64,000 nt of DNA from Chloroflexota bacterium (lineage in GTDB: Bacteria > Chloroflexota > Anaerolineae > Anaerolineales > Villigracilaceae): assembly GCA_016195815.1 (NCBI GenBank), contig JACPYX010000006.1, positions 248,001 through 312,000 on the forward strand, in the 5' to 3' direction. Below, piece by piece: positions 1 to 64,000 of the stretch. Position 1 is the stretch's first letter; the number at the start of each line of letters is the position of its first letter. The notes beneath the pieces are model-generated. The model made no database searches. It saw only the letters and a list, made by a program, of their open reading frames with translations, and was not told where the DNA came from. Made by a program: the position numbers and the translations under genes.

Positions 1-2
1 AA

Positions 3-734
3 TCGAACACCACCGCCAATCTTGCCGCGCAAGTTGCGCTGGCGGGAAAACGCGTCGGCGTGGTGGACACTGACATTCAGTCTCCCGGCATCCATGTTTT
101 GTTTGGCCTCGACGAAAACAAGATGGGCAAGACCCTCAACGATTTCCTGCACGGGAAATGCACCATCGGCGAAGTCGCTTTCAATATCGGCGAAAAAGCC
201 GCCGACGCGGATGGACGCGCAAAACTGTCCGGCATGAATCTGTGGCTGTTCCCCTCCTCCATTCGCGGGCGTGAGATCAGCCAGATCCTGCGCGAAGGCT
301 ACGATGTCAATTTGCTGAACCAGGGTTTTCAAGGCATGTTGAAGGAACTCGATCTCGATTATCTTTTCATTGATACGCATCCCGGCCTCAACGAAGAAAC
401 CCTGCTCTCCATCGCCATCTCCGACATTCTCGTCATCATATTACGCCCCGACGACCAGGACTTTCAAGGCACGGCCGTCACCGTGGATATTGCCCGCAGT
501 CTCGACGTTCCCAATTTGCTGCTCATGGTCAACAAGGCCCTTCCCAAATATAACGCCGCGGACATCAAACAAACTGTCGAGGAAAATTTCAAGGCCAGCG
601 TGGCGGGCGTCCTGCCGCTTTCTTTCGACATGGCCGAGAATGCCAGCCAGGATATTTTCTCGCTGCGATTCCCAGATCATGAATGGTCAAAAGCTCTGCG
701 CGGCGTATCTCAATCCATTTTGGAAATCAAATAG
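3..734 (+). CDS. ParA/MinD-family ATPase, 5'-truncated
   Basis: The reading frame is open from the left edge, so the true start lies upstream. The first visible residues (SNTTANLAAQVALAGKRVG) match the helix just after a deviant Walker A loop; the P-loop itself is outside the window. The Walker A' signature follows as VVDTDIQSPG, and YLFIDTHPG near the middle fits the Walker B strand. MinD/ParA proteins are dimerising ATPases that place cell machinery or act as anti-activators. The gene ends 9 bases before a small zinc-binding protein gene and probably shares its transcript. The family is clear; the cargo or partner cannot be told. Confidence 0.85.
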   Translation, partial: SNTTANLAAQVALAGKRVGVVDTDIQSPGIHVLFGLDENKMGKTLNDFLHGKCTIGEVAFNIGEKAADADGRAKLSGMNLWLFPSSIRGREISQILREGYDVNLLNQGFQGMLKELDLDYLFIDTHPGLNEETLLSIAISDILVIILRPDDQDFQGTAVTVDIARSLDVPNLLLMVNKALPKYNAADIKQTVEENFKASVAGVLPLSFDMAENASQDIFSLRFPDHEWSKALRGVSQSILEIK

Positions 735-743
735 GAGACGCGC

Positions 744-956
744 ATGAAATGCTGGCACTGTGAAGAACCCGCCCGCGCTGCCTGCTCCTTTTGTGGGCGA
801 TTCGTTTGCAAGGACCACGCCAACACCATGTCCACTTTTTTGACGATGTATGTGGGCGCCAACAACGTTCCAAAAGGTCTGGCCGTGGCAAATGTCATCT
901 GGTGCGGAGAATGCGAGCCGCAGCCCGAACCCATTTCCATGCCCGAACTGTATTAG
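744..956 (+). CDS. Small cysteine-rich zinc-binding protein
   Basis: A 70-residue protein with three Cys pairs: CWHC at residues 3-6, CSFC at 14-17 and CGEC near residue 55, plus a CKDH motif at 22-25. The pattern resembles B-box or AN1-like zinc-binding folds, so one or two structural zinc sites are likely. GGAGACGC lies just before the ATG. It sits 9 bases after the ParA-like gene and 10 bases before the next gene, so the three look like an operon. No enzymatic motif is visible; an adaptor role is only a guess from context. Confidence 0.7.
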   Translation: MKCWHCEEPARAACSFCGRFVCKDHANTMSTFLTMYVGANNVPKGLAVANVIWCGECEPQPEPISMPELY

Positions 957-966
957 TGAGGCAATC

Positions 967-1326
967 ATGCCTGGCATATTTGACCGGTTGCAAAAAGAAA
1001 TAGAGAACAAACAGGGCGAAGGCGGTATTACCGCGCTCGATCTGGCGGACCTGCCTCCGACTTTGCGAAAGATCATGCGCCTCATGCTGCGGGAACTGCA
1101 ACTTGGTTACCCCGAAATGACGGACGCCATCGCATCCCTGCCAGACGCGGAACGGATCCCGTCAAAAGAACTGGATGAATCGCTCGACGTTTTAACCCGT
1201 CAGGGCTGGCTCATTCGCATCGGTGAAGGTCTCAAAGCCATCTATAAAGTCAACCTGCGCCGCAAAAGCGGAAGTAATTTGGCAGGCGGCATTTGGGGCA
1301 CGCTCGACGAAAAATTGAAAAAATAA
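967..1326 (+). CDS. Hypothetical protein with possible winged-helix C-terminus
   Basis: About 119 residues. The first half is predicted helical (IFDRLQKEIENK, then LRKIMRLMLRELQLG). The second half, from about residue 65, reads like a winged helix: a helix ELDESLDVLTRQGWL followed by a short beta-hairpin with basic residues. The start at 967 is chosen because it follows the previous stop by 10 bases with GTGAGG upstream; an earlier in-frame start would overlap the zinc-protein gene. It is the third gene of the ParA-like operon. I do not recognise the family. Confidence 0.65.
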   Translation: MPGIFDRLQKEIENKQGEGGITALDLADLPPTLRKIMRLMLRELQLGYPEMTDAIASLPDAERIPSKELDESLDVLTRQGWLIRIGEGLKAIYKVNLRRKSGSNLAGGIWGTLDEKLKK

Positions 1327-1338
1327 TTGGAATAAAAA

Positions 1339-1421
1339 TGTTATTGCGAGAAGGGTGTTCTTCTCGACAAAGCAATTCCTCATAACTGGAGACTGCTTCG
1401 CACAGTGCGCTCGCAGTGACA
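1339..1421. repeat. Degenerate dispersed intergenic inverted repeat
   Basis: The ends TGTTATTGCGAG and CTCGCAGTGACA are inverted copies matching at 10 of 12 positions. Inner blocks AAGCAATTCC and GGAGACTGCTT are also roughly inverted. This fits the widespread class of intergenic elements with 'attgcgag ... aagcaat ... ctcgcaatgaca' arms known from many environmental bacterial genomes. It lies between convergent genes and contains no credible gene. Confidence 0.6.
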
Positions 1422-1446
1422 GGCAATACCGCACCTTTACAATTTA

Positions 1447-2982
1447 TTATTCTTTTGGACCGAGCAATTCAAAAATAGACATTTCACTGCTCTTGCCTTT
1501 CAATGCAACCGATCCAAGTGGCTTCGTTTCGAAATGCGAATCAATCGCGGCTCGAATCCGGCCGCTGATGATGATCTGATCTTTCGCGGCTTTGTTCATC
1601 AAACGAGCGGTCGTGTTCACCGCGTCGCCCAGCACGTTGAATTCGCGGCGGCCGCGCGGCTCACCGATCTCGGCTACGAAGGTTGGGCCGTCGTGAATGC
1701 CGATCTGACAAGTCACTTCCGGCAAAACGCCGCCCACCGTGGGAGGCTTGATGGCCCGCACAATTTCACGGATCGCCAGGGCAGCCTGCGCCGCGCGGTT
1801 TGCATCATTCGTGTGCGCGGTTGGTACACCGAAATAGACGACAATATCCGAGCCGGAAAGATGATATGTAATTTTTTTGAGCACACCGCCGCGCGCTTCC
1901 ACTGCGGCATTGATGTGAGCGAAAGCCCGCGAAAAACTGTTGACCACTTTGAGTTCCTCGCCGGGCAAAGCCAGGTCCACCAATTCGGGCAGGCCGACAA
2001 AGTTGATGAACATTACGGTCGGTTCGGGAAAATCCGGCGGGATGTGGCGTTCGGCGGCGCTCTCGACCAGCAGATTCAAGACCGGCGCTGGGATGAAACA
2101 AGCCAGCGGCTCGATGGACTTGAGCATTTCTTCGATCTCGGTCAGCATCCCGGCCACACTGCGCTCGAACAAGACATTACTGGCCTGGCGGCGGCGCGGC
2201 GTGATCTCGTATTCGCCCAATTGTTCATCGGTCAGATTGTCAATCACAAGCTTATAACCGGGTCTGCCATCATCGAAGTGAAATTGATCTTTTACGCGTT
2301 CATAAGCGCGGTCGGAAAGATTGACGCGCTCATTCATCCCGTTCGACTCGGCCAGCTTGGCGTGTTGCACAGCCGTCCCGAGTAATACATGCTCCATGCG
2401 GCGCGGTGTGCCGATGTCAGCGGTGAGAAAGCGCCCCGTGTGGATGCCGATGCGCATCCGCAGTTGAAGTGGGCCGGCAGGAGTCTCGATCTGGGAAAAG
2501 TGCTTCATGGCGCGCTGCATCCGAAGTCCGGCGCGCACCGCTTGAACTGTGTCGTTGCCGCGATCGGTTTCGGGAAAAAAGGCAAAGAGCGCATCGCCGG
2601 TAAATTCCATCAAGTCCCCGCCCGATTTGCTGATGGTCTCGATCATTTCGGCGAAATAAGCATTCAGCGTTTTAAGAAGCGATGCGGCTCCCGCCCGCCC
2701 CAGCCCAGCGTTGGCTTCCATCAATTTGGTGAAACCGGCCAGGTCGGTGAACATCAGCGAGCCACGCTGCCATTCGTAACGAACTTCACCGGGGCGCGGC
2801 GCACGCTCGGATATGCGGCGCGATGTGTAATCATGTAGAATTCGCTGGAGCGTTCGCAAGTGATCATAGACGCGCTCCAACATGGTTGGCGATGGATCAA
2901 CCCAGACGGAGGCATATAAGTCTGCTGGCAAGAGAGGACGCAGGCGGGTTTCAATAGAAGCTAATGGAGAGGAAGGCAGCAT
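1447..2982 (-). CDS. Tandem class III nucleotide cyclase-domain protein
   Basis: A 511-residue soluble protein with two cyclase domains, at roughly residues 70-240 and 318-500, joined by a helical linker. Domain 1 keeps both metal aspartates (D80 in FTDLAGF and D130 in FTGD), but its transition-state region reads GTAVQHAK instead of the usual DxVNxxxR. Domain 2 has the opposite pattern: the first Asp is Asn (FINF, N327), while N456 and R460 of LGDAVNTTAR are present. This suggests one composite active site, as in mammalian C1/C2 cyclases. The base at the usual adenine-Lys position of domain 1 is Glu, so substrate (ATP or GTP) is open. The start at 2982 is chosen because TATAAT ends six bases upstream; two upstream in-frame ATGs exist. 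Confidence 0.85.
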   Translation of the reverse strand: MLPSSPLASIETRLRPLLPADLYASVWVDPSPTMLERVYDHLRTLQRILHDYTSRRISERAPRPGEVRYEWQRGSLMFTDLAGFTKLMEANAGLGRAGAASLLKTLNAYFAEMIETISKSGGDLMEFTGDALFAFFPETDRGNDTVQAVRAGLRMQRAMKHFSQIETPAGPLQLRMRIGIHTGRFLTADIGTPRRMEHVLLGTAVQHAKLAESNGMNERVNLSDRAYERVKDQFHFDDGRPGYKLVIDNLTDEQLGEYEITPRRRQASNVLFERSVAGMLTEIEEMLKSIEPLACFIPAPVLNLLVESAAERHIPPDFPEPTVMFINFVGLPELVDLALPGEELKVVNSFSRAFAHINAAVEARGGVLKKITYHLSGSDIVVYFGVPTAHTNDANRAAQAALAIREIVRAIKPPTVGGVLPEVTCQIGIHDGPTFVAEIGEPRGRREFNVLGDAVNTTARLMNKAAKDQIIISGRIRAAIDSHFETKPLGSVALKGKSSEMSIFELLGPKE

Positions 2983-2988
2983 AAAAAG

Positions 2989-2994
2989 ATTATA
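2989..2994 (-). promoter_or_regulatory. -10 box of the cyclase gene (leaderless type)
   Basis: On the minus strand the hexamer is TATAAT, and six bases separate it from the ATG at 2982. Transcription would start at or next to the start codon. No ribosome-binding site is visible and no good -35 box is seen. Confidence 0.55.
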
Positions 2995-3054
2995 CATTAA
3001 GTTATTTAAAACCCTGTGCAACCCCAAAATACAAATTTACTCAGAGGAGACCCT

Positions 3055-3771
3055 ATGAAAAACAAAATATTATTCGTTGCGATACTGATTGCCATGTTCA
3101 CACTGGCAGCCTGCGGAGGTGGAAACCAGGCGCAATCCACCGCATCCACGCCTGCATCTGCACCCGCCAATGTTATGACCATTTCAAAGAACATTACGCT
3201 CGATCCCGCTTTGGCCGCCGATCCTGATTCCAGATCGGTGATTGATTATGTTTATGAAGGACTCGTCAAGTTAGAGAACGGCTCCGCCGTGCCGGCCCTC
3301 GCTTCATCCTGGACGGTGAGCGGGGATGGCCTCGAATACATTTTCAACCTCCGTTCCGGCGCGGCATTCCACGATGGTTCGCCCGTTAATGCGGATGCGG
3401 TGATTGCGAACTTCAATCGCTGGTTCGATCCGAAGGATGCCAATCGCGGTTCAGGCAAATACGATGCGTGGGTCACAGCCTTCAAGGGCTTCAAAGGTTC
3501 ATCCACGTTTGATGGCGCGGAAAAGGTCAACGAAGCAACTGTCATCCTGCATCTCAATACGCCCGATCCGGATTTCTTAACCAAACTGGCCGACCCGGCT
3601 TTCTCCATCGTCAGCCCGGCGGCGCTGTCTGCAGCCGGCTTTGGCACTTCGAGCGGAAAAGATGGCGGTTCCGGCGCTTATAAACTTGGTGCATGGACTG
3701 ATACAGGTTTGACTCTTGAACCGGCATCCAGCACCGCAACCGGCAACATTGAATTCAAGTTCGGACAATAA
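3055..3771 (+). CDS. Half-length SBP_bac_5-type solute-binding lipoprotein
   Basis: The N-terminus (MKNKILFVAILIAMFTLAAC) is a lipoprotein signal with lipobox LAAC. The mature part follows the start of the oligopeptide/nickel-binding family: VIDYVYEGLVKLE, a W-containing block, LRSGAAFHDGSPVNADAV, and GSGAYKLGAW. Full members are about 500 residues; this one stops at 238, just after the GxGxYKL segment that normally leads into the second lobe. A strong terminator follows directly, so this is not an obvious recent frameshift. AGGAGACCCT precedes the ATG. No ABC permease or ATPase genes are adjacent. Either a degraded receptor or a one-lobe protein with another role. Confidence 0.75.
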   Translation: MKNKILFVAILIAMFTLAACGGGNQAQSTASTPASAPANVMTISKNITLDPALAADPDSRSVIDYVYEGLVKLENGSAVPALASSWTVSGDGLEYIFNLRSGAAFHDGSPVNADAVIANFNRWFDPKDANRGSGKYDAWVTAFKGFKGSSTFDGAEKVNEATVILHLNTPDPDFLTKLADPAFSIVSPAALSAAGFGTSSGKDGGSGAYKLGAWTDTGLTLEPASSTATGNIEFKFGQ

Positions 3772-3785
3772 AATATTATCGTTGT

Positions 3786-3823
3786 AAAAAGAGTCGCCTT
3801 TTTCGGGCGGCTCTTTTGTTTTT
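3786..3823. terminator. Bidirectional intrinsic terminator
   Basis: Stem AAAAGAGTCGCC / GGCGGCTCTTTT with a short T-rich loop and a T-rich tail. It sits between two convergent genes (ends 3771 and 3823) and can serve both strands. Confidence 0.85.
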
Positions 3824-4932
3824 TATTGCAAAGTCCAGGCCGGTTCGCCATCGAAGCCGGGGCTTTGGGTCAATTGTGTAACTTCATGTGTGGAGATTGC
3901 AATCTCGTAGATTTCCATGTTGTTCCCTGCATCTGCTTGATAGGCAAAGCGGAATCCATCCGGCGACCAGGCCGGGTCGCCCTTGACGGGTGCGCCCGTC
4001 ACGAGATTTTTGGATGAGCCGTCGCTGACATTGATCATCTCAATGCCGGATGAGCCGCCGCGTTCCGAACGGAAGGCGAGCGACTGTCCATCCGGCGACC
4101 AGGCGGGAATACCGTTTTCCCATTGGCTGTTGGAGAGGCAGCGACGGCTGCTTCCATCGCGGTTCATCACGCAGATGTCTGTAACGTTTTGCGAGGGAAA
4201 GGATCGGAACGCGATCATGCTTCCATCCGGCGACCAGACCGGGTCGGAGTCGGGAAGCGCATCACTGGTCAGGCCGGTCAGTCCGCTTCCGTCAGGCGAG
4301 ATTAAATAAATATCCGAGTTGAGGTCGTTGCTGCTTTTCATAAAGGCGATGCTTTCGCCATCCGGAGACCAGGCAGGGTTTGTATCGCCATCCACGCTGT
4401 CGGTTAGGCGTCTCAGGCCGCTTCCGTCGGCGTTGATAATGTAGAGTTGGAAATTCCCGTCGCGGAAAGATTCGAACACGATACGCAGGCCGTCGGGCGA
4501 CCACGCAGGAGAAGAATCGCGGGCAGGATCATCGGTGAGACGCGTCAGCGCGCCGCTGGCGACATCCACAATATAAATGTCTGTGTTGTCTTTCGTGCGA
4601 GAGGCGAAGGCCACGCGTGTGCCGTCTGGGGACCAGCGCGGTTTTTCGTCTTCCGAATCGCCGCTGGTCAGGGCGCGCTGATCGCTTCCGTCGGCATTCA
4701 TGAGGTAGATTTTCTTTTTGCCGTCACGGTTCGAGACAAAGACGATACGTCCGCTGGCGGGCAGAGGCGGAGGCGCGAGGGTGGGGGTTGGAACAGATGT
4801 CGGCGTTTCAGTTTCGGAAAGGCCTCCGCTGCCGCTCAGGTCTACGTTTACAGCCTGGCAGGCTAGCACGGCTGCGCTAAGCACTCCGAAAGCAAGAAGT
4901 GCATACAAAGTTTTTGATCGTATCTTTTTCAT
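3823..4932 (-). CDS. TolB-like WD40/PD40 beta-propeller lipoprotein
   Basis: A 369-residue exported lipoprotein: basic start MKKIRSK, hydrophobic segment, lipobox VLAC, then a Pro/Thr linker (TPTSVPTPTLAPPPLP). Seven PD40 repeats follow, six ending in WSPDG and the last in AWTLQ, consistent with a seven-bladed propeller. Such domains bind proteins or peptides at the cell surface or in the envelope; no enzyme motif is seen. The start at 4932 has CGGAG seven bases upstream; a longer in-frame start at 4971 would add residues ahead of the signal peptide. The gene stands alone, with a terminator downstream. Confidence 0.85.
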   Translation of the reverse strand: MKKIRSKTLYALLAFGVLSAAVLACQAVNVDLSGSGGLSETETPTSVPTPTLAPPPLPASGRIVFVSNRDGKKKIYLMNADGSDQRALTSGDSEDEKPRWSPDGTRVAFASRTKDNTDIYIVDVASGALTRLTDDPARDSSPAWSPDGLRIVFESFRDGNFQLYIINADGSGLRRLTDSVDGDTNPAWSPDGESIAFMKSSNDLNSDIYLISPDGSGLTGLTSDALPDSDPVWSPDGSMIAFRSFPSQNVTDICVMNRDGSSRRCLSNSQWENGIPAWSPDGQSLAFRSERGGSSGIEMINVSDGSSKNLVTGAPVKGDPAWSPDGFRFAYQADAGNNMEIYEIAISTHEVTQLTQSPGFDGEPAWTLQ

Positions 4933-5107
4933 TTGGCTCCGCGGAACGTGAAAAATCTGCTGGCAATACAAATGGCGCTGTCATTATCAATAGACGACAA
5001 CGGGATAAGATTTCCAGGGTTGGCAGGACAGATGGGGGAATTTCTATAGCCGCTAAATTAGTCGTGACAGCAACCCGCAAAGGGTTGGCCTGACAGAACT
5101 GAAAAGG

Positions 5108-6007
5108 TTATTCATCTTTGCGCTGGGAGCGCAATTGCCTGGCTTTGTCTTGCAGGTTTTTGAAATAGGAGGTGTCGGTGATCTCGGCCACTTGAGAGGC
5201 GCGGCGGCTGTCATCTATTTCGATGCGGAGCTTGGCGATCTCGGCCCGCAATTTCTCCTCACGGATGTATCCATCCAGCGCGGCGGAGGCCAGTAAAACC
5301 AGGGCTTCGAGTACATCGTCGGAGGAGAATGGGACGATATCGCCTTTATCGGGGTCTTTGGCGTTGATCAATTGCAGAACGCCAATCACTTTTTTGTCTT
5401 TGCTTTCCAGCGGAATGGTCAGGAAGGATTTGGAACGATAGCCTGTGCGCTGGTCGAAAGACTTGGTGCCGGAAAAATCGAAGCCGGCCGTGGTTTCGTA
5501 TGCGTCAGCGATCATCACCTTCTGACGGGTCAGCGCCGCGTGCGATGCAATATTGGCGCGGTTCTCAGAACCATCTTCATTGTAAAGACGCACCGGATCG
5601 AGAGAGATCTCATCTTTACTGGTGCCGCCCATTGCCAATCGAAGCGACGTATTTCGCAGGATCACAAACCTGAGTGCGTTGTCTTCAAGCAGGTATAACG
5701 TGCCCGCATCTGCGTTGGTCACAGCCTGCGCCTCGACCACCAAAGTCTCAAGCAAACGATTGAAATCTTTTTCTGCAGAAAGGGCCACTCCCACTGGTAT
5801 CACTTTTCGCAAAAGGCGCAATTGCTTGTATCGAAAAACCACGCCGCGCCCCATCGTATCAATCACACGCGCCAATTGACCAAGCTCGTCTTTTTGGTCA
5901 ATCAGATCCGCAAGCAGTTTGGGAGAGTACTCTCCCTCTTCCACGGCGTTGACCGCCCGCATAATACGCGCCAGCGACGCCGTTTTTTCAGGAGACGAAT
6001 CGGACAT
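5108..6007 (-). CDS. HAMP-like/GAF domain sensory protein
   Basis: 299 residues with no transmembrane helix. Residues about 15-60 resemble a HAMP or signalling helix region (RIMRAVNAVEEGEY ... DELGQLARVIDTMGRG). A GAF domain follows (about 80-250), with LLETLVVEAQAVTNADAGTLYLLE and a FLTIPL ... KVIGVLQLINA core. The C-terminus is a charged coiled coil. No catalytic output domain is present, so it probably acts through a partner. The start at 6007 is chosen for a clean N-terminus; an in-frame ATG at 6034 is possible. A TATACT sequence lies upstream at about 6026-6031 on this strand. Confidence 0.75.
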   Translation of the reverse strand: MSDSSPEKTASLARIMRAVNAVEEGEYSPKLLADLIDQKDELGQLARVIDTMGRGVVFRYKQLRLLRKVIPVGVALSAEKDFNRLLETLVVEAQAVTNADAGTLYLLEDNALRFVILRNTSLRLAMGGTSKDEISLDPVRLYNEDGSENRANIASHAALTRQKVMIADAYETTAGFDFSGTKSFDQRTGYRSKSFLTIPLESKDKKVIGVLQLINAKDPDKGDIVPFSSDDVLEALVLLASAALDGYIREEKLRAEIAKLRIEIDDSRRASQVAEITDTSYFKNLQDKARQLRSQRKDE

Positions 6008-6067
6008 TTTAGAAACCTGTCGAGAGTATACCATGTGCAAAGAAGCGGGGTTTATTTGCGGTTAAGA

Positions 6068-6073
6068 TATACT
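6068..6073 (+). promoter_or_regulatory. -10 box of nadD (leaderless type)
   Basis: TATACT lies seven bases before the ATG at 6081. No ribosome-binding site fits in the gap, so a leaderless transcript is likely. Confidence 0.5.
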
Positions 6074-6080
6074 TTGCTTC

Positions 6081-6689
6081 ATGAATGAACGCATCGGCAT
6101 CTTCGGCGGAACATTCGATCCGCCTCATCTCGGACACCTGATCCTTGCATCCGAATCCCGCGCCCAACTCAACCTGACGCGCCTGCTATTTGTATTGACA
6201 CCCACGCCTCCGCACAAACTCAATCAGCCCGTCAGTTCCATCGCAGACCGGCTTGTCATGCTCAGGGTTGCGCTCAAAGATGAGCCAGCCTTTGAACTTT
6301 CCACGACCGAAATGGAACGACCCGGTCCGCACTACACATTCGACACCATACAATTTCTGGCAGATAAAAATCGAGGCGCAGACTTGATCCTCTTGCTGGG
6401 CGGAGACTCACTGCGGGATCTGCCAACCTGGCATCGTCCCGCGGACCTGGTGGCGGCCTGCCGTCAAATCGGCGTGATGCGCCGCCCCGGCGACTCAATC
6501 GAGCTGTCTGCGTTGGAAAGGCAAATTCCGGGCGTCACGGCCAAAGTCAAGTTTGTGGAAGCGCCCTTGCTGGAAATTGCTTCGCGCGAGATTCGCCGCC
6601 GCGCATCCAGCGGAAGGCCTTTCCGCTATTACCTGCTTCCGTCTGTTTACAATTACATTGTTGAGCATAAGCTGTATCAAAAACCATAA
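6081..6689 (+). CDS. nadD: Nicotinate-nucleotide adenylyltransferase
   Basis: Transfers AMP from ATP to nicotinate mononucleotide, giving deamido-NAD in NAD synthesis; cytoplasmic. The 202-residue length is normal. The nucleotidyltransferase signature GGTFDPPHLGH (residues 9-19) supplies the catalytic histidines, and the second motif IASREIRRR near residue 170 matches the family (I/T)SSTxIR block. LLLGGDSLRDLPTWH is the conserved central segment. The gene reads divergently from the GAF gene and is followed by the tRNA-Pro promoter. A TATACT box seven bases before the ATG suggests a leaderless mRNA. Confidence 0.95.
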   Translation: MNERIGIFGGTFDPPHLGHLILASESRAQLNLTRLLFVLTPTPPHKLNQPVSSIADRLVMLRVALKDEPAFELSTTEMERPGPHYTFDTIQFLADKNRGADLILLLGGDSLRDLPTWHRPADLVAACRQIGVMRRPGDSIELSALERQIPGVTAKVKFVEAPLLEIASREIRRRASSGRPFRYYLLPSVYNYIVEHKLYQKP

Positions 6690-6700
6690 GGGGTCGTTCG

Positions 6701-6729
6701 TTGCCAGAATCATTGAACAAGGCTATAAT
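6701..6729 (+). promoter_or_regulatory. tRNA-Pro promoter
   Basis: TTGCCA at 6701-6706, a 17-base spacer, and TATAAT at 6724-6729, about 14 bases before the mature tRNA 5' end. Confidence 0.8.
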
Positions 6730-6742
6730 ACCGCTTGCAATT

Positions 6743-6848
<106 letters not shown>

Positions 6849-6860
6849 TTTTGGAGATTT

Positions 6861-8039
6861 ATGATTCGGATCGGGCAGCTCTTCGAGATACCTAATGCGC
6901 CGAGCAACTGGTTTTGGAAATCGGTTCTGTTTCCTTTTCTTGTGACGCGCTCCGTTTGGGTGCTGGTTGCTTATTTTGTCACGGGAAATTACTCGCCCAA
7001 CCCAAGCTACGAAATCTATGCCAGGAGGGGGTATTTTCTCACACGTATTTTTCCGCTCGATATTTTCGCCCGCTGGGATTCGCGCTGGTATTTCTCCATT
7101 ATCAAAGATGGATATCAAGCCTCCGCCGACCTGAAAACGGCCTACAGTAACATGGCATTCTTTCCCCTTTACCCTTATCTGGTTAAAAGTCTGGGATGGT
7201 TCGGAATCGATATGCCGGATGGCTACTATGTTTTGGCTGGACTTGTTCTCTCCAATCTTTTTTTTCTGGCATCGGCATTGCTCCTTTATCGGTTGATCAC
7301 AGGCCCGCTGGAATTCCGTCATGCCACCGCTCAGCGCGCGCTTGGATTATTGTTCGTTTTCCCAGCCAGTTTCTTCTTCTCCAGTTTTTATCCTGAAAGC
7401 TTGTTCCTCTTCCTGGCATTGGCTGGGTTTACATTTGCATTACAGGAGAAATGGTTCCTGGCCGGAATTTGTATGGCGCTGGCAGTCCTGACAAAGTCAC
7501 AAGGCGTCGTTCTTGTATTTGCGCTTGGATGGCTTTATATGGAAAAAAGGAATTGGAACCCGAGAAATATTCGTCCATCACTGGCCTGGTTTGCCCTGGC
7601 GCCGCTGGCATTGTCATTGCATTTCTATTTTCTGTATCTGAAATCCGGTCATGTTCTGGCCGTTTTCGATGCCATGAGTGCCTGGGGCAGGGGCCAAAAC
7701 ATCCTGAATAATCCGTTTCAAAACCTGATGAGGCCATCTCTCGACGTATTCAAAATTGACCTGGTGTTGAGTATATTATTTCTGGCGGGCAGTCTATATT
7801 TGCTTTGGAAATGGCCGATAAAAGCATACGGCATATTCGCGTTACTAATGAATCTGATGCCCATCTCCACCGGTTTGTTGGTTTCAATTTCCCGATATCT
7901 AGTCATCATTTTTCCGGTTTTTATTCTGCTCGGAGAAAAAATCAGAAATCGCAATTGGTACGATTTTGCAAGAGCCGGTTTGTTTGCAATTCAGATCATC
8001 TATTTCGCCGGGTGGGTGAATTATTATTGGATCGCATAG
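6861..8039 (+). CDS. PIG-V-like membrane mannosyltransferase family protein
   Basis: 392 residues with about eight to ten hydrophobic helices. The first luminal-type loop carries FARWDSRWYFSIIKDGY, and FFPLYPYL follows 30 residues later. These WDxxxY and FFPL motifs mark the PIG-V/Mannosyl_trans2 family (GT-C fold), whose members move a mannose-like sugar from a polyprenyl-phosphate donor outside the membrane. The start at 6861 has TTTGGAG six bases upstream, and earlier in-frame starts would lie inside the tRNA. No terminator separates it from arsR, but arsR has its own strong promoter. Acceptor unknown. Confidence 0.8.
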   Translation: MIRIGQLFEIPNAPSNWFWKSVLFPFLVTRSVWVLVAYFVTGNYSPNPSYEIYARRGYFLTRIFPLDIFARWDSRWYFSIIKDGYQASADLKTAYSNMAFFPLYPYLVKSLGWFGIDMPDGYYVLAGLVLSNLFFLASALLLYRLITGPLEFRHATAQRALGLLFVFPASFFFSSFYPESLFLFLALAGFTFALQEKWFLAGICMALAVLTKSQGVVLVFALGWLYMEKRNWNPRNIRPSLAWFALAPLALSLHFYFLYLKSGHVLAVFDAMSAWGRGQNILNNPFQNLMRPSLDVFKIDLVLSILFLAGSLYLLWKWPIKAYGIFALLMNLMPISTGLLVSISRYLVIIFPVFILLGEKIRNRNWYDFARAGLFAIQIIYFAGWVNYYWIA

Positions 8040-8107
8040 AAAATTTAGCCAGTTCAACCGGGCTGTATGAGATACATGATTGAGTGAAAGAGCCTGTTGA
8101 TTACATC

Positions 8108-8135
8108 TTGACAAATAGACAAACTTCTATATAAT
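8108..8135 (+). promoter_or_regulatory. arsR promoter
   Basis: Perfect consensus TTGACA at 8108-8113, 16-base spacer, perfect TATAAT at 8130-8135. Operator copy 1 fills the spacer and touches the -10 box, which is ideal for repression by ArsR. Confidence 0.85.
8115..8130. promoter_or_regulatory. ArsR operator copy 1
   Basis: ATAGACAAACTTCTAT: an imperfect palindrome with ATAG/CTAT ends, located between the -35 and -10 boxes of arsR. Confidence 0.65.
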
Positions 8136-8140
8136 ATCAA

Positions 8141-8156
8141 ATAGATAAACGCCTAT
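8141..8156. promoter_or_regulatory. ArsR operator copy 2
   Basis: ATAGATAAACGCCTAT: same pattern as copy 1, spanning the expected transcription start and reaching into the arsR start codon. Confidence 0.65.
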
Positions 8157-8466
8157 GAAATTCAACCCCGTCCTTTTTGCCAAAGCCATCGCGGACGAAA
8201 CCCGCCAGAAGATCATGAACATCTGCTGTTGCAAGTCGCTCTCAGTTAACGAGATCGTCGAGAAGTTGAATGTATCCCAGCCCACTGTTTCGCATCATCT
8301 CGCCATTTTGCGCGAGGCTGATCTTGTCACTGTAAGGGAAGAAGGCAAGCAAACTTTTTACACACTCAACCAGGAGCATATCGCGGTTTGTTGCGGACAG
8401 TTGATGATCAAGTTTGCGCCTGAAACGAAGACAACCGAGAAGCTCGTCAAAGCCATCGCAAGCTAA
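8155..8466 (+). CDS. arsR: ArsR/SmtB-family metalloid-responsive repressor
   Basis: A 103-residue winged-helix repressor. The recognition helix region SQPTVSHHLAILREADLV (41-58) is classic ArsR. Two cysteine clusters could form the As(III)/Sb(III) sensor: C24-C26 (ICCCK) in the early helix and C79-C80 (VCCG) in the C-terminal helix. Binding of metalloid would release DNA. It is expected to repress itself and arsM through the three repeated sites at 8115, 8141 and 8516. The start codon follows the -10 box by 19 bases with no clear ribosome-binding site. The metalloid specificity is inferred from the neighbour. Confidence 0.85.
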   Translation: MKFNPVLFAKAIADETRQKIMNICCCKSLSVNEIVEKLNVSQPTVSHHLAILREADLVTVREEGKQTFYTLNQEHIAVCCGQLMIKFAPETKTTEKLVKAIAS

Positions 8467-8515
8467 GAGATTGGGATGCAGTGGATGCCCGCATCCTTTC
8501 TTTTTGCCAGAACAC

Positions 8516-8531
8516 ATAGACAAATATCTAT
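8516..8531. promoter_or_regulatory. ArsR operator copy 3, upstream of arsM
   Basis: ATAGACAAATATCTAT, differing from copy 1 at three positions. It lies in the arsR-arsM gap just before the TAAGGAGA ribosome-binding site, suggesting separate control of arsM. A TTGCCA at 8504-8509 could act as a -35 box, but no well-spaced -10 is clear. Confidence 0.6.
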
Positions 8532-8546
8532 ATAAGGAGACTCGAT

Positions 8547-9344
8547 ATGTCAACTTCAACACCTATTCACGAAGCCGTCCGCGAGCATTATGCCGAGCGG
8601 ATCAAGAATGCCGCTTCCTGTTGCGGATCGGATGCCTGTTGCAGCGCCGAGAGCAATCTCTACCCGGAAGATTTGCTTGCCACATTACCCGACGGCGAAT
8701 CTGCCGTTAGTTATGGATGCGGCGACCCGATTACGCTTGCGAGTCTGCAACCTGGACAAACCGTGCTCGATCTCGGTTCAGGCGCGGGACTCGACTGTTT
8801 CTTCGCCGCCAAAAAAGTCGGCGAGACGGGACATGTTATCGGCGTGGATATGACTCCTGAAATGATCGAACGCGCCAGGTCCAGCGCGAAGCGGTTGAAT
8901 CTCAACAACGTGGAATTCCGTCAGGGCTATCTTGAAGAATTGCCCCTCGAAGATAACAGCGTGGATGTCGTCATTTCAAACTGTGTGATCAACCTTTCGC
9001 CCGATAAAGCCAAAGTGTTCAAGGAAGCGTTCCGCGTGATGAAGCCCGGCGGCAAACTGGCTGTCTCGGATATTGTCACAGACGGGCCACTGCCGGAGAC
9101 GATCAAGAAGAGTCTGAGCGCCTGGGCCGGCTGCATCGCGGGCGCGTTGGACGTGAAAGATTATCAGGCCGCCATGGAATCCGCCGGGTTAACAAATATT
9201 TCCGTCACGCCCACTTACTTCGACGATGCCATGATTGACGAAGCCGTCCGCGATCTGGGCGCGTCCATTGACTTAAAATCTTTTTCGCGTGAGAAAATTT
9301 CAAAGACGGTCTTCAGCGCGAGAGTCATAGCCAGCAAGCCCTGA
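8547..9344 (+). CDS. arsM: Arsenite S-adenosylmethionine methyltransferase
   Basis: Methylates As(III) to mono-, di- and trimethylated forms using SAM; cytoplasmic. 265 residues. The SAM-binding motif I is VLDLGSGAGLDCFFA (73-87), and GVDM marks motif II. The three cysteines that bind arsenite in known ArsM enzymes are all present: C58 (SYGCGDP), C146 (ISNCVINL) and C196 (GCIAGAL). An additional CC-x4-CC cluster sits at residues 25-32. It follows arsR after an 80-base gap containing an operator copy, and AAGGAGA precedes the ATG. A strong terminator ends the unit. Confidence 0.94.
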   Translation: MSTSTPIHEAVREHYAERIKNAASCCGSDACCSAESNLYPEDLLATLPDGESAVSYGCGDPITLASLQPGQTVLDLGSGAGLDCFFAAKKVGETGHVIGVDMTPEMIERARSSAKRLNLNNVEFRQGYLEELPLEDNSVDVVISNCVINLSPDKAKVFKEAFRVMKPGGKLAVSDIVTDGPLPETIKKSLSAWAGCIAGALDVKDYQAAMESAGLTNISVTPTYFDDAMIDEAVRDLGASIDLKSFSREKISKTVFSARVIASKP

Positions 9345-9373
9345 TAAAACAAATTGCATTTGCTTAAGCACAT

Positions 9374-9405
9374 AAAACCGCCGGTGAAATTTCATCGGCG
9401 GTTTT
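9374..9405. terminator. Bidirectional terminator between arsM and the MFS gene
   Basis: Stem AAAACCGCCG / CGGCGGTTTT with a 12-base loop; A and T tracts on either side allow function on both strands. Confidence 0.88.
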
Positions 9406-9410
9406 GATTC

Positions 9411-10748
9411 TTAATTGAGAGCGGCTTCTGCGGCGGGCAGGGCATCGTGATCGGGCAAGGCGCTTTCCGCGTTACGAATGGCGGGAATAAAATATCCCGC
9501 CAGCCCAGCCAGGCCGGCAAGCAGGCCGCTGAAAAAGATGATCAGCCCCATCCCTGCGCCGGGCCCGCTGCCGGTCAGCCAGCCGAAGGTCGAGGAGAGT
9601 CCGCTCTGGGCGCGCATGGCCGGTTCGACGACGAAGTCGGCCAGGGTCCCGGCGATGATCGGTGAGATGGGGTTGGTGAACCAGGCGATCAAACGCCGCG
9701 CAGAAAAGACGCGTCCCTGCACATCCGGCGCGACCTTTGCCTGCCAAATGGCCTGGTTGGATGCGTTGACGAGCGGTCCCACTACGGCGGATGTCGCCAT
9801 GGCTATAATCCACAAATACAAACCGCCGTTCAGCCCGATAAAACTCATGGCAAATCCGCTGAAGAGCCAGCCCGCTAAAACGCCATGTACGCGTTTCTTG
9901 AAGCCGCCCCAGGCGCTCATAATGACGCCGCCCACCACGCCGCCCACCGCGCCGGCTGTGGTCGCGTACCCGAGCAGGAGACTGTTATTGCCGGTGCGCG
10001 AGAGGATCATCGGGGCGACGAGGGTAAAGGCAATGCCCGCGAACAGGTTGCCCGAGAAAAAGATCAATTGCAGGCCCAAGAGACTCGGCCGGGCAAAGAT
10101 GTACCTGAAACCATAGGCGGCTTCCTTCCAGATATTTCCCTCGCCCTTTGCGCCCTCTTCGGTGCGCGGCGGTTGTGGAATATGAACAATGAACAGAGTG
10201 CCGATCGCTGAGAGAAATGTAGCCACATCGAAGAACAGGATGCCCGTCAGGCCAATGATGGGAAGCAAAGCGCCTGCCAGTAAAGGCGCCAGCACACCCG
10301 GCCCCGCTTCGACCAGCGACATCATGCCGTTGGCGCGGCCATATTGTTCTTTGGAAACCATGGTCGAGATCGCGGCAGAATAAGCGGGCCACTGGAAAGC
10401 ATTGCCCAATCCATAGATGACCGAAGCAAAATACAGATGCCAGAACTGTAACATGCCCAATGCCTGCAAAATCAGGACTGCCAGGGTGGCAAGGCCGGCG
10501 GTGAGATCGCTGATCATCATCATCAGCTTGCGGTTGTGACGATCCACCATCACGCCGGCAATGGGCGAGATCAAAAGAAAGGGCGTGATAAAGAAGACTT
10601 GCATCAGGCCGAGAGCGGTCGCGCTGCCCGTCGCTTGAAAGACCCAGATGGTCAACGCAAACTGACTCATCGAACTGGCCAGGACAGAGATGATCTGTCC
10701 CAGCCAGACGATGGTGAAGCCGAACATTCCCGCGGGACGTTTGTTCAT
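9411..10748 (-). CDS. Major facilitator superfamily exporter (DHA3-like)
   Basis: About 445 residues and roughly 12 membrane helices. VMVDRHNRKLMM between helices 2 and 3 matches the GxxaDRxxrr loop typical of MFS, and the early ALTIWVFQATGSATALGL segment is typical of the DHA3 (macrolide-efflux-like) group. Likely a proton-driven drug or metabolite exporter; substrate unknown. The start at 10748 (MNKRPAGMFGF) places the first helix about eight residues in. An upstream in-frame ATG at 10811 would add a polar tail with no role I can see. It lies downstream of the SHOCT-like operon on the same strand, after an 85-base gap. Confidence 0.85.
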   Translation of the reverse strand: MNKRPAGMFGFTIVWLGQIISVLASSMSQFALTIWVFQATGSATALGLMQVFFITPFLLISPIAGVMVDRHNRKLMMMISDLTAGLATLAVLILQALGMLQFWHLYFASVIYGLGNAFQWPAYSAAISTMVSKEQYGRANGMMSLVEAGPGVLAPLLAGALLPIIGLTGILFFDVATFLSAIGTLFIVHIPQPPRTEEGAKGEGNIWKEAAYGFRYIFARPSLLGLQLIFFSGNLFAGIAFTLVAPMILSRTGNNSLLLGYATTAGAVGGVVGGVIMSAWGGFKKRVHGVLAGWLFSGFAMSFIGLNGGLYLWIIAMATSAVVGPLVNASNQAIWQAKVAPDVQGRVFSARRLIAWFTNPISPIIAGTLADFVVEPAMRAQSGLSSTFGWLTGSGPGAGMGLIIFFSGLLAGLAGLAGYFIPAIRNAESALPDHDALPAAEAALN

Positions 10749-10833
10749 TGCAATGCTCTGAAGACCTGAAGATAAACGAAACCCATCGCAGACTCTCCTC
10801 TCATTAACCAAAGCCGATTTTCAATTGATAAAG

Positions 10834-11217
10834 TTAATCAACGTAAATCTCCACGTGCTCGCCGTCTTCGTCATCAACCACATCAATGATCTTGCCGGTC
10901 ACGCCAGAGCGCAGGGCATCCATCACATAAGACATATCCACGCCCTCGACCTGGGGCGCAAAGTGTGCGCCGATCTTCATGCCGGCGTCAATCAGCCCAA
11001 GCGGAATTTGCACTGAAGCCTTTGAACGGCCTGTGGCAATATCCGTCACGCGGATGCGAAGCCAGCGCCCCGCGCCCGCCAAACGCGAAGGTCCCACCGG
11101 GCCGGGTCCGCGTCGTCCCTCGCTCAAAGCGGACAGCAATTTCGCGCCGTCCTCCGCACTGATCTTTCCCTCCTCGATCATCTTCAATATCTTCATCCGT
11201 TCTTCTACGTTTGCCAT
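10834..11217 (-). CDS. SHOCT-like domain protein
   Basis: 127 residues. The N-terminal module EERMKILKMIEEGKISAEDG ends in LLSAL and matches the short helical SHOCT-like/YvlB N-terminal module. The rest is a small domain (WLRIRVTDIATGRSKASVQI, then acidic DVVDDEDGEHVEIYVD) similar in outline to the C-terminal part of the neighbouring protein. Fourth gene of a four-gene operon, nine bases after its neighbour. GGAGGCAGCT precedes the ATG. Function is not known to me. Confidence 0.75.
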   Translation of the reverse strand: MANVEERMKILKMIEEGKISAEDGAKLLSALSEGRRGPGPVGPSRLAGAGRWLRIRVTDIATGRSKASVQIPLGLIDAGMKIGAHFAPQVEGVDMSYVMDALRSGVTGKIIDVVDDEDGEHVEIYVD

Positions 11218-11226
11218 AGCTGCCTC

Positions 11227-11868
11227 CTACCCAATATAAACCTGCACGCGTTCGCCATGTTCGCCCTCGTCCACATTCACGATCAGTGGTTCTTTCGCTG
11301 AAAATCCATTTGAAAGAATCTGGATGATCTCGTCTACGCTGGTTCGACTCAAACCTTCGATGTTGTGTCCAAAATTTCGCAGGAACCAGCCTGCGAGTCC
11401 GAGAGGAAACGGAAACCCAAGAGTGATGTTGCGCGGCCCGTCACTGCCCTCAGCTTGTTGCACTTTCACATAGAGCCAGCGCGAAGTACGGCTACCTGCG
11501 AACAAAGCCAGAAGCAACACGCCCAAAAGCAAGGGCAGCCACGCGCAGTAAAACCAAAATCCAAAGTTCGACGCGTTGACGAGGGTGTAGAGCCAATACG
11601 CGGAAAGGATCGTGATCCCGACGCCGATCCACAACGGGATCTGCCACAGCCGGCGCGCCTGCCTCGCGACTTTTTCGAACTCAGCCGCATTCGGCTTTTC
11701 GGATTCAAAACCCGTTTCAAACCCGGACGAGGAGGCGGGCGCGCTTTCAATGACCTCCATCTCGACTGAAGACTCGTCCAGCGCCCTGATCAGATTCATC
11801 GCTTCTTCGGCGCTGATCTTTCCATTCTCGACCATCTTAAGAATTTGCGTTCGTTCCTCGGAAGGCAT
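11227..11868 (-). CDS. SHOCT-like membrane protein
   Basis: 213 residues. The N-terminal module EERTQILKMVENGKISAEEA is nearly the same as in the downstream protein. Two transmembrane helices follow (about residues 78-100 and 105-125). The C-terminal 80 residues resemble the downstream protein: WLYVKV, then LGLAGWF, ending VNVDEGEHGERVQVYIG. The ATG overlaps the stop of the upstream gene by one base. A membrane-linked regulator or sensor is plausible given the small HTH protein that opens the operon, but this is inference. Confidence 0.75.
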   Translation of the reverse strand: MPSEERTQILKMVENGKISAEEAMNLIRALDESSVEMEVIESAPASSSGFETGFESEKPNAAEFEKVARQARRLWQIPLWIGVGITILSAYWLYTLVNASNFGFWFYCAWLPLLLGVLLLALFAGSRTSRWLYVKVQQAEGSDGPRNITLGFPFPLGLAGWFLRNFGHNIEGLSRTSVDEIIQILSNGFSAKEPLIVNVDEGEHGERVQVYIG

Positions 11869-12593
11869 TATGAACCTCCTTCAAGCGCGGTCAGTAATTT
11901 CTCGGCCTCTTCGGATGTTATTTTCTTTTCCTGCAACATCTTCAAGATCGCCATGCGCTCTTCATCCGAGACCGGCTCGCTGATCCCGCCGGGCGGGACG
12001 GAGCCGGGCGTCATGTTCCACTTCCAGCGTCCCGTGTCAACATTGACGCGGGCGCGATGCTCGCCATCGCGCGCCTTGCGTCCTGCATTTTGAATCTTGA
12101 TCTCAGCGCGGCGGATCTTTTGTTCGGCATCCCGCATTTTGCGTTCCGCGCGGCGAGTGGCTTCATCCACCTTGTTCCGAATGCGCGCCGACAAATCCGC
12201 GTCCAGCCCGCCTTTTCTGGCGCCCATGCTGATCCTGCCGACATTCTCCATTTGAACATCACCGCCGATTGCACCCTCCATCTCGACCTGGCCGCTGAGA
12301 TTCCGCAGCAAAACGTCCCCGCCCACAAACGATACTGTAATCGCGCCATCTAGATTTTCAATCTTCACATCACCGTCGACGTAGCTCAGCGCAATGGCTG
12401 AACCGTGCGGCGCAGAAAGATTCAAATCGCCCGCGGATGAAAACGAAAGCGGATCGCCGCTCTGCTCATGGCGGATCTCATCTCCGCGCGCCTCGACCTC
12501 CGAGCGGTCCCAGCCGGTCACGGAAAAATCTCCCTCGATATTTTCGATTTTGATCGAAGGATTAAGTCCGGTGGAAAAAGTTTGAGTAGTCAT
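11868..12593 (-). CDS. DUF4097-like beta-rich protein with C-terminal SHOCT-like module
   Basis: 241 residues. The first 125 residues are short beta-strand repeats (IKIENIEGDFSVTGW, VKIENLDGAITVSFVGGDV), as in bacterial DUF4097 'adhesin-like' beta-helical domains. A long charged helical stretch with heptad-like spacing follows (about 125-180). The extreme C-terminus is the SHOCT-like module EERMAILKMLQEKKITSEEA plus EKLLTALEGG. The module sits at the C-terminus here but at the N-terminus in the two downstream proteins. Overlaps the upstream gene by four bases (ATGA). Confidence 0.78.
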   Translation of the reverse strand: MTTQTFSTGLNPSIKIENIEGDFSVTGWDRSEVEARGDEIRHEQSGDPLSFSSAGDLNLSAPHGSAIALSYVDGDVKIENLDGAITVSFVGGDVLLRNLSGQVEMEGAIGGDVQMENVGRISMGARKGGLDADLSARIRNKVDEATRRAERKMRDAEQKIRRAEIKIQNAGRKARDGEHRARVNVDTGRWKWNMTPGSVPPGGISEPVSDEERMAILKMLQEKKITSEEAEKLLTALEGGS

Positions 12594-12979
12594 TGCTTCT
12601 CCTCCTCGCCGCGCAACATGCGCATGGCATCTTCCGGCGAAATCTTGCCGAGATCCAAATCTTCAAGTACCGTGCGCCGCTTTTCGTCGCTCACATCTGG
12701 TGACTCGTCCTTGCCTGGCTCATAGCCCAGCGCGCGGATCACTTCATGCAAACGATTGCGGATGGTCGGATATGAAATTCCCAGTTCTGTCTCCACACGC
12801 GTCAATTTGCCTTCACAGCGCACGAACGTGAAGATAAAATCAAGTTGTTCCTGAGACAGGTTTGCAAAATGTCCCGTCGCGAAACGGCCTTCCACAACCG
12901 TTTCACAAGACGGGCAGTGTAAACGAGTCACGTTCATCTCATTTTTGCAGACAGGACAGAGTGTAAGGACAGGATACAT
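12590..12979 (-). CDS. DUF2089-family zinc-ribbon/helix-turn-helix regulator
   Basis: 129 residues. Residues 8-26 hold a zinc ribbon (CPVCKNEM ... CPSCE). Residues about 40-90 hold a helix-turn-helix: LSQEQLDFIFTFVRCEGKL, then LGISYPTIRNRLHEVI, as in the DUF2089 family. The C-terminus carries a SHOCT-like module, KRRTVLEDLDLGKISPEDAMRMLRG. It is the first gene of the operon, with AAGGAGAACT before the ATG and a promoter at 13047-13074. It probably regulates its own operon; DNA target unknown. Confidence 0.85.
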   Translation of the reverse strand: MYPVLTLCPVCKNEMNVTRLHCPSCETVVEGRFATGHFANLSQEQLDFIFTFVRCEGKLTRVETELGISYPTIRNRLHEVIRALGYEPGKDESPDVSDEKRRTVLEDLDLGKISPEDAMRMLRGEEEKQ

Positions 12980-13046
12980 TAGTTCTCCTTGTTGGCTTCA
13001 AATGATCACGCTGGTTTTATGTGGTTCGCATTAATTTTATGAAGCT

Positions 13047-13074
13047 ATTGTATCACTTAAATTGATAATGTCAA
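13047..13074 (-). promoter_or_regulatory. Promoter of the DUF2089/SHOCT operon
   Basis: On the minus strand TTGACA, a 16-base spacer and TACAAT. The overlapping ATTGATAATGTCAAT at 13061-13075 is a small palindrome (arms ATTGA/TCAAT) over the -35 box and may be an operator. Confidence 0.7.
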
Positions 13075-13112
13075 TATTTATTTTCAATATTTTAATATAC
13101 TTATTTGTTTTC

Positions 13113-13141
13113 TTGACAAACATCCTGCCATTTGCCATTAT
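13113..13141 (+). promoter_or_regulatory. Divergent promoter without an obvious gene
   Basis: TTGACA at 13113-13118, 17-base spacer, CATTAT at 13136-13141 (TATAGT overlaps it at 13139). It points into a 225-base stretch that has no good reading frame and ends at a strong hairpin. Confidence 0.5.
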
Positions 13142-13147
13142 AGTTAG

Positions 13148-13400
13148 CATTAGTAGCGGGGTATGCGAGCGGTGCTATGACGAATTGTATAAATTCAAGG
13201 GGAAGACTTGTGTCTTTCTAAGCAGCCAAACCAAAATAAGGAAAAAGCCATAATCAGTCACACATGGTGGATTGCGTGAAAGCGGACTGGATCATCCATG
13301 CATCAAAGAGTGGGATGGTGAGGACAGAAGCGGAATCGAAGCGTGCTTGAACGATGGATTACAAACAAAGACCGCGGATATTATCCGCGGTCTTTGTTTT
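13148..13400 (+). ncRNA. Candidate structured small RNA
   Basis: The 441-base gap 12980-13420 holds no credible protein. Between the promoter at 13113 and the hairpin at 13366 lie several local stems: GAATT/AATTC at about 13181-13195, AAGAC/GTCTT at about 13203-13216, and TGGAT/ATCCA at about 13268-13300. It does not match tmRNA, RNase P, SRP or 6S features that I can recall. This may equally be an untranslated leftover; the assignment rests only on promoter, stems and terminator. Confidence 0.25.
13366..13400. terminator. Strong bidirectional terminator
   Basis: CAAAGACCGCGGAT pairs perfectly with ATCCGCGGTCTTTG around a tiny loop, and TTTT follows. It serves the candidate RNA on the plus strand and the metalloprotease gene (ends 13421) on the minus strand. 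Confidence 0.88.
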
Positions 13401-13420
13401 CTGGCAAAAGAATTATTTTG

Positions 13421-14143
13421 TTAACCTCTGCGCCGTCCGCCGAGACCTGAGACCAGGCTTACATAGTAAAGTAATTGCAGAAGCGCGGCGGCTAGCCCTG
13501 CGACATAGGTCAGCGCGGCGGCATTCAGTACGCTGTTTACACCGGCTTGCTCATCTTCACCTGCGATGATTCCGCTTTCGGCCAGCAGACGTTTGGCGCG
13601 AGCTGATGCGTTGAGTTCAACAGGCAGAGTCAAAAACGCAAAGAGCGCTCCGCCTGAGAAGACCAGTATTCCCAGCCAGGCAATCTGGATGCCAAACGAT
13701 GATCTCAACATGGACGTCAAAACGATGCCGGCCACGATCATGATCCAGCCGAGCCACGAGCCGATGTTGACGGCCGGGACGAGTGCGGCGCGCATACGAA
13801 GCGGCAAATAATCCTCCGCGTCCTGCATGGCGTGGCCGAGTTCATGTGCCGCGATTGCCACGGATGCCACTGAAGGGACGTTTGCTACGCCCTGTGACAG
13901 GTTCAGGATTTTGGTGCGCGGATCATAATTATCGGTCAGGCTGCCGCCGACGCCCTGCACTTGGACGCCGCTCAGTCCGCCGCTCGTGATGAGACGCTGC
14001 GCGGCCTGCGCACCGGTCAATCCGCTGCGGACGCGTACCTGACTCCACTTTTTGTAGGCGGAGTTGACATACCATGAAGATAGCATCACGAGCAAAAAGC
14101 CCGGAGCCATGAAGAATAGATAGGTTGGATCGAAAAAGAACAT
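13421..14143 (-). CDS. YugP-like membrane zinc metallopeptidase
   Basis: 240 residues. It starts with a membrane helix (LFFMAPGFLLVMLSSWYV) and has further helices at about 125-175 and near the C-terminus. The zinc motif AAHELGHAMQ (HExxH) at about residue 97 lies just after VASVAIA, as in the Zn_peptidase_2/YugP family. NAYDPRTKILNLS-like DNYDPRTKILNLSQGV is the conserved segment before it. Predicted membrane-integrated peptidase of unknown substrate. It follows the Ctp protease gene by 17 bases on the same strand, so two proteases may be co-transcribed. Confidence 0.88.
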   Translation of the reverse strand: MFFFDPTYLFFMAPGFLLVMLSSWYVNSAYKKWSQVRVRSGLTGAQAAQRLITSGGLSGVQVQGVGGSLTDNYDPRTKILNLSQGVANVPSVASVAIAAHELGHAMQDAEDYLPLRMRAALVPAVNIGSWLGWIMIVAGIVLTSMLRSSFGIQIAWLGILVFSGGALFAFLTLPVELNASARAKRLLAESGIIAGEDEQAGVNSVLNAAALTYVAGLAAALLQLLYYVSLVSGLGGRRRG

Positions 14144-14160
14144 GCTTACCTCACTTACAA

Positions 14161-15456
14161 TTATGGAGTAGGAACGGGCGTTGGCATGGAGGTCGGGATG
14201 GGCTGGTTGCTGAATATGGCCAGCAGGGTTTGAACAGCGGCATCCAGTTGCGGGTCGCGGTTGGCTTTGCGGTCGTCGGGCGTCCGCTGGATGTAGACAT
14301 CGGGCGTCAGCCCTTTTTTGTCAATGGTGTTTTCCTTGGGCGTCAGCCAGCGCGCAATTGTCACGCGCACCGCGCCTTGATCGTTGGACAGCGGCACCCA
14401 GTTCTGAACAGAGCCTTTGCCGTAAGAGACCACGCCGACCAGTTTGGCGCGTCCATAATCCTGCAACGCGCCTGCCGTAATTTCAGAAGCCGAAGCGGAG
14501 CCTTCATTGATCAACACAACCATTGGGATCTTGGTCGCCAATCCGCCTGGGATCACATCGTAGGATTTCCTGGTGCCATTGCCGTACTTCTCGTAAAGCA
14601 CAACGCCATTATCCTGAAACTGTGAGACGACTTCCACCGCAGTTTGTAAATACCCGCCGCCGTTATCGCGCAGATCGAGGATCAGGCCCTTTGGATTCTG
14701 GGCCAGCAAAGTATTCAAAGTGTCGGTCAATTCTTTTGTGGTATTGTCGCCAAAGGTTGTGACCTGAACGTAGGCAATGCCGTTGTCGAGCATCTTTCCG
14801 CTTGCGCTGGGGATGGTGATCTTGGCGCGCGTTACGTCAAATTCCAAAGGCGCGGATTCGCCCGCCCGGCGCACCGTCAGATGAACGGTTGTCCCGGCTG
14901 GGCCAATGACCTTTGTACGCACCACTTCAGGGTTGGTGCCGGTCATATCTACCTGGTCAACCGCGATGATCTGATCGCCCGATTGCAGCCCCGCCTTTTC
15001 GGCAGGAGAACCGATCATCGGACTGGTAATGGTCAGGAAGTCGCCGGTGGTATCCACGTAGGCGCCGATGCCTTCATAAGCGCCAGCCAGTTGCGCGTTC
15101 GCATCTTTGAAGGTTTGCGGGTCCATGTAGGTGCTGTGCTTATCGCCCAGCGACTCCATCATGCCGCTGATCGCACCCTGAATTAATTTGGTGTCGTCAA
15201 CAGGCTGGTCTACATATTGCTGGTGGATGATCTGCCAGGCTTCCCAGAACGGTTTAAAAAGTGTTTGAAGATCTTGTGGAGTGGCAGTTTGCACATCCGG
15301 GGAAAGGGTCGGCGGCGCGCTGGTAATTGGTGCGGCCGTAGCTTGTGGGCCGCCGAAGGGCAGCATATATCCGGCCACGAAACCGCCTGCGAACCCGCCA
15401 AGCAAAAGCACAAGCCCGATCAGCCCCAGCAAAATAACCTTCAAAGTTTTATTCAC
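14161..15456 (-). CDS. ctp: S41 C-terminal processing protease
   Basis: 431 residues. An N-terminal membrane anchor (KVILLGLIGLVLLLGGFAGG) puts the enzyme outside the membrane. A PDZ domain (about 115-200, GIGAYVDTTGDFLTITS) recognises C-terminal tails. The S41 catalytic core carries the Ser in NEGSASASEI and the Lys in SYGKGSVQ, the Ser/Lys dyad of tail-specific proteases. The chosen start is GTG at 15456, with AGGAGG six bases upstream; the alternative TTG at 15477 has no such site. The C-terminus is a short Pro/Thr tail. Likely degrades or matures exported proteins. Confidence 0.92.
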   Translation of the reverse strand: MNKTLKVILLGLIGLVLLLGGFAGGFVAGYMLPFGGPQATAAPITSAPPTLSPDVQTATPQDLQTLFKPFWEAWQIIHQQYVDQPVDDTKLIQGAISGMMESLGDKHSTYMDPQTFKDANAQLAGAYEGIGAYVDTTGDFLTITSPMIGSPAEKAGLQSGDQIIAVDQVDMTGTNPEVVRTKVIGPAGTTVHLTVRRAGESAPLEFDVTRAKITIPSASGKMLDNGIAYVQVTTFGDNTTKELTDTLNTLLAQNPKGLILDLRDNGGGYLQTAVEVVSQFQDNGVVLYEKYGNGTRKSYDVIPGGLATKIPMVVLINEGSASASEITAGALQDYGRAKLVGVVSYGKGSVQNWVPLSNDQGAVRVTIARWLTPKENTIDKKGLTPDVYIQRTPDDRKANRDPQLDAAVQTLLAIFSNQPIPTSMPTPVPTP

Positions 15457-15554
15457 AGACGCCTCCTGTTTGGGCAATAAACTCAGCCGAGCATATCATG
15501 ATGGGATTAAAGGATAATGAAACCAGCGCAAGAGATTTGTAAAACTTTGTGCAG

Positions 15555-15761
15555 TCAATCTTTTTTTCCGGATAGCTGCTCGATTCGGCGATGCAATTCG
15601 TCCATATCGTCAGTCTTGGGTTTGCCTGCATTTCGCAGCGAATTGAAGAAGCGCCCATACGTTTCGAAATCCTTCCGCCCGCTCCGAAATAAAATGAATG
15701 GAAGCGCGTTGACGATAAGAACCATGCCGATAAAAATCCCAACCGCAAGCCAGATATTCAT
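15555..15761 (-). CDS. Small single-pass membrane protein
   Basis: 68 residues: one N-terminal helix (NIWLAVGIFIGMVLIVNALPF) and a basic/polar tail ending in a short helix DDMDELHRRIEQLSG. The ATG overlaps the stop of the HAD gene in an ATGA junction, so it is translationally coupled to it. No family recognised. Confidence 0.6.
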   Translation of the reverse strand: MNIWLAVGIFIGMVLIVNALPFILFRSGRKDFETYGRFFNSLRNAGKPKTDDMDELHRRIEQLSGKKD

Positions 15762-16399
15762 TTGGACCTTCCGTTGAGCAGGGCGGGCAATTGTTTCCAA
15801 TCAGACAGTACCGCATCTGCGTCCGCGCCCGGGGCGGGCGCGCCGTAAAGGAGCGCGTACAAGCCCTGAGCCTGCGCGGCGCGTGTCGTGTGCGGCAGGT
15901 CGTCAATCATCACACACTTCGACGGGTCGCTTTCGCCCGCGGCCTTCATGGCTAACGCAAAGGCTTCGGGATTTGGTTTGCAGAATGGCGACATGCGGTT
16001 GACATCAATGATGTCGGCGAAATATTCCTCGATCTGCAGTTGGCAGAGAACGCGTTGGGCGTGAGGCAAATCTGCATTGGTGAAGACCAGGTTGCGGGTT
16101 CGCAGTGAAGCGAGCACTTGTTGTTGAGTCGGATCGGGATGAATATAATCTGCCAGTGGAACGTCGTGCACGTAGGCCAGAAAATCCTGCGCGTCGATTT
16201 TGTGGTTTGCTTGTAGTCCGCGCAGGGTCGTGCCGTATTCGCGGAAATATTTTTCGCGCAGGCGTCCGATTTCCGATTCAGGAATACCCATGCGTTCGCG
16301 CATATAAGCGCTCATGCGTTTTTTGAGCGTTTGCCATAAGCCGCTGGAAGCGGGATAAAGCGTGTCGTCGAGATCGAAGAAAATGGTGGTAAAGACCAT
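15758..16399 (-). CDS. HAD-superfamily hydrolase, pyrimidine 5'-nucleotidase-like
   Basis: 213 residues. Motif I FFDLDDTLYPAS holds the nucleophile Asp and the acid/base Asp. Motif II is LVFTNA, motif III lies in CKPNPEAF, and motif IV is CVMIDDLPHTT. The LYPAS variant and a helical cap inserted after motif I match the HAD-IA group containing yeast SDT1-type pyrimidine nucleotidases. Cytoplasmic phosphomonoesterase; substrate tentative. Start 16399 is chosen because TATAAT ends six bases upstream and the protein begins right before motif I. It is divergent from mutL. Confidence 0.85.
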   Translation of the reverse strand: MVFTTIFFDLDDTLYPASSGLWQTLKKRMSAYMRERMGIPESEIGRLREKYFREYGTTLRGLQANHKIDAQDFLAYVHDVPLADYIHPDPTQQQVLASLRTRNLVFTNADLPHAQRVLCQLQIEEYFADIIDVNRMSPFCKPNPEAFALAMKAAGESDPSKCVMIDDLPHTTRAAQAQGLYALLYGAPAPGADADAVLSDWKQLPALLNGRSK

Positions 16400-16405
16400 T
16401 GGACT

Positions 16406-16411
16406 ATTATA
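16406..16411 (-). promoter_or_regulatory. -10 box of the HAD gene (leaderless type)
   Basis: Minus-strand TATAAT, six bases before the ATG at 16399. No ribosome-binding site in between. Confidence 0.6.
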
Positions 16412-16444
16412 CGTGATTCGAGAACGGGAAGGCCAAAAGAATCT

Positions 16445-16515
16445 CACCACACAGACACAGAGCGCGCAGAGTTTTAAAATCTTTTCTCCGTGTTCTCAGC
16501 GACTCTGCGGTGAAG
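16445..16515. repeat. Degenerate dispersed repeat between HAD and mutL
   Basis: TCACCACACAGACACAGAG on one side and CTCTGCGGTGA on the other form degenerate inverted arms around a T/A-rich centre. This 'accacagagacacagag' type of spacer repeat recurs in many environmental genomes. It lies between two divergent leaderless promoters. Confidence 0.5.
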
Positions 16516-16529
16516 TTCTTAATTCCCGC

Positions 16530-16535
16530 TATAAT
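16530..16535 (+). promoter_or_regulatory. -10 box of mutL (leaderless type)
   Basis: TATAAT, six bases (CGAGCC) before the ATG at 16542. Confidence 0.6.
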
Positions 16536-16541
16536 CGAGCC

Positions 16542-18287
16542 ATGTCCATTCGTCTTTTATCTTCTGAAGTTGCCTCGCAGATCGCCGCCGGTGAAGTGAT
16601 CGAACGCCCCGCCTCGGTGGTCAAAGAATTGATCGAGAATGCCCTGGACGCCGATGCAAAGAGTCTGGCCGTGACGATTGCCGAGGCTGGGCGCAAGTTG
16701 ATCGAAGTGGCCGATGATGGAAGCGGCATCGTTTCGGACGAGTTGGCGCTGGCCGTTTCGCGTCATGCCACATCCAAGTTGACGCGCGCCGACGATCTTT
16801 TTCACATCTCCACACTTGGATTCCGCGGCGAGGCGCTGGCTTCGATTGGTTCCGTCTCACGCATGACGATCACGTCGAAGACCGAGCAATCGAAGGCGGG
16901 TGCCCGCATCCGGGTCGAGGGCGGACGAGAAGGAAAAGTTGAATCCATCGGCGCGCCGACTGGCAGCGTTGTGCGCGTCGAAGACCTTTTTTACAACGTC
17001 CCGGCGCGTTTGAAATTTTTAAAGACCGATGTCACCGAACGCCGCGCCATTGACGCGTTGATCACGCGTTATGCGCTGGCTTATCCCGATGTGCGTTTCA
17101 AACTGGCCGAAGGAAATAACGTCACACTGCAAACCGCGGGCGATGGCGACCGACGCTCGATCCTGGCCGCGTTATATGGCGTGGATGTGGCGAAGCAATT
17201 GTTGGAAATCAATGCCGAGGAAGATGGCATCAAATTATCCGGCTATGTGAGTCCGACGGCCATCACGCGCTCGAACCGCAAAGACATCACATTCTTTGTG
17301 AATGGCCGTTGGGTGCAGGATACGCCGCTGACCACTGCGCTCATTCAGGCGTATCACACGCTGTTGATGGTCGGACGTTATCCGCTGGCGGCCATGTTCG
17401 TTGAGATCAACCCTGAAGAAGTGGATGTGAACGTTCATCCCGCCAAAGCCGAAGTTCGATTCAGGAATCAAGACCGCGTTTTTAGTTTCGTCCAACGTGC
17501 GGTTCGGCGCGGACTTTTAGCGTACGCGCCGGTTCCAAGCGTGACTCCGAGTCTGTGGGGCGGATCGCGTCCGCAAGAAACGCGGCAGGTGGGATTAGAT
17601 TGGACGATGGCTCATGACGAACAGTTGACAGTTGACGGCGGACAGTTGACCGCTGCTTCTGAACTATCAACTACCAACCACCAACTACCAACCACCAACC
17701 GAGTGCCATTGCTCAGACTCATCGGCCAGATCGGTTCGACGTACCTCGTGGCCGAAGGCCCGGACGGTTTATATTTGATTGACCAACATGCCGCACATGA
17801 AAGAGTCTTGTTTGAGAAACTTATGGCGCAGCATGATATGAAAAAGATACCATCGCAATCTTTGCTCACGCCTGTAGCCGTGACTTTGCCGCCGCAATCC
17901 GCCAATTTACTAATTTCCCAATTGCCAACACTTGCTCATTTTGGTTTTGAAGTGGAAGACTTTGGCTCGAATTCTTTTCAAGTCCGCGCCATGCCGGTCG
18001 TCTTTGCGGGCGGAGACCCGTCCGCCGCGCTGCGCGCCGTCGTCGAAGACTTTGAAGAGGATGAAGCGCCGTTACAAAATGAGATCGAGAAGAAACTGGC
18101 GGCGCGCGTCTGCAAACGGCTGGCCGTCAAAGGCGGACAGACTCTTTCGCCCGATGAACAACGCGCTTTATTAACTGACCTGGAGAATTGTGATTCGCCG
18201 CGCACCTGTCCGCATGGCAGACCGACGATGATTCATTTGTCCGTGGATATGCTGGAGCGTCAGTTTGGGAGACGAGGGGCGAGATGA
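16542..18287 (+). CDS. mutL: DNA mismatch repair protein MutL
   Basis: 581 residues. The GHKL ATPase N-terminus is clear: IAAGEVIERPASVVKELIEN (motif I), DDGSGI (motif II), and FRGEALASI (motif III). The C-terminal region carries DQHAAHERVLFE, the DQHAxxExxxxE metal site of endonuclease-type MutL, plus CKRLAVKGG and CPHGRPT. So it should nick DNA itself, as in bacteria lacking MutH. The linker (about residues 361-387) is partly encoded by short tandem repeats at 17621-17700. The start at 16542 is set by the TATAAT six bases upstream and the MutL-typical MSIRLLSSEVASQIAAG. No mutS in the window. Confidence 0.96.
   Translation: MSIRLLSSEVASQIAAGEVIERPASVVKELIENALDADAKSLAVTIAEAGRKLIEVADDGSGIVSDELALAVSRHATSKLTRADDLFHISTLGFRGEALASIGSVSRMTITSKTEQSKAGARIRVEGGREGKVESIGAPTGSVVRVEDLFYNVPARLKFLKTDVTERRAIDALITRYALAYPDVRFKLAEGNNVTLQTAGDGDRRSILAALYGVDVAKQLLEINAEEDGIKLSGYVSPTAITRSNRKDITFFVNGRWVQDTPLTTALIQAYHTLLMVGRYPLAAMFVEINPEEVDVNVHPAKAEVRFRNQDRVFSFVQRAVRRGLLAYAPVPSVTPSLWGGSRPQETRQVGLDWTMAHDEQLTVDGGQLTAASELSTTNHQLPTTNRVPLLRLIGQIGSTYLVAEGPDGLYLIDQHAAHERVLFEKLMAQHDMKKIPSQSLLTPVAVTLPPQSANLLISQLPTLAHFGFEVEDFGSNSFQVRAMPVVFAGGDPSAALRAVVEDFEEDEAPLQNEIEKKLAARVCKRLAVKGGQTLSPDEQRALLTDLENCDSPRTCPHGRPTMIHLSVDMLERQFGRRGAR
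17621..17700. repeat. Short tandem repeats inside the mutL linker
   Basis: ACAGTTGACAGTTGAC with another ACAGTTGAC copy after it, then two perfect direct copies of CAACTACCAACCAC at 17668-17681 and 17682-17695. They encode a Thr/Asn/Gln-rich part of the linker between the ATPase and endonuclease domains. Confidence 0.75.
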
Positions 18288-18345
18288 GCTTGAATTAAAA
18301 AGATTGCGCGTGGCCTCTGACCCGCGTATTTGTCAGGCGCATGAG

Positions 18346-18369
18346 ACCTCCCGCATCACTGCGGGAGGT
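18346..18369. terminator. Hairpin between convergent mutL and histidine kinase genes
   Basis: ACCTCCCGC / GCGGGAGGT with a six-base loop; no long T tract. It lies between gene ends 18287 (plus) and 18375 (minus). Confidence 0.55.
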
Positions 18370-18374
18370 TATGT

Positions 18375-19580
18375 TTATAGTCTCGGTATCGTCTTGCCCG
18401 ATCTTGGCAGATGGATAGAGAACGATGTCCCCACGCCGAGCTTGCTTTTAATTTCCATGCGCCCGCCGTGTCCCTGGACGATCTGCTTGCAGATGGAAAG
18501 CCCAAGTCCCGTCCCGGCCACCTTGCCTTCGGTCTCGCGCACCCGATAAAACTTCTCGAAAAGATGCGGAATGGCTTCTTCGGGAATGCCCACGCCTGTA
18601 TCCTGAATCGAAACGCAGACTTCCGTCTCGTTTGCACTGGCGTTCAGGATAACCGAGCCGTTGGGGCGATTGTATTTGATGGCGTTGCTCAACAGATTCA
18701 AAATGACCTGCTTGATCTTGTCGCGGTCGGCTTCGAAGGCGGATATTTTTTCTGATGCTTCGATCCGAATTTGAATTTTATCTTCTTCCGCTTTTGAGTT
18801 CATGATGTCTTTGCATTCATAGAGCAGATCCGTGATCTTGAAGCCGGACTTGCGGAATTGCACGCGTCCCGATTCGAGCCGGGCCAGGTCGAGGAAGGAG
18901 GATGCCAATGAATTCAGCCGCAGGGTTTCGCCGTGAATGTTGTGGATGATCTGTTCCTGTTGTTCGCGTGCCATCTCTGGCCGCAGAAGAAGATAAGTGG
19001 CCGTGCTGAGCGAAGCCAGCGGTGTGCGAAGTTCATGCACGAACTCAGAGATCAAGTCTGATTGTTGGAACAAACGCGCGTTCTCGATGGCCACGGCCGC
19101 CTGTGCGCCCAACACCGAGAGCATAGACTCGTCGCCTTCACTGAACTTGCCGCGTTCCTTGTTCAATGCCTCAAGTACTCCCACCACTTTATTTTTGGTG
19201 ATGAGCGGCACGCCCAACAGTGATTGTGTCGGGCGGCCCGTCAATTGGTCAACGGTTCCAAAGAAACGCGGATCATCCTGGGCTTTGTCGATTCGCACCG
19301 CTTTGCGGTTGATCACGATCCAGCCCGCAATGCTCCCTTCCAGCGGGACCACCAGCCCGCGCATGGTAGGTTCGTCCAGGTTCGTGGCGACTTGAAAATA
19401 CAACTGCTGGGTTAAATTGTCGTACAGCAGAATAGAGGCGGCCTCCGAGCCGCTGACTTCAGCCGCGGCATTGACAATTCGTTCCAGCAGAACGTCAAGG
19501 TCGAGGGTAGAGGCGAGGTCGCGGGCGATCTCAATCAGGCGGCGATAGCTGTCCAGGCGTTGAGTTTTTATTTCAGCCAT
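18375..19580 (-). CDS. GAF-domain sensor histidine kinase
   Basis: 401 residues, no membrane helix. A GAF domain spans about residues 25-170. The phosphoacceptor motif FVHELRTPL has His182, and the HATPase domain shows NLLSNAIKYN (N box), DTGVGIP (G1) and GTGLGLSI (G2). Input is therefore cytosolic. It overlaps the sirtuin gene by eight bases and lies downstream of a receiver-domain gene, so HK, sirtuin and receiver-ATPase form one operon. The receiver protein upstream is its likely phosphotransfer partner. Confidence 0.92.
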   Translation of the reverse strand: MAEIKTQRLDSYRRLIEIARDLASTLDLDVLLERIVNAAAEVSGSEAASILLYDNLTQQLYFQVATNLDEPTMRGLVVPLEGSIAGWIVINRKAVRIDKAQDDPRFFGTVDQLTGRPTQSLLGVPLITKNKVVGVLEALNKERGKFSEGDESMLSVLGAQAAVAIENARLFQQSDLISEFVHELRTPLASLSTATYLLLRPEMAREQQEQIIHNIHGETLRLNSLASSFLDLARLESGRVQFRKSGFKITDLLYECKDIMNSKAEEDKIQIRIEASEKISAFEADRDKIKQVILNLLSNAIKYNRPNGSVILNASANETEVCVSIQDTGVGIPEEAIPHLFEKFYRVRETEGKVAGTGLGLSICKQIVQGHGGRMEIKSKLGVGTSFSIHLPRSGKTIPRL

Positions 19581-20349
19581 TTAAAACCTGTTCTGCAATT
19601 GCGGGGATCACTTCAATCACATCTTCAGATAGTACGGCGTCGGCGCGTACATCCAGATAAGTAGGTGAGTTATTGACGATAATAAGGTGCGCGCCGCGGT
19701 CAAGTGCCTGCATCGGCAGGCCGGCTACCGGCAAGACCTCCAGCGATGAACCCGCTACCAGCATCAGATCGCAGGAGCGGCAATCGCGTTGCGCCTCGAA
19801 GCAGGCTTTTTGCGGCAATTGTTCTCCAAACAAAATCACGTCCGGTTTCAGAATGGCTCCGCAGCGCGGGCAATGCGGAATTTCACCTTTTTCTACAAAT
19901 GGCTGGAGATATGCCCGGGCATCCGTTTGTTCATAGCATTGTGTGCAGGAGAAGGTGCGCAGCGTGCCGTGCATTTCGATCACGTTTTTCGACCCCGCCT
20001 TTTGATGCAGCATGTCAATGTTTTGTGTGATGATCGAGTGGATACGCCCGGCCTGTTCAAGTTCCGCCAGTGCAATGTGTGCCAGGTTCGGTTTCGCTTC
20101 AAAGATCCGATTCGCAAGCGGGCGGAACCACGCATAGAATTTTTCCGGGTGGGTTCGAAAGGTGTTCATCGAAGCAACTTCAAGCGGTTCCTGGCGCGAC
20201 CATAAGCCGGTTCCCTCCGAACGGAAATCTGGAATTCCCGATGGAGTGGATAGCCCTGCCCCGGTCAGAACGACGGCCCGTTTCGCTTTGCAGAATAATT
20301 CGGCGGCGAATTCAATGCCTCCCTGTACCGAATCTGGCAAAGACTTCAC
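19573..20349 (-). CDS. Sir2-family NAD-dependent protein deacylase
   Basis: 258 residues. NAD-binding GAGLSTPSGIPDFR (30-43), TQNIDMLH (108-115), catalytic His127 in EMHG, and structural zinc cysteines C135/C138 and C160/C163 are all present. It removes acetyl or other acyl groups from lysines using NAD. The start is a GTG at 20349 whose GTGA overlaps the stop of the receiver gene by four bases; the longer in-frame extension would be antisense-like overlap with that gene. It is sandwiched between the two partners of a two-component pair, a notable arrangement. Confidence 0.92.
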   Translation of the reverse strand: MKSLPDSVQGGIEFAAELFCKAKRAVVLTGAGLSTPSGIPDFRSEGTGLWSRQEPLEVASMNTFRTHPEKFYAWFRPLANRIFEAKPNLAHIALAELEQAGRIHSIITQNIDMLHQKAGSKNVIEMHGTLRTFSCTQCYEQTDARAYLQPFVEKGEIPHCPRCGAILKPDVILFGEQLPQKACFEAQRDCRSCDLMLVAGSSLEVLPVAGLPMQALDRGAHLIIVNNSPTYLDVRADAVLSEDVIEVIPAIAEQVLNG

Positions 20350-21509
20350 TTGGTCTTCTCGCGTTCCAGGGTTTGGTCGGCGATCTTGAATAGCTGTTGT
20401 GAAGTGACGTTGGTCGGCTGGGAGAATACAGCCGGCATGTGGATGCGTACGGACGCACTCATCATCTCCGGCGCCGGGGTGATTGTAGCGGCAATCGAGT
20501 GACCCAGATTCTGCTGGACATCCGTCCAACCGATTTGGGACTCTGAGCGCATACGATTATTTAGCACAACATTGATTCTCATACGGTCAATGCCGAGGTT
20601 TGCGATTTCATCAATCAGCAATTTTGTGCGCGCAATCGTATTCAGAGCGCCTTCGATCACCACGATCTGCTCGCTGCAAAGGGGCAGGATCTTTTGTGCG
20701 AAGGCGGGCAGCCCTGAACCAAGGTCCAGAACGACGAAGCGTGCCAGGGTCGAGAGGCGGGACACGATGATCTCATATTGATCAACCTTGCTGGTCAGGT
20801 GAACATCGCGCGGATTCTCAGATGCCAGCAATAATTTCAGCCCCGAGCTATGCGAGACAAGCAGAGAACTTACTTTCTCGCGCGTAATTTCTGCGGTGGT
20901 TCCAGAAAGCAGGTCGTTGAGTCCGCTTTGGCTGGGAGCACCCAGGTCCATTCCGAGAGTGCCTTGCCCGGGCGTCAATTCTGCCAGGATAACTTCGGCA
21001 TGTGTGCGTGTGAAAAGCGCGCCGGCTAAATTGGACGCGAGCGTAGAGACACCCAGGCCGCCGCGCGCCGAAAGCATGCCTATCACCCAGCCATGCTGTT
21101 CGCGCGAAGCGGTATCCATCTCCTCCGCTGTTTTTGGAGCGATACGGGAAAGCAGTGCCCGGATATGGGCTTGCAATTCAGTCGGATGAGTGGGCTTGGT
21201 CAGGTAATCATCGGCACCCGATTCAAAGCCAGTGACTTTATCGTCCAATTGTGTCTTGGCTGTAAACATCAGGATGGGCGTTGATTTGGTAGCCGGGTTC
21301 TTTCGCAGCCGGCGTGACACCTCATACCCGTCCATGTCGGGCATCATCACATCCAACAGGATAATATCCGGCTTTTCTTCGAACGCCTTGGCCAGACCTT
21401 GTTCGCCGCTGGAAGCCGCGGTAATAAGATAGCCTTGCCGCTGAAGCATTAACCCTACCAGCCGCAGAGTATCTACATCGTCGTCAACAATTAGGATTTT
21501 TTCAGGCAT
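20346..21509 (-). CDS. Receiver domain fused to MinD/CpaE-like ATPase
   Basis: 387 residues. Residues 1-120 are a response-regulator receiver: ILIVDDD, phosphoacceptor Asp in [12 protein letters not shown], Lys in YLTKPTHP. Residues about 138-387 are a MinD/ParA-like ATPase with deviant Walker A SARGGLGVSTLASNL and VVLDLGSGLP as the Walker B region. This receiver-ATPase layout is that of CpaE/TadZ proteins of Flp pilus systems, but no pilus genes are nearby. Start 21509 (MPEKILIVDDD) has GGGAG upstream; an in-frame start at 21557 is less likely. First gene of the operon with sirtuin and histidine kinase. Confidence 0.9.
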   Translation of the reverse strand: MPEKILIVDDDVDTLRLVGLMLQRQGYLITAASSGEQGLAKAFEEKPDIILLDVMMPDMDGYEVSRRLRKNPATKSTPILMFTAKTQLDDKVTGFESGADDYLTKPTHPTELQAHIRALLSRIAPKTAEEMDTASREQHGWVIGMLSARGGLGVSTLASNLAGALFTRTHAEVILAELTPGQGTLGMDLGAPSQSGLNDLLSGTTAEITREKVSSLLVSHSSGLKLLLASENPRDVHLTSKVDQYEIIVSRLSTLARFVVLDLGSGLPAFAQKILPLCSEQIVVIEGALNTIARTKLLIDEIANLGIDRMRINVVLNNRMRSESQIGWTDVQQNLGHSIAATITPAPEMMSASVRIHMPAVFSQPTNVTSQQLFKIADQTLEREKTK

Positions 21510-21603
21510 GGCATTAACTCCCAAGTAAAGTCTAGCATAAAGCGAATGTTCAGGCAAGTTTTTATAATGTCCGCGAAACGGATATTTCTCTGCCCTCCTA
21601 TGC

Positions 21604-21609
21604 TATAAT
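21604..21609 (+). promoter_or_regulatory. Probable ssrA -10 box
   Basis: TATAAT, 54 bases before the mature tmRNA 5' end. No convincing -35 at the expected distance; a second TATAAT lies at 21563-21568. Confidence 0.45.
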
Positions 21610-21663
21610 TTCAATTGCAACGGGCTAACGCCCTGTTGAGCTTGGGGAAAGTCCCTCGTTCTT

Positions 21664-22041
21664 GGGGATGACAGGCTTCGACGGGAGAGGCTGGTCCCGG
21701 AATGCGAGCCGAGCGGCGCCGACCTCGTAAACTCAGCGCAAAAACTTAAGTGCCAAAAACACTTCCTACGCTGCTATGCCCCTCGCCGCCTAGGCGATGA
21801 CATAACAGCCGGCCCCTTTATGAGGCCGCGTCCGCCTGCCCCGTTCTCCACCCGGTGCAGGGCCGGGCGAGACAATGGTGGAGTGCCGCGCACAACTCCG
21901 CTAAGTGCGCTTAAGATTAGCGGATGGCCGCAGGGTTACCAGCCCGCCGGGATCCCTGTAGTGACTAACTTCGGCAGGCTACGCTCGTAGAGTTTCGAGG
22001 GTCGATTCTTTCGGACGCGGGTTCAATTCCCGCCATCTCCA
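21664..22041 (+). ncRNA. ssrA: tmRNA
   Basis: The 5' end GGGGATGACAGGCTTCGAC and the 3' tRNA-like end (GGTTCAATTCCCGCC, acceptor CATCTCC) are diagnostic of ssrA. The acceptor stem GGGGATG/CATCTCC forms with one G-U pair; the terminal A is at 22041 and CCA is not encoded. The tag frame runs 21752-21793 and encodes AKNTSYAAMPLAA followed by TAG; with the charged alanine the tag is one residue longer. The LAA end is the usual protease-recognition tail. It rescues stalled ribosomes. Single-piece (not permuted) form. Confidence 0.97.
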
Positions 22042-22051
22042 CTCTTGCTGT

Positions 22052-22087
22052 TGAGTCAGCGGTTTAACCGCTGACTCACTTTTTTTT
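22052..22087 (+). terminator. ssrA terminator
   Basis: Perfect stem TGAGTCAGCGGTT / AACCGCTGACTCA followed by eight T residues. Confidence 0.92.
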
Positions 22088-22089
22088 GT

Positions 22090-22095
22090 TATTAT
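22090..22095 (+). promoter_or_regulatory. -10 box of the following lipoprotein gene (leaderless type)
   Basis: TATTAT, seven bases before the ATG at 22103, just past the ssrA terminator T tract. Confidence 0.45.
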
Positions 22096-22102
22096 TGACC
22101 GC

Positions 22103-22846
22103 ATGAAACGAACATTGACACTTACCCTGCTCGGATTTTTTCTTCTTGCCGCCTGCCAATCTGCGGCGACAACCACGCCTCTCGCCTCGACTTCAACCGT
22201 CGCGCCCTCACCGAAGCCGACCGCCATCCCCAGCCCTTCACCCGTCCCAACCGCCGCGCCGACAGCGACTCTCGTCCCCGCGCCGCGTACCTTCGAAGAA
22301 CAGTTTGACGCGAATCCGCAGTATTGGTCATTCCTGCAAATTGATAACGGCCAGCCGTTTCCGGGTCCGGGTGTGGAAGCGGGGAATCTCGTCTTCGACT
22401 TGAATGCACCGAATCAATGGGCCTATGCCTTGTATGGCGGGCAGGATTATCTGAACGTTCGTGTGGACGCGCAAGTCGAAGTCCGCGCTGGGGACGGCGC
22501 AGTAGGCATTGTTTGCAGATATAGCGAGAAAGATGGCTGGTATGAATTTAATATTTACTCCGATCAAACATATATGTTGTTGTTTGGTCAGTGGCTGAGG
22601 CCGGGCGTAGCGCATTACATGCCGATGTATCGCGGCGAATCGGAAAAGATCAAAAGCGGTACGAATGAGATTGGCTTGTTATGTGATGGCGACACGCTTA
22701 CGCCCTTCGTCAATGGCGTGCAAATGAAGAAATGGCAGGAACTGAAGTTCGGGTTGAAGAATGGCGGGATTGCCCTTTCGTCGGCATCGTTCAATGCTGT
22801 GCCTTTCACGATAGCCTATGATTGGGTCAAAGTAAGTGAGCCGTAG
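22103..22846 (+). CDS. Exported lipoprotein with jelly-roll (concanavalin-like) domain
   Basis: 247 residues. Signal MKRTLTLTLLGFFLLAAC with lipobox LAAC, then a Thr/Pro/Ala-rich linker to about residue 60. The remaining 185 residues are beta-rich: EEQFDANPQYWSF, NVRVDAQVEV, GIVCRYSEKDGWYEFNIY, and a closing FTIAYDWVKVSE. The pattern 'FRYxxxxxWYxFxI ... NxigLLCDGDTLTPFVNGV' is that of DUF1080/LamG-like carbohydrate- or ligand-binding jelly rolls. No catalytic residues identified. Monocistronic between ssrA and dnaK. Confidence 0.75.
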   Translation: MKRTLTLTLLGFFLLAACQSAATTTPLASTSTVAPSPKPTAIPSPSPVPTAAPTATLVPAPRTFEEQFDANPQYWSFLQIDNGQPFPGPGVEAGNLVFDLNAPNQWAYALYGGQDYLNVRVDAQVEVRAGDGAVGIVCRYSEKDGWYEFNIYSDQTYMLLFGQWLRPGVAHYMPMYRGESEKIKSGTNEIGLLCDGDTLTPFVNGVQMKKWQELKFGLKNGGIALSSASFNAVPFTIAYDWVKVSEP

Positions 22847-22946
22847 CCCAGCCCCGATATCCTCTTTTATTGTTTCTACGCATCGTTAATATTCTTCTTG
22901 CATTCATCGTGTATTCTTTGGGCAATATCATGCAAGGAGTGAAGCT

Positions 22947-24842
22947 ATGGGTAAAATTATTGGCATTGACCTAGGTACTACCAACAGTGTCGTCTCTGTC
23001 ATGGAAGGCGGCTCGGCGACTGTTATTTCTACTGCAGAAGGCGGACGGCTTTGCCCATCAGTTGTGGCCTTCAATAAAAATGGAGAGCGCCTTGTAGGTC
23101 AGACGGCCAAACGCCAGGCTGTGGTGAACTCGGAAAATACGATCTATTCCATCAAGCGTTTCATCGGGCGCCACTATGAAGAGACCGAAGTGGAGCGCAA
23201 AATGGTTTCGTACGAAGTCGCCCCCGGTAATGCGGACGATGTGAAGGTGAAAATTCCGATCACGGGCCGCGAATATAGCCCGCAGGAAATCTCGGCGATG
23301 GTGCTGGGCAAACTCAAAGCAGATGCCGAGGCCTATCTCGGCCAGCCTGTGACTCAGGCCGTTATCACGGTTCCAGCCTATTTCAACGACAGCCAGCGTC
23401 AGGCTACAAAAGACGCGGGCAAGATCGCAGGTCTGGAAGTGATGCGCATCATCAATGAGCCGACTGCCTCCGCGCTGGCGTACGGCCTTGATAAAAAGAA
23501 AAATGAAACTATCCTGGTTTTCGACCTCGGCGGCGGCACATTCGACGTATCTATCCTCGAAGTGGGCGAAGGTGTGATCGAAGTCAAGTCTACAAACGGC
23601 GATACACATCTTGGCGGCGACGACTGGGATCAGAAGATCGTCAATTGGGCGGCGGATGAGTTCAAACGTGAACAAGGCGTTGACTTGCGCGCGGATCGCC
23701 AGGCGCTTCAGCGTCTGCGTGAGGCGGCGGAAAAAGCCAAGATCGAACTCTCGACTGTGATGGAGACCGAGATCAACCTGCCCTACGTCACTGCTGATGC
23801 GAACGGCCCGAAACATTTGCAGTTGAGATTGAGCCGCGCCAAATTTGAGCAGATGACCGAAGACCTGTTGGCTCGCTGCCGCAAACCGTTCGAAGCCGCG
23901 CTCAAAGATGCAGGCATGGACGCAGGAAAACTTAACGAGGTGGTGCTGGTCGGTGGTTCGTCGCGCATGCCCATGGTCCAGGACTTGGTGCGCTCGCTGA
24001 CGAACGGCAAAGAACCGAATAAGGGAGTCAATCCTGATGAAGTGGTTGCCATCGGCGCGGCCATCCAGGGCGGCGTGTTGGGCGGCGAAGTCAAAGACAT
24101 TTTGTTGCTCGATGTGACTCCGCTATCACTGGGCGTCGAGACGATGGGCAGTGTCATGACGGTCATGATCGAGCGCAATACGACCATCCCGGTGCGCAAG
24201 ACGGAAACGTATTCGACCGCCGCGGATAACCAGACCGCTGTAGATATTCACGTTCTGCAGGGCGAGCGCCCGATGGCCGGTGACAATATGTCGCTGGGAC
24301 GCTTTCGGCTTGATGGCATTCCCCCTGCGCCGCGCGGCGTCCCGCAGGTTGAAGTGACCTTCGATATTGACGCCAATGGCATTTTGCACGTGACCGCTAA
24401 AGACAAAGCCAGCGGCAAGGAACAGAAGGTCACGATCACCGCATCTACAAATTTGAATAAGCAGGATATCGAGCGCATGGTGCAAGAGTCCCGCCAGCAC
24501 GAAGCCGAAGATAAAAAGCGCCGTGAGTTGATCGAAGCCCGCAACAATGCAGACAATATGTCTTATCAATTGGAAAAGACTCTGCGTGAATTGGGCGACA
24601 AAGTCCCGGCCAACGAGCGCGCCAATATCGAGACAAAGATCAACGACTTGAAACAAGCCGCCACAACCGACGATGTCAATCGCATCAAGAAAGCCACGGA
24701 AGATGCGCAAAATGCCTTTCACGCCCTGAGCCAGCAGTTATACGCGCAGGGCCAGCCACAACCCGAAGGGCAGAGTCAGGGCGGCGGCCCGTCCGCACCG
24801 CCGCCGAACGATGGCGATGTGATTGACGGCGAAGTTTCGTAG
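22947..24842 (+). CDS. dnaK: Molecular chaperone DnaK (Hsp70)
   Basis: 631 residues, the normal length. [13 protein letters not shown] at the N-terminus, [13 protein letters not shown] (phosphate 2), and [14 protein letters not shown] are the actin-fold ATPase motifs; [16 protein letters not shown] marks the linker and substrate-binding domain. The tail is Gly/Gln/Pro-rich and ends EGEVS-like (VIDGEVS). AAGGAGTGAAGCT precedes the ATG. grpE, dnaJ and hrcA are not adjacent, and no CIRCE element is seen upstream. A strong terminator follows. Confidence 0.98.
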
Positions 24843-24846
24843 GATC

Positions 24847-24880
24847 AACTCTCCGAGGTTACAAAACCTCGGAGAGTTTT
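24847..24880 (+). terminator. dnaK terminator
   Basis: AACTCTCCGAGGTT / AACCTCGGAGAGTT with an ACAA loop and TTTT tail, ending five bases before the next gene's -10 box. Confidence 0.92.
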
Positions 24881-24884
24881 GTTA

Positions 24885-24890
24885 TATAAT
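24885..24890 (+). promoter_or_regulatory. -10 box of the C39-like peptidase gene (leaderless type)
   Basis: TATAAT, six bases (CATTCC) before the ATG at 24897. Confidence 0.6.
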
Positions 24891-24896
24891 CATTCC

Positions 24897-26216
24897 ATGA
24901 AAAAGCGACTTCTTTTTATCGGCATCCCTGTGCTGATCGCACTGGCGGTCGGCCTTTACTTTTTACCGCCGATCCATGACCGCCTCGCCTGGCGCGTGGA
25001 CGAAATGCGGACGCGCGTTAAATATTTTTTCAACCCTCCTGATCAAGCCATCTTCCAGCCCGCCCAACAGGCCGCCATTGATGCCATCGTGCAGGCCACG
25101 ATGCAGGCCTTCGCGACTGAACAGGCCGGGCCTTCATTAAACAACGCTACCCCGATAATTTCTCCGACCAACAGCGGGCCGACAGCCCAGCCGACTCTTA
25201 CGCCCACCCCGATCCCGGCCACGGTTTCTCTGCCGGGCGTTAAATATGAAGACCAGTTCAATCGTTGGAATTATTGCGGCCCGGCCAGTTTCTCGATGGC
25301 GCTGACCTTTTGGGGTTGGACGGGAAACCGGGATGTACTCGGCAAAGTGGTTAAGCCAAACGATAAAGACAAGAACGTCATGCCTTATGAGTTCCAGGAT
25401 TTTATTTCGCAGAATGTGCCGGGTATGACCTCCGCTCTGCGTTATGGCGGTGATGTGGATGTTGTCAAACGCCTGGTGGCGGGCGGTTTTCCGGTGGTGG
25501 CCGAGAAGGGCTATTATGAAAAAGATTACACCGGCAAACTTGGCTGGCTGGGACACTACCAATTCATCACCGGCTACAACGATAACGATAAAACCTTTCT
25601 CATTCAGGATACATATCTGGATGGCCCAAATTTTAAACTGCCTTACGATAAATTTCTGGAAGGCTGGCGTAGTTTCGACTATGTCTTTGTGGTTATTTAT
25701 CCCGTCAACCGCGAGGCGGATGTAATGTCTCTGCTTGGCCCGTTTGCGGATGAAACCTGGGCGACCCAGCATGCCCTCGAGACGGCGACCGCTGAAAGTC
25801 AGAGCCTGAGCGGCATTGACCAATTTTTCGCGTGGTTCAACATTGGCACCAGTCAAGTTGTGTTGGAAGAATATGTAGACGCCGCTTCCTCTTACGATCA
25901 GGCTTTTCAAGTCTATGCAAACCTCAATGCCGACAACACCACGCGTCCATACCGTATGCTGTGGTATCAGACCGGCCCGTATAAGGCTTACTTCTATACT
26001 CAGCGCTATCAGGACGTGATCGACCTGGCGAACACTACGCTGAACGATACAATTGCCGAACCCGTGTTGGAGGAAAGCCTGTACTGGCGCGGCTATGCTG
26101 AAAATTACACCGGGCAGGTGCAAGCCGCGATCAACGATTTTCGTGCGGCGTTGAGAGTCCATCCCAATTGGGAGCCGGCCCTTCAGGCGCTGACAGTTTT
26201 GGGAGTAAAGCCGTAG
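24897..26216 (+). CDS. Membrane-anchored C39-like cysteine peptidase with TPR-like tail
   Basis: 439 residues. An N-terminal helix (LLFIGIPVLIALAVGLYFL) anchors it with the rest outside. After a Thr/Pro linker comes a papain-like C39_2 domain (about 120-290): NYCGPASFSMAL holds the Cys, GHYQFITGYND the His, and LIQDTY the Asp. The C-terminal 130 residues form helical repeats resembling TPRs (YVDAASSYDQAFQVYANL, YAENYTGQVQAAINDFRAAL). Substrate unknown. The start at 24897 is preferred over a TTG at 24879 because the TATAAT lies between them. Confidence 0.85.
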   Translation: MKKRLLFIGIPVLIALAVGLYFLPPIHDRLAWRVDEMRTRVKYFFNPPDQAIFQPAQQAAIDAIVQATMQAFATEQAGPSLNNATPIISPTNSGPTAQPTLTPTPIPATVSLPGVKYEDQFNRWNYCGPASFSMALTFWGWTGNRDVLGKVVKPNDKDKNVMPYEFQDFISQNVPGMTSALRYGGDVDVVKRLVAGGFPVVAEKGYYEKDYTGKLGWLGHYQFITGYNDNDKTFLIQDTYLDGPNFKLPYDKFLEGWRSFDYVFVVIYPVNREADVMSLLGPFADETWATQHALETATAESQSLSGIDQFFAWFNIGTSQVVLEEYVDAASSYDQAFQVYANLNADNTTRPYRMLWYQTGPYKAYFYTQRYQDVIDLANTTLNDTIAEPVLEESLYWRGYAENYTGQVQAAINDFRAALRVHPNWEPALQALTVLGVKP

Positions 26217-26250
26217 TTGTTTCCAGCCTTCCAACTTTTAAACTTCAAAC

Positions 26251-27471
26251 ATGAAAATCCTTCATTTCGCCGACGCGCACATTGACATGGCCAACTATGG
26301 CCGGCATGATCCTGGAACAGGGCTGCCTTTACGCGTGCTGGACTTTCTGAAATCACTTGATACGATCGTGGATGCTGCCATCAACGCAAAAGTGGATATG
26401 GTTATCTTCGCGGGCGACGCGTATAAAGACCGTTCGCCCGCGCCGACCTTTCAGCGTGAGTGGGGCAGGCGCATCATGCGGCTTTCGCAAGCGCAAATCC
26501 CAACGCTATTGCTGATCGGCAATCATGATATTTCTCCAGCCATTGGCCGCGCACATGCCATCCAGGAATTTGATACGCTGCAAGTGCCGTTCGTGCGCGT
26601 GCTGCAGAAGCCGGAATTTTTAGGGCCAAAAGATTTGTGGGATCTGCCCGTACAGGTCATTGCCATGCCATGGATCGCGCGCTCCGGTTTGATGGCATCT
26701 GTCGGCGAAACAGATTCTGAAAAAGCGTTTTCGCGCGTCGAAGAAAATATTTCCGAATTGGTGGAAGGCTGGTTGGAAGAATCGGATTCTTCTTTGCCGA
26801 TTATTCTCACGGCCCATGCTTCGATCGAAGGCGCGAAGTTTGGCTCGGAGCGGATGGTGATGCTCGGCAACGATTTGGTTCTCTCGGTCTCGATGGTAAA
26901 GAATCCGAAACTGGATTATGTTGCCCTGGGGCATATCCACAAACCGCAGGACCTCAACAAAGGCGCGCATCCGCCGGTGATTTATCCCGGCTCGATCGAA
27001 CGCGTGGATTTTGGAGAGGCCGCCGATGACCGCTTCTTTATTGTGGCTGACGTGCAGAAAGGCAGGACGAAAGTTGAGTGGAGAAAACTTACAGGCGCGC
27101 GCCCGTTCATCGAACGGCGGGCCGTTCTAAAGTCTGACGAGAACGTGACCGAGACGCTTAAGGCCGCCCTGCCAAAGATCGGAGAATTGGATGGGGCGAT
27201 TGTCAAACTCACGGTGGAATATCCGCGCGAGTTCGATTCGTTGATTGACGATTCTGCGTTGCGGAAATATGCCGAGAAAGCTTTTGAATTCCATTTGGTC
27301 AAGCGTCCCCAGTTGGAATCCCGGGTTCGTATTTCTCCGGATCAGGTGGTGAGCAGTCTCGGCCCGCTGGATTTGTTGGATCAATATTGGCGCGCCGCAA
27401 AAGTTGAAGACGCCGACGCGTTGCAGAAACTGGCGAACGAAATTATTTCAAATGACTTGCCTGACGAATAG
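26251..27471 (+). CDS. Mre11/SbcD-like DNA repair exonuclease
   Basis: 406 residues. Metallophosphoesterase motifs in order: FADAHIDM (DxH), FAGDAYKD (GD), LIGNHD (GNHD), a mid-protein TAHASI and LGHIHKPQ (GHxH). The layout and the capping region VIYPGSIERVDFGE are those of Mre11/SbcD nucleases, which use two Mn ions to process DNA ends together with an SbcC/Rad50 ATPase. No sbcC follows; the next gene is an MFS carrier. The 34-base spacer upstream is T/A-rich and 'ccttccaactttt'-like, with no ribosome-binding site. Confidence 0.88.
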   Translation: MKILHFADAHIDMANYGRHDPGTGLPLRVLDFLKSLDTIVDAAINAKVDMVIFAGDAYKDRSPAPTFQREWGRRIMRLSQAQIPTLLLIGNHDISPAIGRAHAIQEFDTLQVPFVRVLQKPEFLGPKDLWDLPVQVIAMPWIARSGLMASVGETDSEKAFSRVEENISELVEGWLEESDSSLPIILTAHASIEGAKFGSERMVMLGNDLVLSVSMVKNPKLDYVALGHIHKPQDLNKGAHPPVIYPGSIERVDFGEAADDRFFIVADVQKGRTKVEWRKLTGARPFIERRAVLKSDENVTETLKAALPKIGELDGAIVKLTVEYPREFDSLIDDSALRKYAEKAFEFHLVKRPQLESRVRISPDQVVSSLGPLDLLDQYWRAAKVEDADALQKLANEIISNDLPDE

Positions 27472-27537
27472 CGATACGACACATTGCACGTTGTATTCTG
27501 ATATGAACTGTTTCTCATTCTGGTTCGAGAGGTAACT

Positions 27538-28827
27538 ATGTCAGCAGAAAACCCGCGCTATCGTTGGTTCGTGGTCGGCGTGTTTTTTATTTTCATGTTG
27601 CTGCACCAGACGGACAAATTGATGATCGGTTCTTTGCAGGTGCCCATCAGTCAGACGTTTGGATTGAACGATCTTCAATGGGGATTTATTAATTCCGGCG
27701 CATTGATCGTAGCCACCGTGCTTTATCCGCTGTGGGGCTATCTCTATGACCGCTATGCCCGCGTAAAACTCCTGGCTCTGGCATCGGTGATTTGGGGCGT
27801 AACAACCTGGTTCAGTTCGGTGGTGCGCACGTATCCTGCCTTTCTCGTGACTCGTTCGTCAACCGGCATTGATGATTCGTCTTACCCCGGTCTTTTTACT
27901 TTGATCGCGGATTATTTTGGGCCTGCCTTGCGCGGCAAGGTCTACGGCGTTTTGCAGTTGGCCCAACCTTTGGGGTATCTGATCGGAATGATCCTGGCTT
28001 TGATCGTGGCCCCATTGATCGGGGGCTGGCGTTCGGTATTTTATATAACAGGGTCGCTGGGACTCGTGATTGCCGTTCTCATCTATTTCGGCGTCAAAGA
28101 AATGCCGCGCGGCAAAGCAGAACCGGAATTCGAAGGAATGGCTGAGATGGCCGCGTTCAAATTTTCGTGGAACGAAGTGAAAGAGATATTCAAAAAGAAA
28201 ACCATGTGGTTTATTTTCTTGCAGGGCTTTGCGGGTGTTTTTCCGTGGAATGTGATCACTTTCTTCTTCTTCGGCTACCTTATGACCGAACGAGGCTATG
28301 ACAATAATTCCGTATTGATCACAATGGCCCCCGTCATCTTGATCCTTGCGGCAGGTTATTTTATGGGCGGCTGGCTCGGCGATATTTTGTTCAAGCGCAC
28401 GAACAAAGGCCGCATCATTATTGCCAGCACGGGCGTGATCCTGGGCGCGATTTTCCTTTATCTTGCCATGACAACGCCGGTCGCAAATCGGACGCAATTC
28501 TTTGTGCTGATGTCTTTGACGGCCATTTTTATGCCGCTTTCTTCGGCGAACGTTATTGCCACAGTTTATGATGTGACCGTGCCTGAGGTCCGCTCGACGG
28601 CACAGGCCGTTGAGTATTTCATCGAAAATAGCGGTGCAGCCCTGGCGCCCACGTTGACAGGCCTGCTGATCGCCGCAACAGCCAATAAAACTTTTGCCAT
28701 CCTGAGCATTAGTATTACGGCGTGGATGTTAAGTTTCTTTCTGTATCTTGGCGCTTTGTTCACCGTTGACCATGATATTAAAACCCTGCGAAGCCAAATG
28801 GCTGAGCGGGCCAAACAACTCATGTAA
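27538..28827 (+). CDS. MFS transporter
   Basis: 429 residues and about 12 membrane helices. PLWGYLYDRYARVKLLAL is the helix 2-3 loop signature; RSSTGIDDSSYPGLFTLIADY resembles the organic-anion/hexuronate (ACS/OFA) branch where the substrate path carries this segment. A long cytoplasmic loop (FKFSWNEVKEIFKKKTMW) divides the halves. Likely a symporter for a small organic acid or sugar acid; substrate not determinable. AGAGGTAACT precedes the ATG. Confidence 0.85.
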   Translation: MSAENPRYRWFVVGVFFIFMLLHQTDKLMIGSLQVPISQTFGLNDLQWGFINSGALIVATVLYPLWGYLYDRYARVKLLALASVIWGVTTWFSSVVRTYPAFLVTRSSTGIDDSSYPGLFTLIADYFGPALRGKVYGVLQLAQPLGYLIGMILALIVAPLIGGWRSVFYITGSLGLVIAVLIYFGVKEMPRGKAEPEFEGMAEMAAFKFSWNEVKEIFKKKTMWFIFLQGFAGVFPWNVITFFFFGYLMTERGYDNNSVLITMAPVILILAAGYFMGGWLGDILFKRTNKGRIIIASTGVILGAIFLYLAMTTPVANRTQFFVLMSLTAIFMPLSSANVIATVYDVTVPEVRSTAQAVEYFIENSGAALAPTLTGLLIAATANKTFAILSISITAWMLSFFLYLGALFTVDHDIKTLRSQMAERAKQLM

Positions 28828-28832
28828 TTCTG

Positions 28833-28853
28833 GGCGCAGCAGTTGCGCTTTTT
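28833..28853 (+). terminator. Weak terminator after the MFS gene
   Basis: GCGCA / TGCGC stem with a five-base loop followed by TTTTT. Confidence 0.55.
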
Positions 28854-28934
28854 CCCCAGGCGCGACTTTCGCTTCTTACTCAAAACCAATCATATCTTCT
28901 CGCCGACTTTGAAGCCCGATTGAAAATTTCGACA

Positions 28935-30671
28935 CTAAAATTCCGATCCTCGTTTCTTCAACCAATCCAATAATTTCTTTGTCGGCCAGCAATTGATGAC
29001 ATCGTCTTTTGCCAGCCAAGCGCGTCTTGCAATTGCGACGCCATAGAACAACATATCGAGATCCGCTTCGGAGTGCGCGTCGGTGTTGATGCTGATCGGG
29101 ATGCCCAGGTCTTTTGCGCGGCGGGCAAACACATCGTCCAGATCGAGGCGGGCAGGATGTGCGTTGATCTCCAGCGCCACGCCCGTCTCGGCCGCGGCGT
29201 TCAGTATCGCATCCATGTCGAGGTCCGCGCCCTCGCGGTCGGGAATCAAACGTCCCGTCGGATGGCCGATGATGTCCACGTGCGGATTGCGAATCGCGTT
29301 GATGACGCGTTGCGTGACCTTCTCGCGCGGCTGCCGCAAAGATGTGTGCAGCGAAGCCAGCACAAGATCGAGACTCGCCAAAAATTTATCGGGATAATCC
29401 AGCGTGCCATCGGCTTTGATCTCGACCTCGCTGGCGTGCAAAATCAAAATGCTGTCGCCGAGTTTGTCCTGCACCTTCCTGATCTCGGCGGCCTGCTTCT
29501 TGTGATCTTCGATGCTCAATCCGCCTGTGACGCCGAGACTGACCGAATGATCGGTGAAGGCAATGACTTTTATTCCGCGCTTCGCGGCGGCCTGCGCCAT
29601 CTCGAGTATGGACAATTTTCCATCGCTCCACGTTGAATGAGTTTGCAGGTCGGCCTTGATATCTTTGACTTCGATCAACTTCGGAAGTTTGTTTGCCTTC
29701 GCGGCCTGCACCTCGCCGCGGTCTTCGCGCAGTTCGGGCGGGATCCACGGCAGGCCCAATGTTTTATAAACTTCCTCTTCAGTCGTGCAAAAGATTTCGC
29801 CGCGGCCATTCGTTTTCGTCAACGAATGTTCTGAAAGTGATAAGCCTTTATCAAGCGCGAGTTGGCGCAGCTGAACATTGTGGTCTTTCGATCCCGTCGC
29901 ATATTGCAATGCGGTGCCAAACTTTTCCGGCGGATGTACCCAGGCCTGTGCGCGCACGCCGTCCGTGAATTCGATGGATGATTTCGTCTCGCCTTTTCCC
30001 AATACACGCGCGACGCCCGATAGATTCGTGAACGCTTCCATGACCGGCTGTGAATCTTTGGACGCCACCAGGATGTCAATATCGCCAATCGTCGAACGCA
30101 TCCTTCGCAGACTTCCAGCGGGTTGCGCTTCGACGACTCCCTTCACCTTTTTGAGCTGCGCGATGATCTCCTGCGCCAGCGGCCAGGCGCGCCCGAGTGG
30201 AATCCGCCCGGAACGGCGCGACAAAGATTCGAGTCCCGCCAGAATCGCTGATTCAGATTTCTCGCCCATACCGGGCAGGCCGCGCAGTTTTCCTTTTTTG
30301 GCGGCCGCTTCCAGTTGCGCGAGAGTCGTGATCTTGAGCGTCTTCCAGATCAACGCGATTTTCTTGGGGCCAAGCCCGGGAACTTGCAACCAATCTGCCA
30401 AAGAAGGTGGGACTTCTTTTTTGAGTTTCTCAAGAAATTCCAATTTGTCTGTCTGCAAAAGTTCATCAATTTTTTCCGAGATGGCTTTGCCCACGCCGGG
30501 GATGTCTTCGAGTTTGCCCTCCTTCCAATACTCGGAGGCCTCGCGGCCAAGACCCATTAAATTTTCGGCGGCTTTGCGATAGGCAAGCGTCTTGTAAATG
30601 ATCTCGCCCTTGATCTCGGATAAATTGGCGATGAGGGTGAACGTATCGGCGAGCTGGCGGTTGTTCATCAT
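28935..30671 (-). CDS. polX: Bacterial/archaeal DNA polymerase X with PHP domain
   Basis: 578 residues. N-terminal helix-hairpin-helix region (DIPGVGKAISEKIDEL, LPGMGEKS). The nucleotidyltransferase core holds AGSLRRMRSTIGDIDILV, with the two catalytic Asp residues in GDIDIL. The C-terminal PHP domain starts LQTHSTWSDGK and includes HASEVEI, LASLHT, GHPTGRL and NTDAHSE, the metal-binding set for a 3'-5' exonuclease or phosphoesterase. Gap-filling repair polymerase. The start at 30671 has AAGGA eight bases upstream; a TTG or upstream ATG at 30695 is possible. Confidence 0.95.
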   Translation of the reverse strand: MMNNRQLADTFTLIANLSEIKGEIIYKTLAYRKAAENLMGLGREASEYWKEGKLEDIPGVGKAISEKIDELLQTDKLEFLEKLKKEVPPSLADWLQVPGLGPKKIALIWKTLKITTLAQLEAAAKKGKLRGLPGMGEKSESAILAGLESLSRRSGRIPLGRAWPLAQEIIAQLKKVKGVVEAQPAGSLRRMRSTIGDIDILVASKDSQPVMEAFTNLSGVARVLGKGETKSSIEFTDGVRAQAWVHPPEKFGTALQYATGSKDHNVQLRQLALDKGLSLSEHSLTKTNGRGEIFCTTEEEVYKTLGLPWIPPELREDRGEVQAAKANKLPKLIEVKDIKADLQTHSTWSDGKLSILEMAQAAAKRGIKVIAFTDHSVSLGVTGGLSIEDHKKQAAEIRKVQDKLGDSILILHASEVEIKADGTLDYPDKFLASLDLVLASLHTSLRQPREKVTQRVINAIRNPHVDIIGHPTGRLIPDREGADLDMDAILNAAAETGVALEINAHPARLDLDDVFARRAKDLGIPISINTDAHSEADLDMLFYGVAIARRAWLAKDDVINCWPTKKLLDWLKKRGSEF

Positions 30672-30749
30672 GGGCTGTATCCTTTGCTGGTACATCGAAC
30701 CGCAGTGAATGGAACTGCGAAGGGCACTGCGCTGGCGAAGAAAAAACTT

Positions 30750-31442
30750 TTAACTTTGCGCCCCTTGTGTTTTTTCCGGCTTGTACTCGAACCTAAATCC
30801 CTCGATCTCAATATACGGCTGCCAGTGTTCATAGCTGATCGCCCGCAGGCGGCGGGTGATTTCTTCTTTGCTCATGTCGGGCGTGACCTTGAACAATTCG
30901 TTGAATTGTTTGCGCGTGAAGGGCGGGCGCGTCCATTTTTCGGAAGCGACAGGCAGGTCTTTGCCGGCGGCCATGAGTTGAGTGATTTCAAAAAATAGCG
31001 CGATTTGATTCTCGTACGTGCGTTTCAATAAGGACGCAACGTCATCTTCGGGATAAACGGGGAAACGTTTGACGGCGATGATTCCGCCCGTGTCCACTTT
31101 GGAGGCCATGTGATGACAGGTCACACCATATTCCTTTGCGTTTTCATACAGCGCGAAGTTGTTGCACCCGATGCCGGGATATTCGGGCGAAGCGGGATGG
31201 AAGTTGATGGCGGCTTTCTTTGCGCGGCTCAACAATTCTTCCGGCACCACCCAGCGCGAGAGATACGAGATGATGTAATCGCCTTTCCAGCGGCGGATGT
31301 CGTCAGGTAGAGGGTCGCCCCATTTGCCGAGGCAATGAGTCACGCGCGCGAAGTTTTGTTGGCAGAATTCAAGGGCGCGGATGCAGTCATTATCGTCTGC
31401 TTTGCCGAGGAAGAGGAGAGAGAATTTTTTATTTGTCGTCAT
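30750..31442 (-). CDS. Formyltransferase-family protein
   Basis: 230 residues. The fold matches the formyl_trans_N domain of methionyl-tRNA formyltransferase and related sugar formyltransferases: SYLSRWVVPEELL, INFHPASPEYPGIG (the N-x-H-P loop), YGVTCHHM (conserved His) and DTGGII (catalytic Asp). The tRNA-binding C-terminal domain of Fmt is missing; instead there is a short unrelated tail. So the substrate is more likely an amino sugar or other amine. Upstream is a degenerate repeat and no clear promoter. Confidence 0.8.
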   Translation of the reverse strand: MTTNKKFSLLFLGKADDNDCIRALEFCQQNFARVTHCLGKWGDPLPDDIRRWKGDYIISYLSRWVVPEELLSRAKKAAINFHPASPEYPGIGCNNFALYENAKEYGVTCHHMASKVDTGGIIAVKRFPVYPEDDVASLLKRTYENQIALFFEITQLMAAGKDLPVASEKWTRPPFTRKQFNELFKVTPDMSKEEITRRLRAISYEHWQPYIEIEGFRFEYKPEKTQGAQS

Positions 31443-31446
31443 ATTG

Positions 31447-31503
31447 AACCGTGAAGCCGCGAAGAGCGCGAAGGTTTTCCTTTTTTTACTTCTTCGCGGT
31501 GAG
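31447..31503. repeat. Degenerate dispersed intergenic repeat
   Basis: ACCGTGAAGCCGCGAAG with GAGCGCGAAGG on one side and CTTCTTCGCGGTGAG on the other, around a T-rich centre. Same style as the repeat at 16445-16515 though of different sequence. Confidence 0.45.
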
Positions 31504-31510
31504 AAATATA

Positions 31511-32077
31511 TTATAAACGCGCGGCCAGCCCGAAGTCGGAGGGAAGAAGCGAGTACATGACCGCGTCGTACACGGTCGCTCCTTTCATCAATCGGTTATG
31601 CAAAATCCCCTCGCGGTGCGCGCCGATCTTGTCCGCGACTTTCTGGCTGGCTGTGTTATCAGCCGCAATCACGATCTCGACGCGGATCAATTTCAAACGT
31701 TCAAATGCGAAACGCGCGCCGAGCAGTGTGGCGCGTCCGGCGTAGCCGTGTCCGCGTTGTGTGCTTCTGATCCAGTAACCGAGGTTGCAGAATTGATAGA
31801 GCGGGTGGATTTGGCTGAGACTGCATCCGCCCAGGAAGGTTTGGGTTTGTGCGTCGGTGATCGCAAAACCGAAATAACTGCCATCGTTCCAGCGCGCCTG
31901 CGCCAACGTGATCCAGTCGCGCGTTTCTTTCTGTTGATAATTATCGTGCGCCCAGGACATCCAGGGTTTGAGATCGGCGATTGATTCGCAAACGGCTTCG
32001 TACATGGAGGTGATATCGTCTGCGCGCAGAGGCCGCAGAGTGATGACGTTATCGGTCATGAGCGTGGTGGCCGACAT
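31511..32077 (-). CDS. RimJ/RimL-type GNAT N-acetyltransferase
   Basis: 188 residues. VITLRPLRADDITSMYEAV is the typical start of this GNAT branch; LGYWIRSTQRGHGYAGRATLLGARFAFE contains the acetyl-CoA loop (QRGHGYA, the Q/RxxGxG/A motif), and IVIAADNTASQKVADKIG is motif B. These enzymes acetylate protein N-termini, antibiotics or small amines. The start could also be the ATG at 32059. Lies between a formyltransferase-like gene and a NarL regulator. Confidence 0.85.
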   Translation of the reverse strand: MSATTLMTDNVITLRPLRADDITSMYEAVCESIADLKPWMSWAHDNYQQKETRDWITLAQARWNDGSYFGFAITDAQTQTFLGGCSLSQIHPLYQFCNLGYWIRSTQRGHGYAGRATLLGARFAFERLKLIRVEIVIAADNTASQKVADKIGAHREGILHNRLMKGATVYDAVMYSLLPSDFGLAARL

Positions 32078-32135
32078 GATTATGTGAATTGTAATTTATC
32101 TGCGGCGTCTTCGCCTTAATAAAATGAAACCCCTG

Positions 32136-32168
32136 AAAAAGAAAACCTGCGCTAGGCGCAGGCTGGTT
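32136..32168 (-). terminator. Terminator of the NarL-type regulator gene
   Basis: On the minus strand CCTGCGC, a three-base loop, GCGCAGG and then TTTTCTTTTT. Confidence 0.88.
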
Positions 32169-32170
32169 TG

Positions 32171-32830
32171 TCAGTTTGAGATATATTCCCTCAGGCTGTG
32201 TTCCACTGCATACGCGGCTGCTTCGGCGCGATTGTTCACGCCCAGTTTCGAGAGAATGCTCGAAACGTAATTTCGCACCGTCCCTTCGCCGAGGAAGAGA
32301 TTTTTGGCGATCTCGCGGTTGGTCTTGCCCTCCGAAACCAATAAGAGGACATGTTTCTCCTGCTGGCTCAGATGAACGAAGGCCGACGCTTCCTCTTCTT
32401 TGACCGCGCGGCGGACTTCCTGAAAGACGCGCTGTGTCACAGCCGGGTCTAAAAGCGCCTCGCCGCGGCTGACGGCCTCGAGTGCTTTGACCAGGTCATC
32501 GCTCCCGATCTGCTTCAGGATGTAGCCCGAAGCGCCGGCGCGGATGGCCGAGAACAACATTTCATCTTCCGCGTACGACGTCAACATGATGACCTTCGTG
32601 CCCGGAAACTTGTTGACGATTTCTTCGCAGGCTTCAATGCCGGATGTGCCGGGCAGGCGGATATCCATCACCACGACTTCCGGTTTGAGCGATGTGACCT
32701 GCTCAAGCGCCTCGCGGGCCGATCCCGCCTCACCTACGACCTCAAACTGGGGATGGCGTTCTAAAAGCGACTTCAATCCCAGGCGCACGACTTCGTGATC
32801 GTCCACCAATATAATTCTTTGTTTTACCAT
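32171..32830 (-). CDS. NarL/LuxR-family response regulator
   Basis: 219 residues. Receiver: [10 protein letters not shown], phosphoacceptor Asp in [13 protein letters not shown], Thr in VIMLTSY, Lys in YILKQIG. The DNA-binding LuxR helix-turn-helix is at the C-terminus ([35 protein letters not shown]). No histidine kinase is adjacent; the nearest one is over 12 kb away. Upstream on this strand are CGGAGGAAAATATTCCCC before the ATG and a TATACT box about 30 bases further up, so it has a short leader. Confidence 0.93.
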
Positions 32831-32906
32831 GGGGAATATTTTCCTCCGATATGTCCGCGAAAGAGTATAGCCGAGAGCATAATGTCTGGCAAGGGCGGTT
32901 AAACGC

Positions 32907-32935
32907 GCAGGGGCGAGGCATTGCCTCGCCCCTGC
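32907..32935. repeat. Perfect 14-bp palindromic element
   Basis: GCAGGGGCGAGGCA and TGCCTCGCCCCTGC flank one T. It lies between the hsp20 stop and the NarL regulator promoter. There is no T tract on the hsp20 strand. Similar 'ggggcgaggca' palindromes are common as dispersed elements in related genomes, which I recall but cannot verify here. Confidence 0.65.
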
Positions 32936-32953
32936 ATGGCAGGGTTGGATTGG

Positions 32954-33403
32954 TTATTTGGCCTTGACGGTAATCATCTTCGGCTTGACTTCCTCTGCTT
33001 TGGGCAGGGTGATCGTCAGGATGCCATTCTCGAACTCGGCTTTGGCCTTGTCGGAGACTACATTGGTCGGAAGCACCACACTGCGTTCAAAGCTCCCCCA
33101 GCGTTGTTCGCGAATGTGATAGCTCTTCTCATCAGTCTCCTGCTTCTGGCTGGTCTCACCCTTGATGGTGAGCATGTCGCCGGTCACAGAGATCTGTACT
33201 TCATCGGCCTTCACGCCGGGTACAGCCGCCTTCACGACCACTTCGTTGTCGGTCTGATACATGTCAATGGCTGGAATGCCCGAACCTCGCCAGCCGTCTT
33301 TCAGACCAAGCGGATGGGTGAAGGCGTCATCGAAGAGACGATCCATGGCCTCGCGCAGAGTCACCATCTCACGCATCGGTTCCCAACGAATTAGATTAGA
33401 CAT
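32954..33403 (-). CDS. hsp20: Small heat-shock protein (Hsp20/alpha-crystallin)
   Basis: 149 residues. The alpha-crystallin domain runs about residues 38-140: IPAIDMYQTDNEVVVKAAVPG, EVQISVTGDMLTIKGE, and GSFERSVVLP. The C-terminus has ENGILTITLPK and VKPKMITVK, but no clear IxI motif after it. ATP-independent holdase against aggregation. The start at 33403 has AAGGAGG five bases upstream; the ATG at 33418 overlaps that site. No CIRCE element seen; a TATATT just after the upstream terminator may be its -10 box. Confidence 0.94.
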   Translation of the reverse strand: MSNLIRWEPMREMVTLREAMDRLFDDAFTHPLGLKDGWRGSGIPAIDMYQTDNEVVVKAAVPGVKADEVQISVTGDMLTIKGETSQKQETDEKSYHIREQRWGSFERSVVLPTNVVSDKAKAEFENGILTITLPKAEEVKPKMITVKAK

Positions 33404-33445
33404 AGCGACCTCCTTCATGAATGGTTGGGTTTACGCCCTTAATAT

Positions 33446-33478
33446 AAAAAGCCTGTGTTAGAAAAACACAGGCTTTTT
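33446..33478. terminator. Terminator of the kinase/FHA/OmpR operon
   Basis: AAAAAGCCTGTGTT / AACACAGGCTTTTT with loop AGAAA. On the minus strand the T tract ends the six-gene operon and separates it from hsp20. Confidence 0.9.
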
Positions 33479-33520
33479 ATAAAAATTTTGTTTAAATTTG
33501 CATGGGCGGGGGTGATTGCC

Positions 33521-34237
33521 TTATGTCTTTTCGCGGCGAAAATCCACGAACCTATATCCAACCCCGCGCTCGGTGAGAATATATTTCGGGTCGGAGGGGT
33601 CCCTCTCCAGTTTCTGGCGCAGATAGTTGATATAGAGTCTCACATAATGCGGCTCGTCGCGATATTCATAGCCCCAGACTTTTTGCAGTAACTGGTCATG
33701 CGAAACGACCCAACCCGCGTTCTGGACAAGATGGAAGAGCAGACGATATTCGGTTGGGCGCAGTTTGACCAGTTTGCCCTCCAGCCAGATCTCGCGGCGG
33801 TCGAAGTCAATCTTCAGGCGGTCGTCTATTTCCATCAATCCGTGCATCGAACCGCTGGCAGATTCCGTGCGGCGCAAAACAGCTTTGACGCGGCTGACGA
33901 GTTCCCGGGGACTGAAAGGCTTTGTGATGTAGTCATCCGCTCCCAGTTCCAGGCCGCGCACGCGGTCGTCTTCCTCGCCTTTGGCCGTCAGCATGATGAC
34001 CGGCACACTGCTCACTTCGCGGATCGTTTCCAACACTTCGAAGCCGTCAATATCCGGCATCATCACGTCGAGCAGTACCAGATCCGGCGTATCGCGCAAT
34101 TTATCAATGGCCTGTTTGCCGTTGAACGCTTCCATAACCAGGAAGCCGTCATGTTCCAGGTTCATGCGGATGAAACGTACCATGCGCTCCTCATCATCCA
34201 CAACGAGGATGCGGCGGCGGTCGAACTCTTCAGGCAT
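33521..34237 (-). CDS. OmpR/PhoB-family response regulator
   Basis: 238 residues. Receiver: [10 protein letters not shown], phosphoacceptor Asp in [13 protein letters not shown], Thr in [12 protein letters not shown], Lys in YITKPFSP. The C-terminal winged helix is well conserved: [53 protein letters not shown]. Last gene of the kinase/phosphatase operon, one base after the 80-residue protein gene. No histidine kinase is in the operon, so it may be phosphorylated by a distant kinase or controlled by the Ser/Thr kinase. Confidence 0.93.
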
Positions 34238-34238
34238 G

Positions 34239-34481
34239 TTACTCCCTCACAAAGCCGATGATCTTGTCTTCTTCTGCGTTCTCAAGGATCTCGATCAGGG
34301 TGATCTTGTCAATCGGCCAGATAACCTTGACGGCATTATGTTCGATATAGTGGATGTCTTTTCCGTCACGCAGGCGCGGATTGCTGACAGTGAGAAGCGT
34401 ATCAGTCGGCTTGGGAAGTTCGTCCACTTCGCCGGTGATGGCCTGTTCGCCTGAAATGTGGATGATTACAGAATATGCCAT
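34239..34481 (-). CDS. Conserved-looking 80-residue protein of unknown function
   Basis: 80 residues, acidic, predicted mainly beta: [21 protein letters not shown], then [31 protein letters not shown], ending [11 protein letters not shown]. No Cys, no membrane helix. The layout suggests a small beta-barrel. It lies 17 bases after the FHA gene and one base before the OmpR regulator, so it is translated with them. GGAAAAGTAAAAC is upstream of the ATG. I do not recognise a family. Confidence 0.7.
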
Positions 34482-34498
34482 GTTTTACTTTTCCTTTT

Positions 34499-35017
34499 TC
34501 AAGCCGCTTTGAGAAGGACTTGTATTTTGAGTTTGCCGAGGGCGATCACGTCGCCATTGTTGAGGATATGTTCGGAGTTTGGGGTGAGCCGTTTGCCGTT
34601 GACATATGTGCCGTTGGACGAACCCAGGTCCATGAGCATGACGCGGTTTGCGTCGCGTTTGATCACGGCGTGCAAGCGCGAAACGCCGCTGGCATAGGCC
34701 TGATAAGGTGAGAAATCAATATCTGGCATGATGGGCTGTCCTTCGCTGATGCGCCCGAGTGTGAACTCGTTACGTTCTGCGAGTGGGAGCATCTGGCCTG
34801 TGTCCAGCAGATGGAGTGAGACCCAATCGCCGGCCGAGATGACAGCAGATGTCGCCGGCGGAACATATCTTTTCCCGGCCGCTTCTTTTACCTGTCCGGT
34901 AGTAATGCTCTGGGTGGTGAGCGAATCTGCCGTGTTCAGTTGGGCGCCGCATTCGCTGCAGAACAAGGCCCCGGCTATATTGGTGTGCTTGCAATTCGAG
35001 CAGACGATCATATTCAT
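34499..35017 (-). CDS. Zinc-ribbon FHA-domain protein
   Basis: 172 residues. N-terminal zinc ribbon CSNCKHTN...CSECG (residues about 6-23). C-terminal FHA domain (about 80-170): FTLGRISEG, SRLHAVIKRD (the phosphothreonine-binding Ser and His), DLGSSNGTYVNGKRL and NGDVIALG are textbook. FHA domains bind phosphothreonine, so the operon's own Ser/Thr kinase is the natural partner. The ATG overlaps the DnaJ-VWA stop by four bases (ATGA); an ATG at 35011 is spaced better from GAGGA. Confidence 0.92.
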   Translation of the reverse strand: MNMIVCSNCKHTNIAGALFCSECGAQLNTADSLTTQSITTGQVKEAAGKRYVPPATSAVISAGDWVSLHLLDTGQMLPLAERNEFTLGRISEGQPIMPDIDFSPYQAYASGVSRLHAVIKRDANRVMLMDLGSSNGTYVNGKRLTPNSEHILNNGDVIALGKLKIQVLLKAA

Positions 35018-36492
35018 TCCTCGGTGGCGGAGAAGAGCAATGCTCTTGTGCCGTATTTTATCTCTTTGCCGCTTTCGCGGCTGAAGGATTGAGTTCGTTC
35101 CATTTGTTCGGCTTGTAGAAGAGCGGTCTTTGCAAGGCTTTTCTCGCCTTGTGAAAGCAGGTGGACAGCGAGGTTTTTCAAATGCCGGGTAGCCTGTTCG
35201 TACTCTCCGGCTGAGGCTTCCTGGCGGGCGCGTTCCTGCAGGCGATAAAGCGTCAGGCGCGCGAGGGCGCTGAGAATAACCGGAGGCGGCGGGTCGGCCT
35301 TTGCGGTTGCGCCCGCTTCCCGCTCCAGTTTGATGCGAATGGGCGGGATGGAAGTTGGGCGCGCGCTGGCGATGATCTTAAGCGAACCATCCAGTAGTGT
35401 AACCAAATCCGCTTTGGATGCAGATGGCTGCACCATGAATTCAAATAAAACGTTAAGGGATGTATCCTGCAGGATGGGACCAAGGTGCAGGGGATTTTCA
35501 AGTGAAATGGGGCCGCCTTCGGGATGAAGGCGAAAAGCATAATTGATCTGGATATCATCCTGCTTTTTGAAGTCGAGCAAAACGTCCTCGGCGAACATGT
35601 TGCCGAGATCGTTAAATTTTTCGATCAGCAGGCGCTGAATGTCCTGCGATTTCGAAATATATGAACTGTTATTGCCGGTGCGGCTGGCCAGCGCGTCGAG
35701 GAAGATATCGTTCCATTCGCCGCCAATGCCCATGCCGCTGATGCCGATGTTCAATTGAGCGGCTTCTTCAGCCAGTTGCAGGCAGGCCTGTTCATCGCCG
35801 TAGGTCTGTCCATCGGTGAGCAGGATGATGTGGTTGATTCGCTTCGGATCGAGCCCGCGGCGGACTTCTTCGAAACCGGCTTTGAGACCCTGATAGATTT
35901 CTGTCGCGCCGCCGGTCTGCAGCATTTGGATGCGGCTTTGTAATTTGGTGCGCTCATTCTGGGACTGATAAGCGGCGGGGATCAATACTTCGGCGCGGTC
36001 ACTGAACGCCACCACGCTGAAGATGTCTTCAGGGCGCAGGCTGCGCATGAGCTGGGTCGTGGCTGTCTTGGCGACATCTATATTGTCGCCCTGCATGGAA
36101 GTGGAACGGTCAAGTACCAGGCAGATGTTTAACGGCGGAGCGGGTATTTTTTGGTTTGTGTCGCGTGGGCCGATTTCCATCAAAACATAGATCAGTTGCG
36201 TTTCGTCCAAATGGACGAGGTTGGCGCGGCTGTATAAGAGTTTGTGTTTGATAAATGGAGATTCGGTTTCCTGCTTCGATAATGTGGCATCGTACTGTGC
36301 GCGGCGTTTGGGGTTCGACAGCACTTCGTAGGCCTGCTGAACTTCGAGGAATATCTCGGTTTCCCCGGCCAATTTATTCTTATCGGGATGCAAACGCTGC
36401 GCGGCCTCATAGTAGGCGCGCTTGATTTCCTCGGACGAGGCTTCGCGCAGGATGCCCAGAAGGGCGTAATAATCCCTTTGATCTTGTGGCAT
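35014..36492 (-). CDS. DnaJ-domain/VWA-domain fusion protein
   Basis: 492 residues. Residues 7-70 are a J domain with the HPD motif intact at 35-37 (QRLHPDKNK) and the closing AYEVLSNPKRRAQYD. Residues about 120-290 form a von Willebrand A domain with a complete metal site: DRSTS (128-132), the Thr in GATEIY and LLTDGQ (224-229). The rest has a beta-rich segment and a helical C-terminus (LARLTLYRLQERARQEA). No signal peptide or membrane helix. The J domain should recruit DnaK to whatever the VWA domain binds. Two bases after the PP2C gene. J-VWA fusions are unusual. Confidence 0.92.
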   Translation of the reverse strand: MPQDQRDYYALLGILREASSEEIKRAYYEAAQRLHPDKNKLAGETEIFLEVQQAYEVLSNPKRRAQYDATLSKQETESPFIKHKLLYSRANLVHLDETQLIYVLMEIGPRDTNQKIPAPPLNICLVLDRSTSMQGDNIDVAKTATTQLMRSLRPEDIFSVVAFSDRAEVLIPAAYQSQNERTKLQSRIQMLQTGGATEIYQGLKAGFEEVRRGLDPKRINHIILLTDGQTYGDEQACLQLAEEAAQLNIGISGMGIGGEWNDIFLDALASRTGNNSSYISKSQDIQRLLIEKFNDLGNMFAEDVLLDFKKQDDIQINYAFRLHPEGGPISLENPLHLGPILQDTSLNVLFEFMVQPSASKADLVTLLDGSLKIIASARPTSIPPIRIKLEREAGATAKADPPPPVILSALARLTLYRLQERARQEASAGEYEQATRHLKNLAVHLLSQGEKSLAKTALLQAEQMERTQSFSRESGKEIKYGTRALLFSATEE

Positions 36493-36494
36493 TG

Positions 36495-37394
36495 CTACCC
36501 GGCCATTTGGATGAGGATCACGCTAATGTTATCGGGTCCGCCGGCCAGGTTGGCGGCGGCAACCATGTTTTGGCAGGCGCGTTGCAGGTTGGGGGCTTCG
36601 CTGGCGGAACGCAGGATGTCCTGTTCGGCGACGACACCCCATAACCCGTCGCTGCATAACATGAGCGTGCTGTTTTGCGGGAAGGGAATGGTGAACACAT
36701 CCACTTCAAGCGCTTCGCCCTGCCCGAGGGCGCGGATGAGTACATTGCGATGGGGAAAGTTGGCGGCTTCTTCTTTGTTGAGATGACCGAGTTCTTCCAA
36801 TCTTTTGACGAGTGAGTGGTCGCGGGTCAATTGTTCCAGCCGTCCTATTGGATGAATGGCGTAGGCGCGGCTGTCGCCGACATGGCCGATGGTCACCTGC
36901 TGGCCGACAATCAGCGCGGCGGTGACGGTGGTTCCGCTGCCGGGCGCATCCTTCTGAATGATGCGATGAGATTCTTTGATGGCGCTTTCCATGATCTCCT
37001 GGAGCGACTCCTCCGGCTGCTGTGTGGGGACGGTGAAGAGATACGAGTGGAACTTTCGCATGACATGCCCGGAGATGACGCGGATGGCGGCATTGCTGGC
37101 GACCTCTCCGAATTGATGCCCGCCCATGCCGTCGGCAACGATATATAAACCAAATGGAATGTTGGATGCTTTTCCGGCCAATGTGGCGGTAATGGCAACC
37201 AGGCTGTCTTCGTTGTGTTCGCGTTGTTTTCCCACTGATTGACCGATGGCAGCGATCAGTTGCTGCGTCTCATATTGGATGTTCTGATTATTAACGATGG
37301 ATTGGATTTGCTGGTCTGAAAGCGGCGCGGTCGTTGCGCTTTCTTTCGGTGTTTTATCTCCGCCGCCGAACAGGTTACGAAAAAAATCAAGCAT
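36495..37394 (-). CDS. PP2C-family Ser/Thr phosphatase
   Basis: 299 residues. A short variable N-terminus (1-50) with an LFGGGDKTP stretch. Then the metal-binding motifs: REHNED (58-63), VADGMGGH (86-93), GHVGDSRAY, and the late GGPDNIS. Removes phosphate from Ser/Thr using Mn or Mg. It is next to the Ser/Thr kinase in the same operon (15 bases apart) and presumably opposes it. No membrane helix, so cytoplasmic. Confidence 0.95.
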   Translation of the reverse strand: MLDFFRNLFGGGDKTPKESATTAPLSDQQIQSIVNNQNIQYETQQLIAAIGQSVGKQREHNEDSLVAITATLAGKASNIPFGLYIVADGMGGHQFGEVASNAAIRVISGHVMRKFHSYLFTVPTQQPEESLQEIMESAIKESHRIIQKDAPGSGTTVTAALIVGQQVTIGHVGDSRAYAIHPIGRLEQLTRDHSLVKRLEELGHLNKEEAANFPHRNVLIRALGQGEALEVDVFTIPFPQNSTLMLCSDGLWGVVAEQDILRSASEAPNLQRACQNMVAAANLAGGPDNISVILIQMAG

Positions 37395-37409
37395 GCAGAA
37401 CTCCTTTAA

Positions 37410-39284
37410 TCAGGCCAATAAGGCGTAAACCTGATGATCGGTCGAGCCGATGTAGACAATATCGTCGAACACAATGGGCGAACCAGTGATGGCTGCCTTT
37501 GTTTCAAATTTCCAGCGTTGACGCCCTGTTCGGTATTCAAGACAGTATAAATTGCCGTCCACAGAACCGCAATAGACCGAGTCTTTATAGATGACCGGCG
37601 AACTGGTGACTTGATGCTCGGTGCGGAAACGCCAGACTTCTTTGCCGGTGCGCGCTTCGACACAGTAGATAAAGCCGTCTGCCGCGCCGACAAATACATA
37701 ATCGTCTGAAAGCGCGGGCGAGGAGACCGAGCCTTTGCCGAGACGATAACGCCAGATAGCCCAGCCGTTGCGGGCATCGAGACAATAAAGCGTGCTGTCC
37801 ACAGATGCAAAGAAAATGGATTGTCCTGCGGCGATAGGCGATGAGGTGATGGCGCGCTTGGCCTGGAAGCGCCATTTCATGGTGCCGCGGAAATCCAAAG
37901 CAAAGAAGTCGCCATTTTCCGAACCGAAGTAGATCAGTTCGTTTGCGATGAATGGCGTCGAGCGCACCTCGTCAGCGGCGTCGAACTTCCAGATACTGCG
38001 GCCCGTGTTCAGGTTCACGGCATGAAGCGTTTGGTCGTCCGAACCGATGAAGATGTGGCCGTCCGCGATACGAGGGGATGAATGTATGCGTCCCTCGGCG
38101 AAATACGTCCAAACGACCTTGCCTGTGCGGGCGCTGACAGCATGCAGGCGCTGGTCTTCCGAGCCGAAGTAAACGTTGCCTTCGTAAGCCGCCGGCCGCG
38201 AGACGATGCCTCCATCGGCCACATATTTCCATTGGAATTTACCGTCCGCCGCATCGAGCGCGTATAAATTGTTATCATAACAACCGATATATAAAATTCC
38301 CTGATGCAGCAAAGGCGTGCCGCGTACCTCATCTTCGCATTTGAATGACCAGATGGGCTTGATGCCGCCGGCCGGAGCGATGGATGTGGTTGCGATCTTC
38401 GAGAGAGCGCCGGTCTTGCGCGCTACATTCATGAGGGCTTCTTTCATTTCTGTAGCCCCGGCGAAGCGTTCAGAGGGGTTGTATTGCAGGGCGGTGGTGA
38501 TGACCGCTTCCAGTTCGGGAGAGACGCGGGAATTGATCTTGCGCAGGGGCCGCTCGGCGAACGAGAACGGCGGCTCGAGACGCGGGTCGCGGCGCGTCAA
38601 GGCGTGGTGGAGAGTTGCGCCGAGGGAGTAGATATCCGCCAAAGGCGTTGCTTCGCCGCGATACTGTTCTGGCGGTGAATATCCCTCGGTGCCGATCATC
38701 GTTCCCTTTTGTCCCGATTGAAACGTTTTAGCGATCCCAAAATCCACCAGCACTACGTCTCCGTTGCTGTTGATCATGATGTTCGACGGCTTCAAATCTC
38801 GGAAGATGATTGGGTCAGGTTTGTGGCCGTGTAAAAACGAGACTACATCGCACAGTTGAATGGCCCAACTTAATACTTGTTCTTCTGGCAGGAAGCCATT
38901 GGTGTCGTTGATAATGGCTTCCAGGTCCTTGCCGTGCACAAATTCCAGCACCAGGTACGAACGATCTTCTTCGGAGAAATAATCGTAAATACGGGGAATG
39001 GCCGGATGGTTGAGGGTGGCGAGCAGGTTGGCCTCGCGCTCGAAATTCTGGACGATGGTCTGGCGCACCAGCGGGTCTGGCGCCATATTGATCATTTCCT
39101 TGACTGCCACCAGTTTGGTCACATTGGGGAAGTGCAGGTCGCGGGCACGGTACACCGATCCCATCCCGCCTACGCCGATCACCTCCTGGATGTGATAGCG
39201 TTTGACCAATGTGGTGCCGGATTGCAGTTGACCACGCGGAGCGGGTTCGTCTTCCAGCGGGTGTGAAATGCTTTGAGTGTCCAG
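37410..39284 (-). CDS. Ser/Thr protein kinase with C-terminal PQQ-like beta-propeller
   Basis: About 624 residues if CTG at 39284 is the start. Kinase: G-loop GVGGMGSV (37-44), Lys62 in VAVKEM, catalytic Asp163 in FRDLKPSN (the usual His is Phe), DFG at 181-183, and the activation-segment end YSPPEQY. From about 295 come eight blades of the PQQ type, each with a pattern like GSxDxxLYALDaxTGkxxW. No hydrophobic segment joins the two, so the propeller appears cytoplasmic. No ATG, GTG or TTG fits: the promoter at 39303-39331 excludes upstream ATGs, and the first in-frame ATG is inside the G-loop. AGAGG lies four bases before the CTG; TTG at 39209 is the alternative. Confidence 0.88.
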   Translation of the reverse strand: MDTQSISHPLEDEPAPRGQLQSGTTLVKRYHIQEVIGVGGMGSVYRARDLHFPNVTKLVAVKEMINMAPDPLVRQTIVQNFEREANLLATLNHPAIPRIYDYFSEEDRSYLVLEFVHGKDLEAIINDTNGFLPEEQVLSWAIQLCDVVSFLHGHKPDPIIFRDLKPSNIMINSNGDVVLVDFGIAKTFQSGQKGTMIGTEGYSPPEQYRGEATPLADIYSLGATLHHALTRRDPRLEPPFSFAERPLRKINSRVSPELEAVITTALQYNPSERFAGATEMKEALMNVARKTGALSKIATTSIAPAGGIKPIWSFKCEDEVRGTPLLHQGILYIGCYDNNLYALDAADGKFQWKYVADGGIVSRPAAYEGNVYFGSEDQRLHAVSARTGKVVWTYFAEGRIHSSPRIADGHIFIGSDDQTLHAVNLNTGRSIWKFDAADEVRSTPFIANELIYFGSENGDFFALDFRGTMKWRFQAKRAITSSPIAAGQSIFFASVDSTLYCLDARNGWAIWRYRLGKGSVSSPALSDDYVFVGAADGFIYCVEARTGKEVWRFRTEHQVTSSPVIYKDSVYCGSVDGNLYCLEYRTGRQRWKFETKAAITGSPIVFDDIVYIGSTDHQVYALLA

Positions 39285-39302
39285 ATTGCCTCTTGTTCCT
39301 GA

Positions 39303-39331
39303 ATTATAGTGTGCGATGACGGGATTGACAA
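39303..39331 (-). promoter_or_regulatory. Promoter of the kinase operon
   Basis: On the minus strand TTGTCA, a 17-base spacer and TATAAT. The predicted start is about 39296, only 12 bases before the CTG codon at 39284, with AGAGG between. Confidence 0.75.
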
Positions 39332-39398
39332 CTACCGGCCTCTCATAAATGAAAGCCTCCCTTGCGGGGAAACTCTTTCTGCGGCACAATTCAAGCGC

Positions 39399-40031
39399 AT
39401 GAAACTCCTCGCCGTCAGCGACCAGGTTGTGGAACGCATTTACACCCTTACCGGTCAGGGACATTTTCGCGACGCGGAACTCATTCTCGGCTGCGGCGAC
39501 CTGCCCTACACCTATCTTGAATACCTGGTTTCGATGTTGAATGTGCCGATGTTTTATGTGCCTGGCAATCACGACCCGGAATATAACCCAACAGTCACGG
39601 CCACGCGCGCCGAAGGCGGCTCGAACCTCGACCTGAAGCAGGCGCGCCTCAAAGGGCTTCTGATCGCCGGTTTGGGCGGCTCCGTTAAATATCGCCCCGA
39701 CGGCGTCAACCAGCACACACAGGCCGAAGCCTTCCAGCGCGCCGCCAAACTTATGCCGGGCCTGCTTATAAACCGCCTGCGCTATGGACGCGCCCTCGAT
39801 ATCCTCATCACCCACTCGCCGCCTTTTGGCATCCACGATGAAGAGACCAAAGCTCATACAGGCTTGAAAGCCATCAACTGGATTCTAAAATGGGCGCGTC
39901 CGCGTTATCACTTTCATGGACACACACACTTCTTCCGCCAAAACCTGGCCGCATCCACCACGCAATTAGGTCCAACCACTATTATGAATGTTTTTCCCTA
40001 CAAAATAATCGAGATTGAAAATGTCAGATGA
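39399..40031 (+). CDS. Metallophosphoesterase-family protein
   Basis: 210 residues. GCGDLPYTY (GD), YVPGNHD (GNHD), ILITHSPPFG and FHGHTHFF (GHxH) are the calcineurin-type motifs. The first motif reads AVSDQVV, so the usual His after D-x is missing while Asp8 remains; activity may be altered. The start at 39399 (MKLLAVSDQ) is the normal beginning of the fold; earlier starts would add a polar tail. It overlaps the next gene by 11 bases. Substrate unknown. Confidence 0.8.
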   Translation: MKLLAVSDQVVERIYTLTGQGHFRDAELILGCGDLPYTYLEYLVSMLNVPMFYVPGNHDPEYNPTVTATRAEGGSNLDLKQARLKGLLIAGLGGSVKYRPDGVNQHTQAEAFQRAAKLMPGLLINRLRYGRALDILITHSPPFGIHDEETKAHTGLKAINWILKWARPRYHFHGHTHFFRQNLAASTTQLGPTTIMNVFPYKIIEIENVR

Positions 40032-40872
40032 ACTTACCTCGCGCGTGCGCGCCGACTTCAGCCGCGCCCGCTTCAAAGCCTTTCTCAACCGCGCCTGGGC
40101 GGCCGTCTCAGGCCAGCCGACAACTTTGCTTTCCTACGATGAGATCAAAGAGAATCTTCATATTGGCGGGCCCATTTATCGCGGCGTCAAAACCGTCAAA
40201 GTGGAACAGATCGTCGGTAGTTTGAATCGCTACCACCAATTCGACCGCGCCTTCCTGCCCGTTGAAGGTCAGCTTGCTGAGCGCTGGCAGAATATTGACC
40301 GCGCTTTTTACAAAGATATCGGCCTGCCGCCGGTCGTGCTGTACAAAGTCGGGCAGGTATATTTTGTGGTGGACGGCCATCACCGCGTCTCTGTGGCGCG
40401 CCAGCAGGGACAGGAATTCATCGAAGCCGAAGTGCGCGAGTGCTCCACGCGCGTCAATATCACGCCAAACCTTAAGCCAGAAGACCTCAAGATTCTCGGC
40501 GAAAAGGTTCACTTCCTTGAGCGCACCCGCCTCGACGATCTGCGGCCGCAAGCCAAAATCCGCCTGAACATCCCTGACGGCTTCGACCGTATGTTGGAAC
40601 ATATTGCCGTCCATCGCTACTTCATGGGGCTTGATTTGCAACGCGATATTCCTGAAGAAGAAGCCATTACAGATTGGTACGATAAGGTTTATTTTCCAAT
40701 CGTCAAAATCATTCGCCAGAGCAAGATCATGAAAGACTTTCCCGGCAAGACCGAAGGCGATCTTTATTTATGGGTGCTCGATCATCAAAGTTATCTGGCT
40801 GAAGAGGAAGGACAATCCTTGCGGCCGCCCGAAGACGCCGCGCGCGATTTCATCGAGACACACGAAGACTGA
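40021..40872 (+). CDS. ParB/sulfiredoxin-like domain protein
   Basis: 283 residues. YFVVDGHHRVSVARQQG (about 120-137) matches the DGHHR loop of ParB-N/Srx-like domains. These bind nucleotides, and ParB uses CTP with this motif. The N-terminal part contains SYDEIKENLHIGGPIYRG and EQIVGSLNRYHQFDRAF; the C-terminal third is helical with WYDKVYFPIVKIIR and resembles a domain seen in actinobacterial and Chloroflexota proteins of unknown role. There is no DNA-binding ParB HTH. It is translationally coupled to the phosphoesterase (11-base overlap). Confidence 0.7.
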   Translation: MSDELTSRVRADFSRARFKAFLNRAWAAVSGQPTTLLSYDEIKENLHIGGPIYRGVKTVKVEQIVGSLNRYHQFDRAFLPVEGQLAERWQNIDRAFYKDIGLPPVVLYKVGQVYFVVDGHHRVSVARQQGQEFIEAEVRECSTRVNITPNLKPEDLKILGEKVHFLERTRLDDLRPQAKIRLNIPDGFDRMLEHIAVHRYFMGLDLQRDIPEEEAITDWYDKVYFPIVKIIRQSKIMKDFPGKTEGDLYLWVLDHQSYLAEEEGQSLRPPEDAARDFIETHED

Positions 40873-40884
40873 TTTGGAGACCCC

Positions 40885-41784
40885 ATGACTCGACACCCAC
40901 TTTCCGGCGTTTATGCCGCCGCTGTCACACCGATCAAACCCGATCTTTCCCCGGACCTCGAAGCGGTTGCGCCGTTCCTGGCCTTTCTCGCATCTCGAGG
41001 CTGTCACGGCGCGCTGATCTTCGGCACCACCGGCGAAGGCCCGTCCTTTTCTCCGGCTGAAAGAGAATCGGTCTGGCGCGCCGCGCTCCAAGTCCGCGGA
41101 CAGTATCCGGACTTTCGTCTGCTGGCTGGCACCGGCACACCGAGTCTGACAGAGACTATCGAACTCAACAAACTTGCTTTTGATCTCGGCTTCGACGCGG
41201 TTGTGACTCTGCCTCCATATTATTTCCGCAAAGCCAGCGACGATGGCTTGTTCAACTGGTTCGAGCAGGTCATCAAGAAATCTGTTCCCAAAGATGGATT
41301 TCTATTCGGCTATCATTTCCCCGGTGTGGCTGGGATTGGATTTTCGCTCGATTTACTTTCGCGCTTGAAAGAATCTTTTCCGGTGCAGTTTGCGGGCATC
41401 AAAGATTCATCGCATGATGCTGATTTCACTCGCGCACTTGGTCAAAAATTTAGCGATGATCTGGCCGTCTTCAATGGCACAGATTCTGATTTGACCTTTG
41501 CTTTGGAAAACCATGCCGCAGGCTGTATCACCGCGCCGGCAAATGTTCTTTCTCCCGGCCTGCGCGAAATTTACGAAGGATTTATTTCCGGCAAGGATGT
41601 TTCCGCTTCGCAGAAAAAAGTCTGTGAGCAAAGATACACGCTGGAAAAATACCAGCCGTTCCCGCCGTTGCTCAAAGCCTTGCTGGCGCGGCAATATAAA
41701 CAACCGCGCTGGCCCGCCCGCCCGCCGCTGGAGGAAATTTCAAAAAAACTTGAAAAACAAGTATTGGCAGAATTTTCTGCGTAA
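40885..41784 (+). CDS. DapA-family (dihydrodipicolinate synthase/NAL) lyase
   Basis: 299 residues, the normal TIM-barrel length. Pyruvate-binding GTTGE (47-51), catalytic Tyr143 (YHFPG), and Schiff-base Lys173 (AGIKDSS). The usual DapA YNVPxR is replaced by YHFPG, so this may be a DapA-like aldolase for a sugar acid or other keto acid rather than true lysine biosynthesis. TTTGGAGACCCC precedes the ATG, 12 bases after the ParB-like gene. Ends next to a degenerate intergenic repeat. Confidence 0.88.
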   Translation: MTRHPLSGVYAAAVTPIKPDLSPDLEAVAPFLAFLASRGCHGALIFGTTGEGPSFSPAERESVWRAALQVRGQYPDFRLLAGTGTPSLTETIELNKLAFDLGFDAVVTLPPYYFRKASDDGLFNWFEQVIKKSVPKDGFLFGYHFPGVAGIGFSLDLLSRLKESFPVQFAGIKDSSHDADFTRALGQKFSDDLAVFNGTDSDLTFALENHAAGCITAPANVLSPGLREIYEGFISGKDVSASQKKVCEQRYTLEKYQPFPPLLKALLARQYKQPRWPARPPLEEISKKLEKQVLAEFSA

Positions 41785-41791
41785 CAAAACA

Positions 41792-41856
41792 CATCCACAG
41801 ATTGCCAGGATTTCGCAGATTTTTTTATTCTGTGTAATCCGTGAAATCTATGGACG
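41792..41856. repeat. Degenerate dispersed intergenic repeat
   Basis: ATCCACAGATT...CGCAGATTTTT on one side and TTCTGTGTAATCCGTG...CTATGGA on the other form degenerate inverted arms. This 'cacagatt ... aatctgtg' spacer repeat is common in environmental bacterial genomes. It lies between convergent genes. Confidence 0.6.
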
Positions 41857-41860
41857 ATTT

Positions 41861-42661
41861 TTAACTAACCCAGCCTTCATAAATTTTTTTCGCCAGCGAT
41901 GCAACAAACGGATGTGCGTCTTCTTCTTTTTCAAAGCCATTCGTGAGAATTGCCAGCACCAACGGCTTTGCATTTGGCGGATAAACAATTCCCACATCGT
42001 GATAGAACTTTCCCGTCCAGCCGGTCTTGTGTGCCACGCGGACATCTGACGGCAATTGCGCCGGGATCATTTCATTGAATTGTTGTCCAAGCATGATCTC
42101 AATCATCTCATGCGAGTCTTCGGGCGAGACGATTTCATAATTTGCAAGCTTCGCCAGAAGATTCATAAAACCGCGCGCGCTGGCCTCATTATTTAATCCC
42201 AGTTGGAAGGCTTTGTTATCTTCCACGCCGCGGCGGACGATCAAACTGTCTGCGCCGAGTTCGCGCATAAATTGTGTGGTCTGCTCCGGCGAAACACGTT
42301 CGATGAGAATATTCGTCGCAAGGTTCGAGCTGATAGTAATCATGCGCCGCACCAGGTCCCGGATTGGAAGCGGCTGGCCGATTCGCTCATACAAATCCTT
42401 CTCAGAATCGTCTTCGGTGGACAAGGCGTACGCGCTTCCATCCGCGATGCTGGCAAATTCGTTCCTGACCGGAATCGAATCATCCAACGAAAATAATCCC
42501 TGCTGCGCCTGGCGGAAAACCTCCATCATCACACACACCTTCATCACGCTGGCCGGATGAAAAGATTGATCGGCCCGGATAAGAATTTCCTCGCCGGTTG
42601 AAAGGTTGAGCGCGGCCAGGCCGAATTCCACCTTTTCATTTTGGGCAATAAACTCTTCCAA
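41861..42661 (-). CDS. Class A beta-lactamase-like serine hydrolase
   Basis: 266 residues. SxxK is in ASVMKV, the SxN motif in ISSNLATN, and KTG in AHKTGWTG. The Glu region (EDNKAFQLGLNNEASA) resembles the omega loop. No signal peptide is visible, so unlike true beta-lactamases it would stay inside unless the start is wrong. The start is a TTG at 42661; upstream codons in frame include no ATG or GTG. AAGGAA lies directly before it, too close for a normal site. It is divergent from lipM with only 53 bases between. Confidence 0.8.
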   Translation of the reverse strand: MEEFIAQNEKVEFGLAALNLSTGEEILIRADQSFHPASVMKVCVMMEVFRQAQQGLFSLDDSIPVRNEFASIADGSAYALSTEDDSEKDLYERIGQPLPIRDLVRRMITISSNLATNILIERVSPEQTTQFMRELGADSLIVRRGVEDNKAFQLGLNNEASARGFMNLLAKLANYEIVSPEDSHEMIEIMLGQQFNEMIPAQLPSDVRVAHKTGWTGKFYHDVGIVYPPNAKPLVLAILTNGFEKEEDAHPFVASLAKKIYEGWVS

Positions 42662-42702
42662 TTCCTTTTGCGTTTTGCCGCCTCGTTTCTGGTCTTGGAC
42701 AT

Positions 42703-42708
42703 TATAAT
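42703..42708 (+). promoter_or_regulatory. -10 box of lipM (leaderless type)
   Basis: TATAAT, six bases (ATCTGC) before the ATG at 42715. Confidence 0.6.
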
Positions 42709-42714
42709 ATCTGC

Positions 42715-43530
42715 ATGGCTGATACCTGGCGGCTCCTCATTACACCTCCAGCGCGCGGCGCATGGAATATGGCCGCCGATGAAGCGATTCTCGAACATAT
42801 CGGACGCGGTGAAGCGATCCCAACTTTGCGTCTTTACGCGTGGCATCCGCCCTGCCTATCGCTGGGCCACGCCCAGCCGTTTTCAGATGTGGATGCTGCC
42901 CGCCTGGCGGAACGCGGCTGGGATGTGGTTCGCCGTCCTACCGGCGGACGCGCGATTCTCCACACAGACGAGATCACATACTCCATCATCGCCCCTGCCG
43001 ATGAGCCGCGCACAGCCGGTTCGATCCTGGAAAGTTATAACCGGCTGTCCATCGCATTATTGCAAGCGGTCGAGGCGCTTGGGCTGCGAGTTAAAGTAAA
43101 AGAAGATACTGGCCCAAATCATGACGCGCTCAATCCGGTTTGTTTTGAAGTATCGTCGGCTTATGAAATTACTGTGAATGGAAAAAAGTTGATCGGATCG
43201 GCCCAAATGCGACGTAAAGATGGGGTACTACAACACGGCTCTTTGCCCCTGACCGGAAACCTGGCGCGCATCACCGAGGCCTTAACCTTCACTGACGAAT
43301 CCGCCCGCGCCAATGCTGCGGCGCGGCTGCACGCGCGCGCCACGACAGTCCAGGCCACTCTCGGACACGAAGTCATCTGGAATGACGCCGCGCAGGCTCT
43401 CGTCTGGGCCTTTGAAGCAACGCTTGGGCTGCATCTCGAAGCCGGAGAATTATCTGCCAGCGAACAAGCGCGTGCGGATGAACTTGTCCGCGAAAAATAT
43501 AATCATCCCGGTTGGACGGAGCGGATATAA
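42715..43530 (+). CDS. lipM: Octanoyltransferase LipM / lipoate-protein ligase-like
   Basis: 271 residues. Moves octanoyl from acyl carrier protein to GcvH or E2 domains in lipoate synthesis. RRPTGGRAILH (73-83) is the lipoate ligase signature. Cys143 in NPVCFEVSSAYEI is the acyl-thioester Cys of LipM, and the Lys in VNGKKLIGSAQ binds the substrate. No adenylation-specific C-terminal domain, which favours LipM over LplA. Start fixed by the -10 box six bases upstream. Confidence 0.85.
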   Translation: MADTWRLLITPPARGAWNMAADEAILEHIGRGEAIPTLRLYAWHPPCLSLGHAQPFSDVDAARLAERGWDVVRRPTGGRAILHTDEITYSIIAPADEPRTAGSILESYNRLSIALLQAVEALGLRVKVKEDTGPNHDALNPVCFEVSSAYEITVNGKKLIGSAQMRRKDGVLQHGSLPLTGNLARITEALTFTDESARANAAARLHARATTVQATLGHEVIWNDAAQALVWAFEATLGLHLEAGELSASEQARADELVREKYNHPGWTERI

Positions 43531-43575
43531 AATTTGTCAATGGGGGAAGTGCAATGAAATTTCAAGATTGGGTAC

Positions 43576-43603
43576 TTGACAATTAGAACAATTGTTCTAT
43601 AAT
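43576..43603 (+). promoter_or_regulatory. Strong promoter of the 43652 membrane-protein gene
   Basis: TTGACA at 43576-43581, 16-base spacer, TATAAT at 43598-43603, followed by a 48-base leader and AGAGG seven bases before the ATG. Confidence 0.85.
43584..43599. promoter_or_regulatory. Perfect palindromic operator in the spacer
   Basis: TAGAACAATTGTTCTA is a 16-base perfect palindrome filling the spacer and touching the -10 box. Its core GAAC-N4-GTTC matches the LexA (SOS) box of Gram-positive bacteria. Alone it cannot be assigned to LexA. Confidence 0.6.
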
Positions 43604-43651
43604 GTAGGCAACCTTCGCCCTCAACGAAAGTATTGAAAGAGAGGTGTTGCT

Positions 43652-44377
43652 ATGAACCGTTCGTTCCCTATAAAAATAATGCCCTTCCTGCGCGGGACTG
43701 CCCTTAAGCGAGGCGCGATTTTTGGCGCCATTCTCGTTGCGGCCTTGCTGGCCTTTGAAGTCTTCAACTACTCCACTACTGCTTTTGCCCTGGCAGACGT
43801 GCTTGGCGATTTGAAATTTGCAGGTTTGCAATGGTCTACTATCCTGGCCTTTGCCTTCTGCGGCATTGACTTTGCCGGGATCGCCCGCATCTTTACTCCG
43901 CAGCAAGGCCGCGATGAACCCGCTGAAGTCTGGTATCTTTTTGGCGCATGGATGTTGGCCGCAGGCTTCAATGCCATGCTGACATGGTGGGGTGTGTCGG
44001 TCGCGATTCTAAACCATACCTCCGCAGGCACTGCGTTGGTTGGGCAGACAGTGTTGATCAAAGCCGTGCCTGTGTTCGTGGCGGTGATGGTCTGGCTGAT
44101 CCGTGTGTTGATCATCGGCACATTCTCCATCGCAGGCGAGAACATGTTCTCGATGGCTGGTGATCAACCGGCTTCGCAGAAGTCCTTGCGCCCAAATTTA
44201 CACACCACTTATCAGCCGCTCGTTCCGGCCCAGCGCGTACAGCCCGCTTCATCTTATCCGCGCCCCGCGCCCAAGCCGCTTCCAGTTAATCGTCCGATGC
44301 CGCGCCCCGAACCGTCTTATCATCCTGTCGGCATGGGCGCGCTCTCCAATGACGAAAATTCATCTGTGCGGAGGTAG
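43652..44377 (+). CDS. Four-helix membrane protein with proline-rich cytoplasmic tail
   Basis: 241 residues. Four hydrophobic segments: about 22-43, 60-78, 93-117 and 128-155 (IFGAILVAALLAFEVFNY; AVPVFVAVMVWLIRVLIIG). A Pro/Arg-rich tail of about 70 residues follows (PKPLPVNRPMPRPEPSYHP). No enzyme motif. It is monocistronic, with a strong promoter carrying a palindromic operator and a hairpin after it. I do not recognise the family; membrane pore, scaffold or mobile-element-type protein are all open. Confidence 0.75.
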   Translation: MNRSFPIKIMPFLRGTALKRGAIFGAILVAALLAFEVFNYSTTAFALADVLGDLKFAGLQWSTILAFAFCGIDFAGIARIFTPQQGRDEPAEVWYLFGAWMLAAGFNAMLTWWGVSVAILNHTSAGTALVGQTVLIKAVPVFVAVMVWLIRVLIIGTFSIAGENMFSMAGDQPASQKSLRPNLHTTYQPLVPAQRVQPASSYPRPAPKPLPVNRPMPRPEPSYHPVGMGALSNDENSSVRR

Positions 44378-44403
44378 ACTCTTTTTCTCTCCATCCAACC
44401 GCT

Positions 44404-44427
44404 GAGACGACTCGCAAGAGTCGTCTC
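44404..44427. terminator. Hairpin between convergent genes
   Basis: GAGACGACTC / GAGTCGTCTC with a GCAA tetraloop. No T tract. Lies between gene ends 44377 (plus) and 44465 (minus). Confidence 0.6.
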
Positions 44428-44464
44428 ATGCGTTAAGAACGCTTACAGACTTCCGAAGCCTGCA

Positions 44465-45343
44465 TTACTTTATTCTTCGGATGATTGCGTCAATCACCGT
44501 CAACTTACCTGCCTGATTAAAAGTGTGCGTTGCCAGAATTTTTCCTCCCTGCGGCCTGAACTCTGACACAATTACTTCTTCATATTCGTTTTCATTTAAC
44601 TTCATAATGCGATTGAACTTGAGGACGTATCCATATCGGCGGGCCGAATCCTGGGAAGGGCGGATCAACTCTCCGTCCAGAGAAAAGATGCGGCCCGCAG
44701 GCCGCGCCGAGTGAATGTCTTTGATGATCGGATTAAGCGGGTGCGGCGTCCATTGATCAGACAGCGGGCTGTCTGCATAAAAAAGATGCAACGCGTCAAG
44801 GCTGGAACCACCCTCTTCTTTGACATTTGCGAACAGCCACCATTTCTTTTCATGTTCAAGCAGGGTCGCGTCCACAACATAAAGATCCGTCATCAGCGTT
44901 TTGATCAACTGCCATTGATCGGGGAAATGCGCGCAGCGATATAACTCAAGCGAGCGATTGGCCGCCGTTTCGGGCAGCATATAAATTTCACCCCGCAGCT
45001 GAAAAATGAAGGGATATGAAAGATGATACGGCCGTTCGAGGACCACTTGATTGGATAAGAGGCCGCCATCTTCATCGAGCGTCAGGCAGGCAATGTGTGC
45101 CCGGCCTGTTGCGTACATTTTCTCTTCAATGAAAACGTAATAATTGTTTTCCCTCTGGAAGATGAATGGGTCTGCCCAATAACGGTCTTTATCGGGGATG
45201 AGCGGCCGCAACGCGGACCATTGAAGCGAATCGCGGCTGATATCTTTCCCGGCCATGATCACCCACTGGTCGAGAAAAAATATCGAAGACAGCGTTTTAT
45301 CTATCTTGCGAACAACCCGCTGGATAAAGAACGGCTGCCTCAT
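44465..45343 (-). CDS. GINT1-type five-bladed propeller / GH43-like protein
   Basis: 292 residues. WADPFIFQRENNYYVFIEEKMY and AYHLSYPFIF-like YHLSYPFIFQLRGEIYMLPETA are the repeated Asp/Pro/Phe strands of the five-bladed propeller found in the N-terminal domain of glucosamine inositolphosphorylceramide transferase-like proteins and in GH43-like folds. The blade Asp residues (ADPF) suggest sugar binding. No signal peptide. In some bacteria this domain is linked to formyltransferase-like enzymes. Overlaps the upstream GNAT gene by four bases. Confidence 0.75.
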   Translation of the reverse strand: MRQPFFIQRVVRKIDKTLSSIFFLDQWVIMAGKDISRDSLQWSALRPLIPDKDRYWADPFIFQRENNYYVFIEEKMYATGRAHIACLTLDEDGGLLSNQVVLERPYHLSYPFIFQLRGEIYMLPETAANRSLELYRCAHFPDQWQLIKTLMTDLYVVDATLLEHEKKWWLFANVKEEGGSSLDALHLFYADSPLSDQWTPHPLNPIIKDIHSARPAGRIFSLDGELIRPSQDSARRYGYVLKFNRIMKLNENEYEEVIVSEFRPQGGKILATHTFNQAGKLTVIDAIIRRIK

Positions 45344-46167
45344 TCCATCCCTTCGGTTGACTCTGCGATCGTTTCCGGGATTGTCCCGTTTGCTTTTTCC
45401 GGGGATGTCTCTGCGCCCGTCTCTCTTGGGTGAAAGGCCGTGAAATATGCGAGCGGGCGATAGCCAATGCGGCGATACAAATGTAAGGCTATTTCAGATG
45501 GGATCACGACCATGTGTTCAAGGTTCTGGCGGTTGCAATGCTGGTGAGCGCGTTCAACCAGGGCGCGGCCGATGCCGCGCTGGCGAAAGGCGCTCATCAC
45601 ATAAACCTGGTTGAGATATCCAACGCCGGGATAGATGGTGACCAACTGCGCCCAGCCGGCGATTTGTCCGTCTGCCTTTGCATAAAAATTATGGATATGT
45701 TTTCCGCGCAGGCATTTTGTGGGCATGTGTTCGTTCTCAACGGAAAGAGTCAGGTTTATTTCCTCGGCTTCATGGATCTTGACGGCTTTGTGAATTCCGG
45801 AAAGGTTGGAACGGATTTGAATCGGCAGGTCCAAACCGAGGATTACGCCGGTGCGGACGAATTCGTAGCCTTCGAGAAGATAATCTGTTTTAAGGGTCTT
45901 GGAGGACGGCTTGTCGTGAAAGATATCCAACACATATTTTTGTCCGTCAATTGGATAAGCGTGTATCGCCTCGACGATCTCTTTTGGGTTGGATGTGAGC
46001 GCCAAAAATTCCAGTTGATACGGCGCAATGGGCGCGTCTCTGTAAATGGATACACCGATGATGCCGCGCGATTCGTAGCCCGTGCCATATACAACCTGAT
46101 AGACGTGGTTGTAGGAGGCGATCATGGCTTGCACAGCCCACCAATTTTCAATGTTTGGATGATTCAT
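45340..46167 (-). CDS. GNAT N-acetyltransferase, two-domain
   Basis: 275 residues. The C-terminal GNAT core is clear: IAGWAQLVTIYPGVGYLNQVYV (motif D-A) and FRQRGIGRALVERAHQH (acetyl-CoA Q/RxxGxG/A loop), then MVVIPSEIALHLYRRIGYRP. The N-terminal half (about 1-125) is a degenerate GNAT-like domain: VYGTGYESRGIIGVSIYRDA. The polar C-tail (GAETSPEKANGTIPETIAES) is probably disordered. Overlaps both neighbours by four bases, so it is tightly coupled in a four-gene operon. Confidence 0.82.
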   Translation of the reverse strand: MNHPNIENWWAVQAMIASYNHVYQVVYGTGYESRGIIGVSIYRDAPIAPYQLEFLALTSNPKEIVEAIHAYPIDGQKYVLDIFHDKPSSKTLKTDYLLEGYEFVRTGVILGLDLPIQIRSNLSGIHKAVKIHEAEEINLTLSVENEHMPTKCLRGKHIHNFYAKADGQIAGWAQLVTIYPGVGYLNQVYVMSAFRQRGIGRALVERAHQHCNRQNLEHMVVIPSEIALHLYRRIGYRPLAYFTAFHPRETGAETSPEKANGTIPETIAESTEGME

Positions 46168-47042
46168 GCGGAAGGGTCCAGTGTGCTTTCGCCGTCGGTG
46201 AGAATGTAAAAACTACGCGGCCGGCTTTCGCCCTGGTCAAAGACGAAGTCTGTTACGAGGTAGCCTTTGGCGAAAGCGGTCTCGAAGAATTCGCGCGAGA
46301 AGAAGCGCCAGTCGCGAGCCAGGGCAAAGTCAGCGGACTTCATAGCCATAAAGTCGGATGGGATTTCGGCCGCGATCAGCTGGGCTTCCAGCGGCGGAAA
46401 ATGGCCGGGTGGGCGCGGCCAGTCATCGGGTCCGGTTGGAAGCGTGAAATGCGGCTGTATGCCGACGCGCGTTAGATGATTCAATTTTAAAGTCGGGCGT
46501 GCCCGTTTGCTAAGTCGCCGTTCGACGCGTTTGGTGTTGATCCACCAATCCACTTGAAAACGGTCGGATGGAAGCCCGGCGTTGAGGCCGTCGCGCATGT
46601 CGCCATACTCGGAGCGGTGATATGTGGAGCAGACTGCGCCGAGACGGGCGATGTTCAACTGCGCATTGCGGCTGAGCAGTGGATCATAAGTCCAAGTGAT
46701 GTGATCGAGGCCCTGATGCCGAATCATTTGCCATTGCGCGCGTTTGAGGGCGAAGCCCAGGCCGCTGTTGCGATGGTCGGGATGGACGCCTGCCATGTGC
46801 GAACAATGCTTGGGACGCGGGCCATCGGGAGTGGTTTCGAGGCCCGGAAAGCCGAAGACGAAGCCGACCAGTTCGTCATCCGCGAATGCGCCGAGTACCA
46901 ATCCGCCATTATGCGCGGCGGTGATGAGCATGTGCGCGGGGACAATGTCGGTTTCACTGCCGGGCCAGATCACGCGTTGCAGGGCCTCAACAGCCGACAG
47001 TTCTTCAGGAGTTTCCAAAAGGCGAATGTGAGCGTGTGGCAT
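46164..47042 (-). CDS. COG3375-type GNAT-superfamily protein
   Basis: 292 residues. The N-terminal half carries the GNAT pattern: ETPEELSAVEALQRVIWPGSE, LVLGAFADDELVGFVFGFPG, and HMAGVHPDHRNSGLGFALKRAQ. The C-terminal half (RVERRLSKRARPT onward) is the extra domain of the predicted acetyltransferase group COG3375, which often occurs with enolase-superfamily racemases. None is here. The ATG is three bases after the SDR gene stop. Substrate unknown. Confidence 0.82.
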   Translation of the reverse strand: MPHAHIRLLETPEELSAVEALQRVIWPGSETDIVPAHMLITAAHNGGLVLGAFADDELVGFVFGFPGLETTPDGPRPKHCSHMAGVHPDHRNSGLGFALKRAQWQMIRHQGLDHITWTYDPLLSRNAQLNIARLGAVCSTYHRSEYGDMRDGLNAGLPSDRFQVDWWINTKRVERRLSKRARPTLKLNHLTRVGIQPHFTLPTGPDDWPRPPGHFPPLEAQLIAAEIPSDFMAMKSADFALARDWRFFSREFFETAFAKGYLVTDFVFDQGESRPRSFYILTDGESTLDPSA

Positions 47043-47045
47043 TGT

Positions 47046-48029
47046 TTATAAGCGGAATGTTCGGATCGATTCCAAAACCTTCCCGGTCGTTTCGGAAATT
47101 CTTTTTATTGCCCTGTCCCAAAACTCGGCGTACCAGGGCGTGCGCTTAAGATAATCGAGACGATAAGCGAAGCGCGCCGGCATCAGGCCAAAGGCGTCCG
47201 GCAAATTATCCACGGGGCAGGTGCGGCTGATCGAAACGTAATCGAGCCAAAACGAAGAGGCGGGGTAATTTGGAACGAAGGTCTCCAGGGTTACGATCAG
47301 CGCCCGCAGCAAAACAGGATGAAGCTCGAATAATAGGTGCGGCCGGTGTGTGGCCTGCATAATGATTTCCAGGATCTGCCGTATAGTGAAATATTCGCTT
47401 CCGCCGATCTCGTACGTTTGATTGAGGGTGTTTTCATTATTCAGCGACCACATGATCACAGAGGCCAGGTCTTCGACCCAAAGCGGCTGGATCACCGTTC
47501 GTTCGCCGCTGGGGAAGGGAAAGAAAAAAGGCGACATCTGCAACAAGCGCGCCAAACTTGTCGTGAAATGATCTTCGGGTCCGAAGACGAGCGAAGTCCG
47601 AATGATGGTGAATGGCACACCCGAACGACGGATGTGTTCTTCAGCAATCCCTTTGGCCTTGAAGACCGGAAACCCCGATGAACGGCTGGCTCCCAGGTGG
47701 CTGACATAGATCATGCGCTTTATGCCCGCCTCAGCCGCAGCCCGTGACAGATTCTGTGTGCCGCGCATATCCACGGCTGACAATTTCGCGTCGCGCCCCT
47801 GCGACTCGCTCCCAGCCAGATGAATGATCGTGTCCACATCTTTGAGCGCAGTTTGAATCGCCTTATCGTCTGCCAGGCTGACGACGGCGACTTCAACCGG
47901 GACGCCTTTCGGGAGGCGCGGTGAGCGCCGCGATGGGCGAATCAAAACGCGGACCTGGCGTCCGGTCTCAAACAACTGACGGATCAAGGCGCGCCCAATA
48001 AATCCTGTCGCGCCGGTGACTAATATCAT
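47046..48029 (-). CDS. Atypical SDR / NAD(P)-binding nucleoside-sugar epimerase-like protein
   Basis: 327 residues. The Rossmann start MILVTGATGFIGRALIRQL carries GxTGxxG. VDTIIHLAGSESQGRD, then FTIIRTSLVFGPEDHF are conserved in complex I-like (NDUFA9) and YwnB/Ycf39-type atypical SDRs. The YxxxK pair is not evident in the usual place, fitting atypical SDRs. The start at 48029 is chosen for the -10 box seven bases upstream; an in-frame ATG at 48095 would add a non-conserved tail. First gene of the four-gene minus-strand operon; divergent from the giant sensor. Confidence 0.85.
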   Translation of the reverse strand: MILVTGATGFIGRALIRQLFETGRQVRVLIRPSRRSPRLPKGVPVEVAVVSLADDKAIQTALKDVDTIIHLAGSESQGRDAKLSAVDMRGTQNLSRAAAEAGIKRMIYVSHLGASRSSGFPVFKAKGIAEEHIRRSGVPFTIIRTSLVFGPEDHFTTSLARLLQMSPFFFPFPSGERTVIQPLWVEDLASVIMWSLNNENTLNQTYEIGGSEYFTIRQILEIIMQATHRPHLLFELHPVLLRALIVTLETFVPNYPASSFWLDYVSISRTCPVDNLPDAFGLMPARFAYRLDYLKRTPWYAEFWDRAIKRISETTGKVLESIRTFRL

Positions 48030-48036
48030 GCGATGG

Positions 48037-48042
48037 ATTATA
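48037..48042 (-). promoter_or_regulatory. -10 box of the SDR operon (leaderless type)
   Basis: Minus-strand TATAAT, seven bases before the ATG at 48029. Confidence 0.55.
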
Positions 48043-48183
48043 GCAGAGGAAGAAAAGCCGCGATTTTTAGAATGAAATTGAAAGCAAACTAACAAAGTTA
48101 TATGCCAGAATTAAGATATGGGATGTACAATAAATTTGTCTAGCGATGTCTTATCAATAAATTGGAACATGGATTGAGTTTGG

Positions 48184-51100
48184 ATGAAATCGAAATTAAA
48201 TTCTGGGTATATCCCTCGTTCGCCTAAAGGGAAAAAGGACAACTCATTCCGTTTGCTCTTTCAAAGTAACCCGCTGCCCATGTGGATCTATGACCTGGAA
48301 ACATTGTGTTTCCTGGACGTCAATGAAGCGGCAATAGAGCATTACGGCTATTCACGCGTTGAGTTTTTGAAAATGAAAATCTCAGACATCCGCCCGCCGG
48401 AGGATGTCGAGCGCGTTAAAAAACATGTGCAGGCCAAACGGCCGCGCTTGCAGCATTCGGGGGAATGGCGGCACTGCAAAAAAGACGGTTCGATTATCCA
48501 TGTTGAAATCACATCTCATAAATTGATTTATGAAGACCATAAAGCCGCGCTGGTTTCGGCAAAAGACATTACGGCGAACAAACTTGCCCAGAAGTCGTTG
48601 GCGGAATCCGAAGAGCGATATCGAAATCTGGTTGAGAACTCACTGGCCGGCATATACCAAACAACCGTGCAGGGAAAGATCATTTATGTCAACGATGTGC
48701 TGGCCCAATGGGTGGGCTTTAAATCGGCGAAAGAGATGTTGCTGCTCGGATCTGCTCAAGAGCTTTATAAGCATCCCGGCGACCGTAAAAAGATCATTGC
48801 CGCGCTGAAGCGGGGCGGCGTAGTAACCAACTTTGAAACCCAGTTCGTCACTCGCTCGGGGGAAGTGAAATGGGTGTGGATAAGCGCCAGCCTGAAAGAT
48901 AATGTTATTTCAGGTATCGTGCATAATATTACCGAGAGTAAGCGCCTTGAAGACTCGGCCCGCGCGCTTGAAGCCAGCTACCACAGTCTATTTAATAGCG
49001 TGGCAGAAGCGATCTATATTCAAGACCGCAAAGGCCGCTTTTTGGACGTCAATGACGGCGCGGTCAAAATGTATGGTTATCCGCGCGAATTTCTGATAGG
49101 CAAGACACCGGCGCTTATTTCTGCGCCGGGCAGGAACGATCTGAAAAAAGTGCAGCGCGCCATCCAATTGGCCTTCGAGGGCCAGCCGCAGGAATTCGAG
49201 TTCTGGGGATTACGGCGCGGCGGAGATGTCTTTCCCAAGAATGTGCGTTTGTATAAGGGAGACTATCTCGGCCAGGATGTGATCATTGCCCTGGCGCAGG
49301 ATATTACCGAACGCAAGCGCGCCGAACAAGCTCTGCGTATGGCAGAGGCGAAGTATCGCTCGCTGGTGGAACATGTCTCTGTGATCGTTTATATGGATGC
49401 CGTTGATCACTTAAGTTCCACCCTCTATATGAGCCCCCAGGTGGAAAAGATGCTGGGCTATTCGGCGGATGAATGTATAGCAGATGGTCAATTCTGGCTT
49501 TCGATCATTCATCCTGATGACCGCTCGAACTGGCTGGCTGAAAATGATCGCACCAATCAAACCGGCGATCCGTTCCAACTGGAATATCGCGTCATGGCCC
49601 GCGACGGCCGCATCGTATGGATCCGCGATGAGAGCGTCCTGATGCGCGACGATTCGGGACGCCCGCTTTTCTGGCAGGGCGTAATGATCGATATCACCGA
49701 CCGCAAACAGGCCGAAGAATCGCTGACCGCCTCCGAAGCAGAATTGCGCGCTTTGTTCGCATCCATGCCGGATGTAGTGCTGGTGCTCGATAAAGAGGGC
49801 CGTTATCTCAAAATCGCTCCCACCAACTCCGATTTGCTGTATCAACCGGCAGACGTGATGCTCGGTAAACGCATGCACGAGGTCTTCTCGCGGCAAAAGG
49901 CCGATGAGTTGGTGGGACACATCCGCGAGGCGCTGGATAAAAAGCAGACCGTTCGCTTTGAATATGCGCTTTTGCTTGGCGGCCAAATCACCTGGTTTGC
50001 AGGCACGACTTCTCCGCTGACAGAAGACTCGGTCGTTTGGGTCGGACGCGATATTACCGCGCGCAAATTGGCCGAGGATGCCCTGCTCGCCAGCCAGGAT
50101 TTACTCAAGGATGCCCAGCGCATCGCACATATCGGCAGTTGGGATCTGGATATAAAGAACAATGTTCTCGCCTGGTCTGATGAGGTTTATCGCATATTCG
50201 AGATAGCCCCGCAGCAGTTTGAAGTTTCTTATACGGGCTTCCTGAACGCCATCCATCCCGATGACCGCGCCATGGCAGATCAGGCATACACCGATTCTGT
50301 AAAAAACAAAACGCCCTATTCGATCACCCACCGCCTGCTTTTCCCGGATGGGCGGATCAAGTACGTTCACGAAAGATGCGAGACGATTTATAACGCCATT
50401 GGCGAACCGGTTCGTTCCATCGGCACTGTGCAGGATATTACCGAACGCAAGCTGGCCGAAGACGCCCTGCAACAGCGCATCAATGAACTCTCCATGATTT
50501 ACGCCGCATCCCAGCGCCTCCAGCAGATTCTTACGCCTGAAACTCTCGCAGAAGAACTGATTCGTCTTTTGGAAAAAATTCTTAACTACGAGTATGGCGC
50601 CGTTCTTGTAATAGACAGACCATCCGGCAGATTGATTCCTTTTGCTATTAGCGACCAGGGACGTGGAATTGAGTTTGCTGAAGCAAATAAGAAAATGATC
50701 ATGTCTCACGATTTTCGTGTGGGACATGGAATTACAGGCTGGGTTGCCGAACATGGCCAGAGTGTTTGTGTCGGTGATATTCATAATGATTCCCGCTATT
50801 ATGGTTTACGAACAGATGTCAATTCGGAATTGTGCGTTCCCCTGCGCGTCGGAGATCAGATCGTCGGTGTCGTGAACATCGAGAGCGCCAGGCTGAACGC
50901 CTTTACCGAATCCGATCAACGCCTGCTTGAAACTATCGCGGCGCAGATCGCGATCGCCATCCAGAATGCGCGCCTGTTCGAGGCCGAGCACCTGCGCCGC
51001 CAGGAGGCCGAGACTTTACGGAATGCGGCCAACACGCTCACATCCAGCCTTGACCTGGAAGATGTATTGAACGGGCTGCTGGACGGACTGGCTCTCGTTG

Positions 51101-52656
51101 TCCCGTTCAACAGCACGGCCGTTTTTCTAAGGGAGAATGGAAATTATCGCGCCATTGCGGCACGCGGTTTTGATTCACCGGAACAGGTAAAGGGACAGAT
51201 ACTCCCGGGAACAAACGAACTAGCGTACATCGTCGAAGAAACGTGCCGCCCGCTTATTTTGCCGGATGTCAAAACGGACGACCGTTTCGCGGGCTGGGGA
51301 CCAGCAAATAAGATTCGCGGCTGGATGGGTGTCCCGTTGGTCGCGCGCGATCAGGCCATCGGCTTTTTAACGATTGACAGCCATCATCCAAATGCTTTCA
51401 CAGAGGCCAATGCAGAGATGGCTCTGGCTTTCGCCAATCACGCTGCGACCGTCATCCAGAATGCCCGTCTCTATCAAGAGGCGCTTCGTCGAATGTCCGA
51501 GTTGCAAACTTTGCATGAAAGCGGGCTGGCGCTTGGCAAATCTCTTGACCCAAGGGAGATCAGCGAAAAAGTGGTCAACGTGCTCTCACATGGCCTGAAT
51601 TGGCATCACGCCGCGGTGCGCGTACGGCGCGGCGACAGCAATGAGGTTGAACTGCTGGCTTTTAGCCAGACAAATCGTGAGGGCTTAATAGAAAAGATAG
51701 ATACAAGCCGCTTGATGGCGGGTAAAGCCATCACGAATATCAGCGATGGCATGGCAGGCTGGGTAATTAAACATGGGCGCATGATTAATAATGGCAGCCT
51801 GCAGGACGATCCGCGTTATTACGAAACGTTTCCCGGCATGCAGTCAGGTCTGTATGTGCCGATCTGGGCGGGCGGGCAGACGCTGGGTTGCATCAGCGTT
51901 GAAAGCGAACAGCCCAATGCATTCAGTGAGGCGGATGAGCGCTTGCTGACCACGCTGGCTTCGCAGGCCGCCTCGGCTTTGGAAAATGCGCGCCTGTTCG
52001 CGGCGGAGCAGGCGCGCCGTCGGGACGCGGAAATTCTCCAGCAGGCCGCATCCGCTCTCTCGTCCAGCCTGGACCCGCAATTGGTCGTTGACAAATTGCT
52101 GGACGGTTTATCCCAGGTCATGTCTTTTGACAGCTCAACGGTCTTTATTGAAGAAAAGGGAATGCTGCGCGCGATATCAGGAAGAGGATTGATCTATCCA
52201 GAAAAGGTGATTGGGCGGTTGTTCCCGGGCAATGGAGAATTGGCAAAGCAAATCTGGGAAACACGCCGTCCGGTCATCGTGCCCGATGCAAAAGCCGATG
52301 CGCGCTTTGGTAAATGGGGAACGGATCAACCGATACGGGGTTGGATGGGCGTGCCTTTGATCGCACGCGGCAATGTAATTGGCTATCTAACTTTAGACAG
52401 CCTCAGTCCCAACGCTTATGGAGATGCCGATGCTGAGATGGCCCTGGCATTTGGCAGCCATGCCGCGGCCGCTATTGAAAATGCGCGCCTGTATCAGGAC
52501 GCTGTTCGTTCGACGGAGCGCCGCCAGGTTTTGCACGCGGCCAGCCAGGAGATCGCCCGTATCAGCCAGGACCTTCAACAGGTCTATGCTTCGATCCACC
52601 GCGCGGCCACTCAATTAATGCCGACCGAAGCGTTTGTCATTTCATTGTTGGATTAG
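48184..52656 (+). CDS. Multi-PAS/GAF sensor, N-terminal part of an amber-split protein
   Basis: 1490 residues, soluble. Six PAS/PAC units fill about residues 20-760; five end with a DITxxKxAxxAL linker. Then four complete GAF domains (about 770-1440) separated by coiled-coil linkers such as QNARLFEAEHLRRQEAE, and the first third of a fifth GAF. The reading frame stops at TAG (52654-52656) inside that GAF, and the same frame continues to an HD-GYP domain at 56667. With the stop counted as one residue, the fifth GAF aligns in register to the sixth (FVISLLD-stop-ERSEVEGVY versus FTIALVNDAENQIDGVF). Likely one protein in a close relative. No SD is obvious before the ATG. Confidence 0.85.
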   Translation: MKSKLNSGYIPRSPKGKKDNSFRLLFQSNPLPMWIYDLETLCFLDVNEAAIEHYGYSRVEFLKMKISDIRPPEDVERVKKHVQAKRPRLQHSGEWRHCKKDGSIIHVEITSHKLIYEDHKAALVSAKDITANKLAQKSLAESEERYRNLVENSLAGIYQTTVQGKIIYVNDVLAQWVGFKSAKEMLLLGSAQELYKHPGDRKKIIAALKRGGVVTNFETQFVTRSGEVKWVWISASLKDNVISGIVHNITESKRLEDSARALEASYHSLFNSVAEAIYIQDRKGRFLDVNDGAVKMYGYPREFLIGKTPALISAPGRNDLKKVQRAIQLAFEGQPQEFEFWGLRRGGDVFPKNVRLYKGDYLGQDVIIALAQDITERKRAEQALRMAEAKYRSLVEHVSVIVYMDAVDHLSSTLYMSPQVEKMLGYSADECIADGQFWLSIIHPDDRSNWLAENDRTNQTGDPFQLEYRVMARDGRIVWIRDESVLMRDDSGRPLFWQGVMIDITDRKQAEESLTASEAELRALFASMPDVVLVLDKEGRYLKIAPTNSDLLYQPADVMLGKRMHEVFSRQKADELVGHIREALDKKQTVRFEYALLLGGQITWFAGTTSPLTEDSVVWVGRDITARKLAEDALLASQDLLKDAQRIAHIGSWDLDIKNNVLAWSDEVYRIFEIAPQQFEVSYTGFLNAIHPDDRAMADQAYTDSVKNKTPYSITHRLLFPDGRIKYVHERCETIYNAIGEPVRSIGTVQDITERKLAEDALQQRINELSMIYAASQRLQQILTPETLAEELIRLLEKILNYEYGAVLVIDRPSGRLIPFAISDQGRGIEFAEANKKMIMSHDFRVGHGITGWVAEHGQSVCVGDIHNDSRYYGLRTDVNSELCVPLRVGDQIVGVVNIESARLNAFTESDQRLLETIAAQIAIAIQNARLFEAEHLRRQEAETLRNAANTLTSSLDLEDVLNGLLDGLALVVPFNSTAVFLRENGNYRAIAARGFDSPEQVKGQILPGTNELAYIVEETCRPLILPDVKTDDRFAGWGPANKIRGWMGVPLVARDQAIGFLTIDSHHPNAFTEANAEMALAFANHAATVIQNARLYQEALRRMSELQTLHESGLALGKSLDPREISEKVVNVLSHGLNWHHAAVRVRRGDSNEVELLAFSQTNREGLIEKIDTSRLMAGKAITNISDGMAGWVIKHGRMINNGSLQDDPRYYETFPGMQSGLYVPIWAGGQTLGCISVESEQPNAFSEADERLLTTLASQAASALENARLFAAEQARRRDAEILQQAASALSSSLDPQLVVDKLLDGLSQVMSFDSSTVFIEEKGMLRAISGRGLIYPEKVIGRLFPGNGELAKQIWETRRPVIVPDAKADARFGKWGTDQPIRGWMGVPLIARGNVIGYLTLDSLSPNAYGDADAEMALAFGSHAAAAIENARLYQDAVRSTERRQVLHAASQEIARISQDLQQVYASIHRAATQLMPTEAFVISLLD

Positions 52657-52668
52657 GAACGCAGTGAG

Positions 52669-55600
52669 GTGGAGGGAGTTTATTTGTTCGACCGCAATGG
52701 GCGCAGTCCGGCGGCCCGCATCCCGCTAGGGCAGGGACTGTCGAGTCGGGTGATCGCGAGCGGGGAATCGATTCTGATTAATGATGATCTGGAAAACAAT
52801 GTGGCGGGAGTGCACTTTGGCTCGCCGGATGCAGTGCGTTCGATCCTGGCCGTGCCTCTGCGTGTGAGCGGCAAAGTGATCGGGGCGATCTCAGCCCAGA
52901 CGTATCAGCCGGGTATTTATGACGATGAGGACCGTCTCCTGCTTGAGTTGCTGGCCGTGCAAGCCGCCATTGCGATTCAAAATGCGCGCCTTTATCAAGA
53001 CGCTTTGTATGCGGCCGAACGCCGCTCTGTTTTGCATTTGGCCGGGCAGGAAATTGCGCGCCTGGGCCAGGACTCGGAACAATTGTATAAAGCGATCTAT
53101 CAGGCGGCGCTCCGTTTGATGCCGACCGATATGTTTACCATCGCCCTGGTCAACGACGCTGAAAATCAAATTGACGGCGTTTTTGCCGTTGATCGCGGAG
53201 TACGCGGACCGTTCGTCGGTTTCCCGTTTAACATGGGTATCGCTGGATGGGTGATCCGTACGAATAAAACACTTCTCCTGAAAGATTACGATGATCCGAG
53301 CGTAACCATAGAACGCGTCCAGTTTTCGGATAATCAACCGACCCGCTCGGTTCTGGCTGTTCCATTGCGGTCGGGCGAAAAAGTAATTGGTTCGATGTCG
53401 GTCCAGAACTATGAAGTAAACCGATATACTGCTGAAGATAGTATTCTGCTCGAGATGCTGGCCGCGCAGGCGGCGGTGGCGCTAGAAAATGTACGCTTAT
53501 TCGAGCAGGTCCGGCGGCGCATCAAAGAACTGGAGTCGTTGAACCGCGCCAGCCAGGCATTGACCGGTTCTCTCGACCTGGAACCGCTGCTTGAGAACAT
53601 CCTTTCTTCGGCCAAGGATGCGATTGCAGGCGCGGAAAAAGGCACGATCCTGTTATGGGATAAGGATAGTGACTATTTACGAGTGCGTACCCAAATCGGG
53701 TATACGGATGCGCGGATTTTGGAATTGCCTTTCCGCTCTGAAAAAGGCTATTCGGGCAGGGCCTTCCGGGAAAAGCGGCCCATTTTAATTGAGAATGCCC
53801 TTACTGATTATGAACTCCCTTTCGATGAAAGAGTCGATGAAGTTTATGCAGTGCAAAGCGGGGTTGTCGCGCCCTTGATCGTAAAAGACGCGGCGATTGG
53901 CGTGATCGCTCTTGATAATGCAACTAAAAAAGGGGCCTTTACAAAAGAAGATCTTAATCTGTTGATGCTCTTTGCATCTTCCGCTGCCAGCGTGATCGAG
54001 AATGCCCGTCTGTTGGCAGAGACCCGCCGGCGGGCTGGGGAATTTGAAGCGCTGTACCAAACGGCGGCCGATGTAGCGTCTCAGACTGACTTGAAAGTTT
54101 TGTTGGACACCATCATCGAACGTGCCCAAACATTATCCGGCGCGTCAGGCTCGGGACTTTATCTGTTTGACCCGGAACGCAACGACCTCGAGCTGGTGGC
54201 GATCAATGATCCTGATATCCGCCCCGGCACCCGCCTGGTTCTTGGAGAGGGAATTTCCGGGCATATCGCACAGACCAAACAGCCGCTCATTGTTGATGAT
54301 TACCGAACCTGGGAAAATAGTTCTTCTCATTACAAGGGGATTCCCATCACTTCCGTGCTTGGAATCCCCATGCTTTACAGCGGAGAATTAATTGGGGTAT
54401 TGAACGTGCATAATCGCGCAGACATCAATCAGACGGAGTCAACACACATGTTTACCGAACAGGATATTAATCTGTTATCCCTGTTCGCCAATGCTGCGGC
54501 CGGCGCGGTGTATAGCGCGCGCCTGCTCGATCAAACCCGCCGCCGTTTGGACGAGCTCAGCGCTGTGGCGCAAGTCTCTTCGGCTTTGCGTACCGTTGTA
54601 ACCCGCTCTGAGATGTTGACCATTGTATTGGACCAGTTGATGGAAATCGCTCATGCGGACGGCGCTGCACTGATCACATCCATCCCTGGGAGAGACGAAT
54701 TGCTGATCGAGGCGGCGCGCGGCGCGAATGCAGCCTTTGCCGGAATGTGGATCCCGCCAGGCGAGAGTTTATCGAGGGTTGTGATCGAGACGGGGAAAGC
54801 ATACACCAGCCCGGATGTGCGTACGGATGCGCGCCTCTTTCGCCCGGGCGTGACTGATAGCGCGCGCGCCATCACACTTGTACCTTTAAAATACTTTGAC
54901 GATACGATCGGCGCGCTCTCGCTTGTCAGGGAAGAGAAAGACGGCAGAATGCCGCCCCCGTTTTCAGAGGCCGATATTCGTTTGTTGAACGCCATTGCGG
55001 ATATGGCCGCCAATGCTCTTCAACGCAGCAGCCTGCATGAAGAGACTGCTCGTTACGCCGGACAACTGGTTATCATCAATGATCTCGGTCACTCTCTCTC
55101 GGAGACTCTCGACCTGGCGCATATTTACGAGAAACTCTCTCGCGCCATTCTGGACCTGCTGCCGGACAGCGCGGCGGTATTCGTTTCACTCTTCGACTCG
55201 CGCGAACGATCTGTTGAAACAGTGTATGGCGTCCAGGCCGGCGCGGTTGTCAATCCGGCTGATTTGCCCTCGGTGTTGTTCGACGAATCGGGCTATGGGA
55301 ACCAGAGTCAGGTTATCTTGAGCGGCAAGCCGCTGATTGTCCCGGATTTGAGCGTATCGCTTAAAGAAAAGAGGGCTGTTCTTGTTAAGTCGGGGCATGA
55401 AAAGCGGATTACGCAGTCTGCTTTATATGTCCCGATGAAGGCGGAAGGCCAGGTCATCGGTGTTTTACATGCGCAGTCTTACGATAAGAATCGCTATAAA
55501 TCCACTGACGCCGAATTGCTTGAGCTTGTGGCCAATACGGCCGGGGCGGCTATTCAGAATGCACGTTTGTTTGCGCAGATCAAGCGCCGCGTAGACCAAC

Positions 55601-56667
55601 TCTCGGCCCTGCACGCAGTGGATACTACCATCAGTTCCACCACCGATCTGCGCGTCAGCCTGCAAGCTGTGTTGGGGAATGTCGCCCGTCATCTGAAAGT
55701 TGATGCGGCAGATGTCTTGCTGCTGAATTCCTCCACGCTGGTTCTGCAATATGCCGCTGGGCTTGGTTTCTTTACAGCGGAGATCGCGCATACAAACCTG
55801 CCTTTGGGAAAAGGGCTGGCGGGCGTATCCGCCCTGGAGCGGCGCGTTGTGCGCATCCCCAGCCTGGCCGAGGCGGGCGTCGGATTTATCCGCGATAACA
55901 TGATCTCAAGCGAAAAATTTGTTGCTTATCTGGCTGTGCCTTTGATCGCCAAGGGCGAGGTCAAAGGTGTTTTGGAGATCTTTCAGCGTTCTTCATTGGA
56001 ACAAGACGATGATTGGATGTCTTTCCTGGAGATGCTGGCAGGGCAGGCCGCGCTGGCAATTGATAACGCCTTATTGTTCGAGGGTCTGGAAAAAGTCAAC
56101 ATTGAGCTGACCATGGCATACGACGCCACCATCCAGGGCTGGTCACAGGCTTTGGAATTACGCGACCAGGAGACGCAGGGACATTCCATGCGCGTGCTCG
56201 GTCTGACTTTGCGCCTGGCGGGCGCGCTGGAAATTTCAGACAAGGAAATACAAGATATGCGCCGCGGCGTGCTGTTGCATGATATCGGCAAGATGGGCAT
56301 CCCCGATTCGATCCTGCATAAACCCGGCAAGCTGACCGACGAGGAGTGGGAGATCATGCGCAAGCATCCCAAGTATGCTTATGATATGTTGTCGCCGATC
56401 GTTTATCTTCGCAACTCGCTTGATATTCCTTATTGTCATCATGAAAAATGGGACGGCACTGGCTATCCGCGCGGATTAAGCGGGGAGACGATTCCTCGCG
56501 CGGCGCGTATCTTTGCAGTCGTGGATGTTTACGACGCGTTGACGTCTGACCGGCCTTATCGCGAGGCATGGCCAGAAGAAAAGGCCCTGGATTACATTCG
56601 GGAACAATCCGGCACGCATTTCGATCCGCGTATTGTTGATATTTTCCTGAAGCTTATCGAGAAATAA
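52669..56667 (+). CDS. Multi-GAF HD-GYP phosphodiesterase, C-terminal part of an amber-split protein
   Basis: 1332 residues from a GTG at 52669, in the same frame as the upstream gene and 12 bases after its TAG. It opens mid-GAF, then has about six further GAF domains and a C-terminal HD-GYP domain: LLHDIGKMGIPDSIL, IMRKHPKYAYDML, YCHHEKWDGTGYPRGL and DVYDALTSDRPYR, all metal and GYP residues present. HD-GYP enzymes degrade c-di-GMP. AGGA lies about 10 bases before the GTG, so reinitiation is possible, though it would give a broken first domain. If not translated, the cell loses the output domain. Short gap to the glycan cluster. Confidence 0.85.
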   Translation: MEGVYLFDRNGRSPAARIPLGQGLSSRVIASGESILINDDLENNVAGVHFGSPDAVRSILAVPLRVSGKVIGAISAQTYQPGIYDDEDRLLLELLAVQAAIAIQNARLYQDALYAAERRSVLHLAGQEIARLGQDSEQLYKAIYQAALRLMPTDMFTIALVNDAENQIDGVFAVDRGVRGPFVGFPFNMGIAGWVIRTNKTLLLKDYDDPSVTIERVQFSDNQPTRSVLAVPLRSGEKVIGSMSVQNYEVNRYTAEDSILLEMLAAQAAVALENVRLFEQVRRRIKELESLNRASQALTGSLDLEPLLENILSSAKDAIAGAEKGTILLWDKDSDYLRVRTQIGYTDARILELPFRSEKGYSGRAFREKRPILIENALTDYELPFDERVDEVYAVQSGVVAPLIVKDAAIGVIALDNATKKGAFTKEDLNLLMLFASSAASVIENARLLAETRRRAGEFEALYQTAADVASQTDLKVLLDTIIERAQTLSGASGSGLYLFDPERNDLELVAINDPDIRPGTRLVLGEGISGHIAQTKQPLIVDDYRTWENSSSHYKGIPITSVLGIPMLYSGELIGVLNVHNRADINQTESTHMFTEQDINLLSLFANAAAGAVYSARLLDQTRRRLDELSAVAQVSSALRTVVTRSEMLTIVLDQLMEIAHADGAALITSIPGRDELLIEAARGANAAFAGMWIPPGESLSRVVIETGKAYTSPDVRTDARLFRPGVTDSARAITLVPLKYFDDTIGALSLVREEKDGRMPPPFSEADIRLLNAIADMAANALQRSSLHEETARYAGQLVIINDLGHSLSETLDLAHIYEKLSRAILDLLPDSAAVFVSLFDSRERSVETVYGVQAGAVVNPADLPSVLFDESGYGNQSQVILSGKPLIVPDLSVSLKEKRAVLVKSGHEKRITQSALYVPMKAEGQVIGVLHAQSYDKNRYKSTDAELLELVANTAGAAIQNARLFAQIKRRVDQLSALHAVDTTISSTTDLRVSLQAVLGNVARHLKVDAADVLLLNSSTLVLQYAAGLGFFTAEIAHTNLPLGKGLAGVSALERRVVRIPSLAEAGVGFIRDNMISSEKFVAYLAVPLIAKGEVKGVLEIFQRSSLEQDDDWMSFLEMLAGQAALAIDNALLFEGLEKVNIELTMAYDATIQGWSQALELRDQETQGHSMRVLGLTLRLAGALEISDKEIQDMRRGVLLHDIGKMGIPDSILHKPGKLTDEEWEIMRKHPKYAYDMLSPIVYLRNSLDIPYCHHEKWDGTGYPRGLSGETIPRAARIFAVVDVYDALTSDRPYREAWPEEKALDYIREQSGTHFDPRIVDIFLKLIEK

Positions 56668-56721
56668 TATTGCTGATGAAGCTGGCTTTCATAATACATC
56701 GAACTTTATTCAGAATACTTC

Positions 56722-56750
56722 TTTTTGTTGTTCCAGATAAAGGATATAAT
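56722..56750 (+). promoter_or_regulatory. Probable promoter of the glycan cluster
   Basis: TTTTTG at 56722-56727, 17-base spacer, TATAAT at 56745-56750; leader of about 118 bases to the ATG at 56875. The leader has no clear regulatory fold that I can see. Confidence 0.55.
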
Positions 56751-56874
56751 CGCTGTCTTGGGGAGGCCAGTCTTCCTTTTTGGATATCATTAAGATCCAT
56801 TATCCTGGTCAGGAAGTCCTATTTAATTTATCCTTTATTCGTCCTTGATGGGAGATTCAAGAAACGGAGACATC

Positions 56875-58839
56875 ATGAATGGTCAACAACCTGAAACCGG
56901 AGAGGATGTCGGGAATGTCCGGCGACTCATTGCCTTTATAGGAATTTTTCTTCTTCTAGCCAGTCAGATCCTTGTTTTTTCCAACCCAGTAGTTGATGGC
57001 GTTGTTTTTCCCTGGTACATCTGGCTAAGTATTTTTGGGGTTGTTATTTTGATCTTGAGCAAGGTCTTCCGTCCGACGCCGTTCTGGCAGAAGTTGTCGG
57101 CTCGTTTTGCCTTCCGGGAACGGGTCTTTTGGATTTTGGTTGCCGCCCTGTTGTCGGTTTTAGCTACCTGGGCTTCCGCCGTTTTCCCTACTTTCACCCG
57201 CATTACTTACATACCTGTGACCACGTTGTGGTTCTTAAGCGCGGTTAGTTATATTTATGCGTTGTCAAAGGGAATTTTTAGTCCCCAATCATTGATGGAT
57301 TGGATCAGAAATCATCGCGACGAGATTTTTATAGTCGCTGTAGTAACGCTACTGGCAGCTGTTTTACGTTTTTATAAGCTGGGTGCTATTCCGCGTATAT
57401 TGGATGGAGACGAGGGGTTGATAGGCCTGACCGCACAAAACACCGTTTCCGGTGCGTTTGCCAATCCGTTTGCCCTGTGGGAAAACTTCGGTGCTCTTTA
57501 CTTGCAGGCAATCAATCTTTCATTTAGGTTTTTCGGAACTACTCCCTTCGCATTGCGGTTGTTGCCTGCGATCGGGGGCACCCTGGCTGTTCCTGCCATA
57601 TATCTTCTGGCGCGCCAAATCAGCGGCCGCAGAATTGCATTGATTGCGGCTTTTCTTGTGGCAATCTCGCAAACGCATATTCATTTCAGCCGTATTGTGT
57701 CCGTGGCTTATATTCAAGAAACCTGGCTTATACCCCTTGCATTATATTTTTTTATAAGCGGCCTGGAGAAACGCCAATCTTGGAGAGCTGCATTAGGTGG
57801 GGTATTACTGGCAGCCGATTTTTCCGTTTACTTGACAGCCCAGGTTGTTTTTGCCCTTGCGCTGGCTTACATGCTGGTTGCTTTTCTGTTTTACCGGACG
57901 TGGTTCGCGCCTCGTTTTCGTCAGATGATGTTTTTTTGGGGAGGATTCTTAATTACCATTCTGCCCGAGGCTTTCTATATTTTGAAAAACCCCAGCAATT
58001 TCTTGAATCGAATATCTCAGGATGGGGTGTTCCAGTCTGGCTGGTTGGCGGATACCATGAAAATTACAGGGCAGAACGCCGTACAGATCTTGTTTGAGCG
58101 GGTTGTACACGCCTTCCTGTCTTTGATCTATTATCCCGCGTTTGATTTCTATGGTTCCCCTGTGCCTCCTCTGGGCATGATTTCAGGCGTACTGTTTTTG
58201 GCCGGGCTGGGATTGGCATTATGGCGGGTTCGAGACCCAGGCTACCTGCTGTTGAATGGTTACTTTTGGGCAGCCACTCTTTCGATAGGCATATTTGCCA
58301 TTCCTCCATCTGCAGATTCTTATCGAATGTTAATGGCTTTGCCCGCAGCGCTTATCATGTCATCTCTGGGCCTGGATCAAATCCTCGAGTTGTTGGGCCT
58401 GGGTTGGAAGAACGCGCGCAATGCTTATATGTTCTCTGCAACAGCCATTCTCGTCAGCCTCATGATATTTAACTTGTGGACGTATTATGGGGATTTTGCA
58501 GGACGATGCCGTTTTGGAGGAAACCTGGTCGGTCGTTTTGCATCTTATCTGGGAAGTTACGCCAATACAATTGATAATGAACTGCCTGTCTATTTGCTCA
58601 GCAATGACCAGTATTTTTATGGAAGTCATGCGTCCACTGATTTTTTGAGTCAGGGCAGGCCCATTATCAATTTCCCCGGTTCAATAGATGAGTTGAATCC
58701 GGTTTCCGGTGAAACCATTATCGCCAGCCCAGATCGAATTCCAGAATTGGCGGCCTGGGCGCGCACCCATCCGGGAGGCCTGCTTCGTTACCAGTATGAT
58801 TGTCAAACCACGATCCTGCTGGCGTATCAAGTTCCTTGA
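56875..58839 (+). CDS. ArnT/PMT-like GT-C membrane glycosyltransferase
   Basis: 654 residues with about 12-13 membrane helices. After the first helices, RFYKLGAIPRILDGDEGLIG carries the Asp-Glu pair on the first extracytoplasmic loop typical of the GT-C superfamily (PMT/ArnT DE motif). ALRLLPAIGGTLAVPAIYLLARQISGRR and SQTHIHFSRIV continue the family pattern. It should use a polyprenyl-phosphate sugar. A soluble C-terminal domain of about 120 residues follows (YLLSNDQYFYG onward). Start at 56875 has GGAGACATC before the ATG; an ATG at 56845 is also in frame. First of five co-directional glycan genes. Confidence 0.85.
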   Translation: MNGQQPETGEDVGNVRRLIAFIGIFLLLASQILVFSNPVVDGVVFPWYIWLSIFGVVILILSKVFRPTPFWQKLSARFAFRERVFWILVAALLSVLATWASAVFPTFTRITYIPVTTLWFLSAVSYIYALSKGIFSPQSLMDWIRNHRDEIFIVAVVTLLAAVLRFYKLGAIPRILDGDEGLIGLTAQNTVSGAFANPFALWENFGALYLQAINLSFRFFGTTPFALRLLPAIGGTLAVPAIYLLARQISGRRIALIAAFLVAISQTHIHFSRIVSVAYIQETWLIPLALYFFISGLEKRQSWRAALGGVLLAADFSVYLTAQVVFALALAYMLVAFLFYRTWFAPRFRQMMFFWGGFLITILPEAFYILKNPSNFLNRISQDGVFQSGWLADTMKITGQNAVQILFERVVHAFLSLIYYPAFDFYGSPVPPLGMISGVLFLAGLGLALWRVRDPGYLLLNGYFWAATLSIGIFAIPPSADSYRMLMALPAALIMSSLGLDQILELLGLGWKNARNAYMFSATAILVSLMIFNLWTYYGDFAGRCRFGGNLVGRFASYLGSYANTIDNELPVYLLSNDQYFYGSHASTDFLSQGRPIINFPGSIDELNPVSGETIIASPDRIPELAAWARTHPGGLLRYQYDCQTTILLAYQVP

Positions 58840-58848
58840 CGAGGAAAA

Positions 58849-59586
58849 TTGGATCCGCGCGAATATGAGATCATGTATGGTGTTGAAGATAATCATTGGT
58901 GGTATCGCGGAATGGCAGCCGTCACGCGCGCAATTCTCGACCAATGGTACCGTCCGGCCTGCGGGCTTCACATTTTGGATGCGGGCTGCGGTACAGGCGC
59001 GGCCATGTCAACATACCTGGCCGGTTATGGGACGGTAACGGGTATTGACTTATATCCACTCGCTTTGGATTTCTGCCGCAAACGAAATGTCCCGCGTCTC
59101 GCCTGCGCCTCTGTTTCGGACCTGCCATTTGCTTCCGCTAAATTCGACCTTGTCGCCAGCTTTGACGTTCTTTACGAATGCGCGGTCCCCAGCGACATTG
59201 ACGCGCTTCGCGAATTTGCCCGCGTTTTAGTTCCGGGCGGACGCGTCCTGTTGCGCCTGCCTGCCTATGATTGGCTGCGCGGACAGCACGATAAGATGGT
59301 ACATACAAACCGCCGTTATACAACCGGCTTGATTGCCCGCATGATTCGAGAGAGCGGATTGATCGTGGAACACCTTTCCTATGCAAATACATTTCTGTTT
59401 CCCCTGGCCGCGCTAAAGAGACTCGGCGAAAGGATTTTTCCTCCCAAAGCTGAATCGTCAGACCTCACACTTGACGCAGGTTTGTTCAATAATATACTGA
59501 AACACATTCTTTCCAGTGAAGCGCCTCTTGTGGCGCATACCGGCCTGCCCTTTGGGTTGAGCGTGATTGCGGTCGGCAGAAAATAA
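58849..59586 (+). CDS. SAM-dependent methyltransferase
   Basis: 245 residues. LHILDAGCGTGAAMSTYL is motif I of class I methyltransferases; GIDLYPLAL is motif II and FDLVASFDVLYE is the post-II strand; VLVPGGRVLLRLP is the late conserved strand. The N-terminus YEIMYGVEDNHWWYRGM is typical of methyltransferases in polysaccharide clusters. The start is TTG at 58849 with GAGGA five bases upstream; ATG at 58873 is the alternative. Nine bases after the glycosyltransferase gene. Confidence 0.88.
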   Translation: MDPREYEIMYGVEDNHWWYRGMAAVTRAILDQWYRPACGLHILDAGCGTGAAMSTYLAGYGTVTGIDLYPLALDFCRKRNVPRLACASVSDLPFASAKFDLVASFDVLYECAVPSDIDALREFARVLVPGGRVLLRLPAYDWLRGQHDKMVHTNRRYTTGLIARMIRESGLIVEHLSYANTFLFPLAALKRLGERIFPPKAESSDLTLDAGLFNNILKHILSSEAPLVAHTGLPFGLSVIAVGRK

Positions 59587-59587
59587 T

Positions 59588-60343
59588 ATGTTAATGGAAA
59601 CCGCTCGAAACCGGCCGCGTGTTTCAAGTATCAGCGCGGTATTCCCAGCCTATAATGACGGCGGCACCATTGCGAGCATGATTGCCGCTGCATTGATTGT
59701 TTTGCGCCAGGTCACTGATGAATATGAGATCATCGTCGTCAACGATGGCAGCACAGACTATACGGCCTCCCTGTTGGATGAACTGACAATGCGATATCCG
59801 GAATTGCGCGTTCTTCATCATTCATCCAATCAAGGCTATGGTGCGGCGCTACGCGCGGGATTTTCAGCCGCGACAAAGGACTGGGTCTTTTACACAGATG
59901 GAGACGCCCAGTACGACCCATTGGAATTGACCTGTCTGGTCGGCGCGCTTTGTGAAGGCGTGGATGCCGTGAACGGATATAAACTCTCCCGCAGCGACTC
60001 TGTTTTCCGCATCCTGATCGGAAAAGCGTATCATCACATCGCAAAATTTTTCTTTGGCTTTCATATCAGAGACGTGGATTGTGATTTTCGTTTGATCCCG
60101 CGCAGAATTCTCGATGAGATCGAACTCGAAAGCGTCAGCGGCGCGATTTGTCTTGAGTTGGTAAAAAAGATCGAGGATGCAGGTTATGTTTTTGCAGAAG
60201 TTCCCGTACATCATTACTCGCGAAAATATGGTGCATCCCAGTTTTTTGTCCCGCGGCGCATCGTTCAAACTCTCCGCCAGCTTGTCAGGCTTTATTGGCG
60301 ATTGGTAATTCAAAAAGAACGCTTCCGTACAAAAAAAAATTGA
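59588..60343 (+). CDS. GT2-family glycosyltransferase (dolichol-phosphate sugar synthase-like)
   Basis: 251 residues. SAVFPAYNDGGTIASMI, EIIVVNDGSTDYTA, YGAALRAGFSAATKDWVFYTDGDAQYDP (DxD) and VNGYKLSRSD are the GT2 motifs of DPM1/GtrB-like enzymes. These make polyprenyl-phosphate sugars, the donor that a GT-C enzyme would use, which fits the ArnT-like neighbour. No C-terminal membrane helices, unlike GtrB. Starts one base after the methyltransferase stop; no good Shine-Dalgarno is visible. Confidence 0.9.
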   Translation: MLMETARNRPRVSSISAVFPAYNDGGTIASMIAAALIVLRQVTDEYEIIVVNDGSTDYTASLLDELTMRYPELRVLHHSSNQGYGAALRAGFSAATKDWVFYTDGDAQYDPLELTCLVGALCEGVDAVNGYKLSRSDSVFRILIGKAYHHIAKFFFGFHIRDVDCDFRLIPRRILDEIELESVSGAICLELVKKIEDAGYVFAEVPVHHYSRKYGASQFFVPRRIVQTLRQLVRLYWRLVIQKERFRTKKN

Positions 60344-60345
60344 AA

Positions 60346-61335
60346 ATGGATATTGCAACTGCGTTTTCAAGTCAGCGCGTGCTCATTACCGGCGGGTTGG
60401 GTTTTATTGGCAGCAATCTGGCCCGAAGATTGGTTGACCTGGGCGCTGTGGTTACATTGGTTGATAACCTTGATCCCGATTCCGGCGCGAATAGATTCAA
60501 TGTCAGCGAGATCAAGGACATGGTCCGGATCATTCAGGCGGATATAAGCGATGACCGGCAAATGAGCGATGTTGTCCGGGAGCAAAAATTCCTGTTCAAC
60601 CTGGCTGGCCAGGCAAGTCATGTGGGGAGTATGCAGGACCCATTGAAAGATTTGGAAGTCAATGGGCTTAGTCAATTAAAGCTTCTTCAAGTATGCCGAT
60701 TCGAAAATCCCGGAATCAGGATCGTGTATGCGGGAACGCGCCAGGTCTATGGTCGTCCAAGCTACCTGCCTGTTGACGAAAAACACTTGCTGACCCCGTT
60801 GGATTACAACGGGGTCAGCAAACATGCGGGAGAGATGTATCATATTGTCAGCAACCGCATATATGGCATGTGGACATCGGTCCTGCGGATGACGAATGTT
60901 TACGGCCCGCGTATGCGGGTGAAGGATGATCGCCTGACTTTTATCGGCTGGTGGTTCCATCAGCTTTTGGAAGGGATGGACTTGCAGGTTTATGGAGATG
61001 GAACACAAGTGCGGGACCTCAACTATGTAGATGATGTTGTGGATGCGTTGCTTCTGTGCGCAGCCCATCCCTCGGCGCGCGGAAATATATACAATCTGGG
61101 TGGAGAACCGGTCAGCTTGCTTGACCTGGCCCGTCTCATGGTTGAGGTATATGGCAGCGGACGATATGCTCTTATTCCTTTTCCTGAAAACCGAAAGCGA
61201 ATCGATATTGGGGATTACTTTGGGGATTATCGCCTGATCCAAACAGACTTAGGCTGGCAGCCTCATGTTGCTCTTCGTGAAGGCATTGCAAAATCATTGG
61301 ATTTCTATAGCCAAAATAGGAAGCGCTATTGGTGA
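60346..61335 (+). CDS. NAD-dependent epimerase/dehydratase (extended SDR)
   Basis: 329 residues. [18 protein letters not shown] binds the nucleotide, [12 protein letters not shown] follows, and YAGTRQVYG replaces the usual SSxxVYG. The catalytic Tyr/Lys pair is shifted: [11 protein letters not shown] puts Asn155 at the YxxxK position, with Tyr154 one residue early and Lys159 in place. Acts on a nucleotide sugar, epimerising or dehydrating it. The ATG is two bases after the GT2 stop. Close linkage to the DegT aminotransferase suggests an amino-sugar path. Confidence 0.87.
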
Positions 61336-61351
61336 AATGAAGGAGATTCCA

Positions 61352-62443
61352 ATGATAGACCTGCGCGGGCAATATACATCCATTCGTTCGGAACTGGATG
61401 AGGCCGTTGCGCGCATTCTGGCGGGAGGTTCATTTATTTTGGGTGAGGAAGTCGCTGCGTTCGAAAGGGAATTTGCCGATTATTGCGGCGCGTCTTACGC
61501 GGTTGGAGTCGGCTCCGGGACCGACGCCTTGCGGCTGGCTTTGTCAGCCTGCGGCATTGGAGCGGGCGATGAAGTTATTGCCCCGTCTCATACAGCGGTA
61601 GCTGTTGTTGTGGCGATAGAGATGACAGGCGCTCATCCCGTTCTGGTTGATATAGATATTGCGCGTTACACCCTCGACCCCCAACAAATCAATCAGGTTC
61701 TGACGCCGCGTACCCGGGCCATTATTCCTGTTCATCTTTATGGCTGCGCAGCAGATCTTGACCCAATTCTTCGGCTGGCTCACCGGAAGAATCTGTATGT
61801 AATCGAGGATTGCGCCCAAGCGCATGGCGCGCTGTATCACGGCAGGCAAGTTGGCTCATGGGGGGATATCGCCGCCTTTAGTTTTTATCCGACCAAAAAC
61901 CTGGGTGCATTTGGAGATGGGGGAGCGGTGGTTACCAATAACCCTGTTTTGTCTGAAAGAGTACAGCTGTTGCGGCAATATGGTTGGAAGGAACGCTATA
62001 TCAGTTCGATCAAGGGAATGAACAGTCGTCTTGATGAATTACAGGCGGGCATATTGCGAGTCAAACTACGGCACTTGGACGAATGGAACGCGCGCCGCAA
62101 AGCGCTTGCAAGCCATTACTTCAATCTGCTGGCAAACACGGAACTGGTATTACCGGCCCAGCCGCACGCTGACGGGCATGTATTTCATCAATTTGCAGTT
62201 CGTCATCCGCGGCGAGACGCTTTAAGGGAATATTTGAAGCAGCAGGGCATTCACACTTTAATTCACTACCCTGTTCCAATCCATCTCCAACCCGCCTATG
62301 CAAACCTTGGATACGCGGCAGATAGTTTTCCAAACGCAGAGTTGACAGCGCGCGAGATATTATCCATCCCGTTGTACCCGGAATTAAGCGAAGAAAATAT
62401 AAATCTGGTTAGTCAGGCAATAATTGACTTCTTCAATCAATAA
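61352..62443 (+). CDS. DegT/DnrJ/EryC1/StrS sugar aminotransferase
   Basis: 363 residues. PLP-dependent transfer of an amino group to a keto-sugar nucleotide. [10 protein letters not shown] (PLP phosphate loop), DCAQAHGA (the Asp that binds the ring N) and [15 protein letters not shown] with Lys182 as the Schiff-base residue are all intact; [13 protein letters not shown] is the conserved C-side motif. The start at 61352 is set by AAGGAG six bases upstream; longer frames would overlap the SDR gene. Last gene of the five-gene glycan cluster; no hairpin terminator is evident after it. Confidence 0.93.
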
Positions 62444-62744
62444 GCCGAATTTTTTCACAGGCCGTACTGGCTGGAGTATTGCCCGCGTATCCCGGCATTT
62501 TTTCTGCGGCCTACAAATAGAAAGGCGCAAAAGAAGCGGTAATCATTCCGTTTGACCTGCTCTTTGCAAGAAACTGGCTGTATCTATAACGTCGAGTACC
62601 GGATGAGGGCGGCGATTACCCTATGGCCGGTGAATTCTCCTGCTTATTTTTATAACCGCGCTTGAATTTATATCCATGACATTTGTCACTGGCTTGAGAA
62701 TTGCCATCTGGATATGATGATTGAGGCCCGTTATGGAGGTCAAC
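62444..62744 (+). other. 301-base intergenic region
   Basis: No reading frame or RNA fold I can support. It contains a short inverted repeat TGACATTTGTCA at about 62678-62689, and TTGAGA at about 62692, which might be part of a promoter for the following lipoprotein gene. No strong -10 box is evident. Confidence 0.4.
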
Positions 62745-63182
62745 ATGAAAGCCCCCTGCAAATTTCTTTTTGCCTTGATCATTGTGGTTATGACGTTTGC
62801 CGGTTTGTCAGCGTGTTCGTCTCAACAAACTATTGATTTGCGCATGATGCCGCTGGACACGCTGCCCTCGGATGTGCAATCTGCGTCTGCGGCGGTGCGG
62901 GAATCATACCAATTTGCAGCAGCCAACCCAGGCGTAATGAAAAATATTCCCTGCTATTGTGGTTGTGGAAATATTGGACATACATCCAATTATGACTGCT
63001 ACGTTTCGGATGTGGACGCGCAAGGCAAGATCACATTCGATAATCACGCCCTTGGCTGTTCGATCTGCGTGGATATTACCCAGGATGTGATGCGAATGCT
63101 GCGCGAAGGGAAAAGCCCACAGGAAATTAGAACGTATATAGACGCAACCTATTCCAAATATGGACCATCCAACATTCCATAA
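62745..63182 (+). CDS. PCYCGC-motif lipoprotein
   Basis: 145 residues. Lipoprotein signal ending LSAC at about residue 24. The name-giving NIPCYCGCGNIGHTSNYDCYV follows at about 73-93, split here as IPCYCGCG then YDCYV, and ALGCSICVDI is the second Cys pair. The cysteines could bind a metal such as copper. PF13798-type proteins are exported and of unknown role. AATTGGAGG-like TATGGAGGTCAAC precedes the ATG. The next two genes are a CuA-type cupredoxin and a membrane Fe-S protein, so a role in copper handling or respiration is plausible. Confidence 0.85.
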   Translation: MKAPCKFLFALIIVVMTFAGLSACSSQQTIDLRMMPLDTLPSDVQSASAAVRESYQFAAANPGVMKNIPCYCGCGNIGHTSNYDCYVSDVDAQGKITFDNHALGCSICVDITQDVMRMLREGKSPQEIRTYIDATYSKYGPSNIP

Positions 63183-63186
63183 TCTC

Positions 63187-63660
63187 ATGCACTCCCGTTT
63201 CTTTCTCCTCATCCTCATAATAGCTGGACTGGTCGTGGCTTTTGTGCCATTATCATTTCGCCCCATTGCGCCTCAGGAGCGGACCTTTCGGATTGGCGCG
63301 CGGCAATTTGCATACTCTCCCTCCGAGCTTAAAGTCAACCCTGGCGATAAGGTGACCATTCAACTTGTCAGCACAGACGTGGTGCATGGGCTTTACATAG
63401 ATGGTTATGATATTTCCATCGAAGCCGACCCAGGCCAAACTGCGGCATTGAATTTTTTCGCTGATAAGCCGGGTTCCTTTCGTTTTCGATGTAACGTCAC
63501 CTGCGGCGCGATGCACCCGTTCATGATCGGAAAATTGACGGTCGGCTCGAATCAATGGCTTTATCGTTCCATTGGACTTTCCATCATCGCAGCCATCAGC
63601 CTATTCTTCATCCGCTCCACGCGCCCCTCTGACCGCCAATTACCAATTACCATTTACTGA
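63187..63660 (+). CDS. Membrane-anchored CuA-type cupredoxin (Cox II-like)
   Basis: 157 residues. One N-terminal helix (FFLLILIIAGLVVAFVPL), then a cupredoxin domain: FAYSPSELKVNPGDKVTI, DVVHGLYIDGYD, and CNVTCGAMHPFM, which is the CxxxCGxxHxxM binuclear CuA ligand set. A second helix lies near the C-terminus. Shorter than true cytochrome oxidase subunit II. The final residues RQLPITIY are encoded by repeat-like sequence (63636-63674). The ATG at 63187 is chosen; one at 63160 would overlap the previous gene by 23 bases. Confidence 0.85.
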   Translation: MHSRFFLLILIIAGLVVAFVPLSFRPIAPQERTFRIGARQFAYSPSELKVNPGDKVTIQLVSTDVVHGLYIDGYDISIEADPGQTAALNFFADKPGSFRFRCNVTCGAMHPFMIGKLTVGSNQWLYRSIGLSIIAAISLFFIRSTRPSDRQLPITIY

Positions 63661-63674
63661 TCACTGACCACTGG
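63636..63674. repeat. Dispersed 'caattaccaattacc' repeat at the end of the cupredoxin gene
   Basis: CCAATTACCAATTACC followed by ACTGATCACTGACCACTGG: short tandem near-repeats of CAATTAC and of ACTGAYCA that run across the stop codon and to nine bases before the next ATG. This class of spacer repeat is familiar from environmental genomes. Confidence 0.55.
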
Positions 63675-63682
63675 CCGCTGCC

Positions 63683-64000
63683 ATGGAACTCACCCGCCTG
63701 CCCATCCTCAAACCTGCCCTCAAAAGCCGCTATCCGCAACTGGCGGTATTTATCGTGATGCTGGCGGGATATATCTTTGCCATCCTCGCGGGATTCATCG
63801 GCACACCTGTTGGGAGCCGCAACTTCAGCATTGTCTTCGTGTGGATCGCATGGTGGGCGATCCTGATTCTCGTGGCTGTGCCATTTTTCGGGCGCGGCTG
63901 GTGCGCGGTCTGTCCCATCCCGCTTCCTGGCGAATGGCTGCAACGCGGCGCGGTATTAAATCCGCCAGATAAAAAACCAAAATGGCTTAACCTGCGCTGG
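63683..64000 (+). CDS. Membrane iron-sulfur protein (NosR/CcoG-like), 3'-truncated
   Basis: Only the first 106 codons are in the window and the frame is still open at the edge. It reads MELTRLPILKPALKSRYPQ, then a helix (FIVMLAGYIFAILAGFIG) and another (FVWIAWWAILILVAVPFFG), followed by GRGWCAVCPIPLPGEWLQRG. The WCxxCPxxxPGEW segment resembles cluster-binding loops of membrane Fe-S proteins such as NosR/NosH and CcoG, which pass electrons or help copper enzymes mature. Follows the CuA-type gene on the same strand. Confidence 0.7.
   Translation, partial: MELTRLPILKPALKSRYPQLAVFIVMLAGYIFAILAGFIGTPVGSRNFSIVFVWIAWWAILILVAVPFFGRGWCAVCPIPLPGEWLQRGAVLNPPDKKPKWLNLRW

Follow-up and report, generated by a model that had tools for sequence, protein, structure and literature searches.

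The window analysed here is a 64,000-nucleotide stretch (contig C11, positions 248001-312000) of a 3.16 Mb Chloroflexota genome (G000) that is assembled in 23 contigs and 97.9% complete. On its forward strand, a single 8.5-kb frame (48184-56667) codes for a PAS/GAF/HD-GYP sensor, and the sole interruption of this frame is one TAG codon. When read through, the frame is 2827 positions long, and position 1491 is its only stop. An earlier note, made from the sequence alone, had described the locus as two open reading frames in the same frame, of 1490 and 1332 aa, the second with a GTG start and separated from the first by TAG plus 12 bases. Its coordinates, its joined length and the sequence that it quoted around the stop all agree with what we found. 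The features of the locus are depicted in Table 1.

Table 1. Features of the interrupted sensor gene and its neighbours (window coordinates).
Feature	Position	Strand	Remarks
5' part of sensor gene	48184-52656	+	1490 aa, ends in TAG; six PAS, four complete GAF, then helix and first strand of fifth GAF
In-frame amber codon	52654-52656	+	Position 1491 of 2827; sense codon in 29/29 aligned relatives
3' part of sensor gene, same frame	52657-56667	+	Remainder of fifth GAF, six more GAF, HD-GYP
Open reading frame with GTG start, same frame as 48184-52656	52669-56667	+	1332 aa
Interrupted fifth GAF domain	52501-53013	+	Placed by Pfam GAF_2 scores, alignment and model
First candidate re-initiation codon, GTG	52669-52671	+	Weak AGGA at a distance of 10 bases on the 5' side, sharing bases with the stop; codes for Val in G004 and G005
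GGAGG (52671-52675) eight bases before in-frame TTG (52684-52686)	52671-52686	+	Best candidate re-initiation site
HD-GYP phosphodiesterase domain (extent of HD_5 match)	56143-56634	+	HD, HDIGK and HHEKWDGTGYP motifs present
Divergent neighbours: GINT1_N-like, two GNAT, NmrA/epimerase	44465-48095	-	Served to establish orthology

The domain content proposed earlier (six PAS, about eleven GAF and one HD-GYP) was borne out by Pfam. The joined frame contains 11 GAF_2 stretches, four in the 5' half and seven in the 3' half, and one HD_5/HD domain; PAS (PF00989) is matched in six stretches when the 5' half is scanned alone and in five when the joined frame is scanned. HD-GYP c-di-GMP phosphodiesterases are recognized by an HD domain with the HD, HDIGK and HHExxDGxGYP motifs. 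All of these are found in the 3' half, where the HD_5 match scores 137 bits against a cut-off of 27.2, and we predict that this half encodes such an enzyme. The closest solved structure to the HD-GYP domain by sequence is PDB 4mcw (E 1.9e-51), a metal dependent phosphohydrolase that we take to consist of a GAF followed by an HD-GYP domain. Its HD, HDIGK and HHE.WDGTGYP motifs align with those of the window domain, although it is a chain of 369 aa and not a giant multi-PAS/GAF sensor. No clear membrane-spanning segment was detected in the sensor protein (the highest 19-residue Kyte-Doolittle mean, 1.82, lies within the GAF array), and the sensor is therefore taken as probably cytosolic. By eye, no Shine-Dalgarno sequence is evident within 25 bases upstream of the sensor ATG at 48184. 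Weak DNA repeats are present in the GAF array (50910-53496): a 64-nt stretch at the ends of GAF domains occurs in four copies, 61-72% identical to the reference copy and spaced by 1020, 996 and 507 nt, and 50965-51489 matches 51985-52509 over 525 nt at 64% identity. These repeats suggest a possible old duplication of GAF pairs.

The stop lies inside a GAF domain, as had been proposed, namely the fifth. Read through, this domain scores 75.0 bits with GAF_2; from the GTG at 52669 onward it scores 63.1 bits and covers profile positions 45-136 only, and the 51 aa preceding the stop match no profile when scanned alone. The break therefore sits within a domain and not between domains. The alignment and a low-confidence AlphaFold2 model place the stop at the β1-β2 turn. 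In this fragment model, which was built from five sequences (mean pLDDT 61) and used solely to place the stop, the stop would be residue 52, between strands at 46-51 and 56-61.

To determine whether the gene is ancestrally one piece or two, homologs were aligned across the site, as the earlier note had proposed. Relatives of the sensor gene are present in all five congeners searched (G001-G005), and in four of them the frame runs uninterrupted through the site: 2863 aa in G003, 2563 aa in G004, 2506 aa in G005 and 2054 aa in G002. G001 provides only a contig fragment, with Asp at the site; an apparent parallel frame break in this genome (contig C28, about query position 1517) falls on two N in the contig sequence and was rejected. 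In all four congener stretches (G002-G005), the sensor gene is adjoined by the NmrA gene, the GNAT gene at 46164-47042 and the GINT1_N-like gene; identity to the window proteins is 68-81% for NmrA and GNAT and 66-72% for GINT1_N-like, further out. The second GNAT gene (45340-46167) is matched in two of the four, and three genes tested downstream of the sensor have no match in any of them. Through this shared locus with its divergent neighbours, we identify as uninterrupted orthologs the genes on JAJPIZ010000043.1, JAJYLQ010000001.1 and PMLN01000068.1 (taken as G003, G004 and G002, respectively), all from Anaerolineae/Chloroflexi metagenome-assembled genomes. They align with the window protein from the N-terminal PAS region to the end of HD-GYP, and differ in having a sense codon at the site and lengths of 2054-2863 aa. 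In the alignment with G003-G005, little or nothing corresponds to window protein residues ~630-750, 1100-1260 and 1605-1775 (the gaps being larger in G003), and these relatives therefore differ from the window protein in their number of PAS/GAF units.

All 29 relatives whose loci were retained have a sense residue in the aligned site column (E 19, D 3, K 2, N 2, Q 1, R 1, P 1), and their aligned parts contain no stop codons. G002-G005 are among these 29; the set consists of homologous GAF sensors, of which some may not be orthologs. In G003, the site residue is Glu both in the global alignment, where a neighbouring GAF lies at the site, and in the local alignment, which is the better match. 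In a family-level search of 150 genomes, including the window's own, 138 had a match at E 1e-30 or better, and among the 150 matches listed, only the window's own gene has a stop inside. The same is true among the 16 matches listed for G000. The earlier note had raised the case that homologs might always occur as two separate genes with complete domains; no such halves were found among the relatives seen or the matches listed, which are single frames instead. Since the homologs are single genes through the site, this comparison clearly points to a sensor gene that was ancestrally one piece and to a lineage-specific break, arising by nonsense mutation or by consensus error. Of the four options left by the earlier note, the sequence comparison supports a nonsense mutation or an error; an evolved split and programmed readthrough find no support. 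The nearest congeners are ~55-65% identical in aligned segments, with no strain close enough to date the change.

A second giant frame with GAF homology, of 2479 aa, is found ~65 kb before the window (G000:C11:175818-183254, corresponding to L105:5819-13255), preceded by a frame that by eye begins like a response regulator; among the matches listed, many genomes of the family likewise have frames of ~2470-2500 aa. A candidate second broken giant sensor at G000:C11:176301-181568 was rejected, as the region lies within this one intact 2479-aa frame.

We surveyed a 464-kb sample (the window plus 400 kb of its own genome, with genes called by a simple codon-usage script) for consecutive genes in the same frame. 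Among 36 such pairs, the sensor pair is extreme, with the first ATG 154 codons past the stop; the next five pairs have 50, 41, 33, 23 and 22 codons. Nine of the other 35 pairs, i.e., these five and four more from the window, were scanned with Pfam in a survey that is blind to frameshifts, and eight of the nine are separate genes, either unrelated or paralogous. The next-longest pairs are NmrA/DUF2867 paralogs, an HSP20 gene with a response regulator (window 32171-33418), DUF4147/MOFRL with NMT1-like, the one pair that gave no clear answer (61 aa lacking a Pfam match followed by TadE), and EamA with glutamine synthetase. The four additional pairs are HSP70 with a C39 peptidase, formyltransferase with PolX-like, DUF4032 with DHDPS, and two SHOCT-like genes. 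The NmrA/DUF2867 paralogs form a tandem, adjacent and in the same frame, on the minus strand at G000:C11:14592-17531 (L171:14592-17531). In-frame breaks therefore appear uncommon in this genome. This speaks mildly against an assembly with many errors overall and against readthrough on a systematic scale.

Amber readthrough, whether programmed or suppressed, would give some full-length sensor, and the frame does continue intact for 1336 codons past the stop. A survey of bacterial genes with in-frame stops has argued that such stops are often read through (Belinky et al. 2021, PMC7918605), and the window gene resembles those cases in having a stop inside an otherwise conserved gene; the conserved cases of that survey recur across species, whereas the window stop is found in one genome only. 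The absence of a stop from all 29 aligned relatives likewise argues against a conserved recoding site. The cell reads TAG conventionally: TAG ends 68 of the 331 genes called in the 464-kb sample, the five TAG stops cited in the earlier note (734, 956, 22846, 24842 and 26216) are in place, and RF1 is present (494 bits, cut-off 423). None of the 46 tRNA genes that Rfam detected has the anticodon CTA according to ARAGORN, which read every one of them, in a genome whose 97.9% completeness leaves room for a missed tRNA. PylS gave only sub-threshold matches, and 13 of 14 control genomes match at this level too. Amber reassignment, pyrrolysine and a suppressor tRNA were rejected on the basis of RF1, the tRNA set, PylS and TAG usage. 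RNA around the stop folds no better than shuffles (z -0.04), providing no sign of a stimulatory structure. A special route for readthrough is accordingly not supported, leaving background misreading, and we regard readthrough as very improbable. A wrong base in the consensus of what is presumably a metagenome assembly would instead produce a false stop in an intact giant sensor gene. Apart from a single codon the gene is undamaged, a sense codon stands at the site in each of the aligned relatives, and the two N at the G001 break illustrate that base-level artefacts do occur among the compared genomes. Against this, the assembly is good, and no other gene cut in frame was recognized in the 464-kb sample, where nine of 35 other pairs were domain-checked, one of them without a clear answer, and frameshifts would be invisible. 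Consensus error is a minority possibility, with perhaps a one in five chance.

Another explanation is a functional division by the stop into two products, a PAS/GAF sensor protein and a constitutive GAF/HD-GYP phosphodiesterase, the latter translated by termination-coupled re-initiation. The intact HD-GYP motifs fit this explanation, as does the GGAGG eight bases before the in-frame TTG, which begins 27 bases after TAG: only six of 195 in-frame start codons of the gene body have a Shine-Dalgarno match of at least five, and finding one at either of the first two start codons past the stop is mildly unusual (roughly 6%). On the other side, the break inside the fifth GAF costs this domain its first helix and strand, there is no ATG for 154 codons, and features that would serve as start signals occur as coding sequence in intact relatives, the GTG in G004 and G005 and the GGAGG in G005. 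The only differing start feature is therefore the TTG, which is TTA in G004 and G005. Sigma-70-like sites in 47900-57000 number 8 against 7.5 expected, giving no indication of an internal promoter before the second half, and the nearest such site on the plus strand upstream of 52669 ends at 50802. Re-initiation of the second half is possible as judged from these signals, but a functional split is improbable, and since separate genes for the two halves were found in no relative seen and in no match listed, it is unlikely that an evolved split has parted the sensor from the phosphodiesterase. In a more speculative form of the idea, a one-step switch at the amber codon would release the GAF/HD-GYP enzyme from the six-PAS sensor; with termination-coupled re-initiation yielding both halves, the lineage would have a constitutive enzyme and an orphan sensor, and the allele might be polymorphic in the population. 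This form is equally doubtful.

A recent nonsense mutation is the most likely explanation (probability roughly 0.66), ahead of consensus error, functional split and readthrough. It is favored by the intact orthologs at the same locus, the otherwise open frame, the presence of RF1 and the use of TAG as an ordinary stop; on the other hand, a consensus error would look identical, and the Shine-Dalgarno-like GGAGG near the TTG allows for a functional second product. The age of the lesion can be bounded from the frame itself. Of all point changes in the frame, 3.76% would give a stop, and by our own arithmetic an unconstrained 3' half of 4008 bases that has taken d substitutions per site should have gained ~151 x d new stops. 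No new stop is seen in the 3' half, and d is therefore below about 0.02 (95%) if this half is unconstrained. GC3 is alike in the two halves (0.595 and 0.600). These counts fit a young lesion, continuing selection on the second half, or no lesion at all; the absence of further decay, while expected of a young nonsense allele, also fits selection on the second half.

We propose that a single recent, lineage-specific nonsense substitution arose in an otherwise intact gene for a giant cytosolic PAS-GAF-HD-GYP c-di-GMP phosphodiesterase. Ribosomes would terminate at 52654 to produce a 1490-aa sensor fragment without an output domain, and the HD-GYP half would not be made, or would be made weakly by re-initiation at the GTG at 52669 or the TTG at 52684, in which case the product would have no PAS input and a damaged first GAF. 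With seven further HD-GYP-type domains in the genome, the loss may be tolerable. Eight HD_5 domains are present including that of the sensor gene, and 11 GGDEF matches exceed the cut-off, so the c-di-GMP substrate is probably made and the loss of one phosphodiesterase is plausible. Searches of the literature on interrupted genes in metagenome-assembled genomes and on split sensor genes found nothing useful, and those on giant GAF/HD-GYP sensors in Chloroflexi found nothing relevant among the matches listed. The Shigella flexneri c-di-GMP cyclase genes dgcE, dgcQ and dgcN are interrupted by nonsense mutations, and several of their products have been shown by experiment (PMC11327459). As in the window gene, the reading frame of a c-di-GMP enzyme is cut short ahead of its catalytic domain, and a possible start lies further down or close by; the enzymes are, however, GGDEF cyclases rather than an HD-GYP protein, and the alternative starts listed for them are Met. 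By analogy with these nonsense-mutated cyclases, weak re-initiation might leave an HD-GYP enzyme without its sensor.

If both halves were functional, the locus would be a natural example of the separation of a sensor from its enzyme by one mutation. The two-gene annotation looks intact and yet represents one ancestral gene, and caution is warranted, as a single base can distort the tally of c-di-GMP enzymes and sensors in genomes of this kind.
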